Origin: Nitratiruptor sp. SB155-2
Lineage (GTDB): Bacteria; Campylobacterota; Campylobacteria; Campylobacterales; Nitratiruptoraceae
Assembly: GCF_000010325.1 (NCBI RefSeq)
Contig: NC_009662.1
Span: forward strand, 1,570,501 to 1,634,500
Direction: 5' to 3'
DNA: 64,000 bases
In this document: positions 1 to 64,000 of the stretch, one piece after another
Position numbering within the stretch: the first letter of the stretch is position 1
How the letters are laid out: each line of letters opens with the position of its first letter
Notes under the pieces: generated by a model
What the model saw: the letters and a program-made list of their open reading frames with translations, nothing else
Databases searched by the model: none
Told to the model about the DNA's origin: nothing
Program-made: the position numbers and the translations under genes

Positions 1-20
1 CTTTTTTTTAATAGTTTGCT

Positions 21-1283
21 TTAAACCTCTATACGAATCATGGCTGGTTCTTCTTTCAAAAATGCCTGTTGTTTGATCTCATTCAAGGCTTTATGTATCT
101 CACTCTCTTGGCACTGATGGGTTGAGAGTAAAAGATGAGCCAGTCTATCAGGTCCCGGTTTTTGAAGCATCGACTCGATTGAGATATTGTACTCTCCAAA
201 TATTGAAGCGATCTTGGCTAAAATCCCTGGTCTATCTTCCACAAGAAGCCGCAGATAGTAGTTCGAAAGGATAGAATCTTTTGAGGCAAGCTCCATACCA
301 GATTCGAGTGGGCGCTTGAAACCAAGCATCGGAGAGCATTTTCCTCCTCTTGCGATATCGATGATATTGGAGACAACCGCACTGGCAGTGGCATCTCCAC
401 CGGCTCCTGGTCCGTAGTACATCGTCTCGCCAACCACATCTCCGATCACGCTCACTCCATTCATCACGCCATCCACTTTTGCGATCATCTGCTCATTGGG
501 AACCAGTGTCGGATGGACTCGAAGTTCCACTTCGTTGCCTCTTTTTTTGGCAATCGTCAACAGTTTGATGGAGTAGCCAAACTCATTGGCAAATTCAAAA
601 TCGAGTGTATTGATTTTAGTAATGCCCTCAATCAAAATATCTTCAGGTTTTGCGTCAATCCCATAGGCAATGCTTGCCAAGATGAGTAGTTTGTGGGCTG
701 CGTCGTATCCTTCTATATCAAACGTCGGATCAGCCTCTGCGTAGCCAAGCTCTTGAGCCTCTTTTAAAATAGCGGAAAACTCGGCTCCCTCGTTTGCCAT
801 CTTCGTCAAAATATAGTTGCAGGTTCCATTCATGATGCCCCGAATCGCATCGATATGGTTGGCACTCAGACCTTCCCGAAGGGCCTTGATAATTGGAATA
901 CCACCAGCCACACTCGCTTCGAACTCAAAGGGAATATCGCCGGCAAGTTGTTGCAGTTCATAGCGATGATAAGCCAGAAGAGCTTTATTCGCCGTTACAA
1001 CGGCTTTTTTGTTTTTCAAGGCTCTTTGAACAACTTCATAGGCTTCCTCCACTCCTCCCATGAGCTCCACAACGATATCGATATTTGGATCGTCCGTCAC
1101 TTCAAAGGGGTCAGTGGTCAAGGGGATATCGATATTCCGTTTTTTCTCTAAATTTCTCACGACTCCTTTGACCACCTGGATCTCTTTCCCGGCTCTTGCG
1201 CTGATGATGTCTCTGTTTTTTTCCAAAACTTTAACGACGCTGGTGCCTACCGTCCCTACACCGATGATTCCTACATTGATCAT
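21..1283 (-). CDS. hom: Homoserine dehydrogenase
   Basis: Converts aspartate semialdehyde to homoserine with NAD(P)H, the branch point toward threonine and methionine. The 420-residue protein has an N-terminal Rossmann fold (GVGTVG at about 8-13). In the middle is the family signature [22 protein letters not shown]-terminal ACT domain from about residue 345 ([17 protein letters not shown]) is the usual site of amino-acid feedback control. The start ATG overlaps the stop of the upstream aminotransferase gene (ATGA), so the two are likely translationally coupled. Length and domain order are normal for the bacterial ACT-containing form. Confidence 0.97.
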
Positions 1284-2491
1284 TGCTGAGCCTCTTTCAA
1301 AAATTTTTTGATGTTTTTCGCAGCCTGCCGGATTCGTTTTTCATTTTCGATCAGTGCGATCCGTACATACTCTTCCCCGCCTTCACCAAATCCGATACCA
1401 GGACTGACTGCAACTTTTGCCTTCGTTAAAAGCTCTTTGGAAAATTCAAGACTCCCAATGTCTCGAAACTGCTCAGGAATTCTTGCCCAAACAAACATCG
1501 TCGCTCTCGGTTTTTCGATCTCCCATCCGGCTCTTCCAAAAGAGTCGATCAATACATCACGTCTGTGCTCATACTTTTTTCGTATCTCTTCCACACAATC
1601 TTGTGGACCATCCAAAGCCACGGTAGCCGCTACTTGAATCGGCGTAAACATTCCATAGTCGATCCAGCTTTTGATCTTTTGCAAGGCCCCCACAAGCTTT
1701 TTGTTTCCTACCACGAAACCCACACGCCATCCGGCCATATTGTAGCTTTTGGAGAGGGTAAAGCTCTCGACTGCCACATCCTTGGCTCCGTCCACTTCCA
1801 AAACACTCGGAGTTTTGTATCCATCGTACGTAAGATCTGCATAGGCGATATCGCTTAAGATATAAAAGCGCTCTTTTTTGGCAATCCTAACAAGCTCTTT
1901 GTAAAACTCTGGCGTAACAGTTGCGGTAGAGGGGTTGTGGGGAAAATTCACTACAAGATATTTCGGTCTTGGGAAAGCGTCATTAAGCGCTTTATGCAGA
2001 TCTTTGAAAAACTGCTCTTCATCCACTTCATAATGCTCGTTAAATTTCAAATAGGTCTTATGCACACTTCCACCAGCCAAAATAAAAGCGTAGGAGTGGA
2101 TGGGATAGGTTGGATCGGGCACGATCGCCACATCTCCAGGATTCGTTACAGCTTGTACAAGATGAACATACCCCTCTTTACTTCCCATCGTAGCCACTGC
2201 TTCGGTTTCTGGATCCAAGGCCACCCCATAGCGTCTTTCATACCAGTTGCAAATGGCAAGGCGGAGTTTATAGATTCCTTTACTCGCACTATAGCCGTGA
2301 TTTTTCGGTTTTTGTGCCGCTTCGATGAGTTTGTCGATGATATGCTTGGGAGCCGGTCCGTCAGGATTGCCCATACTAAAATCGATAATATCTTCTCCAG
2401 CCCGTCTTGCCGCCATTTTAAGTTCATTGACAGCGGCAAAAACATACTTTGGAAGACGTTCTATTTTATTAAACCGTATTTCGTCAAACAT
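1280..2491 (-). CDS. PLP-dependent class I/II aminotransferase (AlaC/LL-DAP aminotransferase-like)
   Basis: Fold-type I aminotransferase of 403 residues. Visible family features are the NFPHNPS segment near 182-188, the PLP-contacting D214 in SDIAYADL, the Schiff-base lysine K248 in [17 protein letters not shown], and an arginine in EYVRIAL near the C-terminus that binds the substrate carboxylate. The closest described families are AlaC (glutamate-pyruvate) and LL-diaminopimelate aminotransferases, and sequence alone does not settle the donor/acceptor pair. Position directly before hom suggests a role in aspartate- or alanine-linked amino acid metabolism, which is an inference. Confidence 0.9.
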
Positions 2492-2501
2492 TATTTTCCT
2501 T

Positions 2502-3299
2502 TTATCGTCCCACGATCTTCAAACCATATTTCATATTTTTCATAGTATAGATGTCTGAAATTTTAATATAATAGCTCCCTTTTGGCAATTGCACTCTCAA
2601 CTTTTTTACTCTTTCATCTTTTTTTATGACAGCCAAAGGATATAGATGCGCATCATAGATACAGATTTTTGCAAACCAGTGATTTCTTGGCGAACTTGCA
2701 ATAGTCAATGTTTGCAATTGTGAAACATCGATCCATACAGGTTTGCGTATCTGCTTGATATGTATCGCTTTATCCAGCTTCATCGCATCAATTGTAGGAA
2801 GTGTTGGAGCAATGGTATATTCCCATTGCGTATCCAGTTTTTGTAAGTGTACAACATTCATACCGTTTTTTCGCAAAAATCTTGTTATAGCAACGGGGTC
2901 AGCGATTTTCGTTGAAGTATAACAAAAAGCGATCTGATACTCCTCTTCACTTTTTCTTATCTTCGAAACCGTGTAGTCAAAAATATCAGCTTTTTGCACA
3001 GCATCAAAAACATTTTTAAAAAAGAGATTAGGTTCGCTGAATGAGCGAAAAAGAAGAATCTGCTCGGTGGGTTTGTCGAACTGCGATTCTATCAGCCCGA
3101 TTCTTTTGAGCACCTGGACAACTTTGGAGATGTCTACCATCTCGTTTTGTACATATCTACTTCGTTTCAAAAAAACAGCATTCAATATAGCTCTGTTTTG
3201 CTCAAATTTTTGCTGCCCTATAATGGAAATGATCTCTTCCTCTAGGGTTGAAGCCATCAGGGAAAATGCAATGAAAAGAAGAAAAAAAACTCTTACCAC
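2502..3299 (-). CDS. Exported protein of unknown function
   Basis: 265 residues with a clear N-terminal signal peptide (hydrophobic stretch at about 4-15, then a small-residue cleavage region near MAS). The rest is soluble and mixed alpha/beta in appearance, with no transmembrane segment and no motif I recognise. Its start overlaps the end of the upstream membrane-protein gene by 7 bases, and 10 bases separate it from the aminotransferase downstream, so it belongs to the rpmE-to-hom operon. A periplasmic role, perhaps together with the preceding single-pass protein, is inferred from this pairing only. Confidence 0.7.
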
Positions 3300-4120
3300 T
3301 TATGCCCTTTATTGTATAGATCAAAGGTTTTTTTATCTATTTTTTCAAGTTCTCCCGTTCTGTACAAAAAGCGCATTTTCGAACGCTCCTTGTAATCGGT
3401 TATATTTCCGTCGATATCAACACGAAACAGTCCATGTCCAGTCATTATGAGCTGATCTCTTGATGTATTGATCTCTACAGGTTTAGAAGTGATATAGTTT
3501 TTCCGTTTATAGTCATCAAGATACATGATGCCGATCCAAAGTTTTTTCTTTGGAATGAAAGTAATTGTAGGAAAAGAGACTTTTTCTTCCTCTTTTTCCA
3601 TCTTTTTCGACTCATTGGTCTCAGAAATTGCAGTTTTTATTTCATCTTTTTTTTCGCTGTGCGTCGCCAGGGTTTTGTTTTGTTCTTTGTGTATCTCTTT
3701 TTGCGAAATAACTTTTTGGGTGACATTATTGTCTAAAAAGGCTTCATGTGTCACTTCGGAACCACTATGTTGTACATCTTTTTTTGGATTTGCAAACCAA
3801 AGGAATGTCCCTGCAACTACGATAGCGACAAAGACCAATACACCAATTGGAAGCTTGTTTCTCTTTTGATCATCTTCAGGCTGAATGGTAGTATGATTTT
3901 CTTGATGCGTTTGAAAGTAGCTTTGGGCACTCTCTTTGAGTTCACTCAGATCCAGGTCAAAGCGATCCTCTAAAATCTTTATAAGTCCGAAAACTTTCGT
4001 TTTATTTCCAAGCCCTTCGAAATCCTGTTCGACAAGTTTTTTAAAAACTTTATGGGGAATATAGGTTTTTTGAAAAACCTCTTCGGGATCGAGGCGATTT
4101 AGCTTTTCCACATCACTCAT
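3293..4120 (-). CDS. Single-pass inner-membrane protein, RodZ-like layout, unknown function
   Basis: 275 residues. The N-terminal ~85 residues are charged and probably cytoplasmic. One transmembrane helix lies at about 91-110 (IGVLVFVAIVVAGTFLWFA). A Lys/Glu-rich linker follows (about 115-185), then a compact C-terminal domain of about 90 residues rich in aromatic and charged residues. This cytoplasmic-helix-periplasmic plan resembles RodZ, but I see no clear helix-turn-helix signature, so I do not call it RodZ. It overlaps rlmB by 8 bases and the exported protein gene by 7, implying co-translation with both. Confidence 0.7.
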   Translation of the reverse strand: MSDVEKLNRLDPEEVFQKTYIPHKVFKKLVEQDFEGLGNKTKVFGLIKILEDRFDLDLSELKESAQSYFQTHQENHTTIQPEDDQKRNKLPIGVLVFVAIVVAGTFLWFANPKKDVQHSGSEVTHEAFLDNNVTQKVISQKEIHKEQNKTLATHSEKKDEIKTAISETNESKKMEKEEEKVSFPTITFIPKKKLWIGIMYLDDYKRKNYITSKPVEINTSRDQLIMTGHGLFRVDIDGNITDYKERSKMRFLYRTGELEKIDKKTFDLYNKGHKW

Positions 4121-4796
4121 CTCTCATCCTGTCGATAAAAATTGCTGCAGCAGCCGCTACATTCAAAGAGTCAAAATCTCTCTTCATTTCTATTTTTAGA
4201 ATTTCATTACACTTTTGCACCGCTTTTTTCGGAACACCCTCTCCCTCGCTCCCTAGCAGAATTGCTCTTTTGCCGTGAAATCTCTTTGTTCGTACATCCT
4301 CACCTTGCATATCAGCTGCATAGACCAAAAAGTTTCTATCCTGAAGCTCTTTGATCGCATCATAAAGATTGAATTGCAAAGCGATGGGCAAATCGAGAGC
4401 CGCACCGCTGCTTCTTCGAATCACCCCTTCCATCTTCAAATCTTTCAACCCGCTGATCACCAATCCGTCAACTCCCAATGCATAGGCGCTTCTCACAATG
4501 GAACCTATATTTCCTATATCAGTAACATTGTATAAAAGAACAAGAAAATCAAAATTTTTTACAACCTCAAAAGGGGTGAAAACGTAATCCTCGATTTCCA
4601 GTAAAAAACCTTGATGATTGCCCCCTTTCGCAAGGGCCTGTGCTTTTTTGTTATCAATCCGCTCTATCTTCACACCCAATCGTTGAAGCTTGTTCCAAAC
4701 CCCAGCGTCTACGTTTTTATTCAATAATATTCTTTGAATAATATGTGAGTGGTGATCGATAATGTAATGAAATATCTGTTTGCCATAGACTATCAT
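4113..4796 (-). CDS. rlmB: TrmH/SpoU-family RNA 2'-O-methyltransferase (RlmB-like)
   Basis: S-adenosylmethionine-dependent 2'-O-ribose methyltransferase of the SPOUT superfamily. It is probably RlmB, which modifies a guanosine of 23S rRNA near the peptidyl transferase centre. All three SpoU motifs are present: motif 1 around TDIGNIGSIVRSA, motif 2 LGSEGEGVP, and motif 3 FDSLNVAAAAAI at the C-terminus, which form the trefoil knot and AdoMet site. The N-terminal ~75 residues fit the substrate-binding domain of RlmB. At 227 residues it is slightly shorter than the E. coli enzyme. A different rRNA or tRNA target cannot be excluded. Confidence 0.88.
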   Translation of the reverse strand: MIVYGKQIFHYIIDHHSHIIQRILLNKNVDAGVWNKLQRLGVKIERIDNKKAQALAKGGNHQGFLLEIEDYVFTPFEVVKNFDFLVLLYNVTDIGNIGSIVRSAYALGVDGLVISGLKDLKMEGVIRRSSGAALDLPIALQFNLYDAIKELQDRNFLVYAADMQGEDVRTKRFHGKRAILLGSEGEGVPKKAVQKCNEILKIEMKRDFDSLNVAAAAAIFIDRMRDE

Positions 4797-4820
4797 ATGA
4801 TGATTGTAACTATTTCTTAC

Positions 4821-5636
4821 TTAAGAATTATTAAGGATGGAGTACCACTCTTTGATGCTTTTATCACTTATTTTTGATAAGAGTTTCGCCTTCTCTTTTT
4901 TTGGTAATGGCAGTACCATAATATCTTCTATATCCAACGATAAAGTAGAATCTTTTTGTTGAGAACCTTGTATCACAACGACCCATTCTCCTTTAATGGT
5001 CTCTTTGGAAAGCTTTTCGCTTAATTCTTTCGCACTTCCTTTAAAGAATGTTTCATATTTTTTTGTCAATTCTTTAGCCAAGAAAAGCTCTCTATCAGGA
5101 TCTGCGGAAGCAATTTGTTCTAAAAGTTTTACAAGTCTGTGGGGGGATTCGTAAAGAACGGAGTTATTTGGGGATGCTAGCAGTTGTCGTATTTTTTCTT
5201 CTCTCGCTTTTCCCTTATGAGGTAAAAACGCAAAAAAACAGAACTCCTTTTCTTCAAATCCACTGGCTACATAAGCGGTTACAAAAGCGGTGGGACCTGG
5301 CAAAACCTCGTAATCTATCCCGTACTCTTGCGCATATCGTACAAGGGCAGTACCAGGGTCACTGATTCCAGGCATACCCGCATCACTGACATAAGCCACA
5401 TTTTGATCAAAAAAGTTCGGGTCTATTTTTTGCAAAAACAGATATTGATTGTGTTCATGAAAAGAGATAAGTTTTGCTTGAAATGTTTCACTAAAACGAT
5501 CGGATAAAAGCGTCAGGAGTTTTTTAGTAACTCTTGTGTCTTCACATAATATGATGTTGGCTTGCTTGAGGGCTCGAAGAGCCCGAAAGGTGATATCTTC
5601 AATGTTACCTATGGGGGTAGGAACGAGCGTCAGCAC
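4821..5636 (-). CDS. rsmI: 16S rRNA (cytidine-1402 2'-O)-methyltransferase RsmI
   Basis: Tetrapyrrole-methylase-fold enzyme of 271 residues that 2'-O-methylates C1402 of 16S rRNA. The N-terminal TPIGNIEDITFRALRALK, followed by EDTRVTKKLL, is diagnostic of RsmI. The YVSDAGMPGISDPG loop and LPGPTAFVTAYVASG are the AdoMet and substrate motifs of the family. The start codon is GTG at 5634-5636, overlapping the rpmE stop (TAGTG), so translation probably couples to L31. It is followed 24 bases later by rlmB, a second rRNA methyltransferase gene. Confidence 0.95.
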   Translation of the reverse strand: MLTLVPTPIGNIEDITFRALRALKQANIILCEDTRVTKKLLTLLSDRFSETFQAKLISFHEHNQYLFLQKIDPNFFDQNVAYVSDAGMPGISDPGTALVRYAQEYGIDYEVLPGPTAFVTAYVASGFEEKEFCFFAFLPHKGKAREEKIRQLLASPNNSVLYESPHRLVKLLEQIASADPDRELFLAKELTKKYETFFKGSAKELSEKLSKETIKGEWVVVIQGSQQKDSTLSLDIEDIMVLPLPKKEKAKLLSKISDKSIKEWYSILNNS

Positions 5637-5836
5637 TACTTGAGGTTATATTTTTTCTTAAACTTGTCTACTCGTCCGGTCGTATCTACGATTTTTTCAC
5701 TTCCGGTAAAGAATGGATGACACTTGTTGCAGATGTCTATTTTTAGCTGCGGTTTATTGGACATAACTACAAAATGGTTCCCACACGCACATGTCACTTC
5801 ACACTCAACGTATTCTGGATGGATATCTTTTCTCAT
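5636..5836 (-). CDS. rpmE: 50S ribosomal protein L31
   Basis: 66-residue ribosomal protein of the zinc-binding (C+) type. The four zinc cysteines are visible as CACG near residue 15 and CNKC near residue 37. The motif [20 protein letters not shown] is typical of L31. It is first in the minus-strand operon leading to rsmI, rlmB and hom. A zinc-containing L31 suggests zinc is normally sufficient; no C- paralogue is seen in this window. Confidence 0.97.
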
Positions 5837-6103
5837 TGCTCTGCCTTTTTATGTAATGAATCGATTGCTCTTTTAGGAGCGAAATGTTACCCTAACTTTT
5901 TTTGATTTTTAATTAATCTAAGTAATTAATTCACAGCAAGGCTTTCGCCTCGCTGCTACATAGGGGGAGGGGAGTTAAGATTATACCATAGTCTTAGCTT
6001 TATATTTGATTAAACAACTTGTTTTAAGGTTATAAAAGGCAATATTGATTTAAGGATACATTATATATAATTTCAAAATCCAAGCAAAAATGAAGGAGAA
6101 CAG
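5837..6103. other. Divergent intergenic region between rpmE and the pilin genes
   Basis: 267 bases with no credible gene. It must contain promoters for rpmE (minus) and the pilin pair (plus). A strong imperfect hairpin lies at 5934-5955: arms CAGCAAGGC and GCCTCGCTG, loop TTTC, one mismatch, no run of T on either side. An AT-rich stretch around 6058-6072 (TATATATAAT) could be a -10 region for the pilin transcript. The ribosome site before the pilin start is AAGGAG at about 6092-6097. Confidence 0.5.
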
Positions 6104-6568
6104 ATGAGAAGAGGCGGATTTACACTGATCGAATTGATCTTTGTTATTGTCATTATAGGTATATTGGCGGCAGTTGCTATTCCTAAATATAAAAATTTGA
6201 AGCAAAATGCAATCGTATCAAATGTTATTCAAGCATATTATGATTTGAAAGGTTCTGGTGGCGCATCTTCCTATTTGAATGCAACTGAACTCAATGGAAA
6301 CGATAAGGCAGACTTAAATATTTCTGATTTTTATAAATTCCAAGGTGCGGATTGGACTGTTAACGGAGACACTGCTACATATAGAAGTGGGAAAAGTGAT
6401 TTCAATGCAACTTTTACCTATAATAACGATGGGACAGTGACAGTAAAATTATATTGTGATACGACAAAAACAGCAGGACAAGCTGCAGAAAATGCGCTCC
6501 TAGCAAAAGGATTAGATTGTAGTCCTTCAGGAACAACTTATACTATTGATCTTGAAACACAAGATTAA
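6104..6568 (+). CDS. Type IV pilin-like protein (MshA-like, likely major subunit)
   Basis: 154 residues with a class III signal sequence: short basic leader MRRGG, then FTLIELIFVIVIIGILAAVA, with processing predicted between G5 and F6 and glutamate at mature position 5. The conserved hydrophobic helix is followed by a variable globular part. Two cysteines near the C-terminus (about 124 and 141) could form the D-region disulfide. It sits tail-to-tail with the MSHA-like assembly genes and is preceded by a strong AAGGAG ribosome site. That makes it the best candidate for the main filament subunit, which is an inference. Confidence 0.9.
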   Translation: MRRGGFTLIELIFVIVIIGILAAVAIPKYKNLKQNAIVSNVIQAYYDLKGSGGASSYLNATELNGNDKADLNISDFYKFQGADWTVNGDTATYRSGKSDFNATFTYNNDGTVTVKLYCDTTKTAGQAAENALLAKGLDCSPSGTTYTIDLETQD

Positions 6569-7047
6569 TGCGTAAATCTTTCACCCTCATTGAACTTATC
6601 TTCGTTATCGTCATCATTGGCATCCTCGCCTCTGTGGCGATACCAAAATTCAAAGGTCTTACCGCAAATTCAAAAATAGCCAGCGAACTGGCCACTGCTT
6701 CCACGATACAAAGTGCCATTGAGGATGTTCACGATGAATGGGTGACAAACGAGGGAAGCTTTACATGGGGAAACGGAAGAAGCTCCAGTGAGCTTACCTC
6801 GACTGGATACCCGATAAAACTTGGAGACTGTCCACCTGCATTCAACTGGATTTTGAAAAACTCATCTGTAGTCGATAACAAATGGACATGCCAGGACAAT
6901 GGCGGTGGGATATTCACCTACCGAGGTCCAGCATCCCAAAGTAACAGTGGTGTTGCAGAAAATGGGGCCGGAAAGCCAGATAGCAACGACTGCTGGGAGT
7001 ATAACGCAACTGCTGGAACATTCAACCTAAAAGAGAACTGCAGCTAA
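6568..7047 (+). CDS. Type IV pilin-like protein (second pilin of the pair)
   Basis: 159 residues with leader MRKS, then FTLIELIFVIVIIGILASVA, glutamate at mature position 5. The globular part has several cysteines and GNGRSS/GGGIF-type loops. The start overlaps the stop of the first pilin (TAATG), so the two are translationally coupled. The helix is almost identical to that of the first pilin but the globular domains differ, as expected for a major/minor pair such as MshA and MshB. Its stop overlaps the stop of the convergent micro-ORF at 7044-7139 by 3 to 4 bases, and no terminator is visible between them. Confidence 0.88.
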   Translation: MRKSFTLIELIFVIVIIGILASVAIPKFKGLTANSKIASELATASTIQSAIEDVHDEWVTNEGSFTWGNGRSSSELTSTGYPIKLGDCPPAFNWILKNSSVVDNKWTCQDNGGGIFTYRGPASQSNSGVAENGAGKPDSNDCWEYNATAGTFNLKENCS

Positions 7048-7139
7048 ATATCTTCCATCTTCTTCATAATCCAAAGCCCAACTCCCAAAATAATCATACT
7101 TATAATCGCTATGACGATACTACCACTTTCAACTTGCAT
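7044..7139 (-). CDS. 31-residue single-helix membrane micro-protein following MshG
   Basis: Short ORF on the minus strand that starts inside the mshG stop codon (TAATG overlap at 7137-7141). It encodes 31 residues: a short acidic N-terminus (MQVESGS), a hydrophobic helix of about 18 residues (IVIAIISMIILGVGLWIM), and a charged tail KKMEDI. Codon-level overlap, a plausible membrane helix with a positive-inside flank, and position as last gene of the pilus train all support translation. Its place right after the polytopic protein is that of mshF in Vibrio MSHA loci, but it is far shorter and I see no sequence basis for homology. Confidence 0.6.
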   Translation of the reverse strand: MQVESGSIVIAIISMIILGVGLWIMKKMEDI

Positions 7140-8377
7140 TATCCAGCCACCTCAGTCAAATTCCACATCGGTAAGAATATACCAAGAGCCAACGTCAAAA
7201 CGAAACCTGCAATCGCCGCTATTAAAATCGGTTCAATGAGAACGGCAATGTTATCGACAATATAATCAAATCTATCTTTATATATTTTATTTATTTTTCG
7301 AAGCATCTTCCCGAGTCCACCACCAATTTCACCAGCTTTGATCATCTCTACAACCATATTTTCAAAAATTCCGGATTCCGCGAAACCTTGATAGAGGCTT
7401 CGCCCCTCCTCTATCGCTATAGCTATTCTTCGCATTCTCTCTTGCAAAAACCTGTTCTCTACAATTTGGAGAGCTATATCCATAGCCTCTATCATAGGAA
7501 TTCCCGCATCATGCAATACTTTGAAAATATAGATAAATCTACTCACCATCGCATAGAGCGTCGCTTTACCGATAATCATGATTTTTAAAAGCATCCTATC
7601 CATAAAGAGCTGGGCTTTATAACTTTTTTTATAAAGAACGCTCAAAACGATAGAAATTGCTACGGCACCAGCTAAAATGTATGGACCGAAGTTGATCAAA
7701 GAGTGCTCGAGCCAAAGAAGAAATCTGGTCGGCAGAGGCAGCTGCATTCCAGATTCTTTGAAAAACTCCTCAAACTGAGGAATTACGAGAATCGTCACAA
7801 TAGCAAAAGCTATCGACATGGCCACAATGATAAAGATAGGATATCGTGTCGCTTTTCGAAATTTTCTTCTATTGTCTAAAATCTCTTGATATATTTGTGA
7901 AAGATGTGCTATCTGCTCAGCAAGCGTCCCCGTCTCTTCTCCAAGGCGAAACAAAGAGAGAGATAGTGTGCCAAGCTGCCTTTTAAAACGCTCCACAGAA
8001 GCATACAGACTCATCCCACTTTCGATATCTTCAAGAATTTGGGTAAAAATGGCTTTGAGCATCGGATCTTTTTCATTTTTGACGGTCTCTTCTAAAGAAA
8101 AATTGAGCGGTAAACCGGCATCAAGCATAATGGCCAACTGATCAAGCAGTGCGATATATCTTTCCAAATTGACCGGTCTATTTTTGATAGGACTTTGATG
8201 TTGCTCTATCCATTTTTTTAGTTTCATTAAAGGTGATTCTGGGATCTCCCTGATCTCCAGCATCACACCCTTTTGCATCTGCATGAATTTTTCAATCGCT
8301 TCGATACGATTTTCGGCTTCTATGACGATAGAGTCTTTTTTGTTGCCGATTTTATATCTGATTTTGAAGTATTTCAC
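7139..8377 (-). CDS. mshG: Pilus inner-membrane platform protein (MshG/GspF/PilC family)
   Basis: 412-residue polytopic protein that forms the inner-membrane platform driven by the assembly ATPase. It has two T2SSF domains (about 70-190 and 270-395). The expected membrane helices are near 170-190, 215-235 and 375-400, and family motifs include LSLFRLGEETGTLAEQ in the first repeat and EMIKAGEIGGGLGKML in the second. The N-terminal ~60 residues are a soluble extension. The start codon is GTG, overlapping the mshE stop as GTGA. It is called MshG rather than GspF because of the MSHA gene order around it. Confidence 0.92.
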   Translation of the reverse strand: MKYFKIRYKIGNKKDSIVIEAENRIEAIEKFMQMQKGVMLEIREIPESPLMKLKKWIEQHQSPIKNRPVNLERYIALLDQLAIMLDAGLPLNFSLEETVKNEKDPMLKAIFTQILEDIESGMSLYASVERFKRQLGTLSLSLFRLGEETGTLAEQIAHLSQIYQEILDNRRKFRKATRYPIFIIVAMSIAFAIVTILVIPQFEEFFKESGMQLPLPTRFLLWLEHSLINFGPYILAGAVAISIVLSVLYKKSYKAQLFMDRMLLKIMIIGKATLYAMVSRFIYIFKVLHDAGIPMIEAMDIALQIVENRFLQERMRRIAIAIEEGRSLYQGFAESGIFENMVVEMIKAGEIGGGLGKMLRKINKIYKDRFDYIVDNIAVLIEPILIAAIAGFVLTLALGIFLPMWNLTEVAG

Positions 8378-10056
8378 CTATTTTCCTTCGCAACGCGTAA
8401 TACTTCTTCAATCGTAGTGATGCCTTGTAAGGCTTTTTTTATACCATCTTGCACCATCGGTTCAAAATCTGTCTGTTCCATAGCATAATGGAGTATCTCA
8501 AATTTCGTAGCACCCTCACTGATAAGTCTGGCAATCTCATCATCCACAACCAAAATCTCCGCTATCATGGTTCTGCCGAAATATCCTGTAAAATCACATT
8601 TTGCGCACCCTTTCCCATGATAGAAATGCACCTCTTTGTCCTTTGGCAGATACTGTTCTATCTTTTTGAGGAGTGAAAGAGGAGGTTTGTATTCGGCCTT
8701 GCAGTATGGACATATTTTTCGAACCAATCGTTGCGCAACGATACCGATAAGCGCATCGGCGATCATATAGGGTTTCAATCCCATTTGAACCAGCCTAGGA
8801 ATTGCTCCTGGAGCATCGTTTGTGTGCAGGGTTGCAAAAACAAGGTGCCCGGTCAACGCTGCCTGTGCCGAGGCATTGAGCGTTTCAAAGTCCCTGATCT
8901 CACCGATGAGCATCACATCCGGATCTTGCCTTAAAAAGGATTTGACTGCTACGGCAAACGTGAGGCCAGCTTTTTCATTGACCTGAACCTGCTGTACGAG
9001 AGGAAGCCTGTACTCTACCGGATCTTCCACTGTCATGATTTTGTTATGGATGCTTTTAATTTCATTCAAAGCTGCATACAATGTTGTCGTTTTCCCGCTT
9101 CCTGTCGGTCCGGTGATGAGAACAATTCCATACGGTTCATGTATAACATCAAGAAATTTATCCAGGTTTTTGGGTGAAAATCCCAGCTCTTCAAGCTTCA
9201 ATAAAACCTTTTCTCTATCTAAAATCCTCATCACAAGGGATTCGCCATAGATCGTAGGAGTTGATGAAAGTCTGAAATCAAAAGGTTTGCCACCTACCGT
9301 CAATGAAAAACGACCATCTTGCGGCTTTCTTCGTTCACTGATATCCATACCTCCTAAGAGTTTGATTCTGGTATCCAAAGCATTATATATCTCCAAATCA
9401 AAAACAAAAGTCTCATACAGCACACCATCGACACGCACCCTGACACTCGATCTTTTCTCATCCGGTTCGATATGGATATCACTGGCTCTTCGATGAATAG
9501 AATCTTCTATGATAAGATAAATGAGTCTTTCTACTGCGCTCTCTTCTCCCGCTTTTTTTACTCCTTCTGACTTGAGCTCCTTTTTGACCTCTTCTACGAT
9601 CTCTTTTGTCTTTTCTAAAATTTCGAGCCTGTGAAAAATTGCCTCAATGTCATCTTCAAAGGCTAAATAGAGCTTGATTGGCTTCATGGCAATCGTACGC
9701 TCTAACAGCTCCAAGGCTTCGTAATTGAGCGGATCGGATGTTGCAACGTATAGATAGTCGTCATCCTCTTTAAAAGGAATCGCTTTCGCTGCTTTCAATG
9801 TATTGAGAGGATAACGAGAGAGTTTTTCAAAATCGATTTTCTCCCCGTAAAGATCCACAAATTCCAAATGGAGCTGCTTCGATAAAGCTTTGAGAAGATC
9901 TTTTTGCGTGACATATCCCTCCTCTAAGAGTATCTGTCCGAGCTTTTTGGTATAGCCATACTCTTTTTGCAGTTTCAGTGCTTGTTCGAGCTGCTCCTCG
10001 GTAATAAGTCCCTCTTTGACAAGAAGATCTCCCAGACGGATCTTTTGCTGTATCAT
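8374..10056 (-). CDS. mshE: Pilus assembly ATPase, MshE/GspE/PilB family, with c-di-GMP-binding MshEN domain
   Basis: Hexameric secretion ATPase that powers pilus extension. Walker A is GPTGSGKTTT, Walker B lies in DPDVMLIGEIRD, and a four-cysteine zinc motif (CPYC then CAKC) is near the C-terminus. The N-terminus holds two 24-residue MshEN motifs, at about 7-30 (RLGDLLVKEGLITEEQLEQA and on to Q30) and 38-61 (KLGQILLEEGYVTQKDLLKA and on to Q61). These match the Vibrio MshE c-di-GMP consensus closely. The ATG at 10054-10056 overlaps the mshN stop (ATGA); an in-frame GTG two codons upstream is less likely. Confidence 0.95.
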   Translation of the reverse strand: MIQQKIRLGDLLVKEGLITEEQLEQALKLQKEYGYTKKLGQILLEEGYVTQKDLLKALSKQLHLEFVDLYGEKIDFEKLSRYPLNTLKAAKAIPFKEDDDYLYVATSDPLNYEALELLERTIAMKPIKLYLAFEDDIEAIFHRLEILEKTKEIVEEVKKELKSEGVKKAGEESAVERLIYLIIEDSIHRRASDIHIEPDEKRSSVRVRVDGVLYETFVFDLEIYNALDTRIKLLGGMDISERRKPQDGRFSLTVGGKPFDFRLSSTPTIYGESLVMRILDREKVLLKLEELGFSPKNLDKFLDVIHEPYGIVLITGPTGSGKTTTLYAALNEIKSIHNKIMTVEDPVEYRLPLVQQVQVNEKAGLTFAVAVKSFLRQDPDVMLIGEIRDFETLNASAQAALTGHLVFATLHTNDAPGAIPRLVQMGLKPYMIADALIGIVAQRLVRKICPYCKAEYKPPLSLLKKIEQYLPKDKEVHFYHGKGCAKCDFTGYFGRTMIAEILVVDDEIARLISEGATKFEILHYAMEQTDFEPMVQDGIKKALQGITTIEEVLRVAKENR

Positions 10057-10910
10057 GACCACTCTTTCAAAAGATTTCTGATTTTGGGTGAATCTTGAAA
10101 TTTGAGAAAAAAGCGTAAAATATCTTTAGCTTTTTCTTTCTCTCCCTTTGCATAGAGAGCTTTTGCATAAATGATCCAGGCATCATCTTTATATCGATCA
10201 AGTTTATTGGCTCTTTTGGCCCAAAAGATCGCTTTGTCATACTGCTTTTGCTTATAAAATGCTTGTGCAATCTCCAAAGCCAATGCATAGGTCGGTCTTG
10301 ATTGATAGGTTGTAATGAGTTCTTTTAATGTCATGGGTTTGGTTTGAAGCACTTCTTTTTCATTTTTAGCATATCGATTTTCTATAATGTTTGGCTTCTT
10401 TGTAGCCACCTTCTTTTTTGATGCTTCCTTTGAAGGAGGTGGAGGCTGTTTCTTTGCCAAAGAGCAGTCACCATGAACGATAACAGCATCTATACCTTTG
10501 TTTTTGGCATACTTCAACCAAGGAAGCAACTCCTCTTTTGTAGGTGCTATATTGCAATGAAGCTTCAATATAGGCCTCGGTTTGATATCAAGTTGAATAA
10601 TTTTACAATGAAGTCCTTCAGCCTCATGCATTTTTTTTAGTTTTTTTACACGATTGATTGCAAATTGTGATTTACCATAGCCAAAATAGGTTTGCAATGC
10701 GTAACAATATTTCTCCTGCTTCTTTACTTTTTTAGATTTTTTAGGTTTGAAACTTGTCACCCTTTTTATATTCTTCTGTTCTTTGTACATTGTCTCATGA
10801 TACAAATACCACACTCCTCCACCAACCAAAAAGAGAGACAAAACAACTATAATAAACCGCTTTAAATGATACATACGGCACTTTTTTTCAAGCTCTTCCA
10901 AACTATACAC
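10053..10910 (-). CDS. mshN: MshN-like TPR protein of the pilus system
   Basis: 285 residues: cytoplasmic N-terminus, one membrane helix at about 18-36, then a periplasmic part. The stretch from about 67 to 155 has the compact alternating look of a SPOR-like fold. A Pro/Lys-rich linker (KKQPPPPSKEASKKK) follows. The C-terminal ~100 residues contain TPR-type repeats (YALALEIAQAFYKQKQYDKA; WIIYAKALYAKGEKEKAKDI). Start is GTG at 10908-10910, supported by GGAGG eight bases upstream, and it overlaps the mshM stop by 8 bases. Position between MshM and MshE matches MshN. The SPOR reading is tentative. Confidence 0.8.
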   Translation of the reverse strand: MYSLEELEKKCRMYHLKRFIIVVLSLFLVGGGVWYLYHETMYKEQKNIKRVTSFKPKKSKKVKKQEKYCYALQTYFGYGKSQFAINRVKKLKKMHEAEGLHCKIIQLDIKPRPILKLHCNIAPTKEELLPWLKYAKNKGIDAVIVHGDCSLAKKQPPPPSKEASKKKVATKKPNIIENRYAKNEKEVLQTKPMTLKELITTYQSRPTYALALEIAQAFYKQKQYDKAIFWAKRANKLDRYKDDAWIIYAKALYAKGEKEKAKDILRFFLKFQDSPKIRNLLKEWS

Positions 10911-11694
10911 GAATCAATCCTCCATCGATCGCAGCCATGGTAACGAGGCAGCCATTTGGTCTTGTATGTGCACTTCTCCCCTTTTTTTGTGCCTCATCCA
11001 TCAATAAAAAGAGTTTATTGAGCAGCTTTTTACTCTCTCTGAAGTTGCCTTTACAAAGTCTATGGATTCTTTTGACATACTTTTTTTTAAAATCCCGGGC
11101 GACACTCTCTTCTTGTGCAAGCTGAAGCTCTCGTTGTATGAAATCAAACAACTCTTCAAGTGTCAAACCTCCCATTTCTAACACTTTGTGGGGCCTGGAA
11201 GTAAACTGTGGCTCTTTGAGAATCATTTCTGATTCATGCCTGTGCATTGCAAGCAAAAACCAAAACGCCTTGCTGTCGGCAAGAATTCTAATGAGCTCTA
11301 TCATGGGCTTGCTCAGAAGCTGTGCTTCATCGATAGCGATGAAGAGATTGGACTCTTTATAGATAGATGTCGCTTGCTGAATCATCGATTCCAAAGAAAA
11401 ATCGTGAACCTTTTGGCCACTTCTTGTGATAAGTGTTTTGATAAAATCCACAGGTTCAAAAAAAGGTGTATCGAATTTGATGGTTTCATACCCTTGCAAA
11501 AGTGTTGGAAGTCTATTTAAAAAGACCGATTTGCCACTTCCCGGCTCTCCGATCAAAAAGAGAATCTGCTTGGTCTCTTCATCGACGATTTTCAAAAGGT
11601 CGTTTTGAATTTTCGCTATGGCCGAGGTTTCAAAAAAGTCGATTCCATCTACCCTATCTTCAAATTTTTGTGCGATTTTTTTGAAGCGTGACAC
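10903..11694 (-). CDS. mshM: MshM/GspA-like AAA ATPase
   Basis: 263-residue cytoplasmic P-loop ATPase of the ExeA/GspA/MshM type, proteins that help insert or localise the secretin. Walker A is GEPGSGKS near 43-50, Walker B LFIAIDEAQ near 116-124. Unlike GspA it has no membrane helix or peptidoglycan-binding domain at the C-terminus, so it resembles MshM. Start codon is GTG, overlapping the secretin stop as TAGTG, with GGAG about seven bases upstream. The pairing with the secretin gene fits its proposed role. Confidence 0.85.
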   Translation of the reverse strand: MSRFKKIAQKFEDRVDGIDFFETSAIAKIQNDLLKIVDEETKQILFLIGEPGSGKSVFLNRLPTLLQGYETIKFDTPFFEPVDFIKTLITRSGQKVHDFSLESMIQQATSIYKESNLFIAIDEAQLLSKPMIELIRILADSKAFWFLLAMHRHESEMILKEPQFTSRPHKVLEMGGLTLEELFDFIQRELQLAQEESVARDFKKKYVKRIHRLCKGNFRESKKLLNKLFLLMDEAQKKGRSAHTRPNGCLVTMAAIDGGLIRV

Positions 11695-13181
11695 TACCGA
11701 TCTCCAAAAATTTTTGTTTCATCGATCGTCGGAAAATTTTCCTCTTTCACAATTTTTGGAATGATAAGTACAAAGAGTTCGCTTTTTTTGACACTATTGT
11801 TTTTGCTTTTAAATGCATACCCGATAATCGGAATATCTCCCAATACTGGCACTTTATTGAACTGTTTCGAGTAATTTTTGCTAATCAGTCCCCCTATGAG
11901 AATCTTTTGTCCATCTTTTACTTTTACGATAGAGGTAACCTGTTTGAGCCTGATATCTGGTGGCAACGTTCTATTTGTTTCATACCCTATATTCTCATTT
12001 TTCAATGCACTTGTTACCGGATTGATTTTCATGATGATATCACTATTTTCGGTAATTTCCGGTATCACATACAACGAGATTCCAACAAAAGTCTGGCCGA
12101 TAGAGTAGGTCTGGTTTGCTACCGCATTGCCACCTGTAATAACGACACCGTTCTCGTAACGATATGAGAGCTGATCTCCTACATTGATGATAGCCGGCTG
12201 ATTGTTGAGTGTCATCACTTTCGGATTGGAAAGAATTTTGACTTTGCCATATTTTTTCAAAAAGTCAAGTAAGCCCTGCATGGAAAAGTTATACCCGATA
12301 AAATAGTCCGGTGTGCCAAAATTGTTCAATTTCGTGGAACCTGAGCGGCTCTGCTGAGCAGATCGGCTTCCCGTCACATCCAGTGAAAACTTGCTCCAGT
12401 CGATACCGACAGTTTGATCATCGTTATATTGCACCTCTATGATTTTTGCCTCTATCATCACCTGTTTATGCATCCGATCTTGCAATTTTTGTAAAAAACG
12501 CTCGACTTTGTCCAACTCCTCTTTCGTTCCTGTCACGGTTACGATAGATGCGTCTTTATTCAAAAAGACATCGGAGTGAGGATCGTGCAAAAATGTCTGC
12601 AACTGCTGCTTCAAACTGTCCCAAAACTTGAACTCTGAAGTTGTGATGATGGAGGTATAATCGGAGGACTGCCCTCCCTGTGTAGCCCCAAAACTTCCAT
12701 ATGATCCACTCGTTCCATATGCACCGTATCTGCTTGAGCTGCCATATCCCGTCCCATATCCTCCTGTCGTCGTTCCTGTTCCAGAAACATTGCCAAGCGT
12801 CACCGATTTTCTGCTTTCCGTTTTCATGGAAGCAAGATTGATATAGTCGATATTAAAACTTTTCGTTTGACGATAAGCTATTTTTATCAGGTTTTTATTT
12901 GGTTCATAGGTATAAAAAAGGTTGTTTTGGCCAAGTAGCAAATCCAAAAGTTCACTCAATGTATAGTTTTTAACATTTATAAAATCGAGCCGTTTATATA
13001 TCTTCTTTTTTGCTTCTTTATCTTGAAAGAGAATACTTATATCGCACTCCAGTGACAAGTCGCGCAAAACATCTTGAATCGTCACGCTGTTACCATAGGC
13101 TTTGAGATTAAAAAGTCTATTGTCACAATTATTTGCAAATAAAAAAGCACTAAAAAGCAACATCATCCATATTTTTTTCAT
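11694..13181 (-). CDS. mshL: MshL-like secretin (outer-membrane pilus channel)
   Basis: 495 residues. Signal peptide at 1-16 (LLFSAFLFA). A secretin/TonB short N-terminal (STN-like) domain follows at about 25-110. Then comes a Gly/Ser/Tyr-rich insert at about 128-175, an N-domain with IVTVTGTKEELDKVERFL, and the C-terminal secretin channel domain from about 235, including IGGLISKNYSKQFNKVPVLGDIPIIGYAF. This forms the outer-membrane gate for the pilus. No lipobox is visible, so a separate pilotin or self-insertion is needed. Overlaps on both sides place it within the coupled train. Confidence 0.93.
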   Translation of the reverse strand: MKKIWMMLLFSAFLFANNCDNRLFNLKAYGNSVTIQDVLRDLSLECDISILFQDKEAKKKIYKRLDFINVKNYTLSELLDLLLGQNNLFYTYEPNKNLIKIAYRQTKSFNIDYINLASMKTESRKSVTLGNVSGTGTTTGGYGTGYGSSSRYGAYGTSGSYGSFGATQGGQSSDYTSIITTSEFKFWDSLKQQLQTFLHDPHSDVFLNKDASIVTVTGTKEELDKVERFLQKLQDRMHKQVMIEAKIIEVQYNDDQTVGIDWSKFSLDVTGSRSAQQSRSGSTKLNNFGTPDYFIGYNFSMQGLLDFLKKYGKVKILSNPKVMTLNNQPAIINVGDQLSYRYENGVVITGGNAVANQTYSIGQTFVGISLYVIPEITENSDIIMKINPVTSALKNENIGYETNRTLPPDIRLKQVTSIVKVKDGQKILIGGLISKNYSKQFNKVPVLGDIPIIGYAFKSKNNSVKKSELFVLIIPKIVKEENFPTIDETKIFGDR

Positions 13182-13510
13182 TGTCGCTCCATTTTCAATA
13201 TATCTTTTTTTCTAAAGGACACGACTTTTCGTCGTTTGCCCTTTTTCAAAACGACATAATTTTTACCAATAAATATGAGTTTATATCCCGCAATCTCTCC
13301 GCCAATTGGAATCAAACGGCCATTTATGAAAGCTTTGTCATTCAGTATCGCTTGTAAAGAGAAAGCGATTTTTCTTTTGGTTGGAATGATCTTTTTTGTT
13401 TGAGCATGCTTGATGATGACGGACGCTTTTTGGAAGGGATCATACGCAACGGGAAGGTCCAACGCAAAGATGTAAGAAATGGCTGCAACAGCCAAAAAAA
13501 TCTTTTTCAT
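13178..13510 (-). CDS. mshK: MshK-like small periplasmic pilus protein
   Basis: 110 residues with a signal peptide (MKKIFLAVAAISYIFA). A short domain includes LQAILNDKAFINGRLIPIGGEIAGYKLIFIGKNYVVLKKG, the pattern of MshK and of GspC/PilP-type periplasmic adaptor proteins that contact the secretin. It ends in a basic tail. Gene order (after MshJ, before MshL) gives the name. Sequence similarity to Vibrio MshK cannot be judged without a search. Confidence 0.72.
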   Translation of the reverse strand: MKKIFLAVAAISYIFALDLPVAYDPFQKASVIIKHAQTKKIIPTKRKIAFSLQAILNDKAFINGRLIPIGGEIAGYKLIFIGKNYVVLKKGKRRKVVSFRKKDILKMERQ

Positions 13511-14127
13511 AACCGATCTCCAAAAAACTGCAACGTTGCATGAAATTTGGGATACCCCTCAGCCAGTTCTATATGCAACGTATTGATCCTAAAAAGCAAC
13601 CTGTTGGACTCTGCATATCTCAAAAGCTTGACGATATCCAAAAATCTTCCACTTCCAGTCAGCTCCATCTCTTGAACGATATAGAGTCCTGCGACAAATT
13701 TCTTCTTGATAGGATTGAAATCGATCTTTTGAAGATCGACTCCATATATGACACTTTTGGAAAGAAAATCTGTCAAAAAAGCATAAAAGTTTTTTGGCAT
13801 CATCAACTGGTAACGCTTCTGTTGCAACTGCTGCATGAGTTTATACCGCTTTGTTTTCAGTTTTTCGATATCAAGGTTGAGCTTAGCAATCTCTTTTTGC
13901 TCCCGTTTTATTTTTTGAATGATGCTGGTTTTAGAAAGTTTATGAGCCTTTTGGATAAGGTTTTGCAGTTTTTGCGATTTGCTTTGCAGCTCTTGTTCAA
14001 GTGGATCATAGAAAAAAAAGTAGAACAAAAGAAGGGCCAACACAAGAATTGCGATATAGATCATCGTTAAAGTTTTACCATCCAACGATTCAAAAAGCTC
14101 TTCAAATCTGTCAAAAACCTCTCTCAT
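13507..14127 (-). CDS. mshJ: MshJ/PilO-like inner-membrane assembly protein
   Basis: 206 residues: one membrane helix at about 21-42 (MIYIAILVLALLLFYFFFY), a coiled-coil at about 45-105 rich in Lys/Gln/Glu, and a C-terminal ferredoxin-like domain of about 90 residues. This is the PilO/GspM/MshJ architecture, which partners the PilN-like part of MshI in the inner-membrane alignment complex. It overlaps its neighbours by 4 bases on each side. Confidence 0.82.
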   Translation of the reverse strand: MREVFDRFEELFESLDGKTLTMIYIAILVLALLLFYFFFYDPLEQELQSKSQKLQNLIQKAHKLSKTSIIQKIKREQKEIAKLNLDIEKLKTKRYKLMQQLQQKRYQLMMPKNFYAFLTDFLSKSVIYGVDLQKIDFNPIKKKFVAGLYIVQEMELTGSGRFLDIVKLLRYAESNRLLFRINTLHIELAEGYPKFHATLQFFGDRL

Positions 14128-15587
14128 TTCCTCACCTTTACAAGACTCTCATAAAAAGCCTTGTCCCTTACAATCTCTTTTGTGGAAATATCGGAGTACC
14201 CTTTTTCCAAAAGATATCTGATAAATGCACCTATCTTTTCTCTTCGTTCATATCGGGACACAAGATCGACATTGATGCTAGACGTTCCGTTTTGATCAAT
14301 CGATTTTGTTGTCAGTTTATACCGATAGAGCGCCTCGATGATGTCATTCATCATCTCTTGACGCTTCTTTTTCCCCTCTTCGATCATCGGTATCGCTGAA
14401 AGAGTGAGTTCTGCAAGCTCATTTTCATGGAGAATCTCTTTTTTCTGCTTCAAGACTTGCTTTTTCTGATCCCGAAGCCGTTTGAGTTTTTCCATCAATC
14501 TTTTATTTTTTTTGCGAAGCTGTGAAATTTCATGCTCTTTTTGTGCGATGAGCTCATCAAAATGGTGTACTTGTCGATACAAAAAGAGTGTGCCCACACC
14601 AAAAAAAATGATTACTGTAGCCGCAAAAACCAAAAATTGAAAAGAGCGATAACGATATATCGGTTTTTTTCTCTCGAAAATGGTGAAATTGAGTTTTTGA
14701 TCGATTTTCTCATAATTTGCGATATATTCGATGGCTAAAGCAATGGCACTCTCTTTTGGGGACAGATCACGGTACTTTAGAGGCTGCAGGACCACTTCTC
14801 CTGTCATTCCTGCTGCCAACATAATGGCTTCCAGTCCCTCGATCCCTCCGCCATCGAAATCGAGAAATATGGTATCGATCTGCTCGATTCCAAAATAGGA
14901 TCGCTTATAGTTGATAGCATAAACAATCTTTTCTGCATTTTTGTAAAAACGCTCCTGCAATACATCGAAGATATTCATCTCGTGGAGGGTATAGTTTTCC
15001 TGTCTCAACCCTTTTTCACTTAAAAGTGCTTTCAACTTAGCAACTTCGATACCGCATTGACTGGCAAGTTCAGCCAAAGACTCGATGCTTCTGTATGCTA
15101 TATACTCTCCGTCTTTATAGAGAGCCGCATACGCCTCCTCTTCGCCTATATGCAAAAAAAGATGATTTTTCGCTGGATTTGAGCCTTGAGCGTATAAAGA
15201 TTTATAGATTAAAAATCTGGGGAAGAGAATATCTATAAATCCGATCTTTTTGGCAATCTGTCCAAACTGCTCCTCTATCACTTCCTGCGGCAGCGCATAC
15301 GCTTCTATGAGATAGACGTTCTCTTGCTGTATGGGAAAGGCAAGATAATCTATGACATAGCTTTTATTTGGATCGAGTCCCCCCTCTTGATACATTTTTA
15401 GTTCAACTTGAATATCGAGCTGCTCTTGTTGTAACGAAAGGGGCAGTTTTGTAGTAAATGTGATCAGTTGTTTGGAATTGATGAAGGCACCGATACGAAG
15501 ATTTTTATAAGCTTTTAGTTTGAGTGCCTCAAATTTGCCGTCAAAGGTATAAAGCTTTCCTTGTTCAATTAACGCTGCCTGCACCAT
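14124..15587 (-). CDS. mshI: MshI-like pilus assembly protein (PilM- and PilN-like parts fused)
   Basis: 487 residues. The N-terminal ~300 residues resemble the cytoplasmic actin-like PilM/GspL fold (for example HLFLHIGEEEAYAALYKDGE and FLDFDGGGIEGLEAIMLAAG). A membrane helix at about 320-342 is followed by a strongly charged coiled-coil (about 345-390) and a PilN-like periplasmic domain. The fusion links cytoplasmic ATPase and periplasmic alignment parts in one chain, as in MshI. Four bases separate it from the upstream pilin gene, the only true gap in the train. Confidence 0.82.
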   Translation of the reverse strand: MVQAALIEQGKLYTFDGKFEALKLKAYKNLRIGAFINSKQLITFTTKLPLSLQQEQLDIQVELKMYQEGGLDPNKSYVIDYLAFPIQQENVYLIEAYALPQEVIEEQFGQIAKKIGFIDILFPRFLIYKSLYAQGSNPAKNHLFLHIGEEEAYAALYKDGEYIAYRSIESLAELASQCGIEVAKLKALLSEKGLRQENYTLHEMNIFDVLQERFYKNAEKIVYAINYKRSYFGIEQIDTIFLDFDGGGIEGLEAIMLAAGMTGEVVLQPLKYRDLSPKESAIALAIEYIANYEKIDQKLNFTIFERKKPIYRYRSFQFLVFAATVIIFFGVGTLFLYRQVHHFDELIAQKEHEISQLRKKNKRLMEKLKRLRDQKKQVLKQKKEILHENELAELTLSAIPMIEEGKKKRQEMMNDIIEALYRYKLTTKSIDQNGTSSINVDLVSRYERREKIGAFIRYLLEKGYSDISTKEIVRDKAFYESLVKVRK

Positions 15588-15591
15588 TCCC

Positions 15592-16059
15592 CTACTTTTT
15601 TATCACTACATATCCCGTTTTCGGAAATATCGTGATATTGGCTTCTTTTTGGTTATATTGTAGCGTAACTAAAGTTTTTTTATTATTTAAAATTGAAGAA
15701 AATGATGTATTTTTATCATTTAGGTGGGGCCTGCCGTAACTGTCAAAGCAAAGAAGAATACTTTGGGAGGGATCGTTGACCGTGATCCTACTTTTAAAGG
15801 TATAGTGCTCTTTTTGCGCCAAAGATCCAAGTGCAGATTCACTCAACTCAATGCATCCGATATCTGCTTGGATTCCATTTACAGCAAATCGTTTATCATA
15901 ATTGACACCCTGATATTTGGCCTTGAGAATTTCAGCGTAGATAAAATTCGCATCATTATCGAGATACTTTGGCTTAAAGGCATAAAAACCTATTCCTATC
16001 AAAACACCTATTATAATCAATACAAAAATCAGCTCTATGAGTGTGACAGCTTTCCTCAT
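15592..16059 (-). CDS. Minor pilin/pseudopilin (MshC/D-like position)
   Basis: 155 residues beginning at the ATG whose bases overlap the stop of the upstream gene (ATGA). A longer in-frame extension exists but lacks a pilin leader and is rejected. Leader MRKA, then VTLIELIFVLIIIGVLIGIG; glutamate falls at mature position 5 with alanine at -1. Paired cysteines at about 79 and 111 in the globular domain could form a disulfide. Likely one of the minor pilins that prime filament assembly. Confidence 0.85.
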   Translation of the reverse strand: MRKAVTLIELIFVLIIIGVLIGIGFYAFKPKYLDNDANFIYAEILKAKYQGVNYDKRFAVNGIQADIGCIELSESALGSLAQKEHYTFKSRITVNDPSQSILLCFDSYGRPHLNDKNTSFSSILNNKKTLVTLQYNQKEANITIFPKTGYVVIKK

Positions 16060-16508
16060 GGTCTTTGCAGCACCCTTCTTGTTATTCGAACCGGAGTGGC
16101 CACCCGAGCGCCCTCTTTCGTTGTGACTGTGACATCTAGCATAACATACCCGTGACTGTCGGGAGTCTGGATAGAGACGATTGTACCGCTTGGGCAAGAA
16201 ATCGTTTTACCTTGATTGTCTTTACCTTGGTACAAATAGTAATGCACGATATCCACATCGGCATGGAACCGTCCGTCAGCGGAGTCATACTGCAAGGTTT
16301 CCAAACACCCTGCACTTCTATCATACCCCTCTATCTTCATGATAGAATATTCAACAACACTATCCAAAAAAAGCTGTGCTTGCTCTCTTATGTAGCTATC
16401 GGCGGTATGTTTTGCCGAAATTCTTGCATATTGAAGCGTCACAACCCCTAATCCAGAGAGCAGTAACAACATGAAAATAGCCATAAGAAGATTGAAGCCC
16501 CGTCTCAA
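16056..16508 (-). CDS. Atypical minor pilin lacking Glu5 (MshP-like position)
   Basis: 150 residues: leader MRRG, then FNLLMAIFMLLLLSGLGVVTLQYARISA. The helix is pilin-like, but mature position 5 is methionine instead of glutamate. An ATGA overlap exists on both ends. Loss of Glu5 is described for tip pseudopilins of the GspK type, so this may sit at the filament tip. This gene lies where MshP occurs in Vibrio loci. Identity rests on gene order and the N-terminal helix only. Confidence 0.75.
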   Translation of the reverse strand: MRRGFNLLMAIFMLLLLSGLGVVTLQYARISAKHTADSYIREQAQLFLDSVVEYSIMKIEGYDRSAGCLETLQYDSADGRFHADVDIVHYYLYQGKDNQGKTISCPSGTIVSIQTPDSHGYVMLDVTVTTKEGARVATPVRITRRVLQRP

Positions 16509-17407
16509 AAAACAACCTTTTGCTTACTGAAATGAACCGATCCCAAACCTCGTATGGTTCTGTTGACATCGAGTTTCAAGCGTACGGTATAATCCTGTTC
16601 CGCGGCAAAAAATCCCTGTACATACCTCATCAATACGGCAGCTTTCCCAGACTGTCCTGTGCCGTTTGGATCGGCACAGAAGGTCTGCCCTTGCCACGGA
16701 TAGTAATCGTAAAAAAGAAGCAGTGTATTCTCATCTATATGCAACCCATCCAAGCAAGATGCACTCTTATCTATATCGGCTCCTCTTGCAATGGCGTGTG
16801 CACCTATAGTCAAAAAATACTTTTCATAAACAAAGTTTGGTAACCGGGCGTCACTCAAAGCGATAGCTGAACTGTTGGAATCGCTCAAACTGATATCATA
16901 GGCGACCAAACTCCCTCCGCCATGCCATCCAAAAGCGTTTTGAAAATCGGAAATATCGCTCGTTGCCCGATCGAAACTTCCTGCAAAGATGAGATTGTAT
17001 GAAGCATAGTACATGTTTGAAGGCTCAAAACCGTAACTGACCACATAGTTATTGGTGTCGATACTGGGTATCATGTCACAAAACCCGCTAAAATGTCCGT
17101 CCATATAGTCATCCATCGCACGGACATACCACTCAAGGATTTTATAGTTGTCTGAATCGATACTGTTTAACGGTTTGTAGTCTCCGCTTACAGGGTCGTA
17201 ACCGATCGTGGTAGCAGGAATCCTGTCAGCTAAAAGATTGCTGATTTGATCAAGTACTATCTGACTCTCCAAAGAGAGTTTCGTTGTCTCTTTTGCTTTG
17301 AAACTTTTTTGAACGATTTTGGACAGGGCTTTGAAAGTCGCCACAGAAAGAAGGGAAACGATTACCAGTACCACGATAATCTCGAGCAATGTAAACGATC
17401 TTTTCAT
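16505..17407 (-). CDS. Large minor pilin (MshO-like position)
   Basis: 300 residues starting at the ATG that overlaps the upstream stop (TAATG at 17405-17409). An upstream in-frame extension of 20 codons is rejected because the pilin leader starts here. Leader MKRS, then FTLLEIIVVLVIVSLLSVATF, with Glu at mature position 5. The large globular domain (about 270 residues) has several cysteines. Size and order match MshO, a bulky minor pilin similar to PilW/GspJ. Confidence 0.82.
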   Translation of the reverse strand: MKRSFTLLEIIVVLVIVSLLSVATFKALSKIVQKSFKAKETTKLSLESQIVLDQISNLLADRIPATTIGYDPVSGDYKPLNSIDSDNYKILEWYVRAMDDYMDGHFSGFCDMIPSIDTNNYVVSYGFEPSNMYYASYNLIFAGSFDRATSDISDFQNAFGWHGGGSLVAYDISLSDSNSSAIALSDARLPNFVYEKYFLTIGAHAIARGADIDKSASCLDGLHIDENTLLLFYDYYPWQGQTFCADPNGTGQSGKAAVLMRYVQGFFAAEQDYTVRLKLDVNRTIRGLGSVHFSKQKVVF

Positions 17408-18063
17408 TATCGTCTCCATGGCAATCGTCTGATACGAGTTTGACCGATATTTTCGGAAAAGTACCATATTTGAGCGAGCGTTTTGCCTGCAAAAGCACTT
17501 CTTTTCGTCAAAGGAGATACAGCAATGGTGATATATTTTGTGTTGGTCGAACTAGTGGCACTATTGGTAGTGAAATCAGAACCACTTAATGAAAGATCAT
17601 TGATATACGATATCGAAATGTTGAGTTCATACTGTCTTGTTGCATTAAAGTTTTGCACCGTTACAGGAGAGAGCGAAACAAAATCATCCACATCATCAGG
17701 AACACTTTTATCATTGGCTTCCATGCCAAGTGCAGATGTGGCGTTTTGGTGATGCTTGCAGTTACGACTTCCTACAAATCCTCCTTTGCGATAGATAGGA
17801 GCGCCGCCAAAAGAGGTGGAGCACTCATAATCGCTGCTCCCTTGATCTGAAAACAAATAATCATCAAACAGTGTATTTCTCTCATCCCATGGAAGAGTTT
17901 TTACAAGTCCCATCAGTGCAACTGCTTGATAGAGCGCCTCCTCTTTCAAAGCGTGGATAGAGGTCTTGGCGCTTACCTGTAAGATTTTAGGAAAAACGGT
18001 AAAAGCGATGGCGATAATCACCATCGAAAAAATGAGCTCCAAAAGAGTCAAAGCCTTTCTCAC
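17407..18063 (-). CDS. Minor pilin (MshD/GspI-like position)
   Basis: 218 residues: leader MRKA, then LTLLELIFSMVIIAIAFTVFP with glutamate at mature position 5. The globular part includes YECSTSFGGAPIYRKGGFVGSRNC, two cysteines that may pair. It overlaps the giant surface-protein gene by 4 bases upstream and the next pilin by 1 base. Likely part of the minor-pilin priming complex together with the three following pilins. Confidence 0.8.
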   Translation of the reverse strand: MRKALTLLELIFSMVIIAIAFTVFPKILQVSAKTSIHALKEEALYQAVALMGLVKTLPWDERNTLFDDYLFSDQGSSDYECSTSFGGAPIYRKGGFVGSRNCKHHQNATSALGMEANDKSVPDDVDDFVSLSPVTVQNFNATRQYELNISISYINDLSLSGSDFTTNSATSSTNTKYITIAVSPLTKRSAFAGKTLAQIWYFSENIGQTRIRRLPWRR

Positions 18064-21000
18064 CGGTAAACCTTCACGCCTCTTTTGGAAGAGGTTACAT
18101 TTTGGTCAAAATCGACTCCACTTACCGATCCACTCTTTACACCTTTGGTCTGCGTAGGTGGAATGTAGTTGTACTTGATACATGGATGCTGTGTACAATC
18201 TGAACCGATGTCATAGCTATACGAAGCTCCTCCGTAACTGAACCAGAGCCATGAGGGGATATCAAGATGAATGTAGCGCGTCTGTTTGGTTTTGGAGGTA
18301 TTGTTGATAGTTATAGTAAATATGCCGTTCTCCTGGCTCCAGACGAGTGAAAAAGTGTCGTCGATATCACCTGTTTGCAGTGTAGTTGAAGAGGAAACAT
18401 TGCCTTCTTGTATATCCCCGTCACTCTGGCTGTGCAGAGCATTGACATACCAGTGCATGAGTGTCTGGTTCGTATCGAATCTCGTATCGGAGCTGTCATA
18501 GACCAAAACCTGGGCAGTCGTGTTGTCTTCACTGTCTGAAGTCGCAAGATCTTCCGTTCGAAAACGTGCATAGTAAAAATAGGCCGATCCATTGATGTCG
18601 CTACTGCTTCCTTCTACCCCATCCGTATCGACAACACTGGTACTTGTGATATTCAGTTCAAAGGGATCGACCGGTTTTAAGCTGTTTCTATCGAAGTTAC
18701 AATAGATGGTAATATCTGCACTTCCATTTTGATCGGTGGTAAAGTTGGAAGCCGGATAGTTTTGGATGGCAATCACACCATTCTTATCGATCCATGTGAC
18801 AGAACTGTTTTGTTCATTGGCATCTTCGTACAGATAGAGCAGTGAATTGAGGTTGTTTGAAGATACGGAGGTATGAGATACATTGATATCGATATCTTTT
18901 GCATAGCAGTCGACATTGTAGTTTGTTGTAGTATCTCCAAGAGCATTTCTGGCGGTAATCACCAAAGGCAGATAGGCACTCATATTGAGATCTTTGGAAA
19001 GATAGGTAAATGTGTGGTCTTGAAAATTGTGCAGCGATCCGTTGATATCAAAGTGATCAGGATTGAAAGAAAGTGTCATTGATACAGGAGTGATGAGCCT
19101 TTGAAACAATGGCGTATCATCGCTATCGATACTTGCAAATTCAGTGCCATCCACCTCTTGCACAGTTACATTGATTTCACCTACTTCACTGTATCGTACT
19201 GTCATATTCGCTTCGCCGTTTTGGAACTGATCACCCGATACTATCTCCAAACTGCCCGTTTTACACCCCGTCTTCGTCTCGTTATATTCGATATCTACGC
19301 TTGCTCCTCGTACATGGAGCGTCTCGTTGTAGTCGATCACTTTTTGGTTGCTTGCATCCAAAGCATCGACAAGAATCGCAGTATCTTTTCCAGCTATCAT
19401 TGAAGCTGAAGCAGTGATGGAAAAATGGTCCGGACGGACAGCAAAATTGTCAGTGGAATTGGACTCGTTCACATCGTTTGATGTGGAGTTGATGTATTTT
19501 CCCTCGATATGAACCAAAACACATTTTTTTGCTCGATCTACCTGCATGGACCCTACCAAGAGACAACCGTTTTGCGTAATACCGCAATCGGTACATACAG
19601 GAACTTCAGTATAAGAGCCGATGCATGTACCATTGCTGATACTGTCAAATAGATAGAGCGAAACTTTCGTAATATTTGCTTCAAAGCCGCTAGATCCATC
19701 CTCTGCTTTCGCTAAGACTGTGAGGTTGAAATCATCGTTGACAATTTTTGTGGTGATATTGTCATCCCAGTGAGCCTCGGCACTGCAGCTTCCCGTAACC
19801 ATATCGACTGCATTGAATAGACCGGATCGAATGACAGGACCTCCACATACAGGACAGACCCTCGGAGAACCATCGTAGTTTTTGCCACTGCTTTCATTGT
19901 TATAAATAGTTTGAATTTGACTTTGTGAAAGAACTCTTCCGAAGATTTTGAATTCATCCATATAAGTTCCGATAGTTTCTCTTTCAGTATAATCTGTTGA
20001 ACTTCCAACAATTGTTAAAGAACCAAATGTTGCTGTGTTTACAGGATATGGCTGAGAGTCTCTATCGATGTATAATGTTGTTTGTCCATCTTCAACTTTC
20101 ATTGCAAAAAAATGCCACCCATCACTTAGTTCTGGAATATCTACACTATAAATATTACCATCATTATCATATACACCAAATCTATAATCTCCACTACTAT
20201 CTTTAAAAAATAGTCCTATATCTCCTGTTTCTTCTACACTTCCTATAACATAAACTTTATAATAATGTATTCGTCTTCTTCTTGGATCTAGATCAATTTC
20301 AAATTGATTGGCTGAACCTTCTAATGGAAACCTCAACCAAAATGTTGCTGTATATGAACTTGGAAGCAAAAAAGAGTTTTTCAAGGATGCATATTTCCCA
20401 TTAAAATTGGCAACTCGACATATACCCCCACTTGCTGTTGTATTTGATTCTGTATTAGCACCATTTTGGGCAGTGGCATTATACTCATTTCCTAAAGAGC
20501 TGTAATTTTTTATTTCATATGTATTTGGATCATTGTCCCAACTACACTCATCAAAATAATAATCTATTTTTACATTGTATAATTCTTGAAAAGAGTAATA
20601 TGGAACTACCACAATTCCATCAAAAGAAAGATCGTCAAGGCCATTTCCATTAGAAAATTTATTAGATTTTACCTCAACTTTGCCTATACCAGATACATTT
20701 TGATCGTATATAACATCAAAATTAAATTTACTTGTATCATTGTCATGGTTGATATAAAAACTTTTAATTAAATTATCATTTCTATCATAAACCTTTAAAG
20801 TACTAATATTATCTTCATGCACATCTCTCATATTTGGTATAAAAATTTCAAAGCCTACGAGATTATCTGTAATATTGATATCAAAAGTATAAGATTGATT
20901 CTTATCTTTATCTGGATAATATGCAAGTGAATCATTATCTATATCATACCAATCACCACTATCATTTGTATCCCCAGTATGCAATCGATCAAGATAAACC

Positions 21001-21506
21001 ACAGCAGTAGTGTTGACATCGCTATAAAGTTTTATCGCATCAAAAGTAAAATCATCTATATCATCAATTCCTAAATTTGAACAGTCTGTTTCTGAACCTC
21101 CATTGTAACAACTTCCCGTAACAGCAATAGTATGAAATCCTTTGGATAAAACTAAAGGCGGATCGATTGATATAGTATCATTTCCATCGCTTCCCGTCGC
21201 TACAAGATTACCATCGATATAGAGGCGTAAATTAGTATTAGTAGTTAATCCTATAGCATTTATAAGCTCGAAGCCCTTAATTAAAGTATCTTGTGAGAGA
21301 TAAAAATAGGAAGGATTATTAAGGTAATAATCATATGTGTGATCAATAATCCATCTCCAACGCCGTAAAATATTTCTTGTTGTTAAAGGTTCTTTATATT
21401 GAAAAGTTTCATTATATTCATCTCCAGGATGCAAAGAGCCCTGCAATATGATATCAGCAAAAAGAGACGATGCCAAAAGCAAAAGAAGAATTAAAAATTT
21501 TTTCAT
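18060..21506 (-). CDS. mshQ: Giant MshQ-like surface protein with LamG and DUF6701-type regions
   Basis: 1148 residues. Signal peptide 1-17 (LLLLLASSLFA). The N-terminal third carries two beta-sandwich-like segments with Asp/Asn-rich calcium-type loops. A LamG/concanavalin-like domain covers about 310-540 (ATFWLRFPLEG; GWHFFAMKVEDGQTTLYID; MDEFKIFGRVLSQSQIQTIY). After CPVCGGPV (about 549-556) comes the DUF6701 region, with the hallmark DNFAVRPDHFSITA near 690. It probably acts as a pilus-associated adhesin or tip protein. The N-terminal half is visibly AT-richer than the C-terminal half, suggesting a mosaic origin. The stop overlaps the next pilin start. Confidence 0.85.
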   Translation of the reverse strand: MKKFLILLLLLASSLFADIILQGSLHPGDEYNETFQYKEPLTTRNILRRWRWIIDHTYDYYLNNPSYFYLSQDTLIKGFELINAIGLTTNTNLRLYIDGNLVATGSDGNDTISIDPPLVLSKGFHTIAVTGSCYNGGSETDCSNLGIDDIDDFTFDAIKLYSDVNTTAVVYLDRLHTGDTNDSGDWYDIDNDSLAYYPDKDKNQSYTFDINITDNLVGFEIFIPNMRDVHEDNISTLKVYDRNDNLIKSFYINHDNDTSKFNFDVIYDQNVSGIGKVEVKSNKFSNGNGLDDLSFDGIVVVPYYSFQELYNVKIDYYFDECSWDNDPNTYEIKNYSSLGNEYNATAQNGANTESNTTASGGICRVANFNGKYASLKNSFLLPSSYTATFWLRFPLEGSANQFEIDLDPRRRRIHYYKVYVIGSVEETGDIGLFFKDSSGDYRFGVYDNDGNIYSVDIPELSDGWHFFAMKVEDGQTTLYIDRDSQPYPVNTATFGSLTIVGSSTDYTERETIGTYMDEFKIFGRVLSQSQIQTIYNNESSGKNYDGSPRVCPVCGGPVIRSGLFNAVDMVTGSCSAEAHWDDNITTKIVNDDFNLTVLAKAEDGSSGFEANITKVSLYLFDSISNGTCIGSYTEVPVCTDCGITQNGCLLVGSMQVDRAKKCVLVHIEGKYINSTSNDVNESNSTDNFAVRPDHFSITASASMIAGKDTAILVDALDASNQKVIDYNETLHVRGASVDIEYNETKTGCKTGSLEIVSGDQFQNGEANMTVRYSEVGEINVTVQEVDGTEFASIDSDDTPLFQRLITPVSMTLSFNPDHFDINGSLHNFQDHTFTYLSKDLNMSAYLPLVITARNALGDTTTNYNVDCYAKDIDINVSHTSVSSNNLNSLLYLYEDANEQNSSVTWIDKNGVIAIQNYPASNFTTDQNGSADITIYCNFDRNSLKPVDPFELNITSTSVVDTDGVEGSSSDINGSAYFYYARFRTEDLATSDSEDNTTAQVLVYDSSDTRFDTNQTLMHWYVNALHSQSDGDIQEGNVSSSTTLQTGDIDDTFSLVWSQENGIFTITINNTSKTKQTRYIHLDIPSWLWFSYGGASYSYDIGSDCTQHPCIKYNYIPPTQTKGVKSGSVSGVDFDQNVTSSKRGVKVYR

Positions 21507-22165
21507 ATCATCACCTTCGAAGCTGTGGCAACTGCTGCCGTTTCACTTCTCAAAACCATCGGCGTATCCAATCCTTTCACTTTCTCAAACAGAGCTCTCT
21601 CTTCTTTTGTCACACCACCTTCTGGTCCAATAAGTACTCTTTCTACATTATCGGTACAACTCAGTTTTTCTTCACAAAAATCGACGAGCACAATATCATT
21701 ATATTTTTTTATAACTTCATCAAGACTTAAAAGTATCTCCAGCTCCATCAAACGGCTTCGCCCACACTGTTGAGATGAATTGATCAAAATCTTTCGTAGC
21801 TTTTCTAGTTTTAACTTGAAGTTTTTTTGGCTTCTATCACAATAGACAAAAGTGATTTTACTGACACCTATCTCATTGAGCATTGGAAGCGTCTTTTCGA
21901 CGGTTTTTGGATCGACGATACACCAGATGAGATGAAAAAAACGCTTTGGCTCAACTTCTTTTTTCTCACTTTTTCTTAGCTCCAAAACAGCTTCTCTTCG
22001 GCTCACTTCTACGATCTCATACCAATACAAAGTACCATCTTCCATGTTTCGAATGGCGATCGTCTCACCCTTCCTGTGACGACGGACTTTGAAGATATAG
22101 TTATATGTCTCACCTTCGATCTGTAAAGTCTGGACTCCAGCTTTGGGATGGTAGACAAACTGCAT
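21503..22165 (-). CDS. rsmE: 16S rRNA (uracil-1498 N3)-methyltransferase RsmE
   Basis: SPOUT-class methyltransferase of 220 residues that N3-methylates U1498 in 16S rRNA. It has an N-terminal PUA-like domain (about 1-70) and the C-terminal knot with LIGPEGGVTKEERALF and LRSETAAVAT, both diagnostic of RsmE. Its start overlaps the hepT stop (TGATG) and its stop overlaps the mshQ-like start (ATGA). A housekeeping gene is therefore embedded in the pilus gene train. Confidence 0.95.
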   Translation of the reverse strand: MQFVYHPKAGVQTLQIEGETYNYIFKVRRHRKGETIAIRNMEDGTLYWYEIVEVSRREAVLELRKSEKKEVEPKRFFHLIWCIVDPKTVEKTLPMLNEIGVSKITFVYCDRSQKNFKLKLEKLRKILINSSQQCGRSRLMELEILLSLDEVIKKYNDIVLVDFCEEKLSCTDNVERVLIGPEGGVTKEERALFEKVKGLDTPMVLRSETAAVATASKVMI

Positions 22166-22551
22166 CAGATCTCTTTCACCGCTTCAATAAATTTTTTAAA
22201 ATCATCCAAATTATTTAGAAAACCCGTGAGCTTATCAGTGTTGATTTCACAATATTCATTAATCAAAATATTTCTAAGACCCACCATTCTAACAAGCTTT
22301 TCACCCAAAACTCTATCTAAGATTTTATGTGTAATCAATGTTTCAATACATTCTCTATAATTTTTTGGCTGACCCAAATTGAACTTTGATACAACTTTGC
22401 AGGAGATATCGATAACTATTTGTATCGATTCAAACAGTCCATAGCGTATTTCCCACTCTTTTCTTATATCCAAAATATCGAGCTCTTCTTTTATTTCATA
22501 AAGAATTTTTATATTTTCTTCCAATCTTGTAAGTTTTTGCCAAATCTCCAT
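22165..22551 (-). CDS. hepT: HepT-like HEPN protein (toxin family), catalytic His replaced
   Basis: 128-residue HEPN/DUF86 protein, the partner of the upstream nucleotidyltransferase. In active HepT toxins the RNase motif is Rx4-6HxY. Here the segment reads RNILINEY (about 97-104), so the arginine and tyrosine are kept but the histidine position is asparagine (codon AAT, one base from CAT). The start ATG lies 56 bases inside the mntA gene, an unusually long overlap. The protein may have lost RNase activity while keeping the complex-forming role. Family assignment is good; the activity statement is an inference. Confidence 0.85.
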   Translation of the reverse strand: MEIWQKLTRLEENIKILYEIKEELDILDIRKEWEIRYGLFESIQIVIDISCKVVSKFNLGQPKNYRECIETLITHKILDRVLGEKLVRMVGLRNILINEYCEINTDKLTGFLNNLDDFKKFIEAVKEI

Positions 22552-22936
22552 TTTTTACCCTTTGTTCAAACGCCACTTTTTGCATCGCAAAAAGTGGCTC
22601 ATGATCGAAATACCAAAGATAGGAATTTGCTTTGAAGTCTACGTATTTGTTTTCATCTTTTACACAAAGAGTTTCATGATTTTGAACAATATTGAAGCTT
22701 AAAAGCGGATTTTTTTTATACAGATCATTCAAAACAACGAGATCCACCCTTTTCCCGGTTATCTCTTCCAAATCAAGCACCATTTCACCAATATCCAAAA
22801 TATCAGGCTCTTTTAAAAAATAGGCACCTATATCCACATCACTCAGATGGTGCGCCTTATTTTTGGCAAAAGAACCAAAAAGAAGGGCAAAATCGATCTC
22901 TTTTTGGCAAAAATAGTTTTTGAGCTTCTCTTTCAT
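22496..22936 (-). CDS. mntA: MntA-like nucleotidyltransferase (antitoxin family)
   Basis: 146-residue minimal nucleotidyltransferase. The active-site signature GSx10DxD is intact as GSFAKNKAHHLSDVDIGAY (about 21-39), with the two metal-binding aspartates of DVD. In studied pairs MntA inactivates HepT by AMPylating a tyrosine in the RxxxxHxY motif, and that tyrosine is still present in the neighbouring HepT. Its start overlaps the stop of the upstream membrane protein gene (ATGA). Confidence 0.88.
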   Translation of the reverse strand: MKEKLKNYFCQKEIDFALLFGSFAKNKAHHLSDVDIGAYFLKEPDILDIGEMVLDLEEITGKRVDLVVLNDLYKKNPLLSFNIVQNHETLCVKDENKYVDFKANSYLWYFDHEPLFAMQKVAFEQRVKNGDLAKTYKIGRKYKNSL

Positions 22937-23346
22937 CGCAAAACAATCGCCAAAACGAAAACGATAATCTCAGCCAGCACTTCGGCACCCATCACCTTTT
23001 TTGCCCAAGTTTTATACGCATTTTGAAGCTCTGTTTCGTCACTTCTGATGGGACGAAGCTTTTTATACAGAAGTATCTGATGCACCAAAATACCTACCGA
23101 AACAAATATCATCAAAATGATCTCAAGATTCCAGACTGAAAACTTCAAAACAGTCAGCATCAAAAGACCTGTAAAGACAACCATGGCAAAAAGGACGGTT
23201 TGTACAAGATAGAGTTTCTTGACACCTCTTACAAAGCTTACGAAATCCTCCACTTTTACAATCCAAAAAAAAGCAATTTGTGCTACAATGAGCAAAAAAA
23301 CTGTCGTCATGTGCAGATGTTTTGACATAGTAAAGAGCTGGTCCAA
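22933..23346 (-). CDS. Four-helix integral membrane protein of unknown function
   Basis: 137 residues with four predicted membrane helices (MTTVFLLIVAQIAFFWIV; LYLVQTVLFAMVVFTGLLML; LEIILMIFVSVGILVHQILL; VLAEIIVFVLAIVL). I place the start at a TTG (23344-23346) because a perfect AAGGAGG lies five bases upstream. An ATG at 23326-23328 (MSKHLHMTT) is the alternative. It is the first gene of the coupled train and is divergent from moeA, whose start lies only 42 bases away. The layout resembles small copper- or heme-related membrane proteins, but no ligand motif is visible, so function is open. Confidence 0.65.
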   Translation of the reverse strand: MDQLFTMSKHLHMTTVFLLIVAQIAFFWIVKVEDFVSFVRGVKKLYLVQTVLFAMVVFTGLLMLTVLKFSVWNLEIILMIFVSVGILVHQILLYKKLRPIRSDETELQNAYKTWAKKVMGAEVLAEIIVFVLAIVLR

Positions 23347-23388
23347 ATGGGCCTCCTTTTTTACGACCATTATAGCAAAAGGAAGATT

Positions 23389-24606
23389 ATGGCTATCTCT
23401 ATCGCTGAAGCTTTGAAGATTATCGATTCTTTGCCAATGAGTACGAAACAAGAACTGCTATGTATCGAAGAAGCTGTAGGACGAGTATGTGCAGAGGATA
23501 TTCATGCATCACTCAATTTGCCCTTGTTTGATAACTCTGCCATGGATGGGTTTGCCGTGAAAATGGCGGATGCCGGCAAGCAGGTCAAGTTAGTAGGAAC
23601 GATTTTAGCCGGTGAGGACAAATCATTTACCCTCCATGAAGGGGAATGTATCAAAATTATGACCGGAGCCAAGATCCCAGAAGGGACTGAAGCGATCGTT
23701 CCAATGGAAGATGTCACTTTCGAAGGCGACACGATCCATCTTCCTAAAAAGATCAAGCTCCACAACCATATAAGAAGAGCTGGTGAAGACATAACAGAAA
23801 AGGAAAAACTCATCCAAAAGGGTGAGCTCCTGACAGCGTATAAAATCGGTCTTCTTGTCAGCCAGGGAATATCGCATATCCGCGTAAACAGACCCGTACA
23901 AGTTGCCACGTTTGCTACTGGACATGAACTGAAAATGGCCTACGAAACCCTTCAGGAAGGTCAGATCTACAACTCCAACACACCCTCTTTGTATGCAAGG
24001 TGCCAAGAGCTTGGATGTACAGTAAGTTTTTTAGGAAAAGTGGAAGACTCCATCGAAGCAATCGTTCAGGCTGTCAAAAACGGACTGCATGCAGATCTCA
24101 TCATCACAAGCGGCGGTGTGAGCGTTGGAGAAGCGGACTTCACCAAAGAGGCTTTCAAACAGCTTGGCATGGAGATACTTTTCAGCAAAATCGACATAAA
24201 ACCAGGCAAGCCTACCACATTGGGAAAAATCGGAGACACCTATGTGCTCAATCTCCCTGGCAACCCTTTGGCGGCCATTATGAATTTCGAGATATTCGGC
24301 CACTTTTTGATCAAAAAGCTGCAGGGCAGGATCGATGCCTATCACAATCCTTTCAGTGTGCCTCTGGCACAAGAGATCAAAAACAAACCGGGACGTGATA
24401 CGGTTATCCCAGGTAGATTTGACGGTGAAGCGTTCTATCCATTAGAAAAACGAGGACCCGGCATGGTACGCCCGGCAAGCTTGATGGATGGATTTATCAT
24501 TCTCGATAAAGAAGTCGAAGTGCTCAAAAAAGGAAGCAAGGTTTTGATGCTTCCACTCTTTTGGCACAGAGGCTCTGACACAATGTCGGATATCATCACT
24601 TCATAG
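23389..24606 (+). CDS. moeA: Molybdopterin molybdenumtransferase MoeA
   Basis: Inserts molybdate into adenylylated molybdopterin. 405 residues starting at ATG 23389 after AAAGGAAG; an in-frame upstream start is rejected for lack of a ribosome site. Domains follow the MoeA plan: an N-terminal segment including LFDNSAMDGFAVK, the molybdopterin-binding domain with ATGHEL and TSGGVSVGEADF, PGKPTTLGKIGDTYVLNLPGNP, and a C-terminal beta-barrel. Its 3' end overlaps the convergent cytochrome gene by 11 bases. With moaA nearby it indicates active molybdoenzymes, such as a periplasmic nitrate reductase elsewhere. Confidence 0.96.
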   Translation: MAISIAEALKIIDSLPMSTKQELLCIEEAVGRVCAEDIHASLNLPLFDNSAMDGFAVKMADAGKQVKLVGTILAGEDKSFTLHEGECIKIMTGAKIPEGTEAIVPMEDVTFEGDTIHLPKKIKLHNHIRRAGEDITEKEKLIQKGELLTAYKIGLLVSQGISHIRVNRPVQVATFATGHELKMAYETLQEGQIYNSNTPSLYARCQELGCTVSFLGKVEDSIEAIVQAVKNGLHADLIITSGGVSVGEADFTKEAFKQLGMEILFSKIDIKPGKPTTLGKIGDTYVLNLPGNPLAAIMNFEIFGHFLIKKLQGRIDAYHNPFSVPLAQEIKNKPGRDTVIPGRFDGEAFYPLEKRGPGMVRPASLMDGFIILDKEVEVLKKGSKVLMLPLFWHRGSDTMSDIITS

Positions 24607-25060
24607 AGGCGATATACTCTGCAAGGGCTTCTAGCTCTTTATCGCTGAGTCCTGCTACTTGGGCCTTCATAAGTGGTCCCATGCCGTATTTGTTAAGTGT
24701 GCCTGCTTCGTATTCTTTTAGCTTTTTCAGTACTTCATCTTTGCTCATACCAGCAATGATGCCGGATTTTCCAAGAGCTTTTCTTTTTCCATCGGGACCA
24801 TGACATGAAGCGCATTTGTTGAAAAGCTCTTGAGCCGATGCGCTGGTTTGTGGCGCTTGTTCCTGATGTACCGCTGAAGCCACGTCTCGTTTGACCGGTT
24901 CACTCTTTTGCGTTTGTTGTACTGATTCAGCCTTTTTTGTTTCTGCTTTTTGCTCGGTTTGATGAGCAACAGCTTCACTCTTTTGTTCCTCTTTTTTTCC
25001 ACTGCATCCAACCAACATCAATGAAGCCGCTATCAGTGACAGGACAACCCCTTTTTTCAT
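24596..25060 (-). CDS. Lipoprotein c-type cytochrome
   Basis: 154 residues. A lipoprotein signal peptide ends in a lipobox (LMLVGC, Cys at about 19). A long Lys/Glu/Gln-rich flexible linker (about 20-75) follows, then a monoheme cytochrome c domain with CASCH at about 88-92. The likely axial methionine is in YGMGPLMKAQVAGLSDKEL. The linker suggests a tethered electron shuttle at the periplasmic side of a membrane. Isolated position (before queD, convergent with moeA) gives no partner. A link to the bc1 or cbb3 complexes encoded in this window is possible but inferred. Confidence 0.85.
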   Translation of the reverse strand: MKKGVVLSLIAASLMLVGCSGKKEEQKSEAVAHQTEQKAETKKAESVQQTQKSEPVKRDVASAVHQEQAPQTSASAQELFNKCASCHGPDGKRKALGKSGIIAGMSKDEVLKKLKEYEAGTLNKYGMGPLMKAQVAGLSDKELEALAEYIASMK

Positions 25061-25069
25061 CTTTTCTCC

Positions 25070-25651
25070 TTATATTTTTTTGGGATTGACGATCTTTTCT
25101 CCTCGAAGGAGTTTATCCCAAATCTGTGGATCGCTCCACTCCTCTTTAACACCATCTGAAAAGATGATGGAGCCAAGATCTATACTTCCCATTTTTTCTG
25201 AATAAGCATCTTCTTTGGTACACTTCGCATATCCAGTATCGGTCTCATGGACGATAACACTTTCTAAATGAACATTTTTCTCTTCATTGACCATCTCAGT
25301 TTGTCGCAGTACCAAGTCCGTCATCAAAAATATGACTCTTGCATACTGCTCGGCACTTGGACTCACAGGCAGTTCCACCCATCGTCTGCTCCATCGCTTC
25401 ATATCTTCAAGATACCTTGGATCATCACCACTCCACAGCGTAATCGCATGATCAAACGAATCGATGAGCTCTTTGATCGTCAGCTTTGTCAGGCCAAAAT
25501 CATACACCATCTGTCCGCGATCCAACGTATCGGAGGCAAATAGTAGCTCAACCTTGTAGGAGTGCCCATGAATCGATTCGCTGCACCTTCTTGAGGTACA
25601 GTTGCGAACGATATGAGCGTTTTCAAACTTAAACAGTTTCCGGATGATCAT
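25070..25651 (-). CDS. queD: 6-carboxy-5,6,7,8-tetrahydropterin synthase (QueD)
   Basis: Second step of queuosine/7-deazapurine synthesis, from dihydroneopterin triphosphate. 193 residues from the ATG that overlaps the queE stop (ATGA). Zinc ligands are visible as the first histidine in FENAHIV and as HGH in CSESIHGHSYKVEL; the cysteine just before is the catalytic residue. The C-terminal VIVHETDTGYA holds the catalytic His and Glu-region of the family. It is longer than E. coli QueD (about 120 residues), with an internal extension around 70-125. Confidence 0.92.
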   Translation of the reverse strand: MIIRKLFKFENAHIVRNCTSRRCSESIHGHSYKVELLFASDTLDRGQMVYDFGLTKLTIKELIDSFDHAITLWSGDDPRYLEDMKRWSRRWVELPVSPSAEQYARVIFLMTDLVLRQTEMVNEEKNVHLESVIVHETDTGYAKCTKEDAYSEKMGSIDLGSIIFSDGVKEEWSDPQIWDKLLRGEKIVNPKKI

Positions 25652-26406
25652 CGTCGCTTTTCCCTGTTCCAAAGTCTCACTTGCAATCTATCGCTATAAA
25701 TAAATCCATGTATCATACAAAATTCCGCCACCGCTTTATCGTGTTTTTTTAGTTCATCGATTTTATCACCAAGGGGCATACAAAACACCTCTATTTCGGG
25801 ATACTCTCCCACAATATCTACAATCTCCTCATACGCTCGCATCTGCACACTGCCTCTATCAAGCGTAAACTTAAAAAAACTGTATCCAGTATTGACAGCG
25901 ATCGCCTCTATCGCTTTTTTATTGACCCTTTTTTCATACTTTTCACCACTGTTGGCCAATTTCACAGCCATGGCAAAGATGACATCTTTGTACGCAGGAT
26001 ATTTTTCAAAATCGATCACGATCGTTGCATTCGTCTCAATCGTTACGATATAGCCTTCCTCGACAAGATACTCTAAAAATCCATAAAAAACCGGATCATT
26101 CCAGTAAATAAGCGGTTCACCACCCGTTATTACGATATGGGGTTTAAAATCGAGATACTCTACATGGCTGTGCAAAATCTCGATAAGTTCATCTTTTGTA
26201 CCTATTTCTTTCCATTTGGACTGGAAAAGCTCTCTGTTGACAGCACGGATCGAATCGCATCCATGAACGATTCGTCCTTGAATAAAATATTCGCCAAAAC
26301 TTGGGCATTTGAGATTGCATCCGCCAAAACGGAAAAAAACCGAAGGAGTACCTATAAACTTACCTTCTCCTTGGATGGAGTAAAAATCTTCCACAAGATA
26401 GAGCAT
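25648..26406 (-). CDS. queE: 7-carboxy-7-deazaguanine synthase (QueE), radical SAM
   Basis: Radical-SAM enzyme that contracts the pterin ring to 7-carboxy-7-deazaguanine. 252 residues. The N-terminal VEDFYSIQGEGKFIGTPSVF and GGCN are typical of QueE, as are ITGGEPL and the ETNAT strand. The cluster cysteines are at positions 30, 34 and 50, a CX3CX15C spacing, rather than the usual CX3CX2C or the known CX14CX2C variant. The CDS after C50 aligns with the CD that normally ends the motif. It overlaps moaA upstream (1 base) and queD downstream (4 bases). Confidence 0.88.
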   Translation of the reverse strand: MLYLVEDFYSIQGEGKFIGTPSVFFRFGGCNLKCPSFGEYFIQGRIVHGCDSIRAVNRELFQSKWKEIGTKDELIEILHSHVEYLDFKPHIVITGGEPLIYWNDPVFYGFLEYLVEEGYIVTIETNATIVIDFEKYPAYKDVIFAMAVKLANSGEKYEKRVNKKAIEAIAVNTGYSFFKFTLDRGSVQMRAYEEIVDIVGEYPEIEVFCMPLGDKIDELKKHDKAVAEFCMIHGFIYSDRLQVRLWNREKRR

Positions 26407-27374
26407 TATCCCCCCGTCTCATAAAAGGCTCTGTTGGATGCCTCGTTTGCATCTTCGCTCCAGCGATTCTCTTTTGGTTTATTGGCTAAAACCGTTTTTA
26501 AAATCTCCACCGCTCTATCAATATCGCCAGCCTGTACCGCCTCTTTGATGCTCATCGCCTCATCAAAGTAAAGACACGGTATCAAATACCCTTCAGCCGT
26601 TAGTCGGATTCTGTTACATGTTTCACAAAAGTCGTGTTTGTGAGGATCGATCAAGCCAAAAATGTATCCATCCTCTTTGAGTTTGTACAAAAAGGCAGGA
26701 CTGCTTCCTTGTCTACCGATCTTTTCTATTTCATATTTTTGTTTGATTTTGTCCAGTATCTCTTTACCGTGCATTCCTACAAGATCACTGTGTGCATGCA
26801 CATTTTCCATATATTCGATAAATCGAATCTGCATACCTCTATCTTTGCAGTATTCCATCACATCGACAATCTCATCTTCATTAACGCCCTTCAGTGGTAC
26901 CATATTGATTTTTACTTTCAGTCCGGCTTCCAACGCCGCATCGATGCCTTCTAGCACATTTTTAAGCACATCTTTACTAGCAATTTTGGCTGCAACTTCC
27001 GGTTTGAGACTGTCAAGTGAGATATTAAGTCTTTTGAGCCCAGCCTTTTTCAAATCTTGTGCGATATCTTTCAAAAGATATCCGTTGGTCGTCATAGCAA
27101 GATCGATGTCTGGTTTGTAATCATAAATCATCTTGATAAATTTATCCAAATCTGCTCTTAATGTGGGCTCTCCACCTGTCAAACGAATTTTGGTAATTCC
27201 TTCATCGATTGCAGCTTTTACAAATTTAAAGAGATCTTCGAAATTTAAAAGATTTTCTTTTGGTACCCACGAAAAAGGCTTTTCAGGCATACAGTACTGA
27301 CATCTGAAGTTGCATCGCTCCGTTAGTGAAATTCGAAGATAATCTACTTTTCGTCCATGTCCGTCAATAAGCAT
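26406..27374 (-). CDS. moaA: GTP 3',8-cyclase MoaA
   Basis: First step of molybdenum cofactor synthesis, radical-SAM rearrangement of GTP. 322 residues. The N-terminal cluster motif CNFRCQYC sits at 21-28. The C-terminal substrate-binding cluster has [18 protein letters not shown] near 253-270, and the protein ends in a double glycine as MoaA proteins do. It leads a small operon with queE and queD. A TACAAT box at 27403-27408 (minus strand) may be the promoter -10. Confidence 0.96.
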
Positions 27375-27402
27375 AGTCCCATACTTTGATAGTTTTTTGT
27401 AG

Positions 27403-27408
27403 ATTGTA
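27403..27408 (-). promoter_or_regulatory. Possible -10 box for moaA-queE-queD
   Basis: TACAAT on the minus strand, 29 bases before the moaA start and downstream of the petC hairpin. A convincing -35 is not visible, which is common in Campylobacterota promoters. Confidence 0.35.
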
Positions 27409-27447
27409 TCGTAATTTTCGAAAAAGGAGTTTAAAACAAAGAGTTTG

Positions 27448-27467
27448 TGGAAGGCCTAAGCCTTCCA
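27448..27467 (-). terminator. Hairpin terminator after petC
   Basis: Perfect 8-bp stem (TGGAAGGC and GCCTTCCA on the minus strand) with a 4-base loop, 6 bases after the petC stop. It is followed by a moderately T-rich stretch (CTCTTTGTTTT). Its position between petABC and moaA supports termination of the pet operon. Confidence 0.6.
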
Positions 27468-27472
27468 GGGAA

Positions 27473-28387
27473 TCAGTGGAGTTCTCTCCAGATTTTTTGT
27501 TTCCAAAGATATGCAAGGATAGCAAAAATCACAAAATATCCAAGGATCCAGATACCAAGATGATTTCGTTTCTCTTTTTTGCGATCCCCTACTTTTTCAA
27601 GATGCTCGATCACTTTCATAGTAGCTTCCTCGGTCAAACCAACACGAGGCATTGCCGTACCATGAAGGATCTTTTGCGGATCTTCAACAAAATCTCGGAT
27701 GTACTCATGTCCTCTACTTCGAATATACATAGAGAGATCCGGAGGAGTCGTTCCAAGATATTTTTTCAAGTTCGCTTCATATTTAGCCAATTTCAACTCA
27801 AAATCGGCTTTTTCAACTTCATTTTTAAATTTCGGTTTTTCACCGATAACTGTCCAGCCGTCATATTTGAGATTGTGGCATCGTCCACACGCTACTTCAA
27901 ACGCTCCTTTTGGAGTCTGTGGCTTCGCGATAGATTTGAGATACGCTACGATATCTGCCAAATCCTGATCGCTTCCGAAAAAGTCTGGCATCGGAAACGG
28001 TTTATTTTTATATTTGTGATCAAGTTTGAACGCGTGGACCGGATGCTTAATGAATGCTGCCAAAAACTTCTCATCAGTTACAGCGGCGATATTACTAAGA
28101 TCCGGTGGATTCACACCGTAACTAGCACTTGCGCTCACCGGATCCATTGGAGCTGGAATTCCAGCGGCTTTGATAGAGTGACACCCCGTACATCCATTGT
28201 TCATAATAGCTTGAGCACCTTTTTTTGGATCGCCTTTGAGCTTAGGTGCTTTGAGATCCTCATACTTAAATGTTGCAGGTTCGTGATGAGGGTGCATTTT
28301 GGAGTGAGCGTACGGCTCGATTCCCCAATATGTAATCCCTACGAGAACAATGATAATCGCTAATATTTTGAGTTCTTTATTCATCAC
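27473..28387 (-). CDS. petC: Diheme cytochrome c subunit of the bc1-type complex
   Basis: 304 residues. N-terminal membrane anchor at about 7-23, two heme c motifs CTGCH (66-70) and CGRCH (167-171), and a C-terminal membrane helix at about 275-296. In Campylobacterota the canonical cytochrome c1 is replaced by such a diheme protein, which passes electrons from the Rieske centre to periplasmic carriers. Its start overlaps the petB stop (ATGA). Met ligands are probably in PFPMPDFFGSD and AMPRVGL. Confidence 0.94.
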   Translation of the reverse strand: MMNKELKILAIIIVLVGITYWGIEPYAHSKMHPHHEPATFKYEDLKAPKLKGDPKKGAQAIMNNGCTGCHSIKAAGIPAPMDPVSASASYGVNPPDLSNIAAVTDEKFLAAFIKHPVHAFKLDHKYKNKPFPMPDFFGSDQDLADIVAYLKSIAKPQTPKGAFEVACGRCHNLKYDGWTVIGEKPKFKNEVEKADFELKLAKYEANLKKYLGTTPPDLSMYIRSRGHEYIRDFVEDPQKILHGTAMPRVGLTEEATMKVIEHLEKVGDRKKEKRNHLGIWILGYFVIFAILAYLWKQKIWRELH

Positions 28388-29781
28388 GCACCCCCTCTAT
28401 TTCGTACCATCACAGGATTTAGGAAAAAGAGTAGATAGAAAATCACAAAGAGTGAAACGATGACAAATCCGTTTCCAAGCGCTTTTGTGTATTCCATATA
28501 TCCTGCAACATAAAGAGCCAAAGTTACTAAGATTACAAACCATAGAAGTCCTGTTTTTCTCGCTGTCACTGCCGGAAGTGCAGCCCAAAGGGCCAAGAAA
28601 CCGACTGCCGCAACATAACCGATGTATGCGTTGAACCCTGTTGGAGGAAGTTTTCCCCAAATGGTCAATACAATCATATCGATAACCATAAGCCAGAACC
28701 ATACTTTAAAGCCGCCTCTTCTTGAAGCCGGTGCAACCTCGTCGTTTTTATCGAACCATGGCAAGAAAAAGAAGATCACGTTTGCAATACCAAAAGCGAT
28801 AAGACCCATATCCATAGCACTCAATGGTCCAACATTGAAGAAAAATCCTCTTAGAACCTCATAACTCCACAAGAAGTACCACTCTGGATAGATGTGTGGT
28901 GGCGTCTTCATCGGGTTTGCCGGATCAAAGTTGATAGGATCCATCGCAAAGTCGTAATGATAGAACACCAAATAGAAGTAAAAAATCATAAAAACGCCAA
29001 GTACAAAGAAGTCTTTACTCAAAAAGACCGGCCAAAAAGGAATAACTTTTGACTCTTTTTTAAGTCCCGCTTTATATTTTTCCGCTTCTGCATCGAAATC
29101 GATCTCTTCCCCGTCTTGGTTGTTCACATGAGGAATTCGAAGTGTATAGAAGTGAAGACCGATAATCGCCATGATGATAAGAGGCATCAAAAGCACATGC
29201 AACATGAAAAATCGAGTGAGTGTAGGATCAGATACGTAGAAGTTCCCCCGAATCCAAACAACCAAGTCATCACCGATAAACGGAATACCACCAAAAAGGT
29301 TAGTGATCACCTGTGCCGCCCAGTAACTCATCTGTCCCCATGGAAGCATATATCCACTGAACGCTTCAGCACTGAACGTGACAAACAAAAGCATACCGGA
29401 AATCCAGATCATCTCTCGACCACGCTTGTAGGAGGCGTAGTAGATACCGGTAAACATGTGGATGTAAATAACCAAGAAAACAACCGATGCAGCAACAGCG
29501 TGCATATGTCGCCACAGCCATCCAAACCATACCTCTTGCATAATCGTATAGTTCACACTATCAAAGGCAAGCTTGGTATCAGGTTTGTAATACATCAAAA
29601 GAAAAATACCACTGATAAGCAAAATTGTAAACATGGTCATCAAGACCACACCCATCGCCCACAAAAAGTTGATATTTTTTGGAATCCAATATTCGGCCGC
29701 CAGGACTTTCCATAACTTGTCAAGTGCCAATCGCTGGTCGAGCCACTCGTAAACGCTATTTGCTTTCGTAAAATGTGCCAT
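28384..29781 (-). CDS. petB: Cytochrome b subunit of the bc1-type complex
   Basis: 465-residue polytopic quinol-oxidising subunit. Heme-b histidines are visible in WRHMHAVAASVVFLVIYIHM and in RFFMLHVLLMPLIIMAIIGLH, the quinol-site PEWY motif appears as PHIYPEWYFLW, and the protein contains both the b6-like N-terminal and the C-terminal subunit IV-like helices. Nine bases separate it from the Rieske gene. Confidence 0.96.
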   Translation of the reverse strand: MAHFTKANSVYEWLDQRLALDKLWKVLAAEYWIPKNINFLWAMGVVLMTMFTILLISGIFLLMYYKPDTKLAFDSVNYTIMQEVWFGWLWRHMHAVAASVVFLVIYIHMFTGIYYASYKRGREMIWISGMLLFVTFSAEAFSGYMLPWGQMSYWAAQVITNLFGGIPFIGDDLVVWIRGNFYVSDPTLTRFFMLHVLLMPLIIMAIIGLHFYTLRIPHVNNQDGEEIDFDAEAEKYKAGLKKESKVIPFWPVFLSKDFFVLGVFMIFYFYLVFYHYDFAMDPINFDPANPMKTPPHIYPEWYFLWSYEVLRGFFFNVGPLSAMDMGLIAFGIANVIFFFLPWFDKNDEVAPASRRGGFKVWFWLMVIDMIVLTIWGKLPPTGFNAYIGYVAAVGFLALWAALPAVTARKTGLLWFVILVTLALYVAGYMEYTKALGNGFVIVSLFVIFYLLFFLNPVMVRNRGGA

Positions 29782-29790
29782 ATCCGCTCC

Positions 29791-30312
29791 TTACGCTTTA
29801 CCGACCATTTTTTTATACTCTGGACCCTCTTCACCAAGCACCAATTTCGTTCCTTCAATTTTAAAAGGAGGAATATCCATAGGTCTTGGAGGAGGACCGA
29901 ACGTATTGACACCACATGCATCATATTCCCCACCATGACACGCACAGTGAAAAATCTTCTTGTCCGGTTCCCAAGAAGGGATACATCCAAGATGCGTACA
30001 AAGCCCAATCATCACAAGATACTCGCTGTCTCCCACTTTAACAAGACGTTTTTTTGTCTCATCAGGTATAGTGTGACAGTTCTCTTCAGGTGGCTTTTTG
30101 AGAATGAAGATAGGCTTTCCTCGCCATGTTACTGTACGTAGTTCACCCTCTTTCATAGGAGAGAGGTCTACTGTAGTAAATCCTGCTGCCATAACGCTTG
30201 GCAATGGGTCCCATGTACGCTTCATCGCATAAAGAGCCGCCAAACCGCCAGCTCCAGCGAATCCACCGAACACCATTCCAAGGAAGTCACGTCTGCTGTT
30301 TGCCATAGACAA
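29791..30312 (-). CDS. petA: Rieske iron-sulfur subunit of the bc1-type complex
   Basis: 173 residues. The N-terminus has a Tat-type signal (SRRDFLGM) followed by the membrane anchor. The [2Fe-2S] ligands are C105 and H107 in CTHLGC and C123 and H126 in CACHG, with C110 and C125 placed to form the usual disulfide. It is first gene of petABC; the ribosome site is AAAAGGAT. The upstream 76 bases are AT-rich and must hold the promoter. Confidence 0.95.
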   Translation of the reverse strand: MSMANSRRDFLGMVFGGFAGAGGLAALYAMKRTWDPLPSVMAAGFTTVDLSPMKEGELRTVTWRGKPIFILKKPPEENCHTIPDETKKRLVKVGDSEYLVMIGLCTHLGCIPSWEPDKKIFHCACHGGEYDACGVNTFGPPPRPMDIPPFKIEGTKLVLGEEGPEYKKMVGKA

Positions 30313-30388
30313 TCCTTTTATAGATTTTTGGTCAAGTAATTTTAATATACAAACATTTAAGAAAATATAAAATTAAGTTATCTTTTAC

Positions 30389-31267
30389 TTAAGAGTTGCT
30401 TTTAAGATACTCTGATAGTCTCTTTGCCACTTTTTCGACACTAAGGCTTTGGAGATATGCTTTGTTTGGAACAGATGTGCTCAGAAGTGCCTCTTGAAGA
30501 TGGGTAACATCGAAGTATCCAAGATTTTTTATCCCGGCTCGTTCGAGTATGGAGAGATACGCATCATCCTCTTTGGATTGTATATAGATCGTTTTTGCAC
30601 CTGCTGCAACGGCCTCCAATGCACTTTGGGGAGAGAAAGAGAGGAACGTTCGTGCAGCCTGTATAAATTCCTGATACTCTTCATAGGAGTGATATGTTGT
30701 AAAAAAAGGAGCAAGTCTTTCTTCCATGTCGACAAAAAAGTAAAATCCCTCCAAAAACTCCATCTGAAAATCTTTTAATTTAGGAGCGATTTCAAGCATT
30801 CTCTTTTCATAGTCGCTATCTCCGTAAAAGAAAAGCTTATCGATCGATTTTTCACTGTCTTTAAAATAGACCATATCAACCAAGATGCCGTTGATGATGT
30901 TTTCTCCTACGATATAGGGAGAGATGAGTATTTCACCCACTTTTGGGAGATCCTTTGGATCATAGGAGATACGAATAAATTTCCCAAAATAATCGATCAT
31001 CTCTTGATGGATCGCCTCGTTGTGTTCATCACTATCGTAGATGAGAATATCACCACGCTCACAGATGGTGCCTACGTTTCTAAAATCTTCAATCCCTACA
31101 GCCTTTTTAATCCCAAGCATCTGTTTTGCATAGGTGGCTGATCGAAACTCTGTAGTCATGAAATAGACCTCATATTCTTTTTGCAACTCTTTTGCCAGTG
31201 CAGCACTTCTTCGAAGTCGATCAAGTCCCGTTCGATTGTCGGTATGGGCATAAAAGTAGATTGTCAT
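30389..31267 (-). CDS. PseG-like glycosyltransferase-fold protein lacking the usual catalytic His
   Basis: 292 residues. The opening FYAHTDNRTGLDRLRRSAALAKEL is laid out like PseG (UDP-sugar hydrolase of pseudaminic acid synthesis) and related GT-B proteins. The GxGHxxR motif, however, reads GLDRLRR, so the catalytic histidine is missing. The C-terminal SFSPQSALEAVAAGAKTIYIQSKEDD fits the nucleotide-sugar binding end of GT-B folds. Flanking genes (petA, mnmG) give no pathway. It may be a non-hydrolytic relative or a transferase. Function is uncertain. Confidence 0.6.
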   Translation of the reverse strand: MTIYFYAHTDNRTGLDRLRRSAALAKELQKEYEVYFMTTEFRSATYAKQMLGIKKAVGIEDFRNVGTICERGDILIYDSDEHNEAIHQEMIDYFGKFIRISYDPKDLPKVGEILISPYIVGENIINGILVDMVYFKDSEKSIDKLFFYGDSDYEKRMLEIAPKLKDFQMEFLEGFYFFVDMEERLAPFFTTYHSYEEYQEFIQAARTFLSFSPQSALEAVAAGAKTIYIQSKEDDAYLSILERAGIKNLGYFDVTHLQEALLSTSVPNKAYLQSLSVEKVAKRLSEYLKSNS

Positions 31268-31312
31268 GATTTTTTTCCTTTTTAGAAAGTGGCTAATTAG
31301 AATGAAACAATA

Positions 31313-31412
31313 GCAAATTTTAACGAAACAAGAGCGTTAAAAAATTGCACTTAACCCGTAAGGCGCTTTAGCGTTTGCAAATTTTAGCTCTTGTATAGTG
31401 TTCAAAATTTGC
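31313..31412. repeat. Cluster of GCAAATTTT repeats with inverted copy
   Basis: Within the 157-base gap after mnmG, GCAAATTTT occurs at 31313-31321 and 31377-31385 and, inverted, as AAAATTTGC at 31404-31412. The last two form a 9-bp perfect inverted repeat with an 18-base spacer. A nested GGCGC/GCG hairpin lies near 31361-31373. It could act as a weak terminator or processing site for mnmG mRNA; no gene is seen in the gap. Confidence 0.55.
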
Positions 31413-31424
31413 TTTTTGTTGAAT

Positions 31425-33302
31425 TTATTTAGTCACTCTCCTTTTTTGATGCATCTTGATATAGATATGTAAAATCTCGATTGCCGCAGGTGTGATACCG
31501 CTAATCTGACTCGCCGCAAAAAGCGTTGGCGGTTTGTGTGCTTTGAGTTTCTCTTTGACTTCATTGCTCAGTCCACTGATCGCATCGATATCGAGGTCTT
31601 CGGGAATTTTCACATTCATCAGTTCATGCATCTTTTCGATCTGCTCTTTTTGCATCTGAATATATTGGTGATATTTGGCTTCTATCAAAATCTGCTCTTT
31701 TGCTTCTTCACTGAACTCTTGTATCTCGGGCACCAATACCTCAAGTTTTTCCATGGTGAAAGTTGGACGAGCCACTACATTGACAAGAGCCGTTTTATCG
31801 GTTATTTTTCCTTCTTCAAGACTGCTCAAGAGTTCTAACGTCTCTTTGTTTGGAGTGATGAAACTGTTTTTTAACAGATCCAATCCTTTTTCAATCTGCT
31901 CTTTTTTCCTGATCATTTTCATATAGGTCTCTTCATCTACCAGGCCAAGTTTATGACCATATGGCATGAGACGAAGATCGGCGTTGTCTTCCCGAAGAAG
32001 CAGTCGAAATTCGGCCCTGCTTGTAAACATTCTATAAGGCTCTTTTGTCCCTTTTGTGACCAAATCATCGATCAATACGCCAATATAGGCTTCATCTCTG
32101 CCAAGAATCAACGGCTCTTGTTCTTTTATCGCCAAAGCCGCATTGATACCTGCCATCAATCCTTGAGCCGCTGCCTCTTCGTATCCTGTGGTTCCGTTGA
32201 TCTGCCCGGCGCAGTAGAGATTTTTGATCGATTTGGTTTCCAATGTGTGTTTGAGTTGTGTGGGATCCACAAAATCGTACTCAATCGCATATCCGTACCG
32301 AACAACCTCAGCGTGTTCCAATCCTTTGACACTTCGTATCATCTCCAGCTGTACATCAGGCGGCAAGGAAGTACTCATACCATTAATGTAATACTCCGTT
32401 GCTTCAAGCGTCTGAGGTTCTACAAAGATGTGGTGACGCTCTTTGTCACGAAAACGATAGATCTTATCTTCGATACTTGGACAGTACCTTGGCCCGACCC
32501 CTTCTATCTGCCCCGTAAAGAGAGGAGCTCTGTGAAAATTGGATTCAATGATCTCATGGGTTCGTTCATTGGTATAGGTGATGTAGCATGGAAGCTGTGT
32601 GGGATTGAAACGTTTTCGATCGGTTCTGAAACTAAACGGAATAGGATTTTCATCACCCGGTTGCACTTCCATTCTGCTAAAATCGATGGTCTTCGCATCG
32701 ATTCTTGCACATGTACCGGTTTTGAGCCTTCCAAGCCTGAGTCCCAGACTTTTGAGTGAATCGCTCAATGCATTGGAAGCAAACTCTCCGGCCCGTCCCG
32801 CTTCTTGTTTAATTTCTCCAATATGGATCAGCCCTCGCAAAAAAGTACCAGTAGTCACAATCACTTTTTTGGCATGGTACACGTTTTTGAGATTGGTCTC
32901 TACACCAACAACTGCATCTCCTTTGATGAGGAGCCTGTCCACCATCTCTTGCCGCACTTCCAGATTTGGAGTGTTGAGTACAATGGTTCGCATCATGATA
33001 CGATATCTGTCCATATCGATCTGCGCCCTGCTTCCTCGCACAGCTGGACCTTTGGAAGCGTTGAGGATACGAAACTGAATTCCTGTTTTATCAGTGGTCA
33101 GTCCCATCTGACCTCCAAGAGCATCTATCTCTTTGACAAGATGCCCTTTTGCCAAACCTCCGATCGCCGGATTGCAGCTTGCAGCACCAATTTGCTCAGC
33201 CAAGATAGTAATCATCAGCGTTTTCATTCCCATACGGGCACTGGCCAGTGCCGCTTCGATACCGGCATGTCCTCCGCCAATGACTATTACGTCAAATTTC
33301 AT
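31425..33302 (-). CDS. mnmG: tRNA uridine-34 5-carboxymethylaminomethyl modification enzyme MnmG
   Basis: FAD-dependent partner of MnmE in wobble uridine modification. 625 residues from the ATG at 33302, which has GGAG eight bases upstream; an in-frame extension of 12 codons is rejected. The FAD-binding [19 protein letters not shown] starts the protein. [26 protein letters not shown] and the catalytic-cysteine segments GTCARID and LPCYITYT are present. The C-terminal helical domain ends in [15 protein letters not shown], typical of the family. Confidence 0.97.
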
Positions 33303-33410
33303 ACATTGCTCCGTTTTATCTTTGTTATAATTATACAAAACTTAAGAGAGATTAAACTTGCGACAAGATAGTATCAAAAATCTTCAAGAATTGAAACAAA
33401 AAGAGCTACT

Positions 33411-34019
33411 ATGTTCACAGGCCTCATTCGAGAAATAGCAACCGTCTCACAATTTGACGGCAAACATCTGAGACTCAAAGCAAAATATAGACCTAAGATC
33501 GGTGATTCCATTGCCGTCAACGGTGCATGTTTGAGTGTAACGAAGCTCTACCGTGACGGCTTCGAAGTGGAACTCAGCGATGAAACAAGAAACGTTATCG
33601 CTTTGGAAAACTACAAAGAGCGCGTCCATATCGAACCGGCGATGCGTTTAAGCGACAGGTTGGAGGGACATATTGTCCAGGGACATATCGACACTCTCGG
33701 CACAATTATCTCTATTAAACCTGGAACCAACTCCACCGATTTTTTGATCAAAATTCCAAGAGAGTACATCAAGTTTGTCATCCCTAAAGGAAGTATTACT
33801 GTTGATGGCGTGAGCCTCACAGTCAACGAAGTCCACGAGGACTCCTTCAGGCTCACCATCATACCCATCACCCTCAAAGAGACACTCTTTGGCACCTATA
33901 CTGTGGGACGCAGAGTCAATATCGAAACAGATATGTTTGCAAGATATCTTTTCCATCTTTTTAATAAAAAAACTTCTCTCAATTGGGAATTGATCGAAAG
34001 ATTCCAAGCCCTATTCTAA
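33411..34019 (+). CDS. ribE: Riboflavin synthase, alpha chain
   Basis: 202 residues with two homologous lumazine-binding barrels. The start MFTGLIREIA is the canonical riboflavin synthase N-terminus, repeated motifs include GDSIAVNGACLSVT and GSITVDGVSLTVNEV, and the C-terminal helix supports trimerisation. It dismutates two 6,7-dimethyl-8-ribityllumazine molecules. The 108-base divergent gap from mnmG holds no recognisable FMN riboswitch. Confidence 0.96.
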   Translation: MFTGLIREIATVSQFDGKHLRLKAKYRPKIGDSIAVNGACLSVTKLYRDGFEVELSDETRNVIALENYKERVHIEPAMRLSDRLEGHIVQGHIDTLGTIISIKPGTNSTDFLIKIPREYIKFVIPKGSITVDGVSLTVNEVHEDSFRLTIIPITLKETLFGTYTVGRRVNIETDMFARYLFHLFNKKTSLNWELIERFQALF

Positions 34020-34038
34020 CAAAAAGAAAAAATTCCTC

Positions 34039-34125
34039 CTATTTTTTATTTATTGCATAAATGCTATTTATTTTTGAGTATTTATAGAAATATTTTCGTA
34101 TTTGTTTAAACATGCTTTTTAACAT
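34039..34125 (-). CDS. 28-residue basic micro-ORF downstream of the DUF2325 gene
   Basis: Starts at ATG 34123-34125 with AAAGGAG six bases upstream and ends at TAG. The 28 residues are rich in Lys and Tyr (MLKSMFKQIRKYFYKYSKIN and eight more). It lies 71 bases after the Fur-box-preceded DUF2325 gene, on the same strand, so it may belong to that transcript. The good ribosome site is the main support; coding is not certain because the region is very AT-rich. Confidence 0.4.
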   Translation of the reverse strand: MLKSMFKQIRKYFYKYSKINSIYAINKK

Positions 34126-34196
34126 TCACTCTCCTTTGTAAGTAATAAATTCTTCTATTTGTGCATATTTTTGAAATAAGAACAAAAATCATCATT

Positions 34197-34478
34197 TTAC
34201 ATTCTCATTACCGTTTGTATTTTCTTGATCAACTCATTTTTATTGTATTTTGAATAAACAGTAAGGATATTTCTCTTTTTTGCCTCTTTTTTAAAACTTT
34301 CCATTTTACTATGAGCCAGATATTCTGTAATAAAAATCACCATATCTATATCAGATGGTATTTTTTTGTGAAAATTTTTCTTTCTACAATCGAAATGTAC
34401 TACTTTTGTTGCTCCCATTTCATAAAGAGTCGATTTTATATGCTTAATTTTATCTGCACCTATCAGTAAAACTCCCAC
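34197..34478 (-). CDS. DUF2325 family protein
   Basis: 93-residue protein opening with GVLLIGADKIKHIKSTLYEMGA and containing HFDCRKKNFHKKIPSDIDMVIFITEYLAHSKMESFKK in pieces typical of DUF2325, a small Rossmann-like domain of unknown biochemical role. Start is GTG at 34476-34478, supported by AAAGGAG six bases upstream. A Fur-like box at 34495-34513 lies immediately before the ribosome site, so iron repression is likely. One cysteine and several histidines could bind metal, but this is speculation. Confidence 0.75.
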   Translation of the reverse strand: MGVLLIGADKIKHIKSTLYEMGATKVVHFDCRKKNFHKKIPSDIDMVIFITEYLAHSKMESFKKEAKKRNILTVYSKYNKNELIKKIQTVMRM

Positions 34479-34494
34479 AATACACTCCTTTAAA

Positions 34495-34513
34495 GATAAT
34501 GAATATCGTTCTC
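34495..34513. promoter_or_regulatory. Fur box upstream of the DUF2325 gene
   Basis: GATAATGAATATCGTTCTC matches the classical 19-base Fur consensus at 15 of 19 positions. It lies 17 bases before the DUF2325 start and overlaps where its promoter or leader must be. Confidence 0.65.
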
Positions 34514-34552
34514 AGTAATTATAAAGAAACTTTCTTGTTTGCGTCTTAAATT

Positions 34553-34571
34553 GATAACGATAATCAATTTA
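34553..34571. promoter_or_regulatory. Fur box in the divergent promoter region of the uptake operon
   Basis: GATAACGATAATCAATTTA matches the 19-base Fur consensus at 15 of 19 positions and is flanked by a near-palindrome (ATTGATAACGATAATCAAT). A weaker third match (12 of 19) starts at 34605. Together they suggest iron-responsive control of the plus-strand operon starting at 34644. Confidence 0.65.
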
Positions 34572-34643
34572 ATAAACGATTAAGTTGGGCTGTAATATTA
34601 TTTTGATAATTATTTTCATATTTCAAATTTCGAAGGAGATGAG

Positions 34644-34736
34644 ATGACTGTAGGGAAAACAGATAAAAAAGCAAAAAAAATTCTTTTAGAAGCTTTGGCT
34701 ATTTATATAATAAAAGCAAAAAATGGAGGCAACTAA
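34644..34736 (+). CDS. 30-residue micro-ORF opening the Fur-controlled operon
   Basis: ATG at 34644 preceded by AAGGAGATGAG. It encodes 30 residues, lysine-rich at the start (MTVGKTDKKAKK), then ILLEALAIYIIKAKNGGN, an amphipathic or short hydrophobic helix. Its stop overlaps the start of the outer-membrane gene as TAATG, and an additional GGAGG inside its last codons serves that next gene. The coupling supports real translation. It could be a leader peptide that controls the next gene or a small membrane-associated protein. Confidence 0.55.
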   Translation: MTVGKTDKKAKKILLEALAIYIIKAKNGGN

Positions 34737-35688
34737 TGAATATAAGATTACTTACCATAATTCCTTTTATCTGTTCTTTTACTCTTTTTGCACAAGTCAT
34801 CCCCGGTATCAACTCAAAAGACGGTGCTATGGTAGTACCAGAAGGCAAACTGAAAATGGCTATGAAACATATCTACTTTCAGCGAAAACATATGTTTGAT
34901 GGCACACATGAAGTTACAAAATAAAGAAAACTTAGATGCTACAGCAAATATGACACTTTTGGTATTTCGTCATGGAATCATCAAAAATGGTGATATCCGT
35001 TTCGTGTTCCCCTATAAACAGGTTAAAGCAACTGCACAACTTGGAACCAATGATGTAGCAATTGACAATAGCGGAGTTAGCGATATAGCAATCATTGGAA
35101 AATATGTTTTGATGCCAATGAGACAATATGGCTATCAAGTAGCTATTGAAGCTGGAGTGAAACTGCCTACAGGTAAAACAGACAAAGGGTTTAAAAAGGC
35201 TCCTCCTTTTGCACAAAATATTGCTACACCATTGCCAACACAGCCTGGAACCGGTGGAGCTGAATATAAATTAGTATTAGGTTTTTCAAAAATGTTTGAA
35301 CCTACCTGGAGAGTAGATGCCCATACTATGTATACTTATCGTCCAAAAGCAAAACATGACTATGACTTTGGGAATGAAATTACATTTGATATAGGAACAA
35401 CAAAAGCAATAACAAAAAATTTTAATATAGGGATTGAATACAATTTCAAGTATAATTCTAAAACGAATATGGGAAGTGACACCAATCCAATGCTTCGCTC
35501 AAAACTCCCTTTTAAAGCCTTTAGCGGAAGCGCTGGATATATTACCCCTCAAATTGAATTTTTGCCATTTAATAAACCAAAACTGCATATAGGAGTGGGG
35601 GGTGAGTTTCTTAGCACACTACAATCTCAAAGAATATCAACCTCTTGAAAAGAGACGAGTTGTATTTCGTATTGGATATCTATTTTGA
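34736..35688 (+). pseudogene. Outer-membrane beta-barrel transporter-family gene with two frameshifts
   Basis: Three reading frames together make one protein of about 315 residues. Frame one gives a signal peptide and the family start (IPGINSKDGAMVVPEGKLKM) up to 34924. The second continues from NKENLDATANMTLLVFRHG to about 35600. The third gives AHYNLKEYQPLEKRRVVFRI ending in GYLF with the terminal Phe typical of outer-membrane barrels. Removing one A from the run at about 34917-34921 and one G from the six-G run at 35597-35602 restores a single frame. The protein resembles the phenol-meta-pathway-type porin family. It may be a sequencing error, a pseudogene or phase-variable. Confidence 0.8.
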
Positions 35689-35699
35689 AAGGAAGAAAA

Positions 35700-36671
35700 A
35701 TGTTGAAAAAGATTGTTTTATTTCTTGCAACTTTATTAATTGTAAGTGCCAATGATGCCAAACTGGATAAAATCGTCATAGCAGGACCTGCAGCTAATGT
35801 TTCGCATCCTATTTTTCGTATGATTGAAAGCGGTGCTTTGAAAAAGTATGCAAAAATGATTGAGTTTCGTCTTTGGAAAAACCCGGATCAGTTAAGGGCA
35901 ATGATTATCAATAAAGAGGTTGATTTTGTTGCGGTGCCAACAAATGTGGCATCCATTTTATATAACAAAAATCAGCCAATTAAACTGCTCAATGTTTCAA
36001 TTTGGGGGATTTTGCATATTTTAGTCCGGGATAAAAATATAAACACTCTTGAAAAACTAAAGGGAAAATCGCTTCTTGTACCCTGGCGAGGTGATATGCC
36101 AGATATTGTTTTAAGAGCCATTATGAAGCAAAAAAAATTAAGCAATAAAGATATCCATCTCATTTACGTTTCCAATCCGATGGATGCAGCAAGTCAGCTT
36201 ATTATGCGCCGCCAAGACAATGCCCTCTTGCCAGAGCCGGCAGCATCGATGGTGCTAAGAAAAACCCACTCTTTTCCAGTTAGCATCATTGCGCCAGAGC
36301 TTTATCGAGGAATAGATTTACAAAAAGAGTGGGCAAAGGCTTTTAAAACAGAAGCTAAAATTCCACAAGCTGGAATAGCAGTCATTGGAGAGATGAGAGA
36401 AAACAAAGAAGTCATTAAAGCTTTTGAAAAAGCGTATGAAAAAGCTATGCAGTGGTATAAAAGCCATCCAAAAGAAGCAGGAAAATTGGTTGTAAAATAT
36501 GTAAAGATGTTTACGCCTGAAGCTGTGGCGGACTCCATTAGCCATGTAAAAATGCAAGTAGTTCCGGCAAAAGAAGCAAAAAAAGATATTGAATTTTTCT
36601 TTGAGAAACTCAAAGAGCAAAGTCCAAAGATTATTGGCGGGAAACTTCCTGATGAGGAGTTTTACTACTGA
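35700..36671 (+). CDS. ABC transporter substrate-binding protein (NitT/TauT/NMT1-like)
   Basis: 323 residues from ATG 35700 after AAAGGAAG; an in-frame TTG five codons upstream is less likely. Signal peptide MLKKIVLFLATLLIVSA. The body has the two-lobed periplasmic-binding layout of the NMT1/THI5/TauA class (DKIVIAGPAANVSHPIFRMI; VDFVAVPTNVASILYNKN; LPEPAASMVLRK). That class binds nitrate, sulfonates, thiamine precursors or similar small ligands, so the ligand here cannot be read from the family. Fur boxes upstream suggest an iron-linked cargo. Confidence 0.85.
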   Translation: MLKKIVLFLATLLIVSANDAKLDKIVIAGPAANVSHPIFRMIESGALKKYAKMIEFRLWKNPDQLRAMIINKEVDFVAVPTNVASILYNKNQPIKLLNVSIWGILHILVRDKNINTLEKLKGKSLLVPWRGDMPDIVLRAIMKQKKLSNKDIHLIYVSNPMDAASQLIMRRQDNALLPEPAASMVLRKTHSFPVSIIAPELYRGIDLQKEWAKAFKTEAKIPQAGIAVIGEMRENKEVIKAFEKAYEKAMQWYKSHPKEAGKLVVKYVKMFTPEAVADSISHVKMQVVPAKEAKKDIEFFFEKLKEQSPKIIGGKLPDEEFYY

Positions 36672-37453
36672 TGGACGCACTTAAAAAAATCATCAAAGAT
36701 TTTCCCAAATTCCTATGGGGCGGCTGGGGCTCCATAGCTGCGATTTTTCTTTTTATCGCTGCTTGGGATGTGGGCAATCAGATCTATGGAGATATGATCT
36801 TGCCCTCCCCTTTGCAAAGCTTTCAAACTGTATTGGAGCTTTTTAAGGACAAAGAGTTTTTAGACAATCTCTCTATTACCATCGATAGAGTCATTGTCGG
36901 ATTTGGACTTTCGCTTACTATTGGAACGATCCTTGGCTTGATAGCCGGTTTTTTTATCACTGCCTCAGTTGCAAGCCGACCAATTATTACAATCTTAATG
37001 GGAATGCCACCGATTGCCTGGATCGTTTTGGCAATGATCTGGTTTGGCATGGGTGATATGACGGTAGAGTTTACCGTATTTGTAGCATCAATGCCGATAG
37101 TATTTATTGGAGCCTTGCAAGGAACCAGGACATTAGAGGATAAATTTGAAGAGATGGCAGATACTTTTAAAGTGCCAAAACTGATGAAATTTACCGATAT
37201 CTATCTTCCTCATATCTTCTCATATATTTTTCCCTCTTGGGTAAGCGCCCTTGGAATGGCTTGGAAGATTGTTGTGATGGCTGAGCTTTTGGCTACAAGT
37301 GACGGAATTGGCGCAGCTTTGGCGATGGCTAGAAGTCAGCTTGATACAAAAACAGCTCTTGCACTTGTTGTCATTATGATTGCTCTTTTGATGATTGTGG
37401 AGTATATCTTTTTGGAACCTATTAAAAAAGAAGTAGAAAAATGGCGAGATTAA
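36671..37453 (+). CDS. ABC transporter permease (TauC/SsuC-like)
   Basis: 260-residue inner-membrane permease with six predicted helices. It carries the characteristic DMILPSPLQSFQTVLELF near the N-terminus and an EAA-type coupling loop around GTRTLEDKFEEMADTFKVPK followed by YLPHIFSYIFPSW. Its ATG overlaps the stop of the binding-protein gene by 1 base, and its end overlaps the ATPase gene by 13 bases. The NitT/TauT permease family is clear; the substrate is not. Confidence 0.9.
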   Translation: MDALKKIIKDFPKFLWGGWGSIAAIFLFIAAWDVGNQIYGDMILPSPLQSFQTVLELFKDKEFLDNLSITIDRVIVGFGLSLTIGTILGLIAGFFITASVASRPIITILMGMPPIAWIVLAMIWFGMGDMTVEFTVFVASMPIVFIGALQGTRTLEDKFEEMADTFKVPKLMKFTDIYLPHIFSYIFPSWVSALGMAWKIVVMAELLATSDGIGAALAMARSQLDTKTALALVVIMIALLMIVEYIFLEPIKKEVEKWRD

Positions 37454-38172
37454 AGGTAGAGCATCTGACATTTTCTTTTGGGTATAAAACAATTCTTGAG
37501 GATATCAGTTTTGAGATACATGAAGGAGAGGTAGTTTCAGTTGTAGGTCCTAGTGGCGGAGGAAAAACAACGCTTCTTAGACTATGTGCGGGTCTTTTGG
37601 ATAGACAAGAAGGAACCATTGAAAATAGCTTCAAAACCCAGGCAATCGCCTTTCAAGATCCAAGACTGCTTCCATGGAAAAATGTGCTTGACAATATCGC
37701 TTTCGGTCTGAAGGCTCAAGGAGTGCCTAAAAAAGAGCGTATAAAAAGAGCAAAAGAGATTGCTTTGAAGTTTGATTTGGAAGAGGATGATTTTGAAAAG
37801 TTTCCAAAAGAGCTTAGTGGCGGAATGAGTCAAAGAGTCTCCTTTGCCAGAGCCCTTGTAACAAAGCCCAAGCTTCTCTTTTTAGATGAGCCCTTTTCTG
37901 CTTTGGATATTGGTCTCAAAAGGGAGCTGCAAAATCATTTGATTGAACTCATTACAAAAAAAGCAATTACGATTTTTTTCATAACCCATGACTTAATGGA
38001 AGCAGTGAGACTGAGCGACAAGATTTTTGTGCTCGAACCAGATCCTGGCAGAATCGTAAAGACCTTTACACTCGATATTCCACAAAACAAAAGAGATGAT
38101 ATGTATGTGTATAGCAAAACTGCAAAACTGCTAAAAGATCCTTATATTATTGAAACATTTGAGCTGGAGTAA
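37441..38172 (+). CDS. ABC transporter ATP-binding protein (TauB/SsuB-like)
   Basis: 243 residues. Walker A GPSGGGKTT, Q-loop region AIAFQDPRLLPWKNV typical of the nitrate/sulfonate group, signature LSGGMSQRVSFARAL, Walker B LLFLDEPFSALD and the switch histidine in FFITHDLMEAV are all intact. It forms the motor of the preceding permease. Confidence 0.93.
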   Translation: MARLKVEHLTFSFGYKTILEDISFEIHEGEVVSVVGPSGGGKTTLLRLCAGLLDRQEGTIENSFKTQAIAFQDPRLLPWKNVLDNIAFGLKAQGVPKKERIKRAKEIALKFDLEEDDFEKFPKELSGGMSQRVSFARALVTKPKLLFLDEPFSALDIGLKRELQNHLIELITKKAITIFFITHDLMEAVRLSDKIFVLEPDPGRIVKTFTLDIPQNKRDDMYVYSKTAKLLKDPYIIETFELE

Positions 38173-38174
38173 AT

Positions 38175-39404
38175 ATGGCAGCAACGAAACATTACGAATC
38201 ATATCCCAAAGGGAATATCCCCATATATCTTGCCTATGGATTTCGCCCGGCGTTTTTACTGATGCCTCCTTATATGATTCTTTCCATCATTCTTTGGGTA
38301 CTTTACTACAACGGCTACATTGCTTTGCCATTTATTGCAGATGGCATGAGTTGGCATGTGTATGAGATGCTTTTTGGGGTTGGATTTTTAGGAATGACTG
38401 CCTTTATTCTCACAGGAGCTCCCGAGCTTTTTCCAGGAACCGTTCCGATCGTTGGCAAAAAACTGGCCGCTCTTTTTGGGCTTTGGATTGTAGGAAGAGT
38501 TACATTTTGGCTAATGGGAGTTATTGGAGTCTATCCGGCAGCGATTGTCAATATCATTCTTTTTGCATGGCTTACGATATTGGTAGCAAAACCGATCTTC
38601 AAAGACCCAGCAAAACGCCATGTCAGTATCGCTTACACTTTCATAGCTGTGCAGATTATGCAAATCTGGTTTTTTTTAAGTGTTGCTGGAGTTGTTGAAA
38701 CAGATCCATTAGATATTTTAAAGCTCTGTCTTGGAGTTTTTTTGGTTCTTATCATTCTTGCGCTTCGCAGAGTCAACACAGAAGCTGTTAATGAGATTTT
38801 AGAACATGAAGGGTATGAAGAGATCTTTTTTGCACGGCCTCCAGCATACAATCTGACGATTTTTATGATAGCTCTTTTTAGCGCACTTGAGTTTTTCTTC
38901 CCACAAAACAGAGCCTTAGGCTGGGTTGCTTTAGGCACAGCCAGTGCCGCTTTGGCGATTTTAAATGATTTTATCAACTATGAAGAGACAAACATTCTTT
39001 TTAAAAAACTCATTTTCTCATTGGAGCTTATTCCAATTCTCATAGCAATTGGCTATGGACTTATTGGCTATAACTATTTAAGCGGAATGAAGCTATTTAA
39101 CGGAGATTTACTTCATATGCTCACAACTGGTGCTTGGACACTTTCGTTTTATGTGGTTATGATTGTCGTTACGATTGTCCATACCGGAAGAGACATTGCA
39201 AAAGCAAGAGATTTTCTTATCTGTTTAGGTACTCTATCGATAGTAATTGCAGCAATCTTTAGAAGTGCTGTTGCTTTTTATCCTGAGAATGCACAACTAC
39301 TTTATTTTGTCTCTACTCTTTTTTGGATAGCTCCCTTTATTTTATATATAGTGCGATACAATAAATGGTTATTGAGCCCAAGAGCTGATGGACTTCCTGG
39401 ATAA
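38175..39404 (+). CDS. nnrS: NnrS family heme-copper membrane protein
   Basis: 409 residues, about 12 hydrophobic segments, two bases after the ATPase gene. The N-terminal YLAYGFRPAFLLMPPYMIL and the HVYEMLFGVGFLGMTAFILTGAPE segment are characteristic of NnrS, described as a heme- and copper-containing protein linked to nitric oxide tolerance. Conserved histidines (for example in WHVYEM and in TIVHTG) are candidate heme ligands. Placement as last gene of a Fur-box operon with an uptake transporter is unusual for NnrS. Confidence 0.9.
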   Translation: MAATKHYESYPKGNIPIYLAYGFRPAFLLMPPYMILSIILWVLYYNGYIALPFIADGMSWHVYEMLFGVGFLGMTAFILTGAPELFPGTVPIVGKKLAALFGLWIVGRVTFWLMGVIGVYPAAIVNIILFAWLTILVAKPIFKDPAKRHVSIAYTFIAVQIMQIWFFLSVAGVVETDPLDILKLCLGVFLVLIILALRRVNTEAVNEILEHEGYEEIFFARPPAYNLTIFMIALFSALEFFFPQNRALGWVALGTASAALAILNDFINYEETNILFKKLIFSLELIPILIAIGYGLIGYNYLSGMKLFNGDLLHMLTTGAWTLSFYVVMIVVTIVHTGRDIAKARDFLICLGTLSIVIAAIFRSAVAFYPENAQLLYFVSTLFWIAPFILYIVRYNKWLLSPRADGLPG

Positions 39405-39413
39405 GGAAATAGT

Positions 39414-39908
39414 ATGAGACTTTTTTTAGGCTCTTTTGCGACGATCAACTATTATGGACTCATCAAGGAAAAATTCTCATTTGTAGAAGGCAAATGGGTT
39501 GAGAAGCATAATATCCATCTTACCTATCTTTTTTTGGGAGATATACCTACACCACAACCTATCATAGAGAAACTTGAAGGCATTGCCAAACCTGAAAAAA
39601 AGATAGGTATGAATCATCTTGGCTTTTTCGGTCATCCTCCAAAAATTCTTTTTGCCAAAACGATGGAAAAATCTTTGTTTGAGCTCCATCAAGAAATCAT
39701 TTCCAGGCTCGGTATAAAACCCAAAAAGCCTTTTATACCACATGTCACTTTATGCAGAATCAAAAAAGTACATAACTTTGATAAATTTCTTCAAAACATT
39801 CGCCAAATGGAGGGCAATCATCTAGGATCAATTGAGCCAAAACTCCATCTTATTCGTAGTCATTTAACCCCAAAAGGCCCGATTTACAAAATCATTCACA
39901 CTTTTTAG
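39414..39908 (+). CDS. thpR: RNA 2',3'-cyclic phosphodiesterase (2H family, ThpR-like)
   Basis: 164 residues. The two HxTx active-site motifs are visible as HLTY (35-38) and HVTL (110-113). Sequence around RLFLGSFATIN and FLGDIPTPQPI agrees with ThpR/LigT enzymes that open 2',3'-cyclic phosphates on RNA ends. It starts 9 bases after nnrS and may be on the same transcript, although its function is not obviously related. It ends convergent with the cupin gene, overlapping by 17 bases. Confidence 0.88.
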   Translation: MRLFLGSFATINYYGLIKEKFSFVEGKWVEKHNIHLTYLFLGDIPTPQPIIEKLEGIAKPEKKIGMNHLGFFGHPPKILFAKTMEKSLFELHQEIISRLGIKPKKPFIPHVTLCRIKKVHNFDKFLQNIRQMEGNHLGSIEPKLHLIRSHLTPKGPIYKIIHTF

Positions 39909-40200
39909 GATCATAATGCACGGCAAGCCACAACGCTCCTTTACTCACACTTGTTAATGTATGAGGAGTATTTGCCGGGATCACAAGGGTATCCCCTGCC
40001 TTTAAACAAAACACCTCCTCTCGCATACGCAAGGTGGCCTCACCTTGTAAAAGAACAACCCATTCATCTCTTTCATCACAAAACTTTTTCTCTTCTTTCA
40101 AAGAGGCACTGACAATGCGAACGATCTCCAAAGATCCCCGTTTATAGAGAGTCGTAAATGTTTCATCTTCCTTGGGAAGCTCGTATTCAAACAGATTCAC
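39892..40200 (-). CDS. Small cupin-domain protein
   Basis: 102 residues, a single conserved beta-barrel. The cupin motifs are visible as EWVVLLQGEATLRM followed by GDTLVIPANTPHTLT; one histidine at the second motif and HYDP near the C-terminus may bind metal. Family members vary widely, so no reaction can be named. It overlaps the AMMECR1 gene by 4 bases, suggesting they are made together. Confidence 0.8.
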   Translation of the reverse strand: MNLFEYELPKEDETFTTLYKRGSLEIVRIVSASLKEEKKFCDERDEWVVLLQGEATLRMREEVFCLKAGDTLVIPANTPHTLTSVSKGALWLAVHYDPKKCE

Positions 40201-40781
40201 CCTTGAAAATCCTCTTCACTAAACTTTTCTACCTGATAGACAAAAATTTCAGGATGATAAGCAAGGCAATTTGCAGGCAATCCCGCTTTCATACAAAGAT
40301 GGGCAAAAAACTGATCAAAATCATTCAGCTCCTCCCATACCTGAGGTAAAAAAGTAGCTTGTCTGCCGTCCAGTTTTAGTACAACTCCATCGATGCCCGG
40401 CCTGATTTTTGCCCGTAAATCCTCAATATCACGATATTCCAGAGGTTTTGGTTCACTCAGTAGCGAGATTTCGATAGTGATTTTATCAAACTCTTCCGGG
40501 CTCAAAGGGGGAAATCTCGGATCACCAAACGCTGCAGCTTTTGCATTTTCGATCAAATCATCGATGAGTGGCCTATGAGCTACAAGAGATCCTATACAGC
40601 CTCTCAGTGAGCTTCGCTCATTTATCGTTACAAAAACGGCTCCCGGTTTGGCAAGCTCTGGATGCATTGCAATGAGTCTTTGTTTGACATCGTCGTTTAA
40701 CTCTTTATGGCCCATAAACTCCTCTTTAATCGCAATGCGTGCGATATTGAGCATAATACGTTTTAACTGATCACTGATCAT
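40197..40781 (-). CDS. AMMECR1 domain protein (AmmeMemoRadiSam system protein A)
   Basis: 194 residues. The family motif LRGCIGSLVAHRPLIDDL is complete, together with AAFGDPRFPPLSPEEFDKITIEISLLS, which defines AMMECR1. In many bacteria the protein is encoded with a Memo and a radical-SAM partner; neither lies in this window. Its molecular role is not settled. It overlaps both neighbours. Confidence 0.93.
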   Translation of the reverse strand: MISDQLKRIMLNIARIAIKEEFMGHKELNDDVKQRLIAMHPELAKPGAVFVTINERSSLRGCIGSLVAHRPLIDDLIENAKAAAFGDPRFPPLSPEEFDKITIEISLLSEPKPLEYRDIEDLRAKIRPGIDGVVLKLDGRQATFLPQVWEELNDFDQFFAHLCMKAGLPANCLAYHPEIFVYQVEKFSEEDFQG

Positions 40782-42543
40782 CTTCTACTCCTTTGTAAAT
40801 CAAGCGATTTCTTCCGCTTCTTTTTGCTTCATACAGCGCTTCGTCTGCTCTTTTGAACGCCTGTTTAAAACTCTCGTATGGTTTATATTCCGTTACGCCT
40901 ATACTGATTGTAACAGGTTTTTTCAGTTTTTGCGCAGGGTGTGATGCAAAATATCTCCGTATGGACTGCAATATGAGCAAAACTTTTTCTATACTTCTTG
41001 TTTTCATTACAATCAAAAACTCCTCTCCACCGATACGAAAAACATAATCTTCGCTTCGAAGCCTCTTTTTTATCGTTTGAGCCACAAATTGCAAAACCTC
41101 ATCACCTGTATCGTGTCCAAATTCGTCGTTGATTTTTTTAAAATGGTCAATGTCCACCAAAGCAAGAATGAGATGCTCATCTTTTCTTTTGATTCTAAGT
41201 ATATTGTGTATGATATCTTGTAAAAGGGTTCGATTGTATACTCCGGTCAACGGATCTTTATAGGCAATCTCTTGCAGCTCCTCCATGCTCCTGTATGTAT
41301 CGGTTATATCAAGAAAAACGGCTACGCAATCATTCTCTTTTATCTTTTTGCCAATTACTTGAAAAAAGTAGCGTTTATCCATAATATCAATCTGCAGGAT
41401 ACACTCTTTTGTTTGGCATATTGTATCGATGAAATGCTTCCAACTCATCATCTTTCTTTTTCCATCTTTAAGAATGTATACCTGCCATTCATCGCCAAAA
41501 CTCTTTTCAACATCTTCCAGATCGCTTTTTCCAAGATAGTCAAAAACTGCACGATTGATATATTTAACTTTGTATCCTTCAAAAATGATAATCGCTTCTT
41601 TGAAGTTATCCAAAATCTCATGATAATAGTCTGCTTGATCTTTGACAATAGAGTATTTCGATTTTTCGTTGAAATAGATCAACAGGATAAAAGTAAGTAT
41701 AAGAAGGATATTTTCAAGTGCAAGCTTTGGTGTTACAAAATCCAAAAAGAGTTTATCCAAAGATGTGGAAAAAAGGATCCATCCATGCACGAATCCTTCT
41801 CTATCTTTGATCGGGTAACGATAAAAAAGATGGAACCAGTGGATAATCGGTGTTTTCGAGGTTATAATGTTTTCTACTCCAATCTCCTTCAAATCATCAA
41901 TAAACTCTTCACTCCATTCAAGGTTTAAAATCTTGTAATTTTCTATATGATGGGGTAGACGTATCGATTTGCTTGCGATATCTTTATCCAACACGGCAAT
42001 CGAATCGACACCTATCTTTTTCAAATTTTTACTGATAGAGTTGAATTGACTTTCAACGGCTATATAGCCTATCGTTTCTAGATGTTTATTGTAGTCTGTC
42101 ACTGAAGCGTAGGAGATAAGATGCAATCCTCTACAATCAATCCATGTATCGTTAAATACCGGTTTTTTCACATAAAGCGGTTCTGTCATTTTTTTATACC
42201 GTTTTTTAGGGACAGGAGAAAAGATAATGTTCCCATTGCGATCGATAACGTAAATTTTTATATTCTTAAATTTGGTAAATTTCCTGTAATAGAATGGAAG
42301 TTGTTTGAAATAGAGAAAGTCTTCGCGAGTATGTATATAGTTTTTTGCATCGCTACTTTGTGCTATCGTGATAGCCATGGTCGAAGTGGCATTGAGTTTA
42401 TTCTCGATCTCCGCATCAATTACCTTGGTAATTTCACTGGTAAATCTTTTGATAAAAAACTCTTGAAAAGAGGCAATATTCAATACAATAAGTATGACGA
42501 AAAGAATCAAAAAAAGATAGTAGAGTCTATGCTTCTTCCACAT
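40771..42543 (-). CDS. Membrane sensor diguanylate cyclase (periplasmic sensor, PAS, GGDEF)
   Basis: 590 residues. One membrane helix at about 8-27, a periplasmic sensing region of about 240 residues, a second helix near 280-298, then a PAS-like domain (about 305-420) and a GGDEF domain. The active site is GGEEF at 505-509. An inhibitory I-site RSED lies five residues before it, so the cyclase looks functional and product-inhibited. The periplasmic part has a Cache-like look, but this is tentative. Overlap with the AMMECR1 gene (11 bases) and the methyltransferase gene (17 bases). Confidence 0.93.
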   Translation of the reverse strand: MWKKHRLYYLFLILFVILIVLNIASFQEFFIKRFTSEITKVIDAEIENKLNATSTMAITIAQSSDAKNYIHTREDFLYFKQLPFYYRKFTKFKNIKIYVIDRNGNIIFSPVPKKRYKKMTEPLYVKKPVFNDTWIDCRGLHLISYASVTDYNKHLETIGYIAVESQFNSISKNLKKIGVDSIAVLDKDIASKSIRLPHHIENYKILNLEWSEEFIDDLKEIGVENIITSKTPIIHWFHLFYRYPIKDREGFVHGWILFSTSLDKLFLDFVTPKLALENILLILTFILLIYFNEKSKYSIVKDQADYYHEILDNFKEAIIIFEGYKVKYINRAVFDYLGKSDLEDVEKSFGDEWQVYILKDGKRKMMSWKHFIDTICQTKECILQIDIMDKRYFFQVIGKKIKENDCVAVFLDITDTYRSMEELQEIAYKDPLTGVYNRTLLQDIIHNILRIKRKDEHLILALVDIDHFKKINDEFGHDTGDEVLQFVAQTIKKRLRSEDYVFRIGGEEFLIVMKTRSIEKVLLILQSIRRYFASHPAQKLKKPVTISIGVTEYKPYESFKQAFKRADEALYEAKRSGRNRLIYKGVEDDQ

Positions 42544-43267
42544 CGCTATCTCTCAAAGGTCGTGAAGTGGAGCGCTTCTGTTTCAAAGCCATATCCACTT
42601 TCGGCAAATCAAGCTCTTTCTTACTCGCTATGGTCATTTTTTTGATATTTTCAAAACTTTTTTCATAGATGATAAATCCCGCCTCCCACAAACCGAGACG
42701 AACCGGAGTGGCGATGGAGTATGTGGTAAGAATGCCCTCTGCACTCATCGCTTGATACAATTCTTGAAAATACTCCAGGGTCCACAACTCCGGATTTTTC
42801 TTGGGGCTGAAAGCGTCTTGATAGACTATATCGATATCTTTGAGTTTTTTAATATAGGATCTTGCATCCCCTTTAAACAGTTCCAATACAACAAGAGGGA
42901 GTTCGACTTTTCCATTTTGGATCAATTGTTTCAAAATATCTTTATAGCGTTCAAGCTGTTTGGGGTAGTGAAAGGAAGGAAGCTGATTTAAAAGATTTTC
43001 ATCCAGTTCAGGAGAATAAATGGAAATGGATTCGACTCTGTTTTGATGCAAAAAATAGTCAAGCGTAGCCAATGTATTGATACCGAGGCCAAAACAGATA
43101 TCCAAAATATTGAGATGCTTTTTTTCCGAATATGAAAATGCGGGTAGAATATGTTTTTGAAGCGCTTCTGTTAGCGCTCCATCATGGATATTGTGATAGC
43201 ACTCGTCATACTCTTTGGAATAGAGCGTAAAGCTGCCATCAGCAGTTTTTTTTAATTCATAATCCAT
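42527..43267 (-). CDS. mnmD: MnmC-like tRNA methyltransferase (MnmD)
   Basis: 246 residues corresponding to the methyltransferase half of MnmC, without the FAD oxidase half. The N-terminal SKEYDECYHNIHDGALTEAL, the AdoMet motif LDICFGLGINTLAT and the downstream IVYQDAFSPKKNPELW are characteristic. It would complete 5-methylaminomethyl-2-thiouridine at wobble position 34, downstream of MnmG, which is also encoded in this window. Confidence 0.92.
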   Translation of the reverse strand: MDYELKKTADGSFTLYSKEYDECYHNIHDGALTEALQKHILPAFSYSEKKHLNILDICFGLGINTLATLDYFLHQNRVESISIYSPELDENLLNQLPSFHYPKQLERYKDILKQLIQNGKVELPLVVLELFKGDARSYIKKLKDIDIVYQDAFSPKKNPELWTLEYFQELYQAMSAEGILTTYSIATPVRLGLWEAGFIIYEKSFENIKKMTIASKKELDLPKVDMALKQKRSTSRPLRDSDVEEA

Positions 43268-43564
43268 CTACACAATCTCATCTAGTTCCCGAAACATCAT
43301 CGCTTCTACAATCTCTTCGATACTCATTCCTTTTCTTGCAAGCAATGCTCTTGCTCCCAGATCAAAGGCCTCATCCAAATTATCGTTTTTATCCGGAGAA
43401 ACAATATAGTCAAACAGCTCATTCTCAAACGTAGGTTTCTCGTGGATTGCTTCGATTTGCATACCTTCACCAAGTTGTACGAAAACAAAGGTGTGTGCCT
43501 CTGTCACGGTAGAGATTTTTGAGTCTTCTCCTGCAAACTCCTTTGTTGGAACGACGATCAGCAT
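43268..43564 (-). CDS. Small conserved protein next to luxS, unknown function
   Basis: 98 residues, acidic, with a beta-rich N-terminal half (MLIVVPTKE; HTFVFVQLGEGMQIEAI) and a helical C-terminal half (EAFDLGARALLARKGMSIEEI). The shape is reminiscent of the NifX/NifB dinitrogenase-cofactor fold but I see no decisive motif. It is packed directly between luxS (next base to its start side) and mnmD (next base to its stop side), so it is part of the luxS operon. Confidence 0.7.
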   Translation of the reverse strand: MLIVVPTKEFAGEDSKISTVTEAHTFVFVQLGEGMQIEAIHEKPTFENELFDYIVSPDKNDNLDEAFDLGARALLARKGMSIEEIVEAMMFRELDEIV

Positions 43565-44116
43565 CTACTCTCCTATGATGCGAACACTGCTTGGGTCTAC
43601 ATCACATTTGTGGATATCGATGGAATGTAAATCGAGCTTCAACTCTTTATTATCCATAATACCTATCCCGTTTTCTACGATATGTTTGGCAATTTTTTGG
43701 GCTTCATTGAGTGAATGCATATAGCAGCTACCGCATTGATAGACATTGAGTTCCGGGATCTCTTCTATGCTTTTGAGCGCTAAAATATCGCGCATACTTT
43801 TTTCCCACGCTTGCGCTACATCCAGTGCACTGGGTCTTCCGATGACACTCATATAAAATCCGGTCCGACATCCCATCGGTGAAATATCGATAATTTCAAC
43901 TGTATCAGAGTTGAGGTGATCCCGCATAAAACCGGCAAACAGATGCTCTAAGGTGTGTGTTCCTTTAACACTCATAATCTCTTTATTGGGGTGACAAAAT
44001 CGAAGGTCATAAACGGTAATCTCATCACCTTTTGGTGTCTGCATCTCTTTGGCGAGCCGAACTGCAGGTGCGGGCATTTTCGTATGATCTACGGTAAAAC
44101 TCTCAAGTAGTGGCAT
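43565..44116 (-). CDS. luxS: S-ribosylhomocysteine lyase LuxS
   Basis: 183 residues. The metal-binding HTLEH motif is at 54-58 and the third ligand cysteine at about 128 in YQCGSCYMH. The catalytic cysteine is C83 in MGCRTGFY. The enzyme cleaves S-ribosylhomocysteine to homocysteine and DPD, recycling the activated methyl cycle and giving the AI-2 precursor. It is slightly longer than many LuxS proteins (about 160 residues). Confidence 0.97.
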
Positions 44117-44124
44117 TATTTTCC

Positions 44125-44529
44125 TTAATCAATTATTGTATTGTAATCTAAACTTTTTGCTTCTATCACATTTTGAACAGCCGCTAAAATAACGTTATCT
44201 TCAAAATTGCTGCATGCAGCCCCAATAGAAGTTTTCCCTACTGACTCGCTCTCTATGGAAAACATCAGTTTATTTGCAAGTATAGAGTAGGAATCTTCTC
44301 TATTGGAAAAAAAGACAACAGCATAATGGTGCTCATCGATTTTCATAAAACTATCCGCACAGCGGATGTTGGAAAGGATAAGATGTGATATGTCGTCTTG
44401 TGATTCATGATAGATTAGCAAAATACAGTAGGATATATCATATCGTGAACCGATACATTCGAACCGTTTGACCTCTTGTTCCAATGATGCCTTTATATGC
44501 TGAAAGAAGTTTTCGCTATTCATCATCAT
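44125..44529 (-). CDS. Degenerate GGDEF-like or unknown small protein downstream of porB
   Basis: 134 residues when started at the triple ATG at 44521-44529, 20 bases after porB; a longer in-frame reading runs back through porB and is rejected. The pattern [22 protein letters not shown] and [11 protein letters not shown] resembles the second half of a nucleotide-cyclase fold, with the GGDEF signature position occupied by unrelated residues. It ends 9 bases before luxS. No strong ribosome site is visible. Confidence 0.5.
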
Positions 44530-44548
44530 ATATGAAGAGGAGAAGGAT

Positions 44549-45547
44549 TTATACTCCTGCCTCTTCTCTTCTTTGTAGATATTCCCATCGCGCATCCACA
44601 GCTTTTTGCCATAGATCGATAATGTGTCTGTTTTCCGGTTTGAAAAGGTGTCGAAATCTTGGTTGTGCTGCAAGATACTCCTCTACCGGTATCTTGTTTT
44701 TTGGTCTATATGTGATGTTGAGTTTAGTACTGTAGATGATTCCATGCTCGTCACGCTCATTGATGATTTCATACAATGGCCATACACAGCTGTCTACGCC
44801 AAGATCACTCACTTCGATCGTATCTTCTGGAGCATGTTTCCACTCTGTCGTACAAGCACTTTGCGCGTTAATGTAAACAGGACCATACACCTCGAAACCT
44901 TTTTGCACTTTCTTGACCAAATCTTTCCATTTGCTTGGACTCACCTGCGCAACATATGGTGCACCATGGTCTGCCATGATTTCTACCATGCTCTTTTTCA
45001 TCATTTTCTCACCATAACTTACACTTCCGGCCGGACTTGTCGTAGTACTTGCGCCGATCGGCGTAGAAGAACTTCTCTGTCCTCCAGTGTTTGCATACAC
45101 TTCGTTATCGAGACAGACATACATAAAGTTGTGACCTCGTTCAAAAGCTCCACTTAAAGACTGAAAACCGATATCGTATGTTCCACCGTCTCCAGCAAAT
45201 GCAACGATTTTAGGCTCTCTACCTTCCTCAACCATTTTCTGTGTAGCTGGTGGGAGTTTTCCTTTTTTCTTCATCACTTCATAGGCTGCACTGACAGTTG
45301 CAGCTGCGACAGCAGCATTCTCAAATCCGATATGGATCCAGCTCACATCCCAACTCGTTTTTGGGTAGACTGCCGTACACACTTCTAAACAACCGGTAGC
45401 AGTCGCTACGATTACAGGATCATCCGTTGCATTCAAAACTTCTCGAACGATAATGTTATGTGAACATCCTGGACACATCAGGTTTGCACCTTCAAACCTG
45501 TCATTTGAGAGTGAAAACTCTTTTAAGTTTTTAATCTTTTTTACCAT
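44549..45547 (-). CDS. porB: Pyruvate:ferredoxin oxidoreductase, beta subunit
   Basis: 332 residues. Thiamine-diphosphate-binding subunit with the cluster motif CPGCSHN at the N-terminus, the TPP motif FAGDGGTYDIGFQSLSGAFE, and YVCLDNEVYANTGGQRSSST, which are all typical of PorB. Works with porA, porD and porG to interconvert pyruvate and acetyl-CoA with CO2 and ferredoxin. In autotrophic Campylobacterota it runs in the pyruvate-synthesis direction with the reductive TCA cycle. Confidence 0.96.
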   Translation of the reverse strand: MVKKIKNLKEFSLSNDRFEGANLMCPGCSHNIIVREVLNATDDPVIVATATGCLEVCTAVYPKTSWDVSWIHIGFENAAVAAATVSAAYEVMKKKGKLPPATQKMVEEGREPKIVAFAGDGGTYDIGFQSLSGAFERGHNFMYVCLDNEVYANTGGQRSSSTPIGASTTTSPAGSVSYGEKMMKKSMVEIMADHGAPYVAQVSPSKWKDLVKKVQKGFEVYGPVYINAQSACTTEWKHAPEDTIEVSDLGVDSCVWPLYEIINERDEHGIIYSTKLNITYRPKNKIPVEEYLAAQPRFRHLFKPENRHIIDLWQKAVDARWEYLQRREEAGV

Positions 45548-45559
45548 CTCTTCCCCCTC

Positions 45560-46777
45560 TTAATAAAACGATAGCTTCGGACCTCTAAGTCCCAAGAACT
45601 GTTGCAATGGCACAACTACCTCGCCAGCTTTCGCACACTTGTCAAGATCTTCATACACACCTTTAAGCATATCAATTGTAGTATCTCGTCCGCCAAGTCC
45701 ATAGATGTAGTTGAGCACTATCGGCGATTTTCCATGTGCAAGCATAGTGGCACTGATTTCGTTGAAAAGTGCACCAAATGTTCCACCAGGAGCACTTCTA
45801 TCCATAGCTGCTACAGCCTTGACATTGTCCAGAGCTTGTGCAACCTCTTTAAATGGGAATGGGCGAAGAACTCTTAAACTAACGACTCCAGCTTTAATCC
45901 CTTGTTGACGCATCTCGTCAGCTGCGATTCTCGCACTCTCAACTGTCGTCCCAAGCGCAAAGATAGCCACATCCGCATCATCCATTTTATAGGTATATAC
46001 AAGATCATATTCTCTGCCGGTTCTCTCTTTAAATTCATTGAAAACTTTTTTGATCGTATCAAATGAATTCATCAAGTCGTTATGCTGTCTCGCTTTGTGT
46101 TCAAAGTGCCAATCCTCTTCCGTTTGCACACCGTGTGTTACAGGATTTGCAACATCGAGCATGGAATTAACCGCCTTATACTCTCCTACGAACTCTTGTG
46201 CTTCTTCATCTTGAAGGGGTCGTACGTTTTGAGCAGTATGAGAACAGATAAAACCGTCTTGATGTACCATCACAGGAAGTCGGACATTGAGATCTTCACC
46301 GATTTTAAAAGCCATCAAGGTCAAATCATAGGCTTCTTGCGGATTGTACGAACACAGATTGATCCATCCGGCATCCCGACCAAGATACATATCGGAGTGG
46401 TCCCCGTTAACGTTCAATGGAGCCGCAAGCGCACGATTGACAACCGTCAAGACAATAGGAAGTCGCATCCCGCTTGCTTGATAGAGGACCTCTACCATGA
46501 GCGCAAAACCTTGTGAACTTGTCGCGGTAGCTGCTCTTACCCCTGCAGCACTTGCAGCGACACAACCACTCATTGCTGAGTGCTCAGACTCAACCATGAT
46601 AAATTCACCATCTACATATCCATCTGCCAAAAACTTGGAGTAGTTTTGAACAATCGGTGTAGAAGGAGTAATAGGATATGCAGCCAATATATCGACTTGC
46701 GCTTGTCTGAGCGCATGGGCGGCTGCCATATTTCCATCCCAAACCTCTACTTCATTTAATTCATACTTTTTTGCCAT
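45560..46777 (-). CDS. porA: Pyruvate:ferredoxin oxidoreductase, alpha subunit
   Basis: 405 residues. Contains the pyrimidine-binding domain (AAYPITPSTPIVQNYSKFLA; ESEHSAMSGCVAASAAGVRA) that activates thiamine diphosphate at the interface with PorB, and the middle domain with ALGTTVESARIAADEMRQQG. Twelve bases separate it from porB. Typical length for the four-subunit type. Confidence 0.96.
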   Translation of the reverse strand: MAKKYELNEVEVWDGNMAAAHALRQAQVDILAAYPITPSTPIVQNYSKFLADGYVDGEFIMVESEHSAMSGCVAASAAGVRAATATSSQGFALMVEVLYQASGMRLPIVLTVVNRALAAPLNVNGDHSDMYLGRDAGWINLCSYNPQEAYDLTLMAFKIGEDLNVRLPVMVHQDGFICSHTAQNVRPLQDEEAQEFVGEYKAVNSMLDVANPVTHGVQTEEDWHFEHKARQHNDLMNSFDTIKKVFNEFKERTGREYDLVYTYKMDDADVAIFALGTTVESARIAADEMRQQGIKAGVVSLRVLRPFPFKEVAQALDNVKAVAAMDRSAPGGTFGALFNEISATMLAHGKSPIVLNYIYGLGGRDTTIDMLKGVYEDLDKCAKAGEVVVPLQQFLGLRGPKLSFY

Positions 46778-46787
46778 TTGCTATCCT

Positions 46788-47219
46788 TTACTTCTTCTCT
46801 TCTTTTTTCGGCCACTGAGCCAGTGCTTGATCGTTTTCCATATGTTCAGGAAACATCAAAAGCGATTTAGGATTTGTTGGACACACCTCTACACAGATAC
46901 CGCATCCTTTACAGTGCTCATATATAATTCCGATCATCTTCTTGTCACGGCTCAAAATGGAGATATCGGGACAAAATACCCAGCAAAACTGACAGTCGAT
47001 GCAGAGATCTCGATTGTATACAGGTTTCTCCACACGCCAATCACCTACTTGCCACTCATGAGAGTTTGTGGGAGCGTAAGGCCGTTCGTCTAACGGAACC
47101 TCAACCACATCTTCTACAGGTTCAGTAAAAGAAAAGAGTGCAGCTCCAGGAATCAGCTCATCCCATCCAAGATCTTTTATCTCTTCTACGTCTTTAATCT
47201 CTTTTAAATCTTTTGCCAT
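46788..47219 (-). CDS. porD: Pyruvate:ferredoxin oxidoreductase, delta (ferredoxin-like) subunit
   Basis: 143 residues with two [4Fe-4S] motifs: CIDCQFCWVFCPD and CKGCGICVEVCPTNP. It transfers electrons from the catalytic subunits to external ferredoxin. The N-terminal ~70 residues are an extension that may bind PorA. Located between porG and porA. Confidence 0.95.
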   Translation of the reverse strand: MAKDLKEIKDVEEIKDLGWDELIPGAALFSFTEPVEDVVEVPLDERPYAPTNSHEWQVGDWRVEKPVYNRDLCIDCQFCWVFCPDISILSRDKKMIGIIYEHCKGCGICVEVCPTNPKSLLMFPEHMENDQALAQWPKKEEKK

Positions 47220-47229
47220 CGCCTATCCT

Positions 47230-47787
47230 TTAGTGTACTTCATTATATGCTCGCTCAATAGCGGCCATATTCGCATCAATAATTTTTTGTGGGAATTTAG
47301 AAAGCACTCTTTTCATAGCCTCTTGAAAATAGTCCAACTCGAACATTCCGGACACTTTCATCAATGCACCAAGCATTGGGGCATTTGGAATTGCCCGGCC
47401 GATAGTGTCAAGAGAGATCTGCATACAGTCGACCACATAGACATCTTTTCCTTCCAATTTTGGCTGAGACTTGATAAGTTCTTCCTTGGAAAGGTGTGTT
47501 GTGATGATATATTTTGTCGACTCTTTTTCATTTGCTGTAATGTCAGCTGTATAGGTGAGTCCCGGGTCAATAACCAAAACATAATCCGGTCTCATAAATT
47601 TTTCATGATTGAGAATTGGTGCATCATCGACTCTGTTGTATGCCGTCATAGCAGCACCCCGTTTTGCTGAACCATAAAAGGCAAAAGCTTGAACAAACTT
47701 TCCTGTATTTGCCACAACGTCAGCCAGCCCCTTCGCTCCAGTAACAGCTCCCTGTCCCGCTCGGCTGTGCCATCTGATTTCTAACAT
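47230..47787 (-). CDS. porG: Pyruvate:ferredoxin oxidoreductase, gamma subunit
   Basis: 185 residues with the family start EIRWHSRAGQGAVTGAKGLADVVA and the AFYGSAKRGAAMTAYNRV segment, typical of the gamma subunit. First gene of the por operon; ribosome site AGGAGC. The upstream region holds a possible promoter. Confidence 0.95.
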   Translation of the reverse strand: MLEIRWHSRAGQGAVTGAKGLADVVANTGKFVQAFAFYGSAKRGAAMTAYNRVDDAPILNHEKFMRPDYVLVIDPGLTYTADITANEKESTKYIITTHLSKEELIKSQPKLEGKDVYVVDCMQISLDTIGRAIPNAPMLGALMKVSGMFELDYFQEAMKRVLSKFPQKIIDANMAAIERAYNEVH

Positions 47788-47935
47788 AGTAGCTCCTATT
47801 TTTTGCTTATTTGAGATTTGTTACCAAATTGTAATCAAGCACATCTTAAATCAATATTAGAGTCTATTATCTCCAATATAAGATAAAAGGGCTCTTAAAG
47901 AGTTAAGTTCCATTTTTTTTCAAGATGAAAAGGTA
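47788..47935 (-). promoter_or_regulatory. porGDAB upstream region
   Basis: 148-base gap. On the minus strand, TTGATT then TACAAT with a 15-base spacer (about 47828-47854) is a plausible promoter. A near-palindrome TTTGTTACCAAA lies at about 47817-47828 and could be a regulator site. No gene is visible. Confidence 0.35.
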
Positions 47936-48580
47936 TTATGTACAGGTTTTTTGTATGAGTTCGACAGCTTCCAAAGCTGTAGAAGCAATATGGGTAGAAC
48001 ATCGTTGCAGTTGCCTGTCTGTCGCATATCCACATGTCACACCAACGCAAGAAATACCTGCTCGTTTGGCTGCATCCATATCCAAACAGGTATCCCCCAC
48101 CATCCAGGTATACTCTTTTAAAGCATCAATTTTTTTTATCGCTTTGATAAGGGGTTCTGGATGCGGTTTTGGATGAATGACATCTTCTCTCCCTATGATG
48201 CAGGAGAAGTAGTTTTCCAGTCCAAAAAATGCCATAAGCTCTTTTGAATATTTCCCTGTTTTCGTCGTAACAATCGCCAAGTTTGCAAAAGAATGGGCCT
48301 GCAGTATTGCCTCTTTTGCATCGGGAAGCAGTTTCGTTTTTTTGGTAAAGATAGAATGGTAATGTTCTTTATATGCCGCGACACACTGCTCTATACCGCT
48401 TTTTACACCTATATGGGCAAACATAAAATCGAGGGGATGGCCAATCAGTTTGACAATATCTTCATCTTCGACTTGTACATTGCTGCATCGTCGAAGAGCA
48501 TGATGAAAACTCTCTAAAATAGCTTCAGTCGAATCGATGAGCGTGCCATCCAGATCAAACAAAATTGTGCATTTTTTCAT
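47936..48580 (-). CDS. gph: HAD-family phosphatase (phosphoglycolate phosphatase-like)
   Basis: 214 residues. HAD motif I is LFDLDGTLIDS at 8-18 with the nucleophile aspartate; motif II IVTTK near 110; motif III lysine in HPKPHPEPL; motif IV VGDTCLDMDAAKRAG. The cap and overall length fit Gph-type phosphoglycolate phosphatases, but the substrate is not certain. Its start overlaps the stop of the binding-protein gene (ATGA). Confidence 0.88.
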   Translation of the reverse strand: MKKCTILFDLDGTLIDSTEAILESFHHALRRCSNVQVEDEDIVKLIGHPLDFMFAHIGVKSGIEQCVAAYKEHYHSIFTKKTKLLPDAKEAILQAHSFANLAIVTTKTGKYSKELMAFFGLENYFSCIIGREDVIHPKPHPEPLIKAIKKIDALKEYTWMVGDTCLDMDAAKRAGISCVGVTCGYATDRQLQRCSTHIASTALEAVELIQKTCT

Positions 48581-50076
48581 GGTTTTATCCAGTCAATCTC
48601 GTTATGCATGATACCGACGATTGACGGTTCAACGTTTCGTATAGCAGCATTTACTGCAGTAATGGTATTTGGTATATATAAAAAGATGTATGGATTGTCT
48701 TGCACGATAAGTGCAAAGATTTTTTGATATATTTTCGATAGTTTTTTACGATCTATCGTATTTTCTGCCTTTTTGATCAATGCATCCACGATCGCATTTT
48801 TATACGATACGAGATTAAATCCACCAATCTTTGCAGAATCACTGTGCCAAATAGAGTAGGCATCCGGAGTCAGCCCTAGTCCCCATCCAAGTAGTATCGT
48901 GTCAAATTTTCTAGGAATGACGACAGTATTTAAAAAAGCTTGCCACTCCATAGCACGAATCGTAACTTTGACACCGATCTTTGCAAGTTGATATTGAATA
49001 ATCTGTGCTGCATAGAGCCGAATAGAGTTGTTCGAATTGGTCGCTATTTCAAAACGCAATGGATGTTTCTTATCGTATCCAGCCTCTTTTAACAATCGTT
49101 TTGCCCGCTCTAAATCAGTTTTTGGCGGTTTTATATCGGGGTTGAAAGCAAAAGTTCCTGGCATAAATGGACCTGTACAAACTTTGCCATGAGAAAAAAA
49201 GAGGATATCGATGAGCTCTTGCCTATCGATTGCAAGGTTGATAGCTTGCCTAACCCTGGCATCTTGAAACTTTTTTCGTTTGAGATTTAACCCAAGGTAG
49301 GTATAGCCGTGGCTTGGCTGTTCGTAAATGTTGTAATATTTTTTAAAGTTGCTGTCAATTTGGCGCTCCAGTTGCAGAGGTGATAGGGAACCAACATCCA
49401 GTTTTTTCGATTTGAGCATCAAAAATTGTGTAGATGGATCGGGAACAAAATGATAGTAGATTTTTTCGATATAGGGTTTATGCTCAAAATAGTGCACATT
49501 TGCTTTGAGCACTATTTCGCCGGAATGTTCAAACTTTTCAAGTCTATATGGACCCGTTCCAATAGGAGATTGATTGAATCTACTGGTCATTAGATTTTTT
49601 TCATGCCGCAGCAGATGCTCAGGCAACATGCCTATCATCCAGGTCTGCAATGCTTTGTAATAAGGCTTTTTATATGTCACTACAAGATGGTATGGATCGA
49701 CTATTTTGACATTGGCTACATACCGAAACTCACTCGAATAGGGGGTAAAGACCTTTGGAGAAGTGATCGTTTGATAGGTAAACAGAACATCTTGCGCCGT
49801 AAACGGTTTTCCATCATGCCATACAACATTTCTTCTCAGCTCAATCCATAATCTTGTAGGTGTGAGAAACTTCCACGATTTTGCCAAATCACCGACAACG
49901 TTTCCATTTTTATCGTATTTGAAAAGACCATTAAATATCCATCCGGCAATCTCTCCGCTTGCACTGTCCGTTGCTAAAATAGGGTTGATTCGGCTTGGAT
50001 TGGCACCGAGTGCCATGTGGAGTGCTGATGCGTTAAGAACAATGAAAGATAGAATCAGTAAAAAAAACGGTCTCAT
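48577..50076 (-). CDS. ABC transporter family 5 solute-binding protein (oligopeptide/dipeptide/nickel type)
   Basis: 499 residues with a signal peptide (FFLLILSFIVLNASA). The SBP_bac_5 pattern is seen in LAKSWKFLTPTRLWIELRRN, VWHDGKPFTAQDVLFTYQTI and DARVRQAINLAIDRQELIDI. No permease or ATPase genes lie next to it, so its transporter partners are elsewhere. It is packed between the rhodanese and phosphatase genes. Ligand unknown. Confidence 0.88.
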   Translation of the reverse strand: MRPFFLLILSFIVLNASALHMALGANPSRINPILATDSASGEIAGWIFNGLFKYDKNGNVVGDLAKSWKFLTPTRLWIELRRNVVWHDGKPFTAQDVLFTYQTITSPKVFTPYSSEFRYVANVKIVDPYHLVVTYKKPYYKALQTWMIGMLPEHLLRHEKNLMTSRFNQSPIGTGPYRLEKFEHSGEIVLKANVHYFEHKPYIEKIYYHFVPDPSTQFLMLKSKKLDVGSLSPLQLERQIDSNFKKYYNIYEQPSHGYTYLGLNLKRKKFQDARVRQAINLAIDRQELIDILFFSHGKVCTGPFMPGTFAFNPDIKPPKTDLERAKRLLKEAGYDKKHPLRFEIATNSNNSIRLYAAQIIQYQLAKIGVKVTIRAMEWQAFLNTVVIPRKFDTILLGWGLGLTPDAYSIWHSDSAKIGGFNLVSYKNAIVDALIKKAENTIDRKKLSKIYQKIFALIVQDNPYIFLYIPNTITAVNAAIRNVEPSIVGIMHNEIDWIKP

Positions 50077-50429
50077 TGAGAAATTGGTTCAAACTCGTTG
50101 CCATCAGCATGCCAAGAGTAAATACCACCTGCTAGATGCATTGCATTTGTATATCCCATTTGATTGGCTAAAAAGTTCCCAACAGTCGCAGTTCTACTTC
50201 CCGTTCGACAGATTAAAACAAATGGAGTATCTTTTGTTGGCACCAATTTTTGAAACTCATCCATAAATGCATCGATATTATATCGACCAAACTCATCGAA
50301 GAAAGTAAGTAGTTTCGACCCTGGAACTACACCAGTCTGCTGCCATTCCATAGGTGTACGAATATCGATAAGTACGACGCCTTCATTTTTCAGTTTTTTT
50401 AGATATTCAGGAGATATATCTTTGAGCAT
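50073..50429 (-). CDS. Single-domain rhodanese
   Basis: 118 residues, one rhodanese domain. DIRTPMEWQQTGVVPGS at the N-terminus and the active-site loop CRTGSRT with the persulfide-forming cysteine near 87 are intact, followed by AMHLAGGIYSWH. No signal peptide, so it acts in the cytoplasm, probably in sulfur transfer. Overlaps the next gene by 4 bases. Confidence 0.92.
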   Translation of the reverse strand: MLKDISPEYLKKLKNEGVVLIDIRTPMEWQQTGVVPGSKLLTFFDEFGRYNIDAFMDEFQKLVPTKDTPFVLICRTGSRTATVGNFLANQMGYTNAMHLAGGIYSWHADGNEFEPISQ

Positions 50430-50450
50430 CCTGCCCCTTTTGAAAGTATG

Positions 50451-50465
50451 GGGACCAAAGGTCCC
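50451..50465. terminator. Short hairpin after rpsI
   Basis: Perfect inverted repeat GGGACC-AAA-GGTCCC, 10 bases beyond the rpsI stop. No clear run of T follows on the minus strand, so it may be a weak terminator or processing signal. Confidence 0.4.
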
Positions 50466-50474
50466 AAAAGTATA

Positions 50475-50864
50475 TTAACGTTTTGAGAACTGAGGAGATC
50501 TTCTTGCTTTGTGTTTTCCGTATTTCTTTCTTTCAACAACCCGAGCATCTCTTGTCAATAGGCCATGTGGTTTTAGAACAGATCGCAAGTTGTCATCCAT
50601 TGCACAAAGTGCTTTAGAGATACCGTGTTTCAACGCATCCGCTTGGGCTGAATATCCTCCGCCTAGCGTTGTAGCTACCACATCTACACTTTCGCTCATT
50701 TTTGTAAGAGCCAAAGGGAGTCGCACTCTGAGTTTCAACGCTTCATGACCCCCAAGCCACTCATCCAAACTCATGCCGTTTACTGTGATTTTTCCACTGC
50801 CTTTTGTAAGCCAGACTTTCGCTACAGCCGTCTTTCTCTTCCCTGTTGCATAAATTCTACTCAT
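50475..50864 (-). CDS. rpsI: 30S ribosomal protein S9
   Basis: 129 residues. [23 protein letters not shown] at the N-terminus and the basic tail [19 protein letters not shown] are canonical for S9; the last Lys-Arg reaches the P-site tRNA. One base separates it from rplM, the usual pairing. Confidence 0.98.
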
Positions 50865-50865
50865 C

Positions 50866-51285
50866 TTAGTTTCCCTTTACTTGTGCTGTATGAGGATGTT
50901 CGCTTCCCGGATATACTTTGAGTTTTTTGAGCATTGCTCGGCCAAGTTTTGTTTTTGGAAGCATACCTCGTGTTGCTAGTTTAAAAAGTTTTTCTGGATT
51001 TTTCTCTCTAAGCTCTGCAAGTTTTTCACTTTTAACCCCACCAAAATAACCGGTGTGTCTATGATACTCTTTACTCTCTTTGTTGCCGCTCACTTTCACT
51101 TTAGATGCATTGATAACGACAACGTAATCACCACAGTCTACATGTGGAGTATAGTTTGGTTTATGTTTTCCTCTTAAAAGCGTTGCAATTTCTGTTACGA
51201 GTCGACCGAAAGTCTTCCCTTCAGCATCGATTACATGCCATTTTCTTTCAACCTCATTGGGTTTTACCATTCGTGTAAACTTCAT
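50866..51285 (-). CDS. rplM: 50S ribosomal protein L13
   Basis: 139 residues with [28 protein letters not shown] and the [21 protein letters not shown] signature in its parts, typical of L13. It leads the rplM-rpsI operon; a TACAAT box is found 35 bases upstream. Confidence 0.98.
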
Positions 51286-51319
51286 CGCGCACTACCCTTT
51301 TACATATTTGATGAGTGTG

Positions 51320-51325
51320 ATTGTA
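51320..51325 (-). promoter_or_regulatory. Possible -10 box for rplM-rpsI
   Basis: TACAAT on the minus strand, 35 bases before the rplM start in a 69-base gap. AT-rich sequence lies upstream, with no clear -35. Confidence 0.4.
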
Positions 51326-51354
51326 CACATCGTTTTATTAATTTTTGCTTAATT

Positions 51355-51858
51355 TTAGTTATTTTTAAGTTTTTTCTGCTGAATTATTCGTCGTGTAGAG
51401 AGTTTGAAGAGTTCGTAGTTTACAAGACCATCTTTTTCTATCTTCAATTCGATATTCCATCGTCCTTCCAAAGGGAGTTGTACCTCGGTAATATATTCTC
51501 CATTTCTATAGATGGCACTGGTTTTCTTATCAAATTTTGACGTCTCTGGTCTGGTAAAAAGTACTGTTACCTTTGCATCGCTTACGGGACTTCCCGATTT
51601 GTCGAGTATTTTGAACTCAAATATTGCGTTTGGATAAGAAAGTTTTTGTGTTACCAGAACTACATCATATTTTTTATGAAACGCCTTTTTCATTGCTTCA
51701 ATTTTATAGTAGTTCTTGTCCACATCTTGGTACTTCATCATAAAAGACTCATCTAGCTCAACAGGATTGTCGATAGCGGTTTTTACAGTCCATACACCGA
51801 GAGTAATAGCGAATACTACAAGAGCTATGATGAAGTGTGGCCAGTAGTTTTTATTCAT
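51355..51858 (-). CDS. FixH-family membrane protein
   Basis: 167 residues: one membrane helix at about 8-28 (FIIALVVFAITLGVWTVKTA), then a periplasmic beta-sandwich with VSDAKVTVLFTRPETSKFDK and WNIELKIEKDG, the pattern of FixH. FixH proteins assist cbb3 oxidase maturation or associate with cation-pump genes. It is last in the cco cluster and overlaps the TPM-domain gene by 4 bases. Confidence 0.82.
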   Translation of the reverse strand: MNKNYWPHFIIALVVFAITLGVWTVKTAIDNPVELDESFMMKYQDVDKNYYKIEAMKKAFHKKYDVVLVTQKLSYPNAIFEFKILDKSGSPVSDAKVTVLFTRPETSKFDKKTSAIYRNGEYITEVQLPLEGRWNIELKIEKDGLVNYELFKLSTRRIIQQKKLKNN

Positions 51859-52457
51859 TTTTTTACAAATCTCCTATAGATAAAATTCAATAAAATCAGT
51901 GCAAGTATAGAATAAAACACCACTCTCAACCAATAATAGATCTCTCTATTTGTACTTCCTATGCTTGATTTCAGGTTGACGCCGTAGCTTTTTGCAATTT
52001 GATCAGCGATTTCTGCGTATCCGTTGAGAAGGGCAGCTTCTACCGCAGCGTCTGGATTTTTCATATGTGAAGTTAAGATAGGAATGATAGTGCCTTTCCA
52101 AGGCAATGGACTTAAAATCTCCTCTTTATCGAACCTTTTTGAAAGTGAAGGAGAGTTGATGATATCCACTTTGTGCTCTTTGACAGATAGAGTAAGCAGA
52201 ATATATGGATCTTGTAACTTGGAGGACAAGCTCTTTTCAAAAGCATCTATCTTTTTCCCTTTCATCTCCTTAACAGCAGCCAGATAGATGCGTACACCAG
52301 TTTTTTTAAAAACCTCGTTGCCTATCTCGTTGATTTTATTCACCGTTTTTTGAGGAAGTATGCCTTCATTAAGCAGGATAAAGTTTTGTTCAGCAAAAAG
52401 GAAAAGATTCAACACGAACACGAGGGCAAGTGCCCTCAACATATGATTGTGCCCCAT
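51855..52457 (-). CDS. TPM-domain membrane-anchored protein in the cbb3 cluster
   Basis: 200 residues from the ATG that overlaps the micro-ORF stop (TGATG). The ATG five codons later (MLRALALVFVLNLFLFA) would give a tighter signal peptide. A TPM-like domain (about 25-145) includes GNEVFKKTGVRIYLAAVKEM and DPYILLTLSVKEHKVDII. A C-terminal membrane helix lies at about 175-192. TPM proteins are linked to photosystem repair in plants and have unclear roles in bacteria. Placement between CcoG and FixH suggests a role in oxidase assembly, inferred only. Confidence 0.72.
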   Translation of the reverse strand: MGHNHMLRALALVFVLNLFLFAEQNFILLNEGILPQKTVNKINEIGNEVFKKTGVRIYLAAVKEMKGKKIDAFEKSLSSKLQDPYILLTLSVKEHKVDIINSPSLSKRFDKEEILSPLPWKGTIIPILTSHMKNPDAAVEAALLNGYAEIADQIAKSYGVNLKSSIGSTNREIYYWLRVVFYSILALILLNFIYRRFVKK

Positions 52458-52558
52458 CAGCCAACATAAGCGTGGAATGGAGTTGCCACTGCCCAAAGAG
52501 AAAGTGCTGCCATACCGAGCAGCATCCATGCAATGATTGTTTCAAACTTATCGACCAT
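52457..52558 (-). CDS. 33-residue membrane micro-protein in the cbb3 cluster
   Basis: ATG at 52556-52558 with an ideal AGGAGG seven bases upstream. It encodes MVDKFETIIAWMLLGMAALS followed by 13 residues ending in HAYVG, i.e. one membrane helix with a charged N-terminus. Its stop overlaps the next start as TGATG and it lies 9 bases after ccoG. The ribosome site and coupling make translation very likely. Small single-helix subunits are common in cbb3 oxidases, so it may be an accessory subunit. Confidence 0.72.
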   Translation of the reverse strand: MVDKFETIIAWMLLGMAALSLWAVATPFHAYVG

Positions 52559-52567
52559 GATATCCTC

Positions 52568-54004
52568 CTATTTTTTCAGATGTTTTTGATAGATATCCCA
52601 ACGCGGGAAGACGAAGATGGTGTTTCTGTACACTGCGATCTTTTTTGGATCATCCACCGCATAGGCTTTGATCTTGATTGGGATCGGTGTATCTTTTTTG
52701 CTGTTTTTCACCAATACTTTGTCTGTATAGAGCACCACAACCTTTTTCACTTTTTTGCCAGGAATGACAGTAAACGGTTTTCGTGGCCGCTCGATCTTGA
52801 TATCTTTGTTGTTGACTACTTCGAAGTAGTATTTATGTTTTTGTCGCTCTGTGTTTTGGAACAAGAAGACGTAAGTGTTTTTCACTTTGCCGTCTGGTTC
52901 TATTTTATAGAGCTGGCTTGTCCTGTTGATGTTAAGAAGCATATGCTCTTTTTTGCTTCCCATCCAGAACAGAGCCACGAATGCGATGGTGAGCATCACG
53001 ATGTAGGCGATGATTCGAAATCGAAAGACTCGGGTTGGTTTACCACTCTCTAGTGCGTAGTAGCTTGTCCAGCGTACCAGGCTCTCTTTTCCAAGTGCCC
53101 CCATCACTTTCGTACAGGCGTCTGCGCACTCCAAGCAGTTGATGCACTCTAGCTGCATCCCTTTTCGGATATCGATATGGGTAGGACACACTTTGACGCA
53201 AGATTCACACAAGGTACACTCTGCATCCTCTTTTTGGGATTTGAGCTCTTTTTTGTTGTGCACGATCAGGTTACCATGTTCATCGTAGATTCTTCCGCCC
53301 CGTTTATAGTCATACACTGTCTGGAAGGTATCTTCATCGTACAGCACAGACTGTACTCTTGCGTATGGACAGATGTAGATACAAAAATTCTCTTTGATGA
53401 ACACCACGTCCGCGATCAAGAATAGAGCGATCCCTACCCAAAATCCCATCAAGATCGTATGGTTGGCCGGATCTTGGATATATCTGATGAAGTCTTCCGG
53501 TGGAACGAAGTACCACAGAAAATCTGCCGCCGCGATGAATGCGAGAACGGACCAGATGAGAATCGCGATCACTTTTTTGACTTTATTCTCCGGTTTACTC
53601 ATATCCGGTTCGATCTGTTTATTGCTGATCCGTTTTCTCAAGTGCAGCAGTTTCGTTTCGATCAGATCTCTATAGATCACTCTGAAAATAGTCTGTGGAC
53701 AGCTCCATCCGCACCATACCCGACCACCAAGGGTGGTGATGAAAAAGATCCCGAAAAACAGAATCCATAGCAAAAACGGCATTAGGTACAGTTCTTGCAT
53801 ATCGAACCGTACGAAAAAAAGATGCAGCTGCATATGATCGAAGTTCAATAGAAAAAAGTGGTTCCCGTTTATTCGTATCCAGGGCAGCACCAAGCTTACG
53901 ATCGTAACAATCGCAAACATCACGTACCGCTTGTACCTGTATGGTACCCAGTTCTTCAGGTACTCTTTGGCTCGGTTTTTAGGTGCTGCACCTGCTGTTG
54001 CCAT
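52568..54004 (-). CDS. ccoG: Cytochrome c oxidase accessory protein CcoG (RdxA)
   Basis: 478 residues. Several N-terminal membrane helices and VWCGWSCPQTIFRVIYRDLIE, then two ferredoxin-type [4Fe-4S] motifs (CTLCESCVKVCPTH and CINCLECADACTKV), a further helix, and a C-terminal Ig-like FixG domain. CcoG acts as a copper reductase during cbb3 maturation. It lies directly after the DUF4006 gene. Confidence 0.95.
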   Translation of the reverse strand: MATAGAAPKNRAKEYLKNWVPYRYKRYVMFAIVTIVSLVLPWIRINGNHFFLLNFDHMQLHLFFVRFDMQELYLMPFLLWILFFGIFFITTLGGRVWCGWSCPQTIFRVIYRDLIETKLLHLRKRISNKQIEPDMSKPENKVKKVIAILIWSVLAFIAAADFLWYFVPPEDFIRYIQDPANHTILMGFWVGIALFLIADVVFIKENFCIYICPYARVQSVLYDEDTFQTVYDYKRGGRIYDEHGNLIVHNKKELKSQKEDAECTLCESCVKVCPTHIDIRKGMQLECINCLECADACTKVMGALGKESLVRWTSYYALESGKPTRVFRFRIIAYIVMLTIAFVALFWMGSKKEHMLLNINRTSQLYKIEPDGKVKNTYVFLFQNTERQKHKYYFEVVNNKDIKIERPRKPFTVIPGKKVKKVVVLYTDKVLVKNSKKDTPIPIKIKAYAVDDPKKIAVYRNTIFVFPRWDIYQKHLKK

Positions 54005-54005
54005 C

Positions 54006-54266
54006 TTACTTCTCTACGAATTGATATTTATGCTTCACGTCTCCACCAACTGGGTGACCATGTACGACAATATGCTTTTCATTTTCAAGATCAGGACCAA
54101 ACATTTTGATTCCGAAAGGATCTTTCACTTCATAATATTGCTGTGCTGTCGCATTTTGTGTTTTTATAGCAGCAGTTGTCAAAAAAGCAAGAATGCTCAG
54201 GAGCAGAGCTACAGCGATAAAATATCCAGTAAGTCCATGAAAAGACCAAATACTTCTGTTTTCCAT
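54006..54266 (-). CDS. DUF4006 small membrane protein of the cbb3 operon
   Basis: 86 residues from ATG 54266, with GGAG nine bases upstream within the ccoP stop region. N-terminal SIWSFHGLTGYFIAVALLLS is the DUF4006 signature, with one membrane helix. This family is restricted largely to Campylobacterota cco operons and probably contributes to the oxidase. Confidence 0.85.
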   Translation of the reverse strand: MENRSIWSFHGLTGYFIAVALLLSILAFLTTAAIKTQNATAQQYYEVKDPFGIKMFGPDLENEKHIVVHGHPVGGDVKHKYQFVEK

Positions 54267-54267
54267 C

Positions 54268-55113
54268 TTACGCTCCTTCACTTAGTGACCGAATATATGT
54301 GGCCACCGCTTTTTGTTGTACTGGAGTGAGTCTCCCTTTAAAAGCCGGCATCTTACCGATAACTCCGTGTTTACCATTCTCAAGTACATGAGTTATCACT
54401 GTGTCGTCATACTCTCTCAAGTTAGGAGCCATGCCGTTCATACCTCGTCCATCTGGACCGTGACAACTAGCACATGTGCTTTGGAAAAGTTCTGCACCTT
54501 TGTCATTGCCTTTGAAGCCATTTGCAACATATTCTGCAACCGCTTCAGCATCTGCGCCACTCAAAAGTCCCGGAGGCATCATTCCCATAGGGTACCCAAG
54601 TTGACCGTTTGGATTTCCTATTGCAGCAGAACCTTGCTCGATAACACTTAGGACACTTTTTTTCAAAAGTCGTCTTGTCAAATCTTGCGCTTTTCCTTCG
54701 ATTCCTGTTCCGTCAATTCCGTGACAAGGAGAACATTGAACCAAAAAGACACCCTCACCCATTCCAAGAAGGTCCTCTTTTGTCGGATTAGCCCATTTAC
54801 TTTCAAATTTTGCGTTATAGGTTTTTACCTCTTTGTTGTATTCACCGATTTGTGAATAAGCGTTGAGCGGATATCCAACAAGCCAGTACCATGCGCCCCA
54901 GATAATGGTTCCCATGAATGCCAATGACCAACCGATTGGAGAGTTGTTTTTATATTCACCGATGCCATCCCAGTTCTCTTCCTTGAGAACCCCTTCACTT
55001 TTACCTTCTTTGATCTGCTTGAAATATTTCGCTGCAACACCGATTACAATGATCAAGATCGCGGCAGCACCAAGCAGAGCCAACTGGTTGACCTGATCGC
55101 TTAACCAATTCAT
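54268..55113 (-). CDS. ccoP: cbb3 oxidase diheme cytochrome c subunit CcoP
   Basis: 281 residues: two N-terminal membrane helices (about 10-28 and 60-80), then two heme c domains with CSPCH and CASCH. It accepts electrons from periplasmic cytochromes and passes them to CcoO/CcoN. Met ligands are probably in YPMGMMPPG and GKMPAFKGRL. One base overlaps ccoQ. Confidence 0.96.
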   Translation of the reverse strand: MNWLSDQVNQLALLGAAAILIIVIGVAAKYFKQIKEGKSEGVLKEENWDGIGEYKNNSPIGWSLAFMGTIIWGAWYWLVGYPLNAYSQIGEYNKEVKTYNAKFESKWANPTKEDLLGMGEGVFLVQCSPCHGIDGTGIEGKAQDLTRRLLKKSVLSVIEQGSAAIGNPNGQLGYPMGMMPPGLLSGADAEAVAEYVANGFKGNDKGAELFQSTCASCHGPDGRGMNGMAPNLREYDDTVITHVLENGKHGVIGKMPAFKGRLTPVQQKAVATYIRSLSEGA

Positions 55114-55319
55114 TATGACTCCTTCTTGTTTTCTTCTTCTATAGGCTCTACAGGCTTGGATGTAAGCTCGTCATCGAGCGCCATCTTCCCATACTTCTCG
55201 TAGTCCCGCTCCCCCTTTTTCTCACTACGATAGAGATGGATAATGTATCCATACAGGACGAATGTCAAAAAAATGATAAGGGCAAGATAGAGTACGCCCT
55301 GTATGAGTCGTGCATCCAT
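55113..55319 (-). CDS. ccoQ: cbb3 oxidase small subunit CcoQ
   Basis: 68 residues with one membrane helix (GVLYLALIIFLTFVLYGYIIHLY) and a charged C-terminal tail. CcoQ stabilises the complex. It sits between ccoO and ccoP in the standard order. Confidence 0.88.
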   Translation of the reverse strand: MDARLIQGVLYLALIIFLTFVLYGYIIHLYRSEKKGERDYEKYGKMALDDELTSKPVEPIEEENKKES

Positions 55320-55322
55320 CTG

Positions 55323-56006
55323 CTACTGCAACCTATTCAAATATGCAATGAGTGCAACTATTTCAGGGATTTTTCCCTGCTTAACCATATCCACAAGATC
55401 CTGTCGCTTCGTTTCCTCAGCAACTTTCAAAGCATATTTCAGTGCTCTTTGTTTCGCCTCTTCAAAACTACCAAGAGGAACGTCTACTTTTCCGTCACCG
55501 TCCAAGTCTTTATCATAAGGGACATTGAACACTTTTTTCACTGTTAAAGCTTCTGCGTACGCAGTTTCAAGATCGGTTACATTTTTAAACATATGTTTGT
55601 ATGCTGGCATGATAGATCCAGGAACAACACTTGTTGGATCCCACATATGGTTTGCATGCCAATCACTCGTTCGGTAGTTTCCTACTCTGTGAAGATCCGG
55701 TCCAGTTCTTTTGGATCCCCAAAGAAATGGTCTATCGTATGCATATTCACCATTGAGGCTATACATACCATATCTATCTGTTTCACTTTTAAACGGTCGA
55801 ATAAGCTGCGAGTGACATGCGTTACAGCTATCTTTGATATAGACTTGTCGGCCTGCGAGTTCAAGCAAACTATAAGGCTTTGCTCCAGCCACAGGGCGAG
55901 ACTGCTGGGCGAAATCTGGAACGATTTCGATAAGCCCAGCAAATGCGATCACAACAAAAACGCCAACGGCGAAGAAGAACGGATTTCTTTCTAACCATCC
56001 AAACAT
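55323..56006 (-). CDS. ccoO: cbb3 oxidase monoheme cytochrome c subunit CcoO
   Basis: 227 residues: membrane anchor at about 9-28, heme motif CNACH near 58-62 in YIKDSCNACHSQLIRPFKSE, and the SKRTGPDLHRVGNYRTSDWH and SIMPAYKHMF segments characteristic of CcoO. Confidence 0.97.
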   Translation of the reverse strand: MFGWLERNPFFFAVGVFVVIAFAGLIEIVPDFAQQSRPVAGAKPYSLLELAGRQVYIKDSCNACHSQLIRPFKSETDRYGMYSLNGEYAYDRPFLWGSKRTGPDLHRVGNYRTSDWHANHMWDPTSVVPGSIMPAYKHMFKNVTDLETAYAEALTVKKVFNVPYDKDLDGDGKVDVPLGSFEEAKQRALKYALKVAEETKRQDLVDMVKQGKIPEIVALIAYLNRLQ

Positions 56007-56015
56007 GCTGCCTCC

Positions 56016-57479
56016 TTATGCTGCCATCGGTGAAGCGAATTGAGGTTCTTTCTCGATCGCTTTTGCCGCTGTCATAGTTTTATAGAAATTGTAAGCCCAC
56101 ATAAATAGACCTATGAAATAGAACAGACCCCCGATACCTCGAAGTGTATAGTATGGATGAAGTACTGTTACCGTATCGATGAATGAGTAGGCAAGGTTAC
56201 CGTACTGGTCAACAGCTCGCCACATCATACCTTGAGTAATACCGGCAATCCACATGCTTGAGAAGTAAAGCACGATTCCGGTAGTTTGGAGCCAGAACTG
56301 CATTTCAAGAAGTTTTTTACTGTAAATCTCTCGTTTGAAAAATCGTGGAGCCATATGCATAATAGCTGCAATAATCATGAATCCAACCCATCCAAGAGTA
56401 CCGTCGTGAACGTGTCCTGGAATCCAGTCAGTAAAGTGTGCAAGAGCGTTTACTGATTTGATTGATTGAATTGGGCCTTCAAGTGTACTAAGCATATAGA
56501 AAGTTGAAGCAAGAACCATGAACTTGATAAGAGGATTCTCTTTGAGTTGTCCCCATTCACCTTTCATAGTCAAAAGCATGTTAAGTGCACTACCCCAAGA
56601 TGGCAAGATAAGGATAACTGAGAATACAGATCCCATAGTCTGCATCCAATCAGGCACTGTAGAGTAGATCAAATGGTGTCCACCAGCCCAAAGGTATACG
56701 AACATCAATCCCCAGAAAGAAAGAAGAGAGAGTTTGTATGAATAGACAGGCTGACCAGATTCTTTTGGAAGGTAGTAGTAGATCATCGCAATGATAGGTA
56801 CCGTGAAAACAAATGCAACCGCATTGTGTCCAAACCACCATTGTACCATCGCATCATTTGTTCCAGCATACATACTGACTGAATGCAATGGGTCTCCCAT
56901 ACCAGTAATAAGGTATGTTGGTACTTCCATGTTGTTGAAAAGATAGAGCATTGCAACACCGAGGAATGTCGCGATGTAGTACCACATAGAGATGTAAAGA
57001 GTTTTTTCTCTTCTGATACCAATAAGACCAAAAATGCTGATACCCCAAAGAACCCAAATGAGTACGACTAAAATATCAAGAGGCCACTCGAACTGTGCAT
57101 ACTCTTTAGATGTCGTATATCTTGCAAGCAAAGAGACAACTGCCAAAAGTGCAGTAATGAAGTAGAGCCAAAAATGCAGCTTACCTACTGCCATCAAAAA
57201 CTTGCTCTCAGCAAGACTCACCTTCAATACTCTTTGGCCCACATAGTACCATGTAGCCCAAATACCACTAAGCGTAAAGCCGTATGCCACTACATTTGTG
57301 TGGATTGGTCGAAGTCGACTAAAGAGAGTATACTCTCCGGCAACATAATTGAGCTCTGGAAAAGCCAATTCAAAGGCGATCCATACGCCTATTCCCATCC
57401 CCAATATACCGAACAAAATGGCCAGATAGCTAAACCATTTTGCAACGGTATAATCGTACTCGATTGCAGGATTTTGCAT
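56016..57479 (-). CDS. ccoN: cbb3 oxidase catalytic subunit CcoN
   Basis: 487 residues, about 12 membrane helices, with the heme-copper site. Histidines are visible in RPIHTNVVAYGF (low-spin heme), WWFGHNAVAFVF (CuB) and GHHLIYSTVPDW (CuB), and in DWIPGHVHDGTLGWVG. High-affinity oxygen reduction suits a microaerophile. First gene of the cco operon. Confidence 0.97.
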   Translation of the reverse strand: MQNPAIEYDYTVAKWFSYLAILFGILGMGIGVWIAFELAFPELNYVAGEYTLFSRLRPIHTNVVAYGFTLSGIWATWYYVGQRVLKVSLAESKFLMAVGKLHFWLYFITALLAVVSLLARYTTSKEYAQFEWPLDILVVLIWVLWGISIFGLIGIRREKTLYISMWYYIATFLGVAMLYLFNNMEVPTYLITGMGDPLHSVSMYAGTNDAMVQWWFGHNAVAFVFTVPIIAMIYYYLPKESGQPVYSYKLSLLSFWGLMFVYLWAGGHHLIYSTVPDWMQTMGSVFSVILILPSWGSALNMLLTMKGEWGQLKENPLIKFMVLASTFYMLSTLEGPIQSIKSVNALAHFTDWIPGHVHDGTLGWVGFMIIAAIMHMAPRFFKREIYSKKLLEMQFWLQTTGIVLYFSSMWIAGITQGMMWRAVDQYGNLAYSFIDTVTVLHPYYTLRGIGGLFYFIGLFMWAYNFYKTMTAAKAIEKEPQFASPMAA

Positions 57480-57499
57480 CTAATACCTCCTAATAGATT

Positions 57500-57515
57500 T
57501 GTCACTATTTTGACA
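57500..57515. promoter_or_regulatory. Palindrome in the ccoN leader
   Basis: TGTCA-N6-TGACA, a 5-6-5 inverted repeat between the ccoN ribosome site and the -10 box. Spacing is that of Crp/Fnr-family operators, though the half-site is not the classical one. A repressor position is implied. Confidence 0.4.
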
Positions 57516-57527
57516 TTACACAAAGAA

Positions 57528-57533
57528 ATTATA
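57528..57533 (-). promoter_or_regulatory. -10 box of the ccoNOQP operon
   Basis: A perfect TATAAT on the minus strand, 49 bases before the ccoN start, within the 118-base gap after the response-regulator gene. Confidence 0.5.
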
Positions 57534-57597
57534 GGAAAAAGAAGTTATGATGAAGCTTAAATGATGGAATTTTTTATTTAGTGTAAAAAGCTAAGGT

Positions 57598-58281
57598 TCA
57601 ATTAAATTCTATACTGTATCCCAAACCCGAATAGTTTTTGATCAACTCTTTGTAGGTTTTTTGCCGAACTCTTTTAACAAGGGTTCTCAGTGCATTGTTT
57701 GAGCACTCTTCATCTTCCCAGATCGTCTCTTCGATTGTCTGTATCGGAACGATTTGTCCTGCATGATCCAGTAATAGATCAAGGAGTTTTTTCTCCTTTT
57801 TTGTTAATTTACTTACATTATTATTATGTACTATTTTTGCCTCTGAAGCTATGTATTGAAACCCTTGCCCCAGGTCATACACTTTTTTTGCATATTTTTT
57901 TTCGAGAAGTTCGCAAATATTTCTTTTTAACTCTTCAGGATCGACCGGTTTTATCAAATAACGACTCACCCCAGCGTCAATAGCTTTTAAAAGCCGCTCT
58001 TTTTCACTATATGCCGTAAGCATAACGACAACTGTTTGCTCATCTTTCTCTTTTACATTATGTACAAAATCGAGACCATCCCGTTTTTCTCCAAGCTCAA
58101 TATCGCTTATTATTAGATCATACTTATGCTCTTCCTGAAGCTTTTTGGCTTCATTGAGATTGGCCGCGACATCAAACCTTTGAAACACGCCTGAAAATAT
58201 CTCTTTCATAAGATTTCTAATTGTCTCTTCATCTTCAATATAAAGGGCTTTCACTCCTTTTAACAATGATTCACAAACCAT
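57598..58281 (-). CDS. OmpR-type response regulator
   Basis: 227 residues. Receiver domain with phosphoacceptor D60 in LIISDIEL, acidic pair in YIEDEE at 14-19, and conserved Lys in YLIKPVDPEEL; then a winged-helix DNA-binding domain (LTKKEKKLLDLLLDHAGQIV; NALRTLVKRVRQK). The 11-base overlap with the histidine kinase gene makes it a cognate pair. It lies directly upstream of ccoN, so it may regulate the cbb3 operon; this is inferred. Confidence 0.93.
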   Translation of the reverse strand: MVCESLLKGVKALYIEDEETIRNLMKEIFSGVFQRFDVAANLNEAKKLQEEHKYDLIISDIELGEKRDGLDFVHNVKEKDEQTVVVMLTAYSEKERLLKAIDAGVSRYLIKPVDPEELKRNICELLEKKYAKKVYDLGQGFQYIASEAKIVHNNNVSKLTKKEKKLLDLLLDHAGQIVPIQTIEETIWEDEECSNNALRTLVKRVRQKTYKELIKNYSGLGYSIEFN

Positions 58282-59809
58282 TCTTTTCCTTTTTCAATCG
58301 AATCATAAAGCTCGCACCCTCTTGTTTGTTTTGCACAAAAAGCCCCCCTTCCATACTCTCTTCTATGATCATTTTGGACATATAGAGCCCAAGACCCGTG
58401 CCCTTTTTGCTCTTTTTCGTTGTAAAATATGGTTCAAATATTTTATCTAAATATTCTTCTTTTATTCCACCTGCATTGTCTCGTATCTCAATTTCAACAA
58501 AATCGTTCACTGTTTGACTTTTTATTGCAATCCTTTTTTCTTTCTGCCCATCAAAAGCTTCGATTGCATTGGACAAAATATTTAAAATGACTTGAGAGAA
58601 TTCATTCTCATATCCGTAACATACAAGATTTTTTTCCATATCTAAATCAAGTTGGATATCTTTTTTCTTTATGGAACCTTCCAAAATGGAAACAGCCTGT
58701 AAAATCGCTTCATTTGGATCAAAAAGCTCTTTTTTCTTGTTCGGTCTAAAGAAGTTTTGAAAGTCGTGAATAGTCTGGGACATCTGCGAAAGGAGCTTTT
58801 TCCCTTTTTCGTAGCACGCTTGTTTCTCGTTCTCTTTTGCATAAACCATTTTATATAAAAGCAATCCCAATTCCATCAGCGGTTGCCTCCATTGATGAGC
58901 GATGTTTGCCATCATTTCTCCCATGGAGGCAAAGCGTGCCTGTTGAAACATCAAACGATCTTTCTCCCTGTTTTTCTCTACCTCCTCCTCTACCCTTTTT
59001 TCAAGTGTTGCATTGAGAACTCTCAACTCTTTTGTTTTCTCCTCCACCCTTCTTTCAAGCTCTTTATTGAGCAGTGCAAGCTCCCGCTCTTTCCTTTGCA
59101 ATCTCTCTTGTAGCTTGACACTTTCTGTGACATCGTATCGGATCGCTACAAATTCGGCAATCTCACCTTTTTGATCTAGAATTGGAATGACAGTCGTGTT
59201 GACATAGAATGTATTTCCATATTTATCGAGATTTTTTACCGTCCCTTTCCAGATTCTTTTCGCCAAAATCGTATCCCAAAACTCCTTGAATTTCGATTTT
59301 GGCACATCGGGATGTCGCACGATGTTATGATTTGATCCAACAAGTTCTGATTTGGAGTAGCCCGATATTTTGCAAAACTCTTCATTGACATAGGTGATAA
59401 TACCGTTAATATCGGTTTTTGACAAAATATTGCTGCTATCGATCGCTTTTTGATACTGTTTGAGCATAAATATCTTGTGTTGTGCCTCTTTTTTTGCGGC
59501 GATTTCACTTTTGAGATAATGAAGAAGTTTTGGAAGGCGATCCGGAAGATCTTCCAAAGCTATAAAATGCCGAACACCATATCGGTAGGCTTCATAGAGC
59601 TGATCGGCATCTTTTTTTCCAATAAATACGGTGTGTATATTGCGAAAGGAGTGGGCAATTTTAGGATCTTCATCCAAAAAGATTACATCAGCTTCTAATG
59701 TAGGAAGTTTTTGGAATTCCTCATGGGTAACAAAAATATATTCGCAATGGCACTCCATAAAATAGGATTGTAATATTTGTGGGTGATGAACAATGGCTAC
59801 TATCTTCAT
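58271..59809 (-). CDS. Soluble PAS histidine kinase with receiver-like N-terminus
   Basis: 512 residues from ATG 59809; an in-frame TTG upstream is rejected. No membrane helix. Residues 1-105 resemble a degenerate receiver (VIFLDEDP; YRYGVRHFIALEDL). A PAS domain (about 125-245) has GSNHNIVRHPDVPKSKFKEF, very close to the FAD-binding PAS of Aer. A coiled-coil then leads to the histidine box HQWRQPL with H305, and the ATPase domain has LSNAIEAF, DNAGGI and GTGLGLYMSK. A redox-sensing role is inferred. Confidence 0.9.
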   Translation of the reverse strand: MKIVAIVHHPQILQSYFMECHCEYIFVTHEEFQKLPTLEADVIFLDEDPKIAHSFRNIHTVFIGKKDADQLYEAYRYGVRHFIALEDLPDRLPKLLHYLKSEIAAKKEAQHKIFMLKQYQKAIDSSNILSKTDINGIITYVNEEFCKISGYSKSELVGSNHNIVRHPDVPKSKFKEFWDTILAKRIWKGTVKNLDKYGNTFYVNTTVIPILDQKGEIAEFVAIRYDVTESVKLQERLQRKERELALLNKELERRVEEKTKELRVLNATLEKRVEEEVEKNREKDRLMFQQARFASMGEMMANIAHQWRQPLMELGLLLYKMVYAKENEKQACYEKGKKLLSQMSQTIHDFQNFFRPNKKKELFDPNEAILQAVSILEGSIKKKDIQLDLDMEKNLVCYGYENEFSQVILNILSNAIEAFDGQKEKRIAIKSQTVNDFVEIEIRDNAGGIKEEYLDKIFEPYFTTKKSKKGTGLGLYMSKMIIEESMEGGLFVQNKQEGASFMIRLKKEKNGL

Positions 59810-59853
59810 AAAGATATTGTAGCAAAGAAGCAAACCAAAAGGTTTGCTCTATA

Positions 59854-61905
59854 TCAAAAAGTGTAGCGTAGATTTGTATAGAGATATCGTCCGGGCTCAT
59901 GAATAAGCAGTGGTACGGCTCCAGAAACAAGTGCTCGTCCTACGTAGGTATTGTTCACGGCATAATCTTGATCAAAAAGGTTGTCGACTCCTACATCAAT
60001 AGAAAATTGCGAAGAGATCTTCTTGGAAGCCTTTAGGTTCACAACCGTCCAACTTTTAATAGCCTGTTCGCCGTTGTCACTATCATAATTGTTCCATTTC
60101 GCACTGTATCGAATCTCAGCTGATGCAAAATAGTCCCCAGTATCGTAAGAATAGCTTACACTTGCATGAAATGGCGGGACCATCGCCATATCATCATCAC
60201 TTTGTCCTGCTATTTGATCATCCTTTTCACCTCGTTGATAGGCCATTTTAGCTTCAAGGAGTCCATACTCCCCAACGCTATATGCTGAATCGAAAGCCGC
60301 TCCGTAGATATGGGCATCGATATTTGTGTAGGTAAGCGTACCGGCACTATCTTTATATGCATAGATATAGTCTTTGAGATCGCTGTAAAAAAGAGTTACT
60401 CTGTAGTTGCCAACCTCTCCTAGACTTCCCTCATATCCAAAGTCGACTTCTCTGTTTTTTACCTCTTTGAGATCTGGATTACCTCTACGGACCCAAGGAT
60501 TTGTCAAATTTTTGTTATACGCTATGAAATAGAGTTCATTCGCATCCGGTACTCTTATACCTTGACCGATAGCAAAAAAGAGTGCATCTGTATCATTGAA
60601 ATGGTATTTTGCAACGACATTTGCACTAATATCATTAAAGTCTCTTGAAGTCTTGTTGCTGTAGTAATTTACCACAGGTGCAGGAATCAAAGGATTGTTG
60701 TTCCACTGGACATTAGTATCTATGTTGGTCCAGTCATACCGAATGCCAGCTTTCAGATCCCAAGAACCATATTTTCTAGTCCCTTTGATAAAAACTCCTC
60801 GGTTGATCGTATCGACATCAGGAATACGCACCTGTCTTGGTGTTTTGGAAGGTTCATTCAGGCACACTCCATTCCACCCTCTCTTGCTCACATCGATTCC
60901 TGTTTCCATATTCCAAGCACCAATCAAAAATATATTTTTAAGCTTGACGCCTTTCGTCTCGCTTTTGGCTCTATGGGTTCGATACAGCATTCCAGGTGCA
61001 TTTCTAAACTCTGTACCCATATCGTGTTTGACCCGATCATAGTAGGCGCTCAGTACCAGTTTATCCGAATAGGTAGAAAGATGTTTGATGGTATAGTCGG
61101 CATTGAGCATGATCGTCTCATCCAGCTGCGCATCCATTTGAAATGCAGGATAGAGAACATCGTTCGCTTTATCGCTGTAAAGTCTCACTTTTAACTGTTG
61201 ATTTTCATCGATGTCATAAATGAACTTTCCTCGAACTACACCTCGTTTATACGCATCCATATTCTTATATTGCTCTTTATAAGCATTTGGATTAGTCTTT
61301 CCAAGGACTGCCCAGTTTTGCTCTACAAGCGTTCTTCCAGATCCATCTTCATACTGCCCACTCGATTCTCTCACAAAACCAAGGGAAAATTTGAACTTTT
61401 CATCGCCACCGTTAAAGTTGACCGCTCCTTTTTTATAATCAAAGCTCCCGATCGTAGCCTGAATGGATCCAGAAAATCCCGGTTTTGGATCTTTTGTGAC
61501 AACATTGATCATTCCACCCATACTACCAAAATTCTCTACGTCAAACGGGCCCTCTTTGACTATCACCTTCTCAATTTGTGAAATGGAGATATGCATTGCG
61601 GGTGGATCCATTCTGTTTGGACATGCACCGTATATCTTTGCCCCGTCGATCAAAACATTTATGTCATCTCTTTTAAACCCTCGTAGCACGATATCATTGC
61701 CAATGGCACTAGCACGAACCATGTTGATTTCAGGATTGGTAGAGCTTAATATTTCGCTTAAGTCCTGCTGTCTTGTAAATTGTACCTGATCAGAGCTCAG
61801 TTTCTCCGTTTCGATACTCGATTCAACAGTAACCGTCTGGACCTGAAGCGCCTCGGCAAATAAAAGGGTAGCCAATGAAAAACACAGAACAATAGGCTTT
61901 GTCAT
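59854..61905 (-). CDS. TonB-dependent outer-membrane receptor, OprC/NosA-like (putative copper)
   Basis: 683 residues with signal peptide MTKPIVLCFSLATLLFA. The plug domain is at about 35-145 (IVLRGFKRDDINVLIDGAKI), then a 22-strand barrel ending in YTNLRYTF with terminal Phe. The plug contains ACPNRMDPP, giving a CxxxM motif at C95 and M99, and the barrel has HDM at 294-296. OprC of Pseudomonas binds copper with exactly CxxxM and HxM. Copper as cargo is therefore a good inference and fits the adjacent cbb3 oxidase genes, which need copper. Confidence 0.88.
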   Translation of the reverse strand: MTKPIVLCFSLATLLFAEALQVQTVTVESSIETEKLSSDQVQFTRQQDLSEILSSTNPEINMVRASAIGNDIVLRGFKRDDINVLIDGAKIYGACPNRMDPPAMHISISQIEKVIVKEGPFDVENFGSMGGMINVVTKDPKPGFSGSIQATIGSFDYKKGAVNFNGGDEKFKFSLGFVRESSGQYEDGSGRTLVEQNWAVLGKTNPNAYKEQYKNMDAYKRGVVRGKFIYDIDENQQLKVRLYSDKANDVLYPAFQMDAQLDETIMLNADYTIKHLSTYSDKLVLSAYYDRVKHDMGTEFRNAPGMLYRTHRAKSETKGVKLKNIFLIGAWNMETGIDVSKRGWNGVCLNEPSKTPRQVRIPDVDTINRGVFIKGTRKYGSWDLKAGIRYDWTNIDTNVQWNNNPLIPAPVVNYYSNKTSRDFNDISANVVAKYHFNDTDALFFAIGQGIRVPDANELYFIAYNKNLTNPWVRRGNPDLKEVKNREVDFGYEGSLGEVGNYRVTLFYSDLKDYIYAYKDSAGTLTYTNIDAHIYGAAFDSAYSVGEYGLLEAKMAYQRGEKDDQIAGQSDDDMAMVPPFHASVSYSYDTGDYFASAEIRYSAKWNNYDSDNGEQAIKSWTVVNLKASKKISSQFSIDVGVDNLFDQDYAVNNTYVGRALVSGAVPLLIHEPGRYLYTNLRYTF

Positions 61906-61973
61906 GTTTTTATCCTTAATATATAATTTTAGTAATTATGACAAAGAAGTGTTAAGTGGATGTTAACTGGAAG

Positions 61974-61997
61974 TCCTTGAAGCAAAAGCTTCAAGGA
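61974..61997. terminator. Perfect 10-bp hairpin between the coiled-coil gene and the TonB receptor
   Basis: TCCTTGAAGC-AAAA-GCTTCAAGGA, perfect stem with a four-base loop, midway in the 152-base gap. No T-run follows on either strand, so a terminator is possible but not certain; an RNA-stability or regulator site is the alternative. Confidence 0.45.
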
Positions 61998-62057
61998 GTA
62001 AGAATGAAAACTGGCATTTTGATTATAAACAACAATTGTTAATTAATTGTAAATAAC

Positions 62058-62291
62058 TCAATTTTTATTGCATTTAACAAGTTCGATATTTTTAATACTT
62101 TCCAATCTTCCTATTATTTTATTGAGTTCTTCAATGTTTTCTTGACACTCTTGTTGCAGTTTTTCACGTTTTTCTTTGACTATTGCAATCTGTTTTTCAA
62201 TATCTTCAATGGAAATTTTGCAGTTTTTTGCTGCCTCTTCCTCTTTTTGAAGTACCCACTCCGTCATCTTTTTTAAAAACTCCAACATCAC
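62058..62291 (-). CDS. Small coiled-coil protein of unknown function
   Basis: 77 residues, almost entirely helical, with heptad-like Glu/Lys/Leu spacing from about 20 to 70 (IEDIEKQIAIVKEKREKLQQ). Two cysteines at about 23 and 49 and one near the end. Starts at ATGATG overlapping the carA stop. No family recognised. Confidence 0.65.
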   Translation of the reverse strand: MMLEFLKKMTEWVLQKEEEAAKNCKISIEDIEKQIAIVKEKREKLQQECQENIEELNKIIGRLESIKNIELVKCNKN

Positions 62292-63427
62292 TTTTTCCTT
62301 TCTTGTAAAATAAGTCTTGTAAACTCTTCAAATATATATGCACTCTCATGTGGCCCGGGACTCGCTTCTGGATGGTGCTGTACACTGAAAATCGGCTCAT
62401 CCTTATACTTAATCCCTTCGATGGTACCATCAAAGAGGTTTTTGTGCGTTACTTCTGCAACGGTCTCGATGCCGACTGGAACATTGTAGTTGTGGTTTTG
62501 CGCGGTAATCTCTACACGTTTTGTCTTTTCGTTGCGTACTGGATGGTTCCCTCCATGATGACCGAACTTGAGTTTATAGGTAGGATAGCCATGGGCGATG
62601 GAAAGGAGCTGATGCCCAAGGCAGATACCAAACATCGGAATTTTTGCATCAATCAATTTTTGGATTTTCTCATGCACTTCTTCCAGGATGAGTGGATCTC
62701 CAGGCCCATTGGAAAGAAATACACCATCAATTTTCCCCTCGTTGTACTCCTCTATAATCTCTTGTGGATCAAAAGTATGGGGAAGCACATGGGTCTCTAA
62801 GCCCGCCTCCACAAGATGATTCAAGATATTTCTTTTCACACCAAAGTCGAGCACATAGATTTTTGCTTTTGGTTCGGGAGCCGGTTTGTAGCAAAAAGCT
62901 TTCGCATCATACGTAGCATGTGTATGCTGATACGGCTCTTTTGTTGAAACCGCTTTGATATAGTCAATCTCTTCAATTCTTGGAGCTGCGGCCAAAAGTT
63001 TTGCAAGTTCTGCTTGATCCTCAATCTCCGTTGAAGCGATCATCATACATGCACCATTGTCTCGAACATGTTTCGTTAACGTCCTCGTATCGATATCACA
63101 AATCCCCATGACATCATACTCTTTCAAAAGCTCATCCAACGCTTTTTGCGCTCTGAAATTGGAGTATCTTTTTTGATATGATCTGACTATTATCCCTTTC
63201 GCCCAGGCTCTTTTGCTCTCCATGTCCTCTTCATTGACGCCTACATTGCCGATTTCTGGCATGGTGAAGGTGACGAATTGCCCTGCATAACTTGGATCGG
63301 TTACGATCTCCTGGTATCCCGTCATGGAAGTGTTAAATACTATCTCTCCTGTTTTCGTCCCTTCACTTCCAAAACTTTTTCCTTCCAAAAAAAGACCATT
63401 TTCAAGATAGATCCAAACCTTTTTCAT
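62288..63427 (-). CDS. carA: Carbamoyl-phosphate synthase small subunit
   Basis: 379 residues. Glutaminase chain that feeds ammonia to CarB for arginine and pyrimidine synthesis. The N-terminal GEIVFNTSMTGYQEIVTDPSYAG in parts, nucleophile cysteine in FGICLGHQLLSIAHG, and the His/Glu of HHPEASPGPHE are intact. Overlaps the upstream DUF507 gene by 4 bases. CarB is not in the window. Confidence 0.97.
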   Translation of the reverse strand: MKKVWIYLENGLFLEGKSFGSEGTKTGEIVFNTSMTGYQEIVTDPSYAGQFVTFTMPEIGNVGVNEEDMESKRAWAKGIIVRSYQKRYSNFRAQKALDELLKEYDVMGICDIDTRTLTKHVRDNGACMMIASTEIEDQAELAKLLAAAPRIEEIDYIKAVSTKEPYQHTHATYDAKAFCYKPAPEPKAKIYVLDFGVKRNILNHLVEAGLETHVLPHTFDPQEIIEEYNEGKIDGVFLSNGPGDPLILEEVHEKIQKLIDAKIPMFGICLGHQLLSIAHGYPTYKLKFGHHGGNHPVRNEKTKRVEITAQNHNYNVPVGIETVAEVTHKNLFDGTIEGIKYKDEPIFSVQHHPEASPGPHESAYIFEEFTRLILQERKK

Positions 63428-63984
63428 ACAAGCATCCCCCGACGTTTCAGTTCATCTTCGAACATCTTCTTAAATACGAGTTCAAACTCTTCGCTACCTG
63501 GAATCAGTTTTCTTTTATAGTTGGCAATCTTTTCCAAAACGATATCTTCGATCTCGTCATATGTTTTAATGTAACTGGTGATGGCATCGTAGATCACATT
63601 TTTCACTTTGTTGTCAGGAACGGAATAGTTGATCAGATCCTCTTCGTACAGTTTTTTCAAAATCTGGTGGGCGATATCGTTATATTTATCTTCATAATTC
63701 AAAATCACACCATATTCGGGTGCCAATTTCTTTTTAATCATCCAAAAGAGCTGTTTTCTGTCGGCAAGCATCAAATCGGGATCCTCTTCTTCCTCTTTTG
63801 CTTCAATGAGTTCACGGACCCGTTCATCCAATGCAGCCTCTTTTTTCAGCTCCTCTTCCAATATCTCTTGAGCCACCCGCACAACCGGCTCCACGCCACT
63901 TGTAAAAGTGACGAAGCCGCTTTTTACTAAATCGATCGCAATTTTATTGGCCACATAAGGGGCGTGCGCCACACGTAATCTCAT
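63424..63984 (-). CDS. DUF507 family protein
   Basis: 186 residues, mostly helical and charged. RLRVAHAPYVANKIAIDLVKSG at the start and the internal repeat-like YEEDLINYSVPDNKVKNVIYDAI fit DUF507, a family often found next to carA in Campylobacterota and Aquificota. Function unknown. Ends with the carA overlap (ATGA). Confidence 0.85.
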   Translation of the reverse strand: MRLRVAHAPYVANKIAIDLVKSGFVTFTSGVEPVVRVAQEILEEELKKEAALDERVRELIEAKEEEEDPDLMLADRKQLFWMIKKKLAPEYGVILNYEDKYNDIAHQILKKLYEEDLINYSVPDNKVKNVIYDAITSYIKTYDEIEDIVLEKIANYKRKLIPGSEEFELVFKKMFEDELKRRGMLV

Positions 63985-64000
63985 TCCTTCTCCTTACCGT

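Follow-up and report, generated by a model that had tools for sequence, protein, structure and literature searches.

A conserved NMT1-type importer-NnrS operon behind predicted Fur boxes in Nitratiruptor sp. SB155-2

A divergent locus in the complete genome of Nitratiruptor sp. SB155-2 (1,877,931 bases) carries an operon in which the genes for a periplasmic substrate-binding protein (SBP), an ABC permease, an ABC ATPase and NnrS form a unit that recurs in Campylobacterota and Proteobacteria. We analysed this locus within a 64-kb stretch of DNA (the window), whose coordinates are used below. The sequence data establish which genes the set comprises, that it is conserved, that Fur boxes are present, that iron genes surround it in sister genomes and that the outer-membrane barrel gene is broken in this strain. 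The explanation that we favour, and to which we give about an even chance, is that the right-hand operon imports an organic metal chelate or a chelate-like cofactor, is released from Fur repression by iron starvation, and includes NnrS as a guard against NO. An earlier note on this DNA had proposed an undescribed iron-starvation uptake or iron/NO-linked system; the gene set, the Fur boxes and the iron-gene surroundings lend that proposal partial support, whereas the barrel gene of this particular strain is frameshifted.

On the forward strand, a 30-codon open reading frame (micro-ORF A, MTVGKTDKKAKKILLEALAIYIIKAKNGGN; 34644–34736) with an AAGGAG ribosome site is followed by the barrel gene (34736–35688), the start codon of which overlaps the stop of micro-ORF A as TAATG. 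The genes for the NMT1/SsuA-type periplasmic SBP (35700–36671; PF09084), the permease (36671–37453; PF00528), the ATPase (37441–38172; PF00005) and NnrS (38175–39404; PF05940, 263.1 bits for a cut-off of 28) complete the operon. The reverse strand encodes a DUF2325 protein of 93 residues (34197–34478; PF10087, 46.8 bits for a cut-off of 33.6, E = 3e-12) and, downstream of it, the 28-codon micro-ORF B (MLKSMFKQIRKYFYKYSKINSIYAINKK; 34039–34125), which has an AGGAGAG ribosome site. The calls previously made for DUF2325, SBP, permease, ATPase and NnrS are borne out by these Pfam matches, and the two predicted micro-ORFs are both present and conserved in relatives. An Rfam scan of positions 33400–40300 gave zero RNA family matches.

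The barrel gene is not intact. Its putative type (PF13557/COG4313) is indicated by a PF13557 match of 47.4 bits (cut-off 22), but two single-base frameshifts divide it into pieces at 34736–34924 and 34896–35648 and a third-frame tail that extends to 35688. In relatives, the barrel is encoded by one uninterrupted frame, and DNA alignment indicates that the G001 and G003 copies are intact. As the barrel is broken, the system may be dead here, or it may be served by one of the five TonB receptors encoded elsewhere in the genome. The frameshifts could also mark a decaying remnant of a set that works in relatives and is being lost in this strain. A second promoter resembling that of the window operon, near 473.9 kb of the genome, would fit such decay, since it retains a copy of micro-ORF A but has lost the operon and adjoins a transposase gene. 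However, the four other genes of the window operon are open frames with 88–98% identity to copies from the genus, and the two single-base differences in the deposited genome could be sequencing errors, so that we regard decay as quite improbable.

Conserved synteny in relatives, a check set beforehand, was found in Campylobacterota and also in Proteobacteria. The SBP was detected in 16 of the 100 related genomes searched, and scanning named genomes yielded eight further loci, one of them in Burkholderiales. Plasmid records from Arcobacter, Agrobacterium, Shinella, Azospirillum, Paracoccus, Cereibacter, Martelella, Bartonella, Diaphorobacter and others contain relatives, as do plasmids of Nitratiruptor sp. 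YY08-14 and YY08-10. NnrS adjoins the SBP, permease and ATPase genes in 32 of 36 loci read by hand, a count that, because loci were recruited by SBP similarity, tells that NnrS accompanies the SBP and not how frequently NnrS occurs without it. These 32 loci span Campylobacterota, Alphaproteobacteria, one member of Burkholderiales and Neisseria, and are often plasmid-borne; the exceptions to NnrS linkage are L032, L039, a Diaphorobacter plasmid and a Pseudomonas nitroreducens plasmid. Since the set recurs in many nitrate- or NO-handling bacteria, it looks like an undescribed uptake system that connects iron supply to NO. No description of an SBP-ABC-NnrS operon was found in the open-licence papers searched that pair NnrS either with TonB plus Fur or with ABC transport plus iron limitation, and among open-licence papers on iron or TonB in Nitratiruptor no title or abstract treats the window locus.

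The surroundings of the unit in relatives are informative. In G005, a genome of the same genus, the orthologous site lies between RibE and LigT. The left part of this interval contains DUF2325/micro-ORF B, Fur boxes, micro-ORF A, an ankyrin-repeat protein and a flavodoxin, and the middle contains FeoB, an FTR1-like protein, cytochromes, an imelysin-like protein and ferritin. On the right, a DUF2325-ExbD-ExbB-TonB cluster is divergent from a series encoding a Fur-family regulator, TonB receptor, SBP, permease, ATPase, NnrS and LigT. The window locus is a shorter version of this site. Its left portion, as far as the boxes, aligns with G005 at 87.5%, with the DUF2325 protein 94.6% identical to the copy at the orthologous site, and its right portion consists of barrel, ABC and NnrS genes followed by the same LigT and cupin. 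The G005 flavodoxin was not found in the genome of the window, a negative result of little weight. The unit lies on a 27 kb plasmid beside FTR1, imelysin and ferritin in G001, adjoins FeoB-like and FeoA-like genes (as read from the sequence) in L034, and adjoins nap genes in Agrobacterium.

The two Fur matches that the earlier note placed between the divergent transcripts are real. Box 1 (GATAATGAATATCGTTCTC; 34495–34513) scores 15/19 as read and rises to 16/19 in the opposite orientation, and box 2 (GATAACGATAATCAATTTA; 34553–34571), which scores 15/19, has a counterpart aligned at the same place in G005. A possible third, overlapping site (34599–34623; 14/19) is closest to the start of the forward-strand transcript, and its G005 counterpart scores 16/19. 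At least two matches of at least 15/19 within 165 bases of this composition arose in 4 of 20,000 simulations (P = 2e-4). The Fur consensus with at most three mismatches has only three sites genome-wide (none for the reversed control), namely box 1 of the window promoter, one site inside a gene body, and one near 474 kb, which belongs to the second promoter described above. The genome encodes a Fur protein (PF01475, 146.8 bits; C1:1094905-1095264). With a palindrome beyond chance and a Fur protein in the same genome, the window promoter has the predicted features of a Fur-regulated locus.

We also surveyed, in 29 cases taken by hand, the intergenic sequence upstream of the operon. A Fur-like box of 14–16/19, with an own-composition P ≤ 0.04 that serves only as a guide because the regions were chosen by eye, stands ahead of the operon in 15 of 17 Campylobacterota, in both Arcobacter plasmids and in Neisseria. 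None of the seven alphaproteobacterial examples surveyed has a Fur box at this place; other iron regulators serve many alphaproteobacteria. The Agrobacterium and Shinella promoters have an FNR/NnrR-type palindrome where the Fur box would stand, and the Shinella palindrome, TTGCGCCAGCGCAA, fits the published NnrR consensus (PMC1274295). Fur-like and FNR-like sites are both present in four Campylobacterota promoters and on one Arcobacter plasmid.

All three ABC components are of the NitT/TauT/NMT1 class, as had been suggested, with an SBP and matching permease and ATPase recognised by Pfam. The locus might therefore encode nothing more than a transporter for nitrate, sulfonate or a thiamine precursor, standing beside NnrS and Fur boxes by chance. 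Known NitT/TauT (NMT1/SsuA) importers do share the families of all three ABC parts, but the unit differs from them by its NnrS, by its TonB receptor or barrel, by its Fur boxes and by its scores against substrate-specific models. The cut-offs of all substrate-specific models, those for nitrate, sulfonate and taurine included, are missed by wide margins: the permease scores 122.6 bits against NCBIfam SaoP (cut-off 295), the ATPase 194.8 bits against the taurine ATPase model TauB (cut-off 357), and the SsuA and NtrB models give 44.5 bits (cut-off 163.5) and 68.7 bits (cut-off 209), respectively. The retention of NnrS, and usually of a TonB receptor, across Campylobacterota and Proteobacteria, together with the frequency of Fur boxes in Campylobacterota, makes a chance association very hard to credit.

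The predicted structure of the SBP (pLDDT 84.8) is closest among solved folds to 3hn0, whose ligand is unknown, followed by PqqT with PQQ, at ∼17% identity in the fold alignment and thus a likeness of fold alone. PqqT, the nearest fold of known ligand, has been described as a periplasmic binding protein, and PQQ is imported in E. coli via the TonB receptor PqqU, an example of a TonB-fed organic cofactor (PMC12124388); a connection of PqqT/PqqU with NnrS was not found. Among 22 diverse SBPs, residues S35, W59, P62, D63, R66, P80, N98, G103, D132, A163, E179, P180, W211, A224, G313 and P317 are invariant, and no His, Cys or Met is. This set of residues is easier to reconcile with an organic ligand or chelate than with a bare metal. 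The lack of an invariant His, Cys or Met, combined with the PqqT-like fold, points to an organic chelate or cofactor as the probable cargo.

The outer-membrane partner of the unit is usually a TonB-dependent receptor (as in the operons of L029, L020, L033, L034, L038, L076, L077, L080 and others). A barrel often fills this role in Nitratiruptor and Sulfurovum relatives. The window operon has no TonB receptor gene, its place being occupied by the barrel, and a PF13557 barrel is found at seven other Campylobacterota loci; the homologue at L019 yielded a low-confidence (54) structure model that is barrel-shaped. Since the partners are heme-like, siderophore-like, copper-like or non-TonB, it is uncertain whether all copies share one cargo. 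The copper-like partners, at L040 and L041, lack a recognised plug domain and have a relative in Neisseria. They are related to TIGR01778, the family of TonB copper receptors, with scores of 176 bits (E = 1e-51) and 159 bits (E = 2e-46). This kinship would be in keeping with a copper complex as cargo, which would supply denitrification cuproenzymes and a heme-copper NnrS; a pseudoazurin adjoins the unit in Martelella, and NnrS has been counted among cuproproteins (PMC6769254). We consider copper unlikely, as both scores are far under the family cut-off of 472, the other outer-membrane partners are closer to heme or siderophore families, the Campylobacterota copies are surrounded by Fur boxes and iron genes, and the SBP has no His, Cys or Met among its invariant residues.

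Heme or another tetrapyrrole would be a second candidate, since NnrS is heme-bearing and the receptors of G005, L034, L038 and Arcobacter score best or near-best against heme/hemoglobin receptor models. HutW/HutX or HutX is found near the unit in Cereibacter and one Arcobacter, and a ChaN lipoprotein in another. Nevertheless, every receptor score is under its family cut-off, known heme importers rely on other ABC types, and heme genes are close to only a few copies, so that a tetrapyrrole cargo also seems to us improbable. The G005 arrangement resembles TonB siderophore and heme operons in its TonB receptor, TonB-ExbB-ExbD, ABC importer and Fur boxes. The window type differs from these by an NMT1-type SBP and permease, as opposed to the usual siderophore ABC, and by the presence of NnrS.

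NnrS is a widespread membrane protein. His61, His314 and His336 are invariant in all 22 NnrS proteins compared and are candidate heme/copper ligands, judging from the alignment; a search of solved structures with NnrS gave zero matches. Members of the family have been placed in the NsrR, DNR, NnrR and NorR regulons in a survey whose text is silent on TonB and on ABC transporters alike (PMC1274295). The window copy shares the family and the conserved histidines with these proteins, but differs in that it closes an importer operon preceded by Fur boxes. NnrS of Vibrio cholerae has been reported to ease the stress of iron-NO complexes (PMC10256816). It is this role, together with the iron genes around the unit, that leads us to favour an iron-chelate importer with an NO guard.

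In the favoured iron-chelate reading, the cargo would be an organic chelate of a metal, or a cofactor resembling one, and would most likely serve as a source of iron. It would enter through a TonB-dependent receptor in most lineages, and often through the COG4313-type barrel in Nitratiruptor and Sulfurovum relatives, and would then pass from the periplasmic NMT1-type SBP to the ABC permease and ATPase. Fur would bind and repress both divergent transcripts when iron is plentiful, and iron starvation would free them. NnrS may stop NO, produced by these nitrate reducers themselves, from locking iron that is arriving or has just been set free into iron-nitrosyl complexes. The DUF2325 protein and both small basic peptides would be accessory products released at the same time. 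We think it possible, though short of probable, that NnrS is more generally the working partner of unnamed TonB-fed NMT1-type importers, with which it has stayed linked in Campylobacterota and Proteobacteria; these would import a metal-organic cofactor required under iron shortage or in the presence of NO, with Fur or NO-responsive control according to lineage. An operon with Fur or NnrR/FNR-type sites, depending on the lineage, offers a direct handle on whether NnrS acts where iron supply meets NO. It also directs attention to an unassigned importer family and, in the iron-starvation operons of vent bacteria, to two conserved micro-proteins.

A precedent for DUF2325 is Cj1384 of Campylobacter jejuni, which shares a gene cluster with katA and a heme-trafficking protein with ankyrin repeats; it is PerR-regulated and very strongly induced under light stress (PMC9426514). 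Structural matches of the window DUF2325 to entries labelled adiponectin (best E = 2e-6) were odd and were deemed uninformative. Neither micro-ORF has a Pfam match. Both recall FbpA, FbpB and FbpC of Bacillus subtilis, Fur-controlled small basic proteins of 29–54 residues (PMC8464778), as very short basic peptides behind Fur sites, and might act as those are thought to; the likeness is one of analogy, with no demonstrated kinship of sequence. The idea that micro-ORF A is a cut-down N-terminus of a Fur-family protein, raised by a similar position and a faint likeness, found no support.

Five aligned copies of micro-ORF A have nine invariant positions (M1, T2, V3, G4, A10, I13, L14, A17 and A25; pattern MTVG...AKKIL..A). 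Of 399 genomes from the order searched with a profile, six were positive, five with the importer operon and a weak sixth. Fur-like sites precede micro-ORF A in every relative inspected; in G005 and on the G001 plasmid, it leads a flavodoxin operon instead. Micro-ORF B (pattern ..SK[IV].SIY.I..) has a 28-codon copy at the same site in G005, and of 29 codons compared (stop included), 24 are identical, three synonymous and two changed. Its relatives occur in G001 and as the first open reading frame of the TonB-ExbB-ExbD-DUF2325 operon of G005.

A second predicted Fur-box promoter followed by micro-ORF A, the 30-codon ORF that heads the importer–NnrS operon in the window, was recognized from sequence elsewhere in the same genome (locus L043, 1100–1700; genome near 473.8–474.0 kb). 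This micro-ORF is complete (MTVGTKSRYAKKILTDAIIIAIQAKGLKSSYKK) and, together with its promoter, lies after a radical SAM gene and before a transposase gene. The operon itself is absent after this micro-ORF, and the entire operon is present at the matching place in a relative, G003.

In two genomes of the same genus, the operon begins with the gene for a Fur-family regulator of 126–142 aa, at the position that micro-ORF A occupies in the window (L028 10356–10736, minus strand; L029 3559–3987). The importer–NnrS set of L028/L063 is plasmid-borne (G001:C2, 27 kb) and is accompanied there by ferritin, imelysin and FTR1. A second plasmid carries the set at L031/L075 (G037:C2, 49.8 kb), as do plasmids of Arcobacter and Agrobacterium.

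The outer-membrane barrel gene of the window (34736–35688) contains two single-base frameshifts, each at a short homopolymer run; either it is a pseudogene or the deposited sequence is in error here. Elsewhere in the window, at 59854–61905 (minus strand), lies a TonB-dependent receptor gene that is intact; genes for a PAS-type histidine kinase and a response regulator follow it on the same strand. The binding protein also occurs as orphan copies, lacking ABC or NnrS genes, at L032 (7281–8264), near two-component regulator genes, and at L039 (834–1961).

DUF2325, divergent from the operon in the window, repeatedly adjoins an ankyrin-repeat protein and a protein of 83–99 aa in other loci (L062 6273–7920; L022 4640–5834). 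The same pairing of DUF2325 with ankyrin is seen in Cj1384-katA-Cj1386 of C. jejuni.
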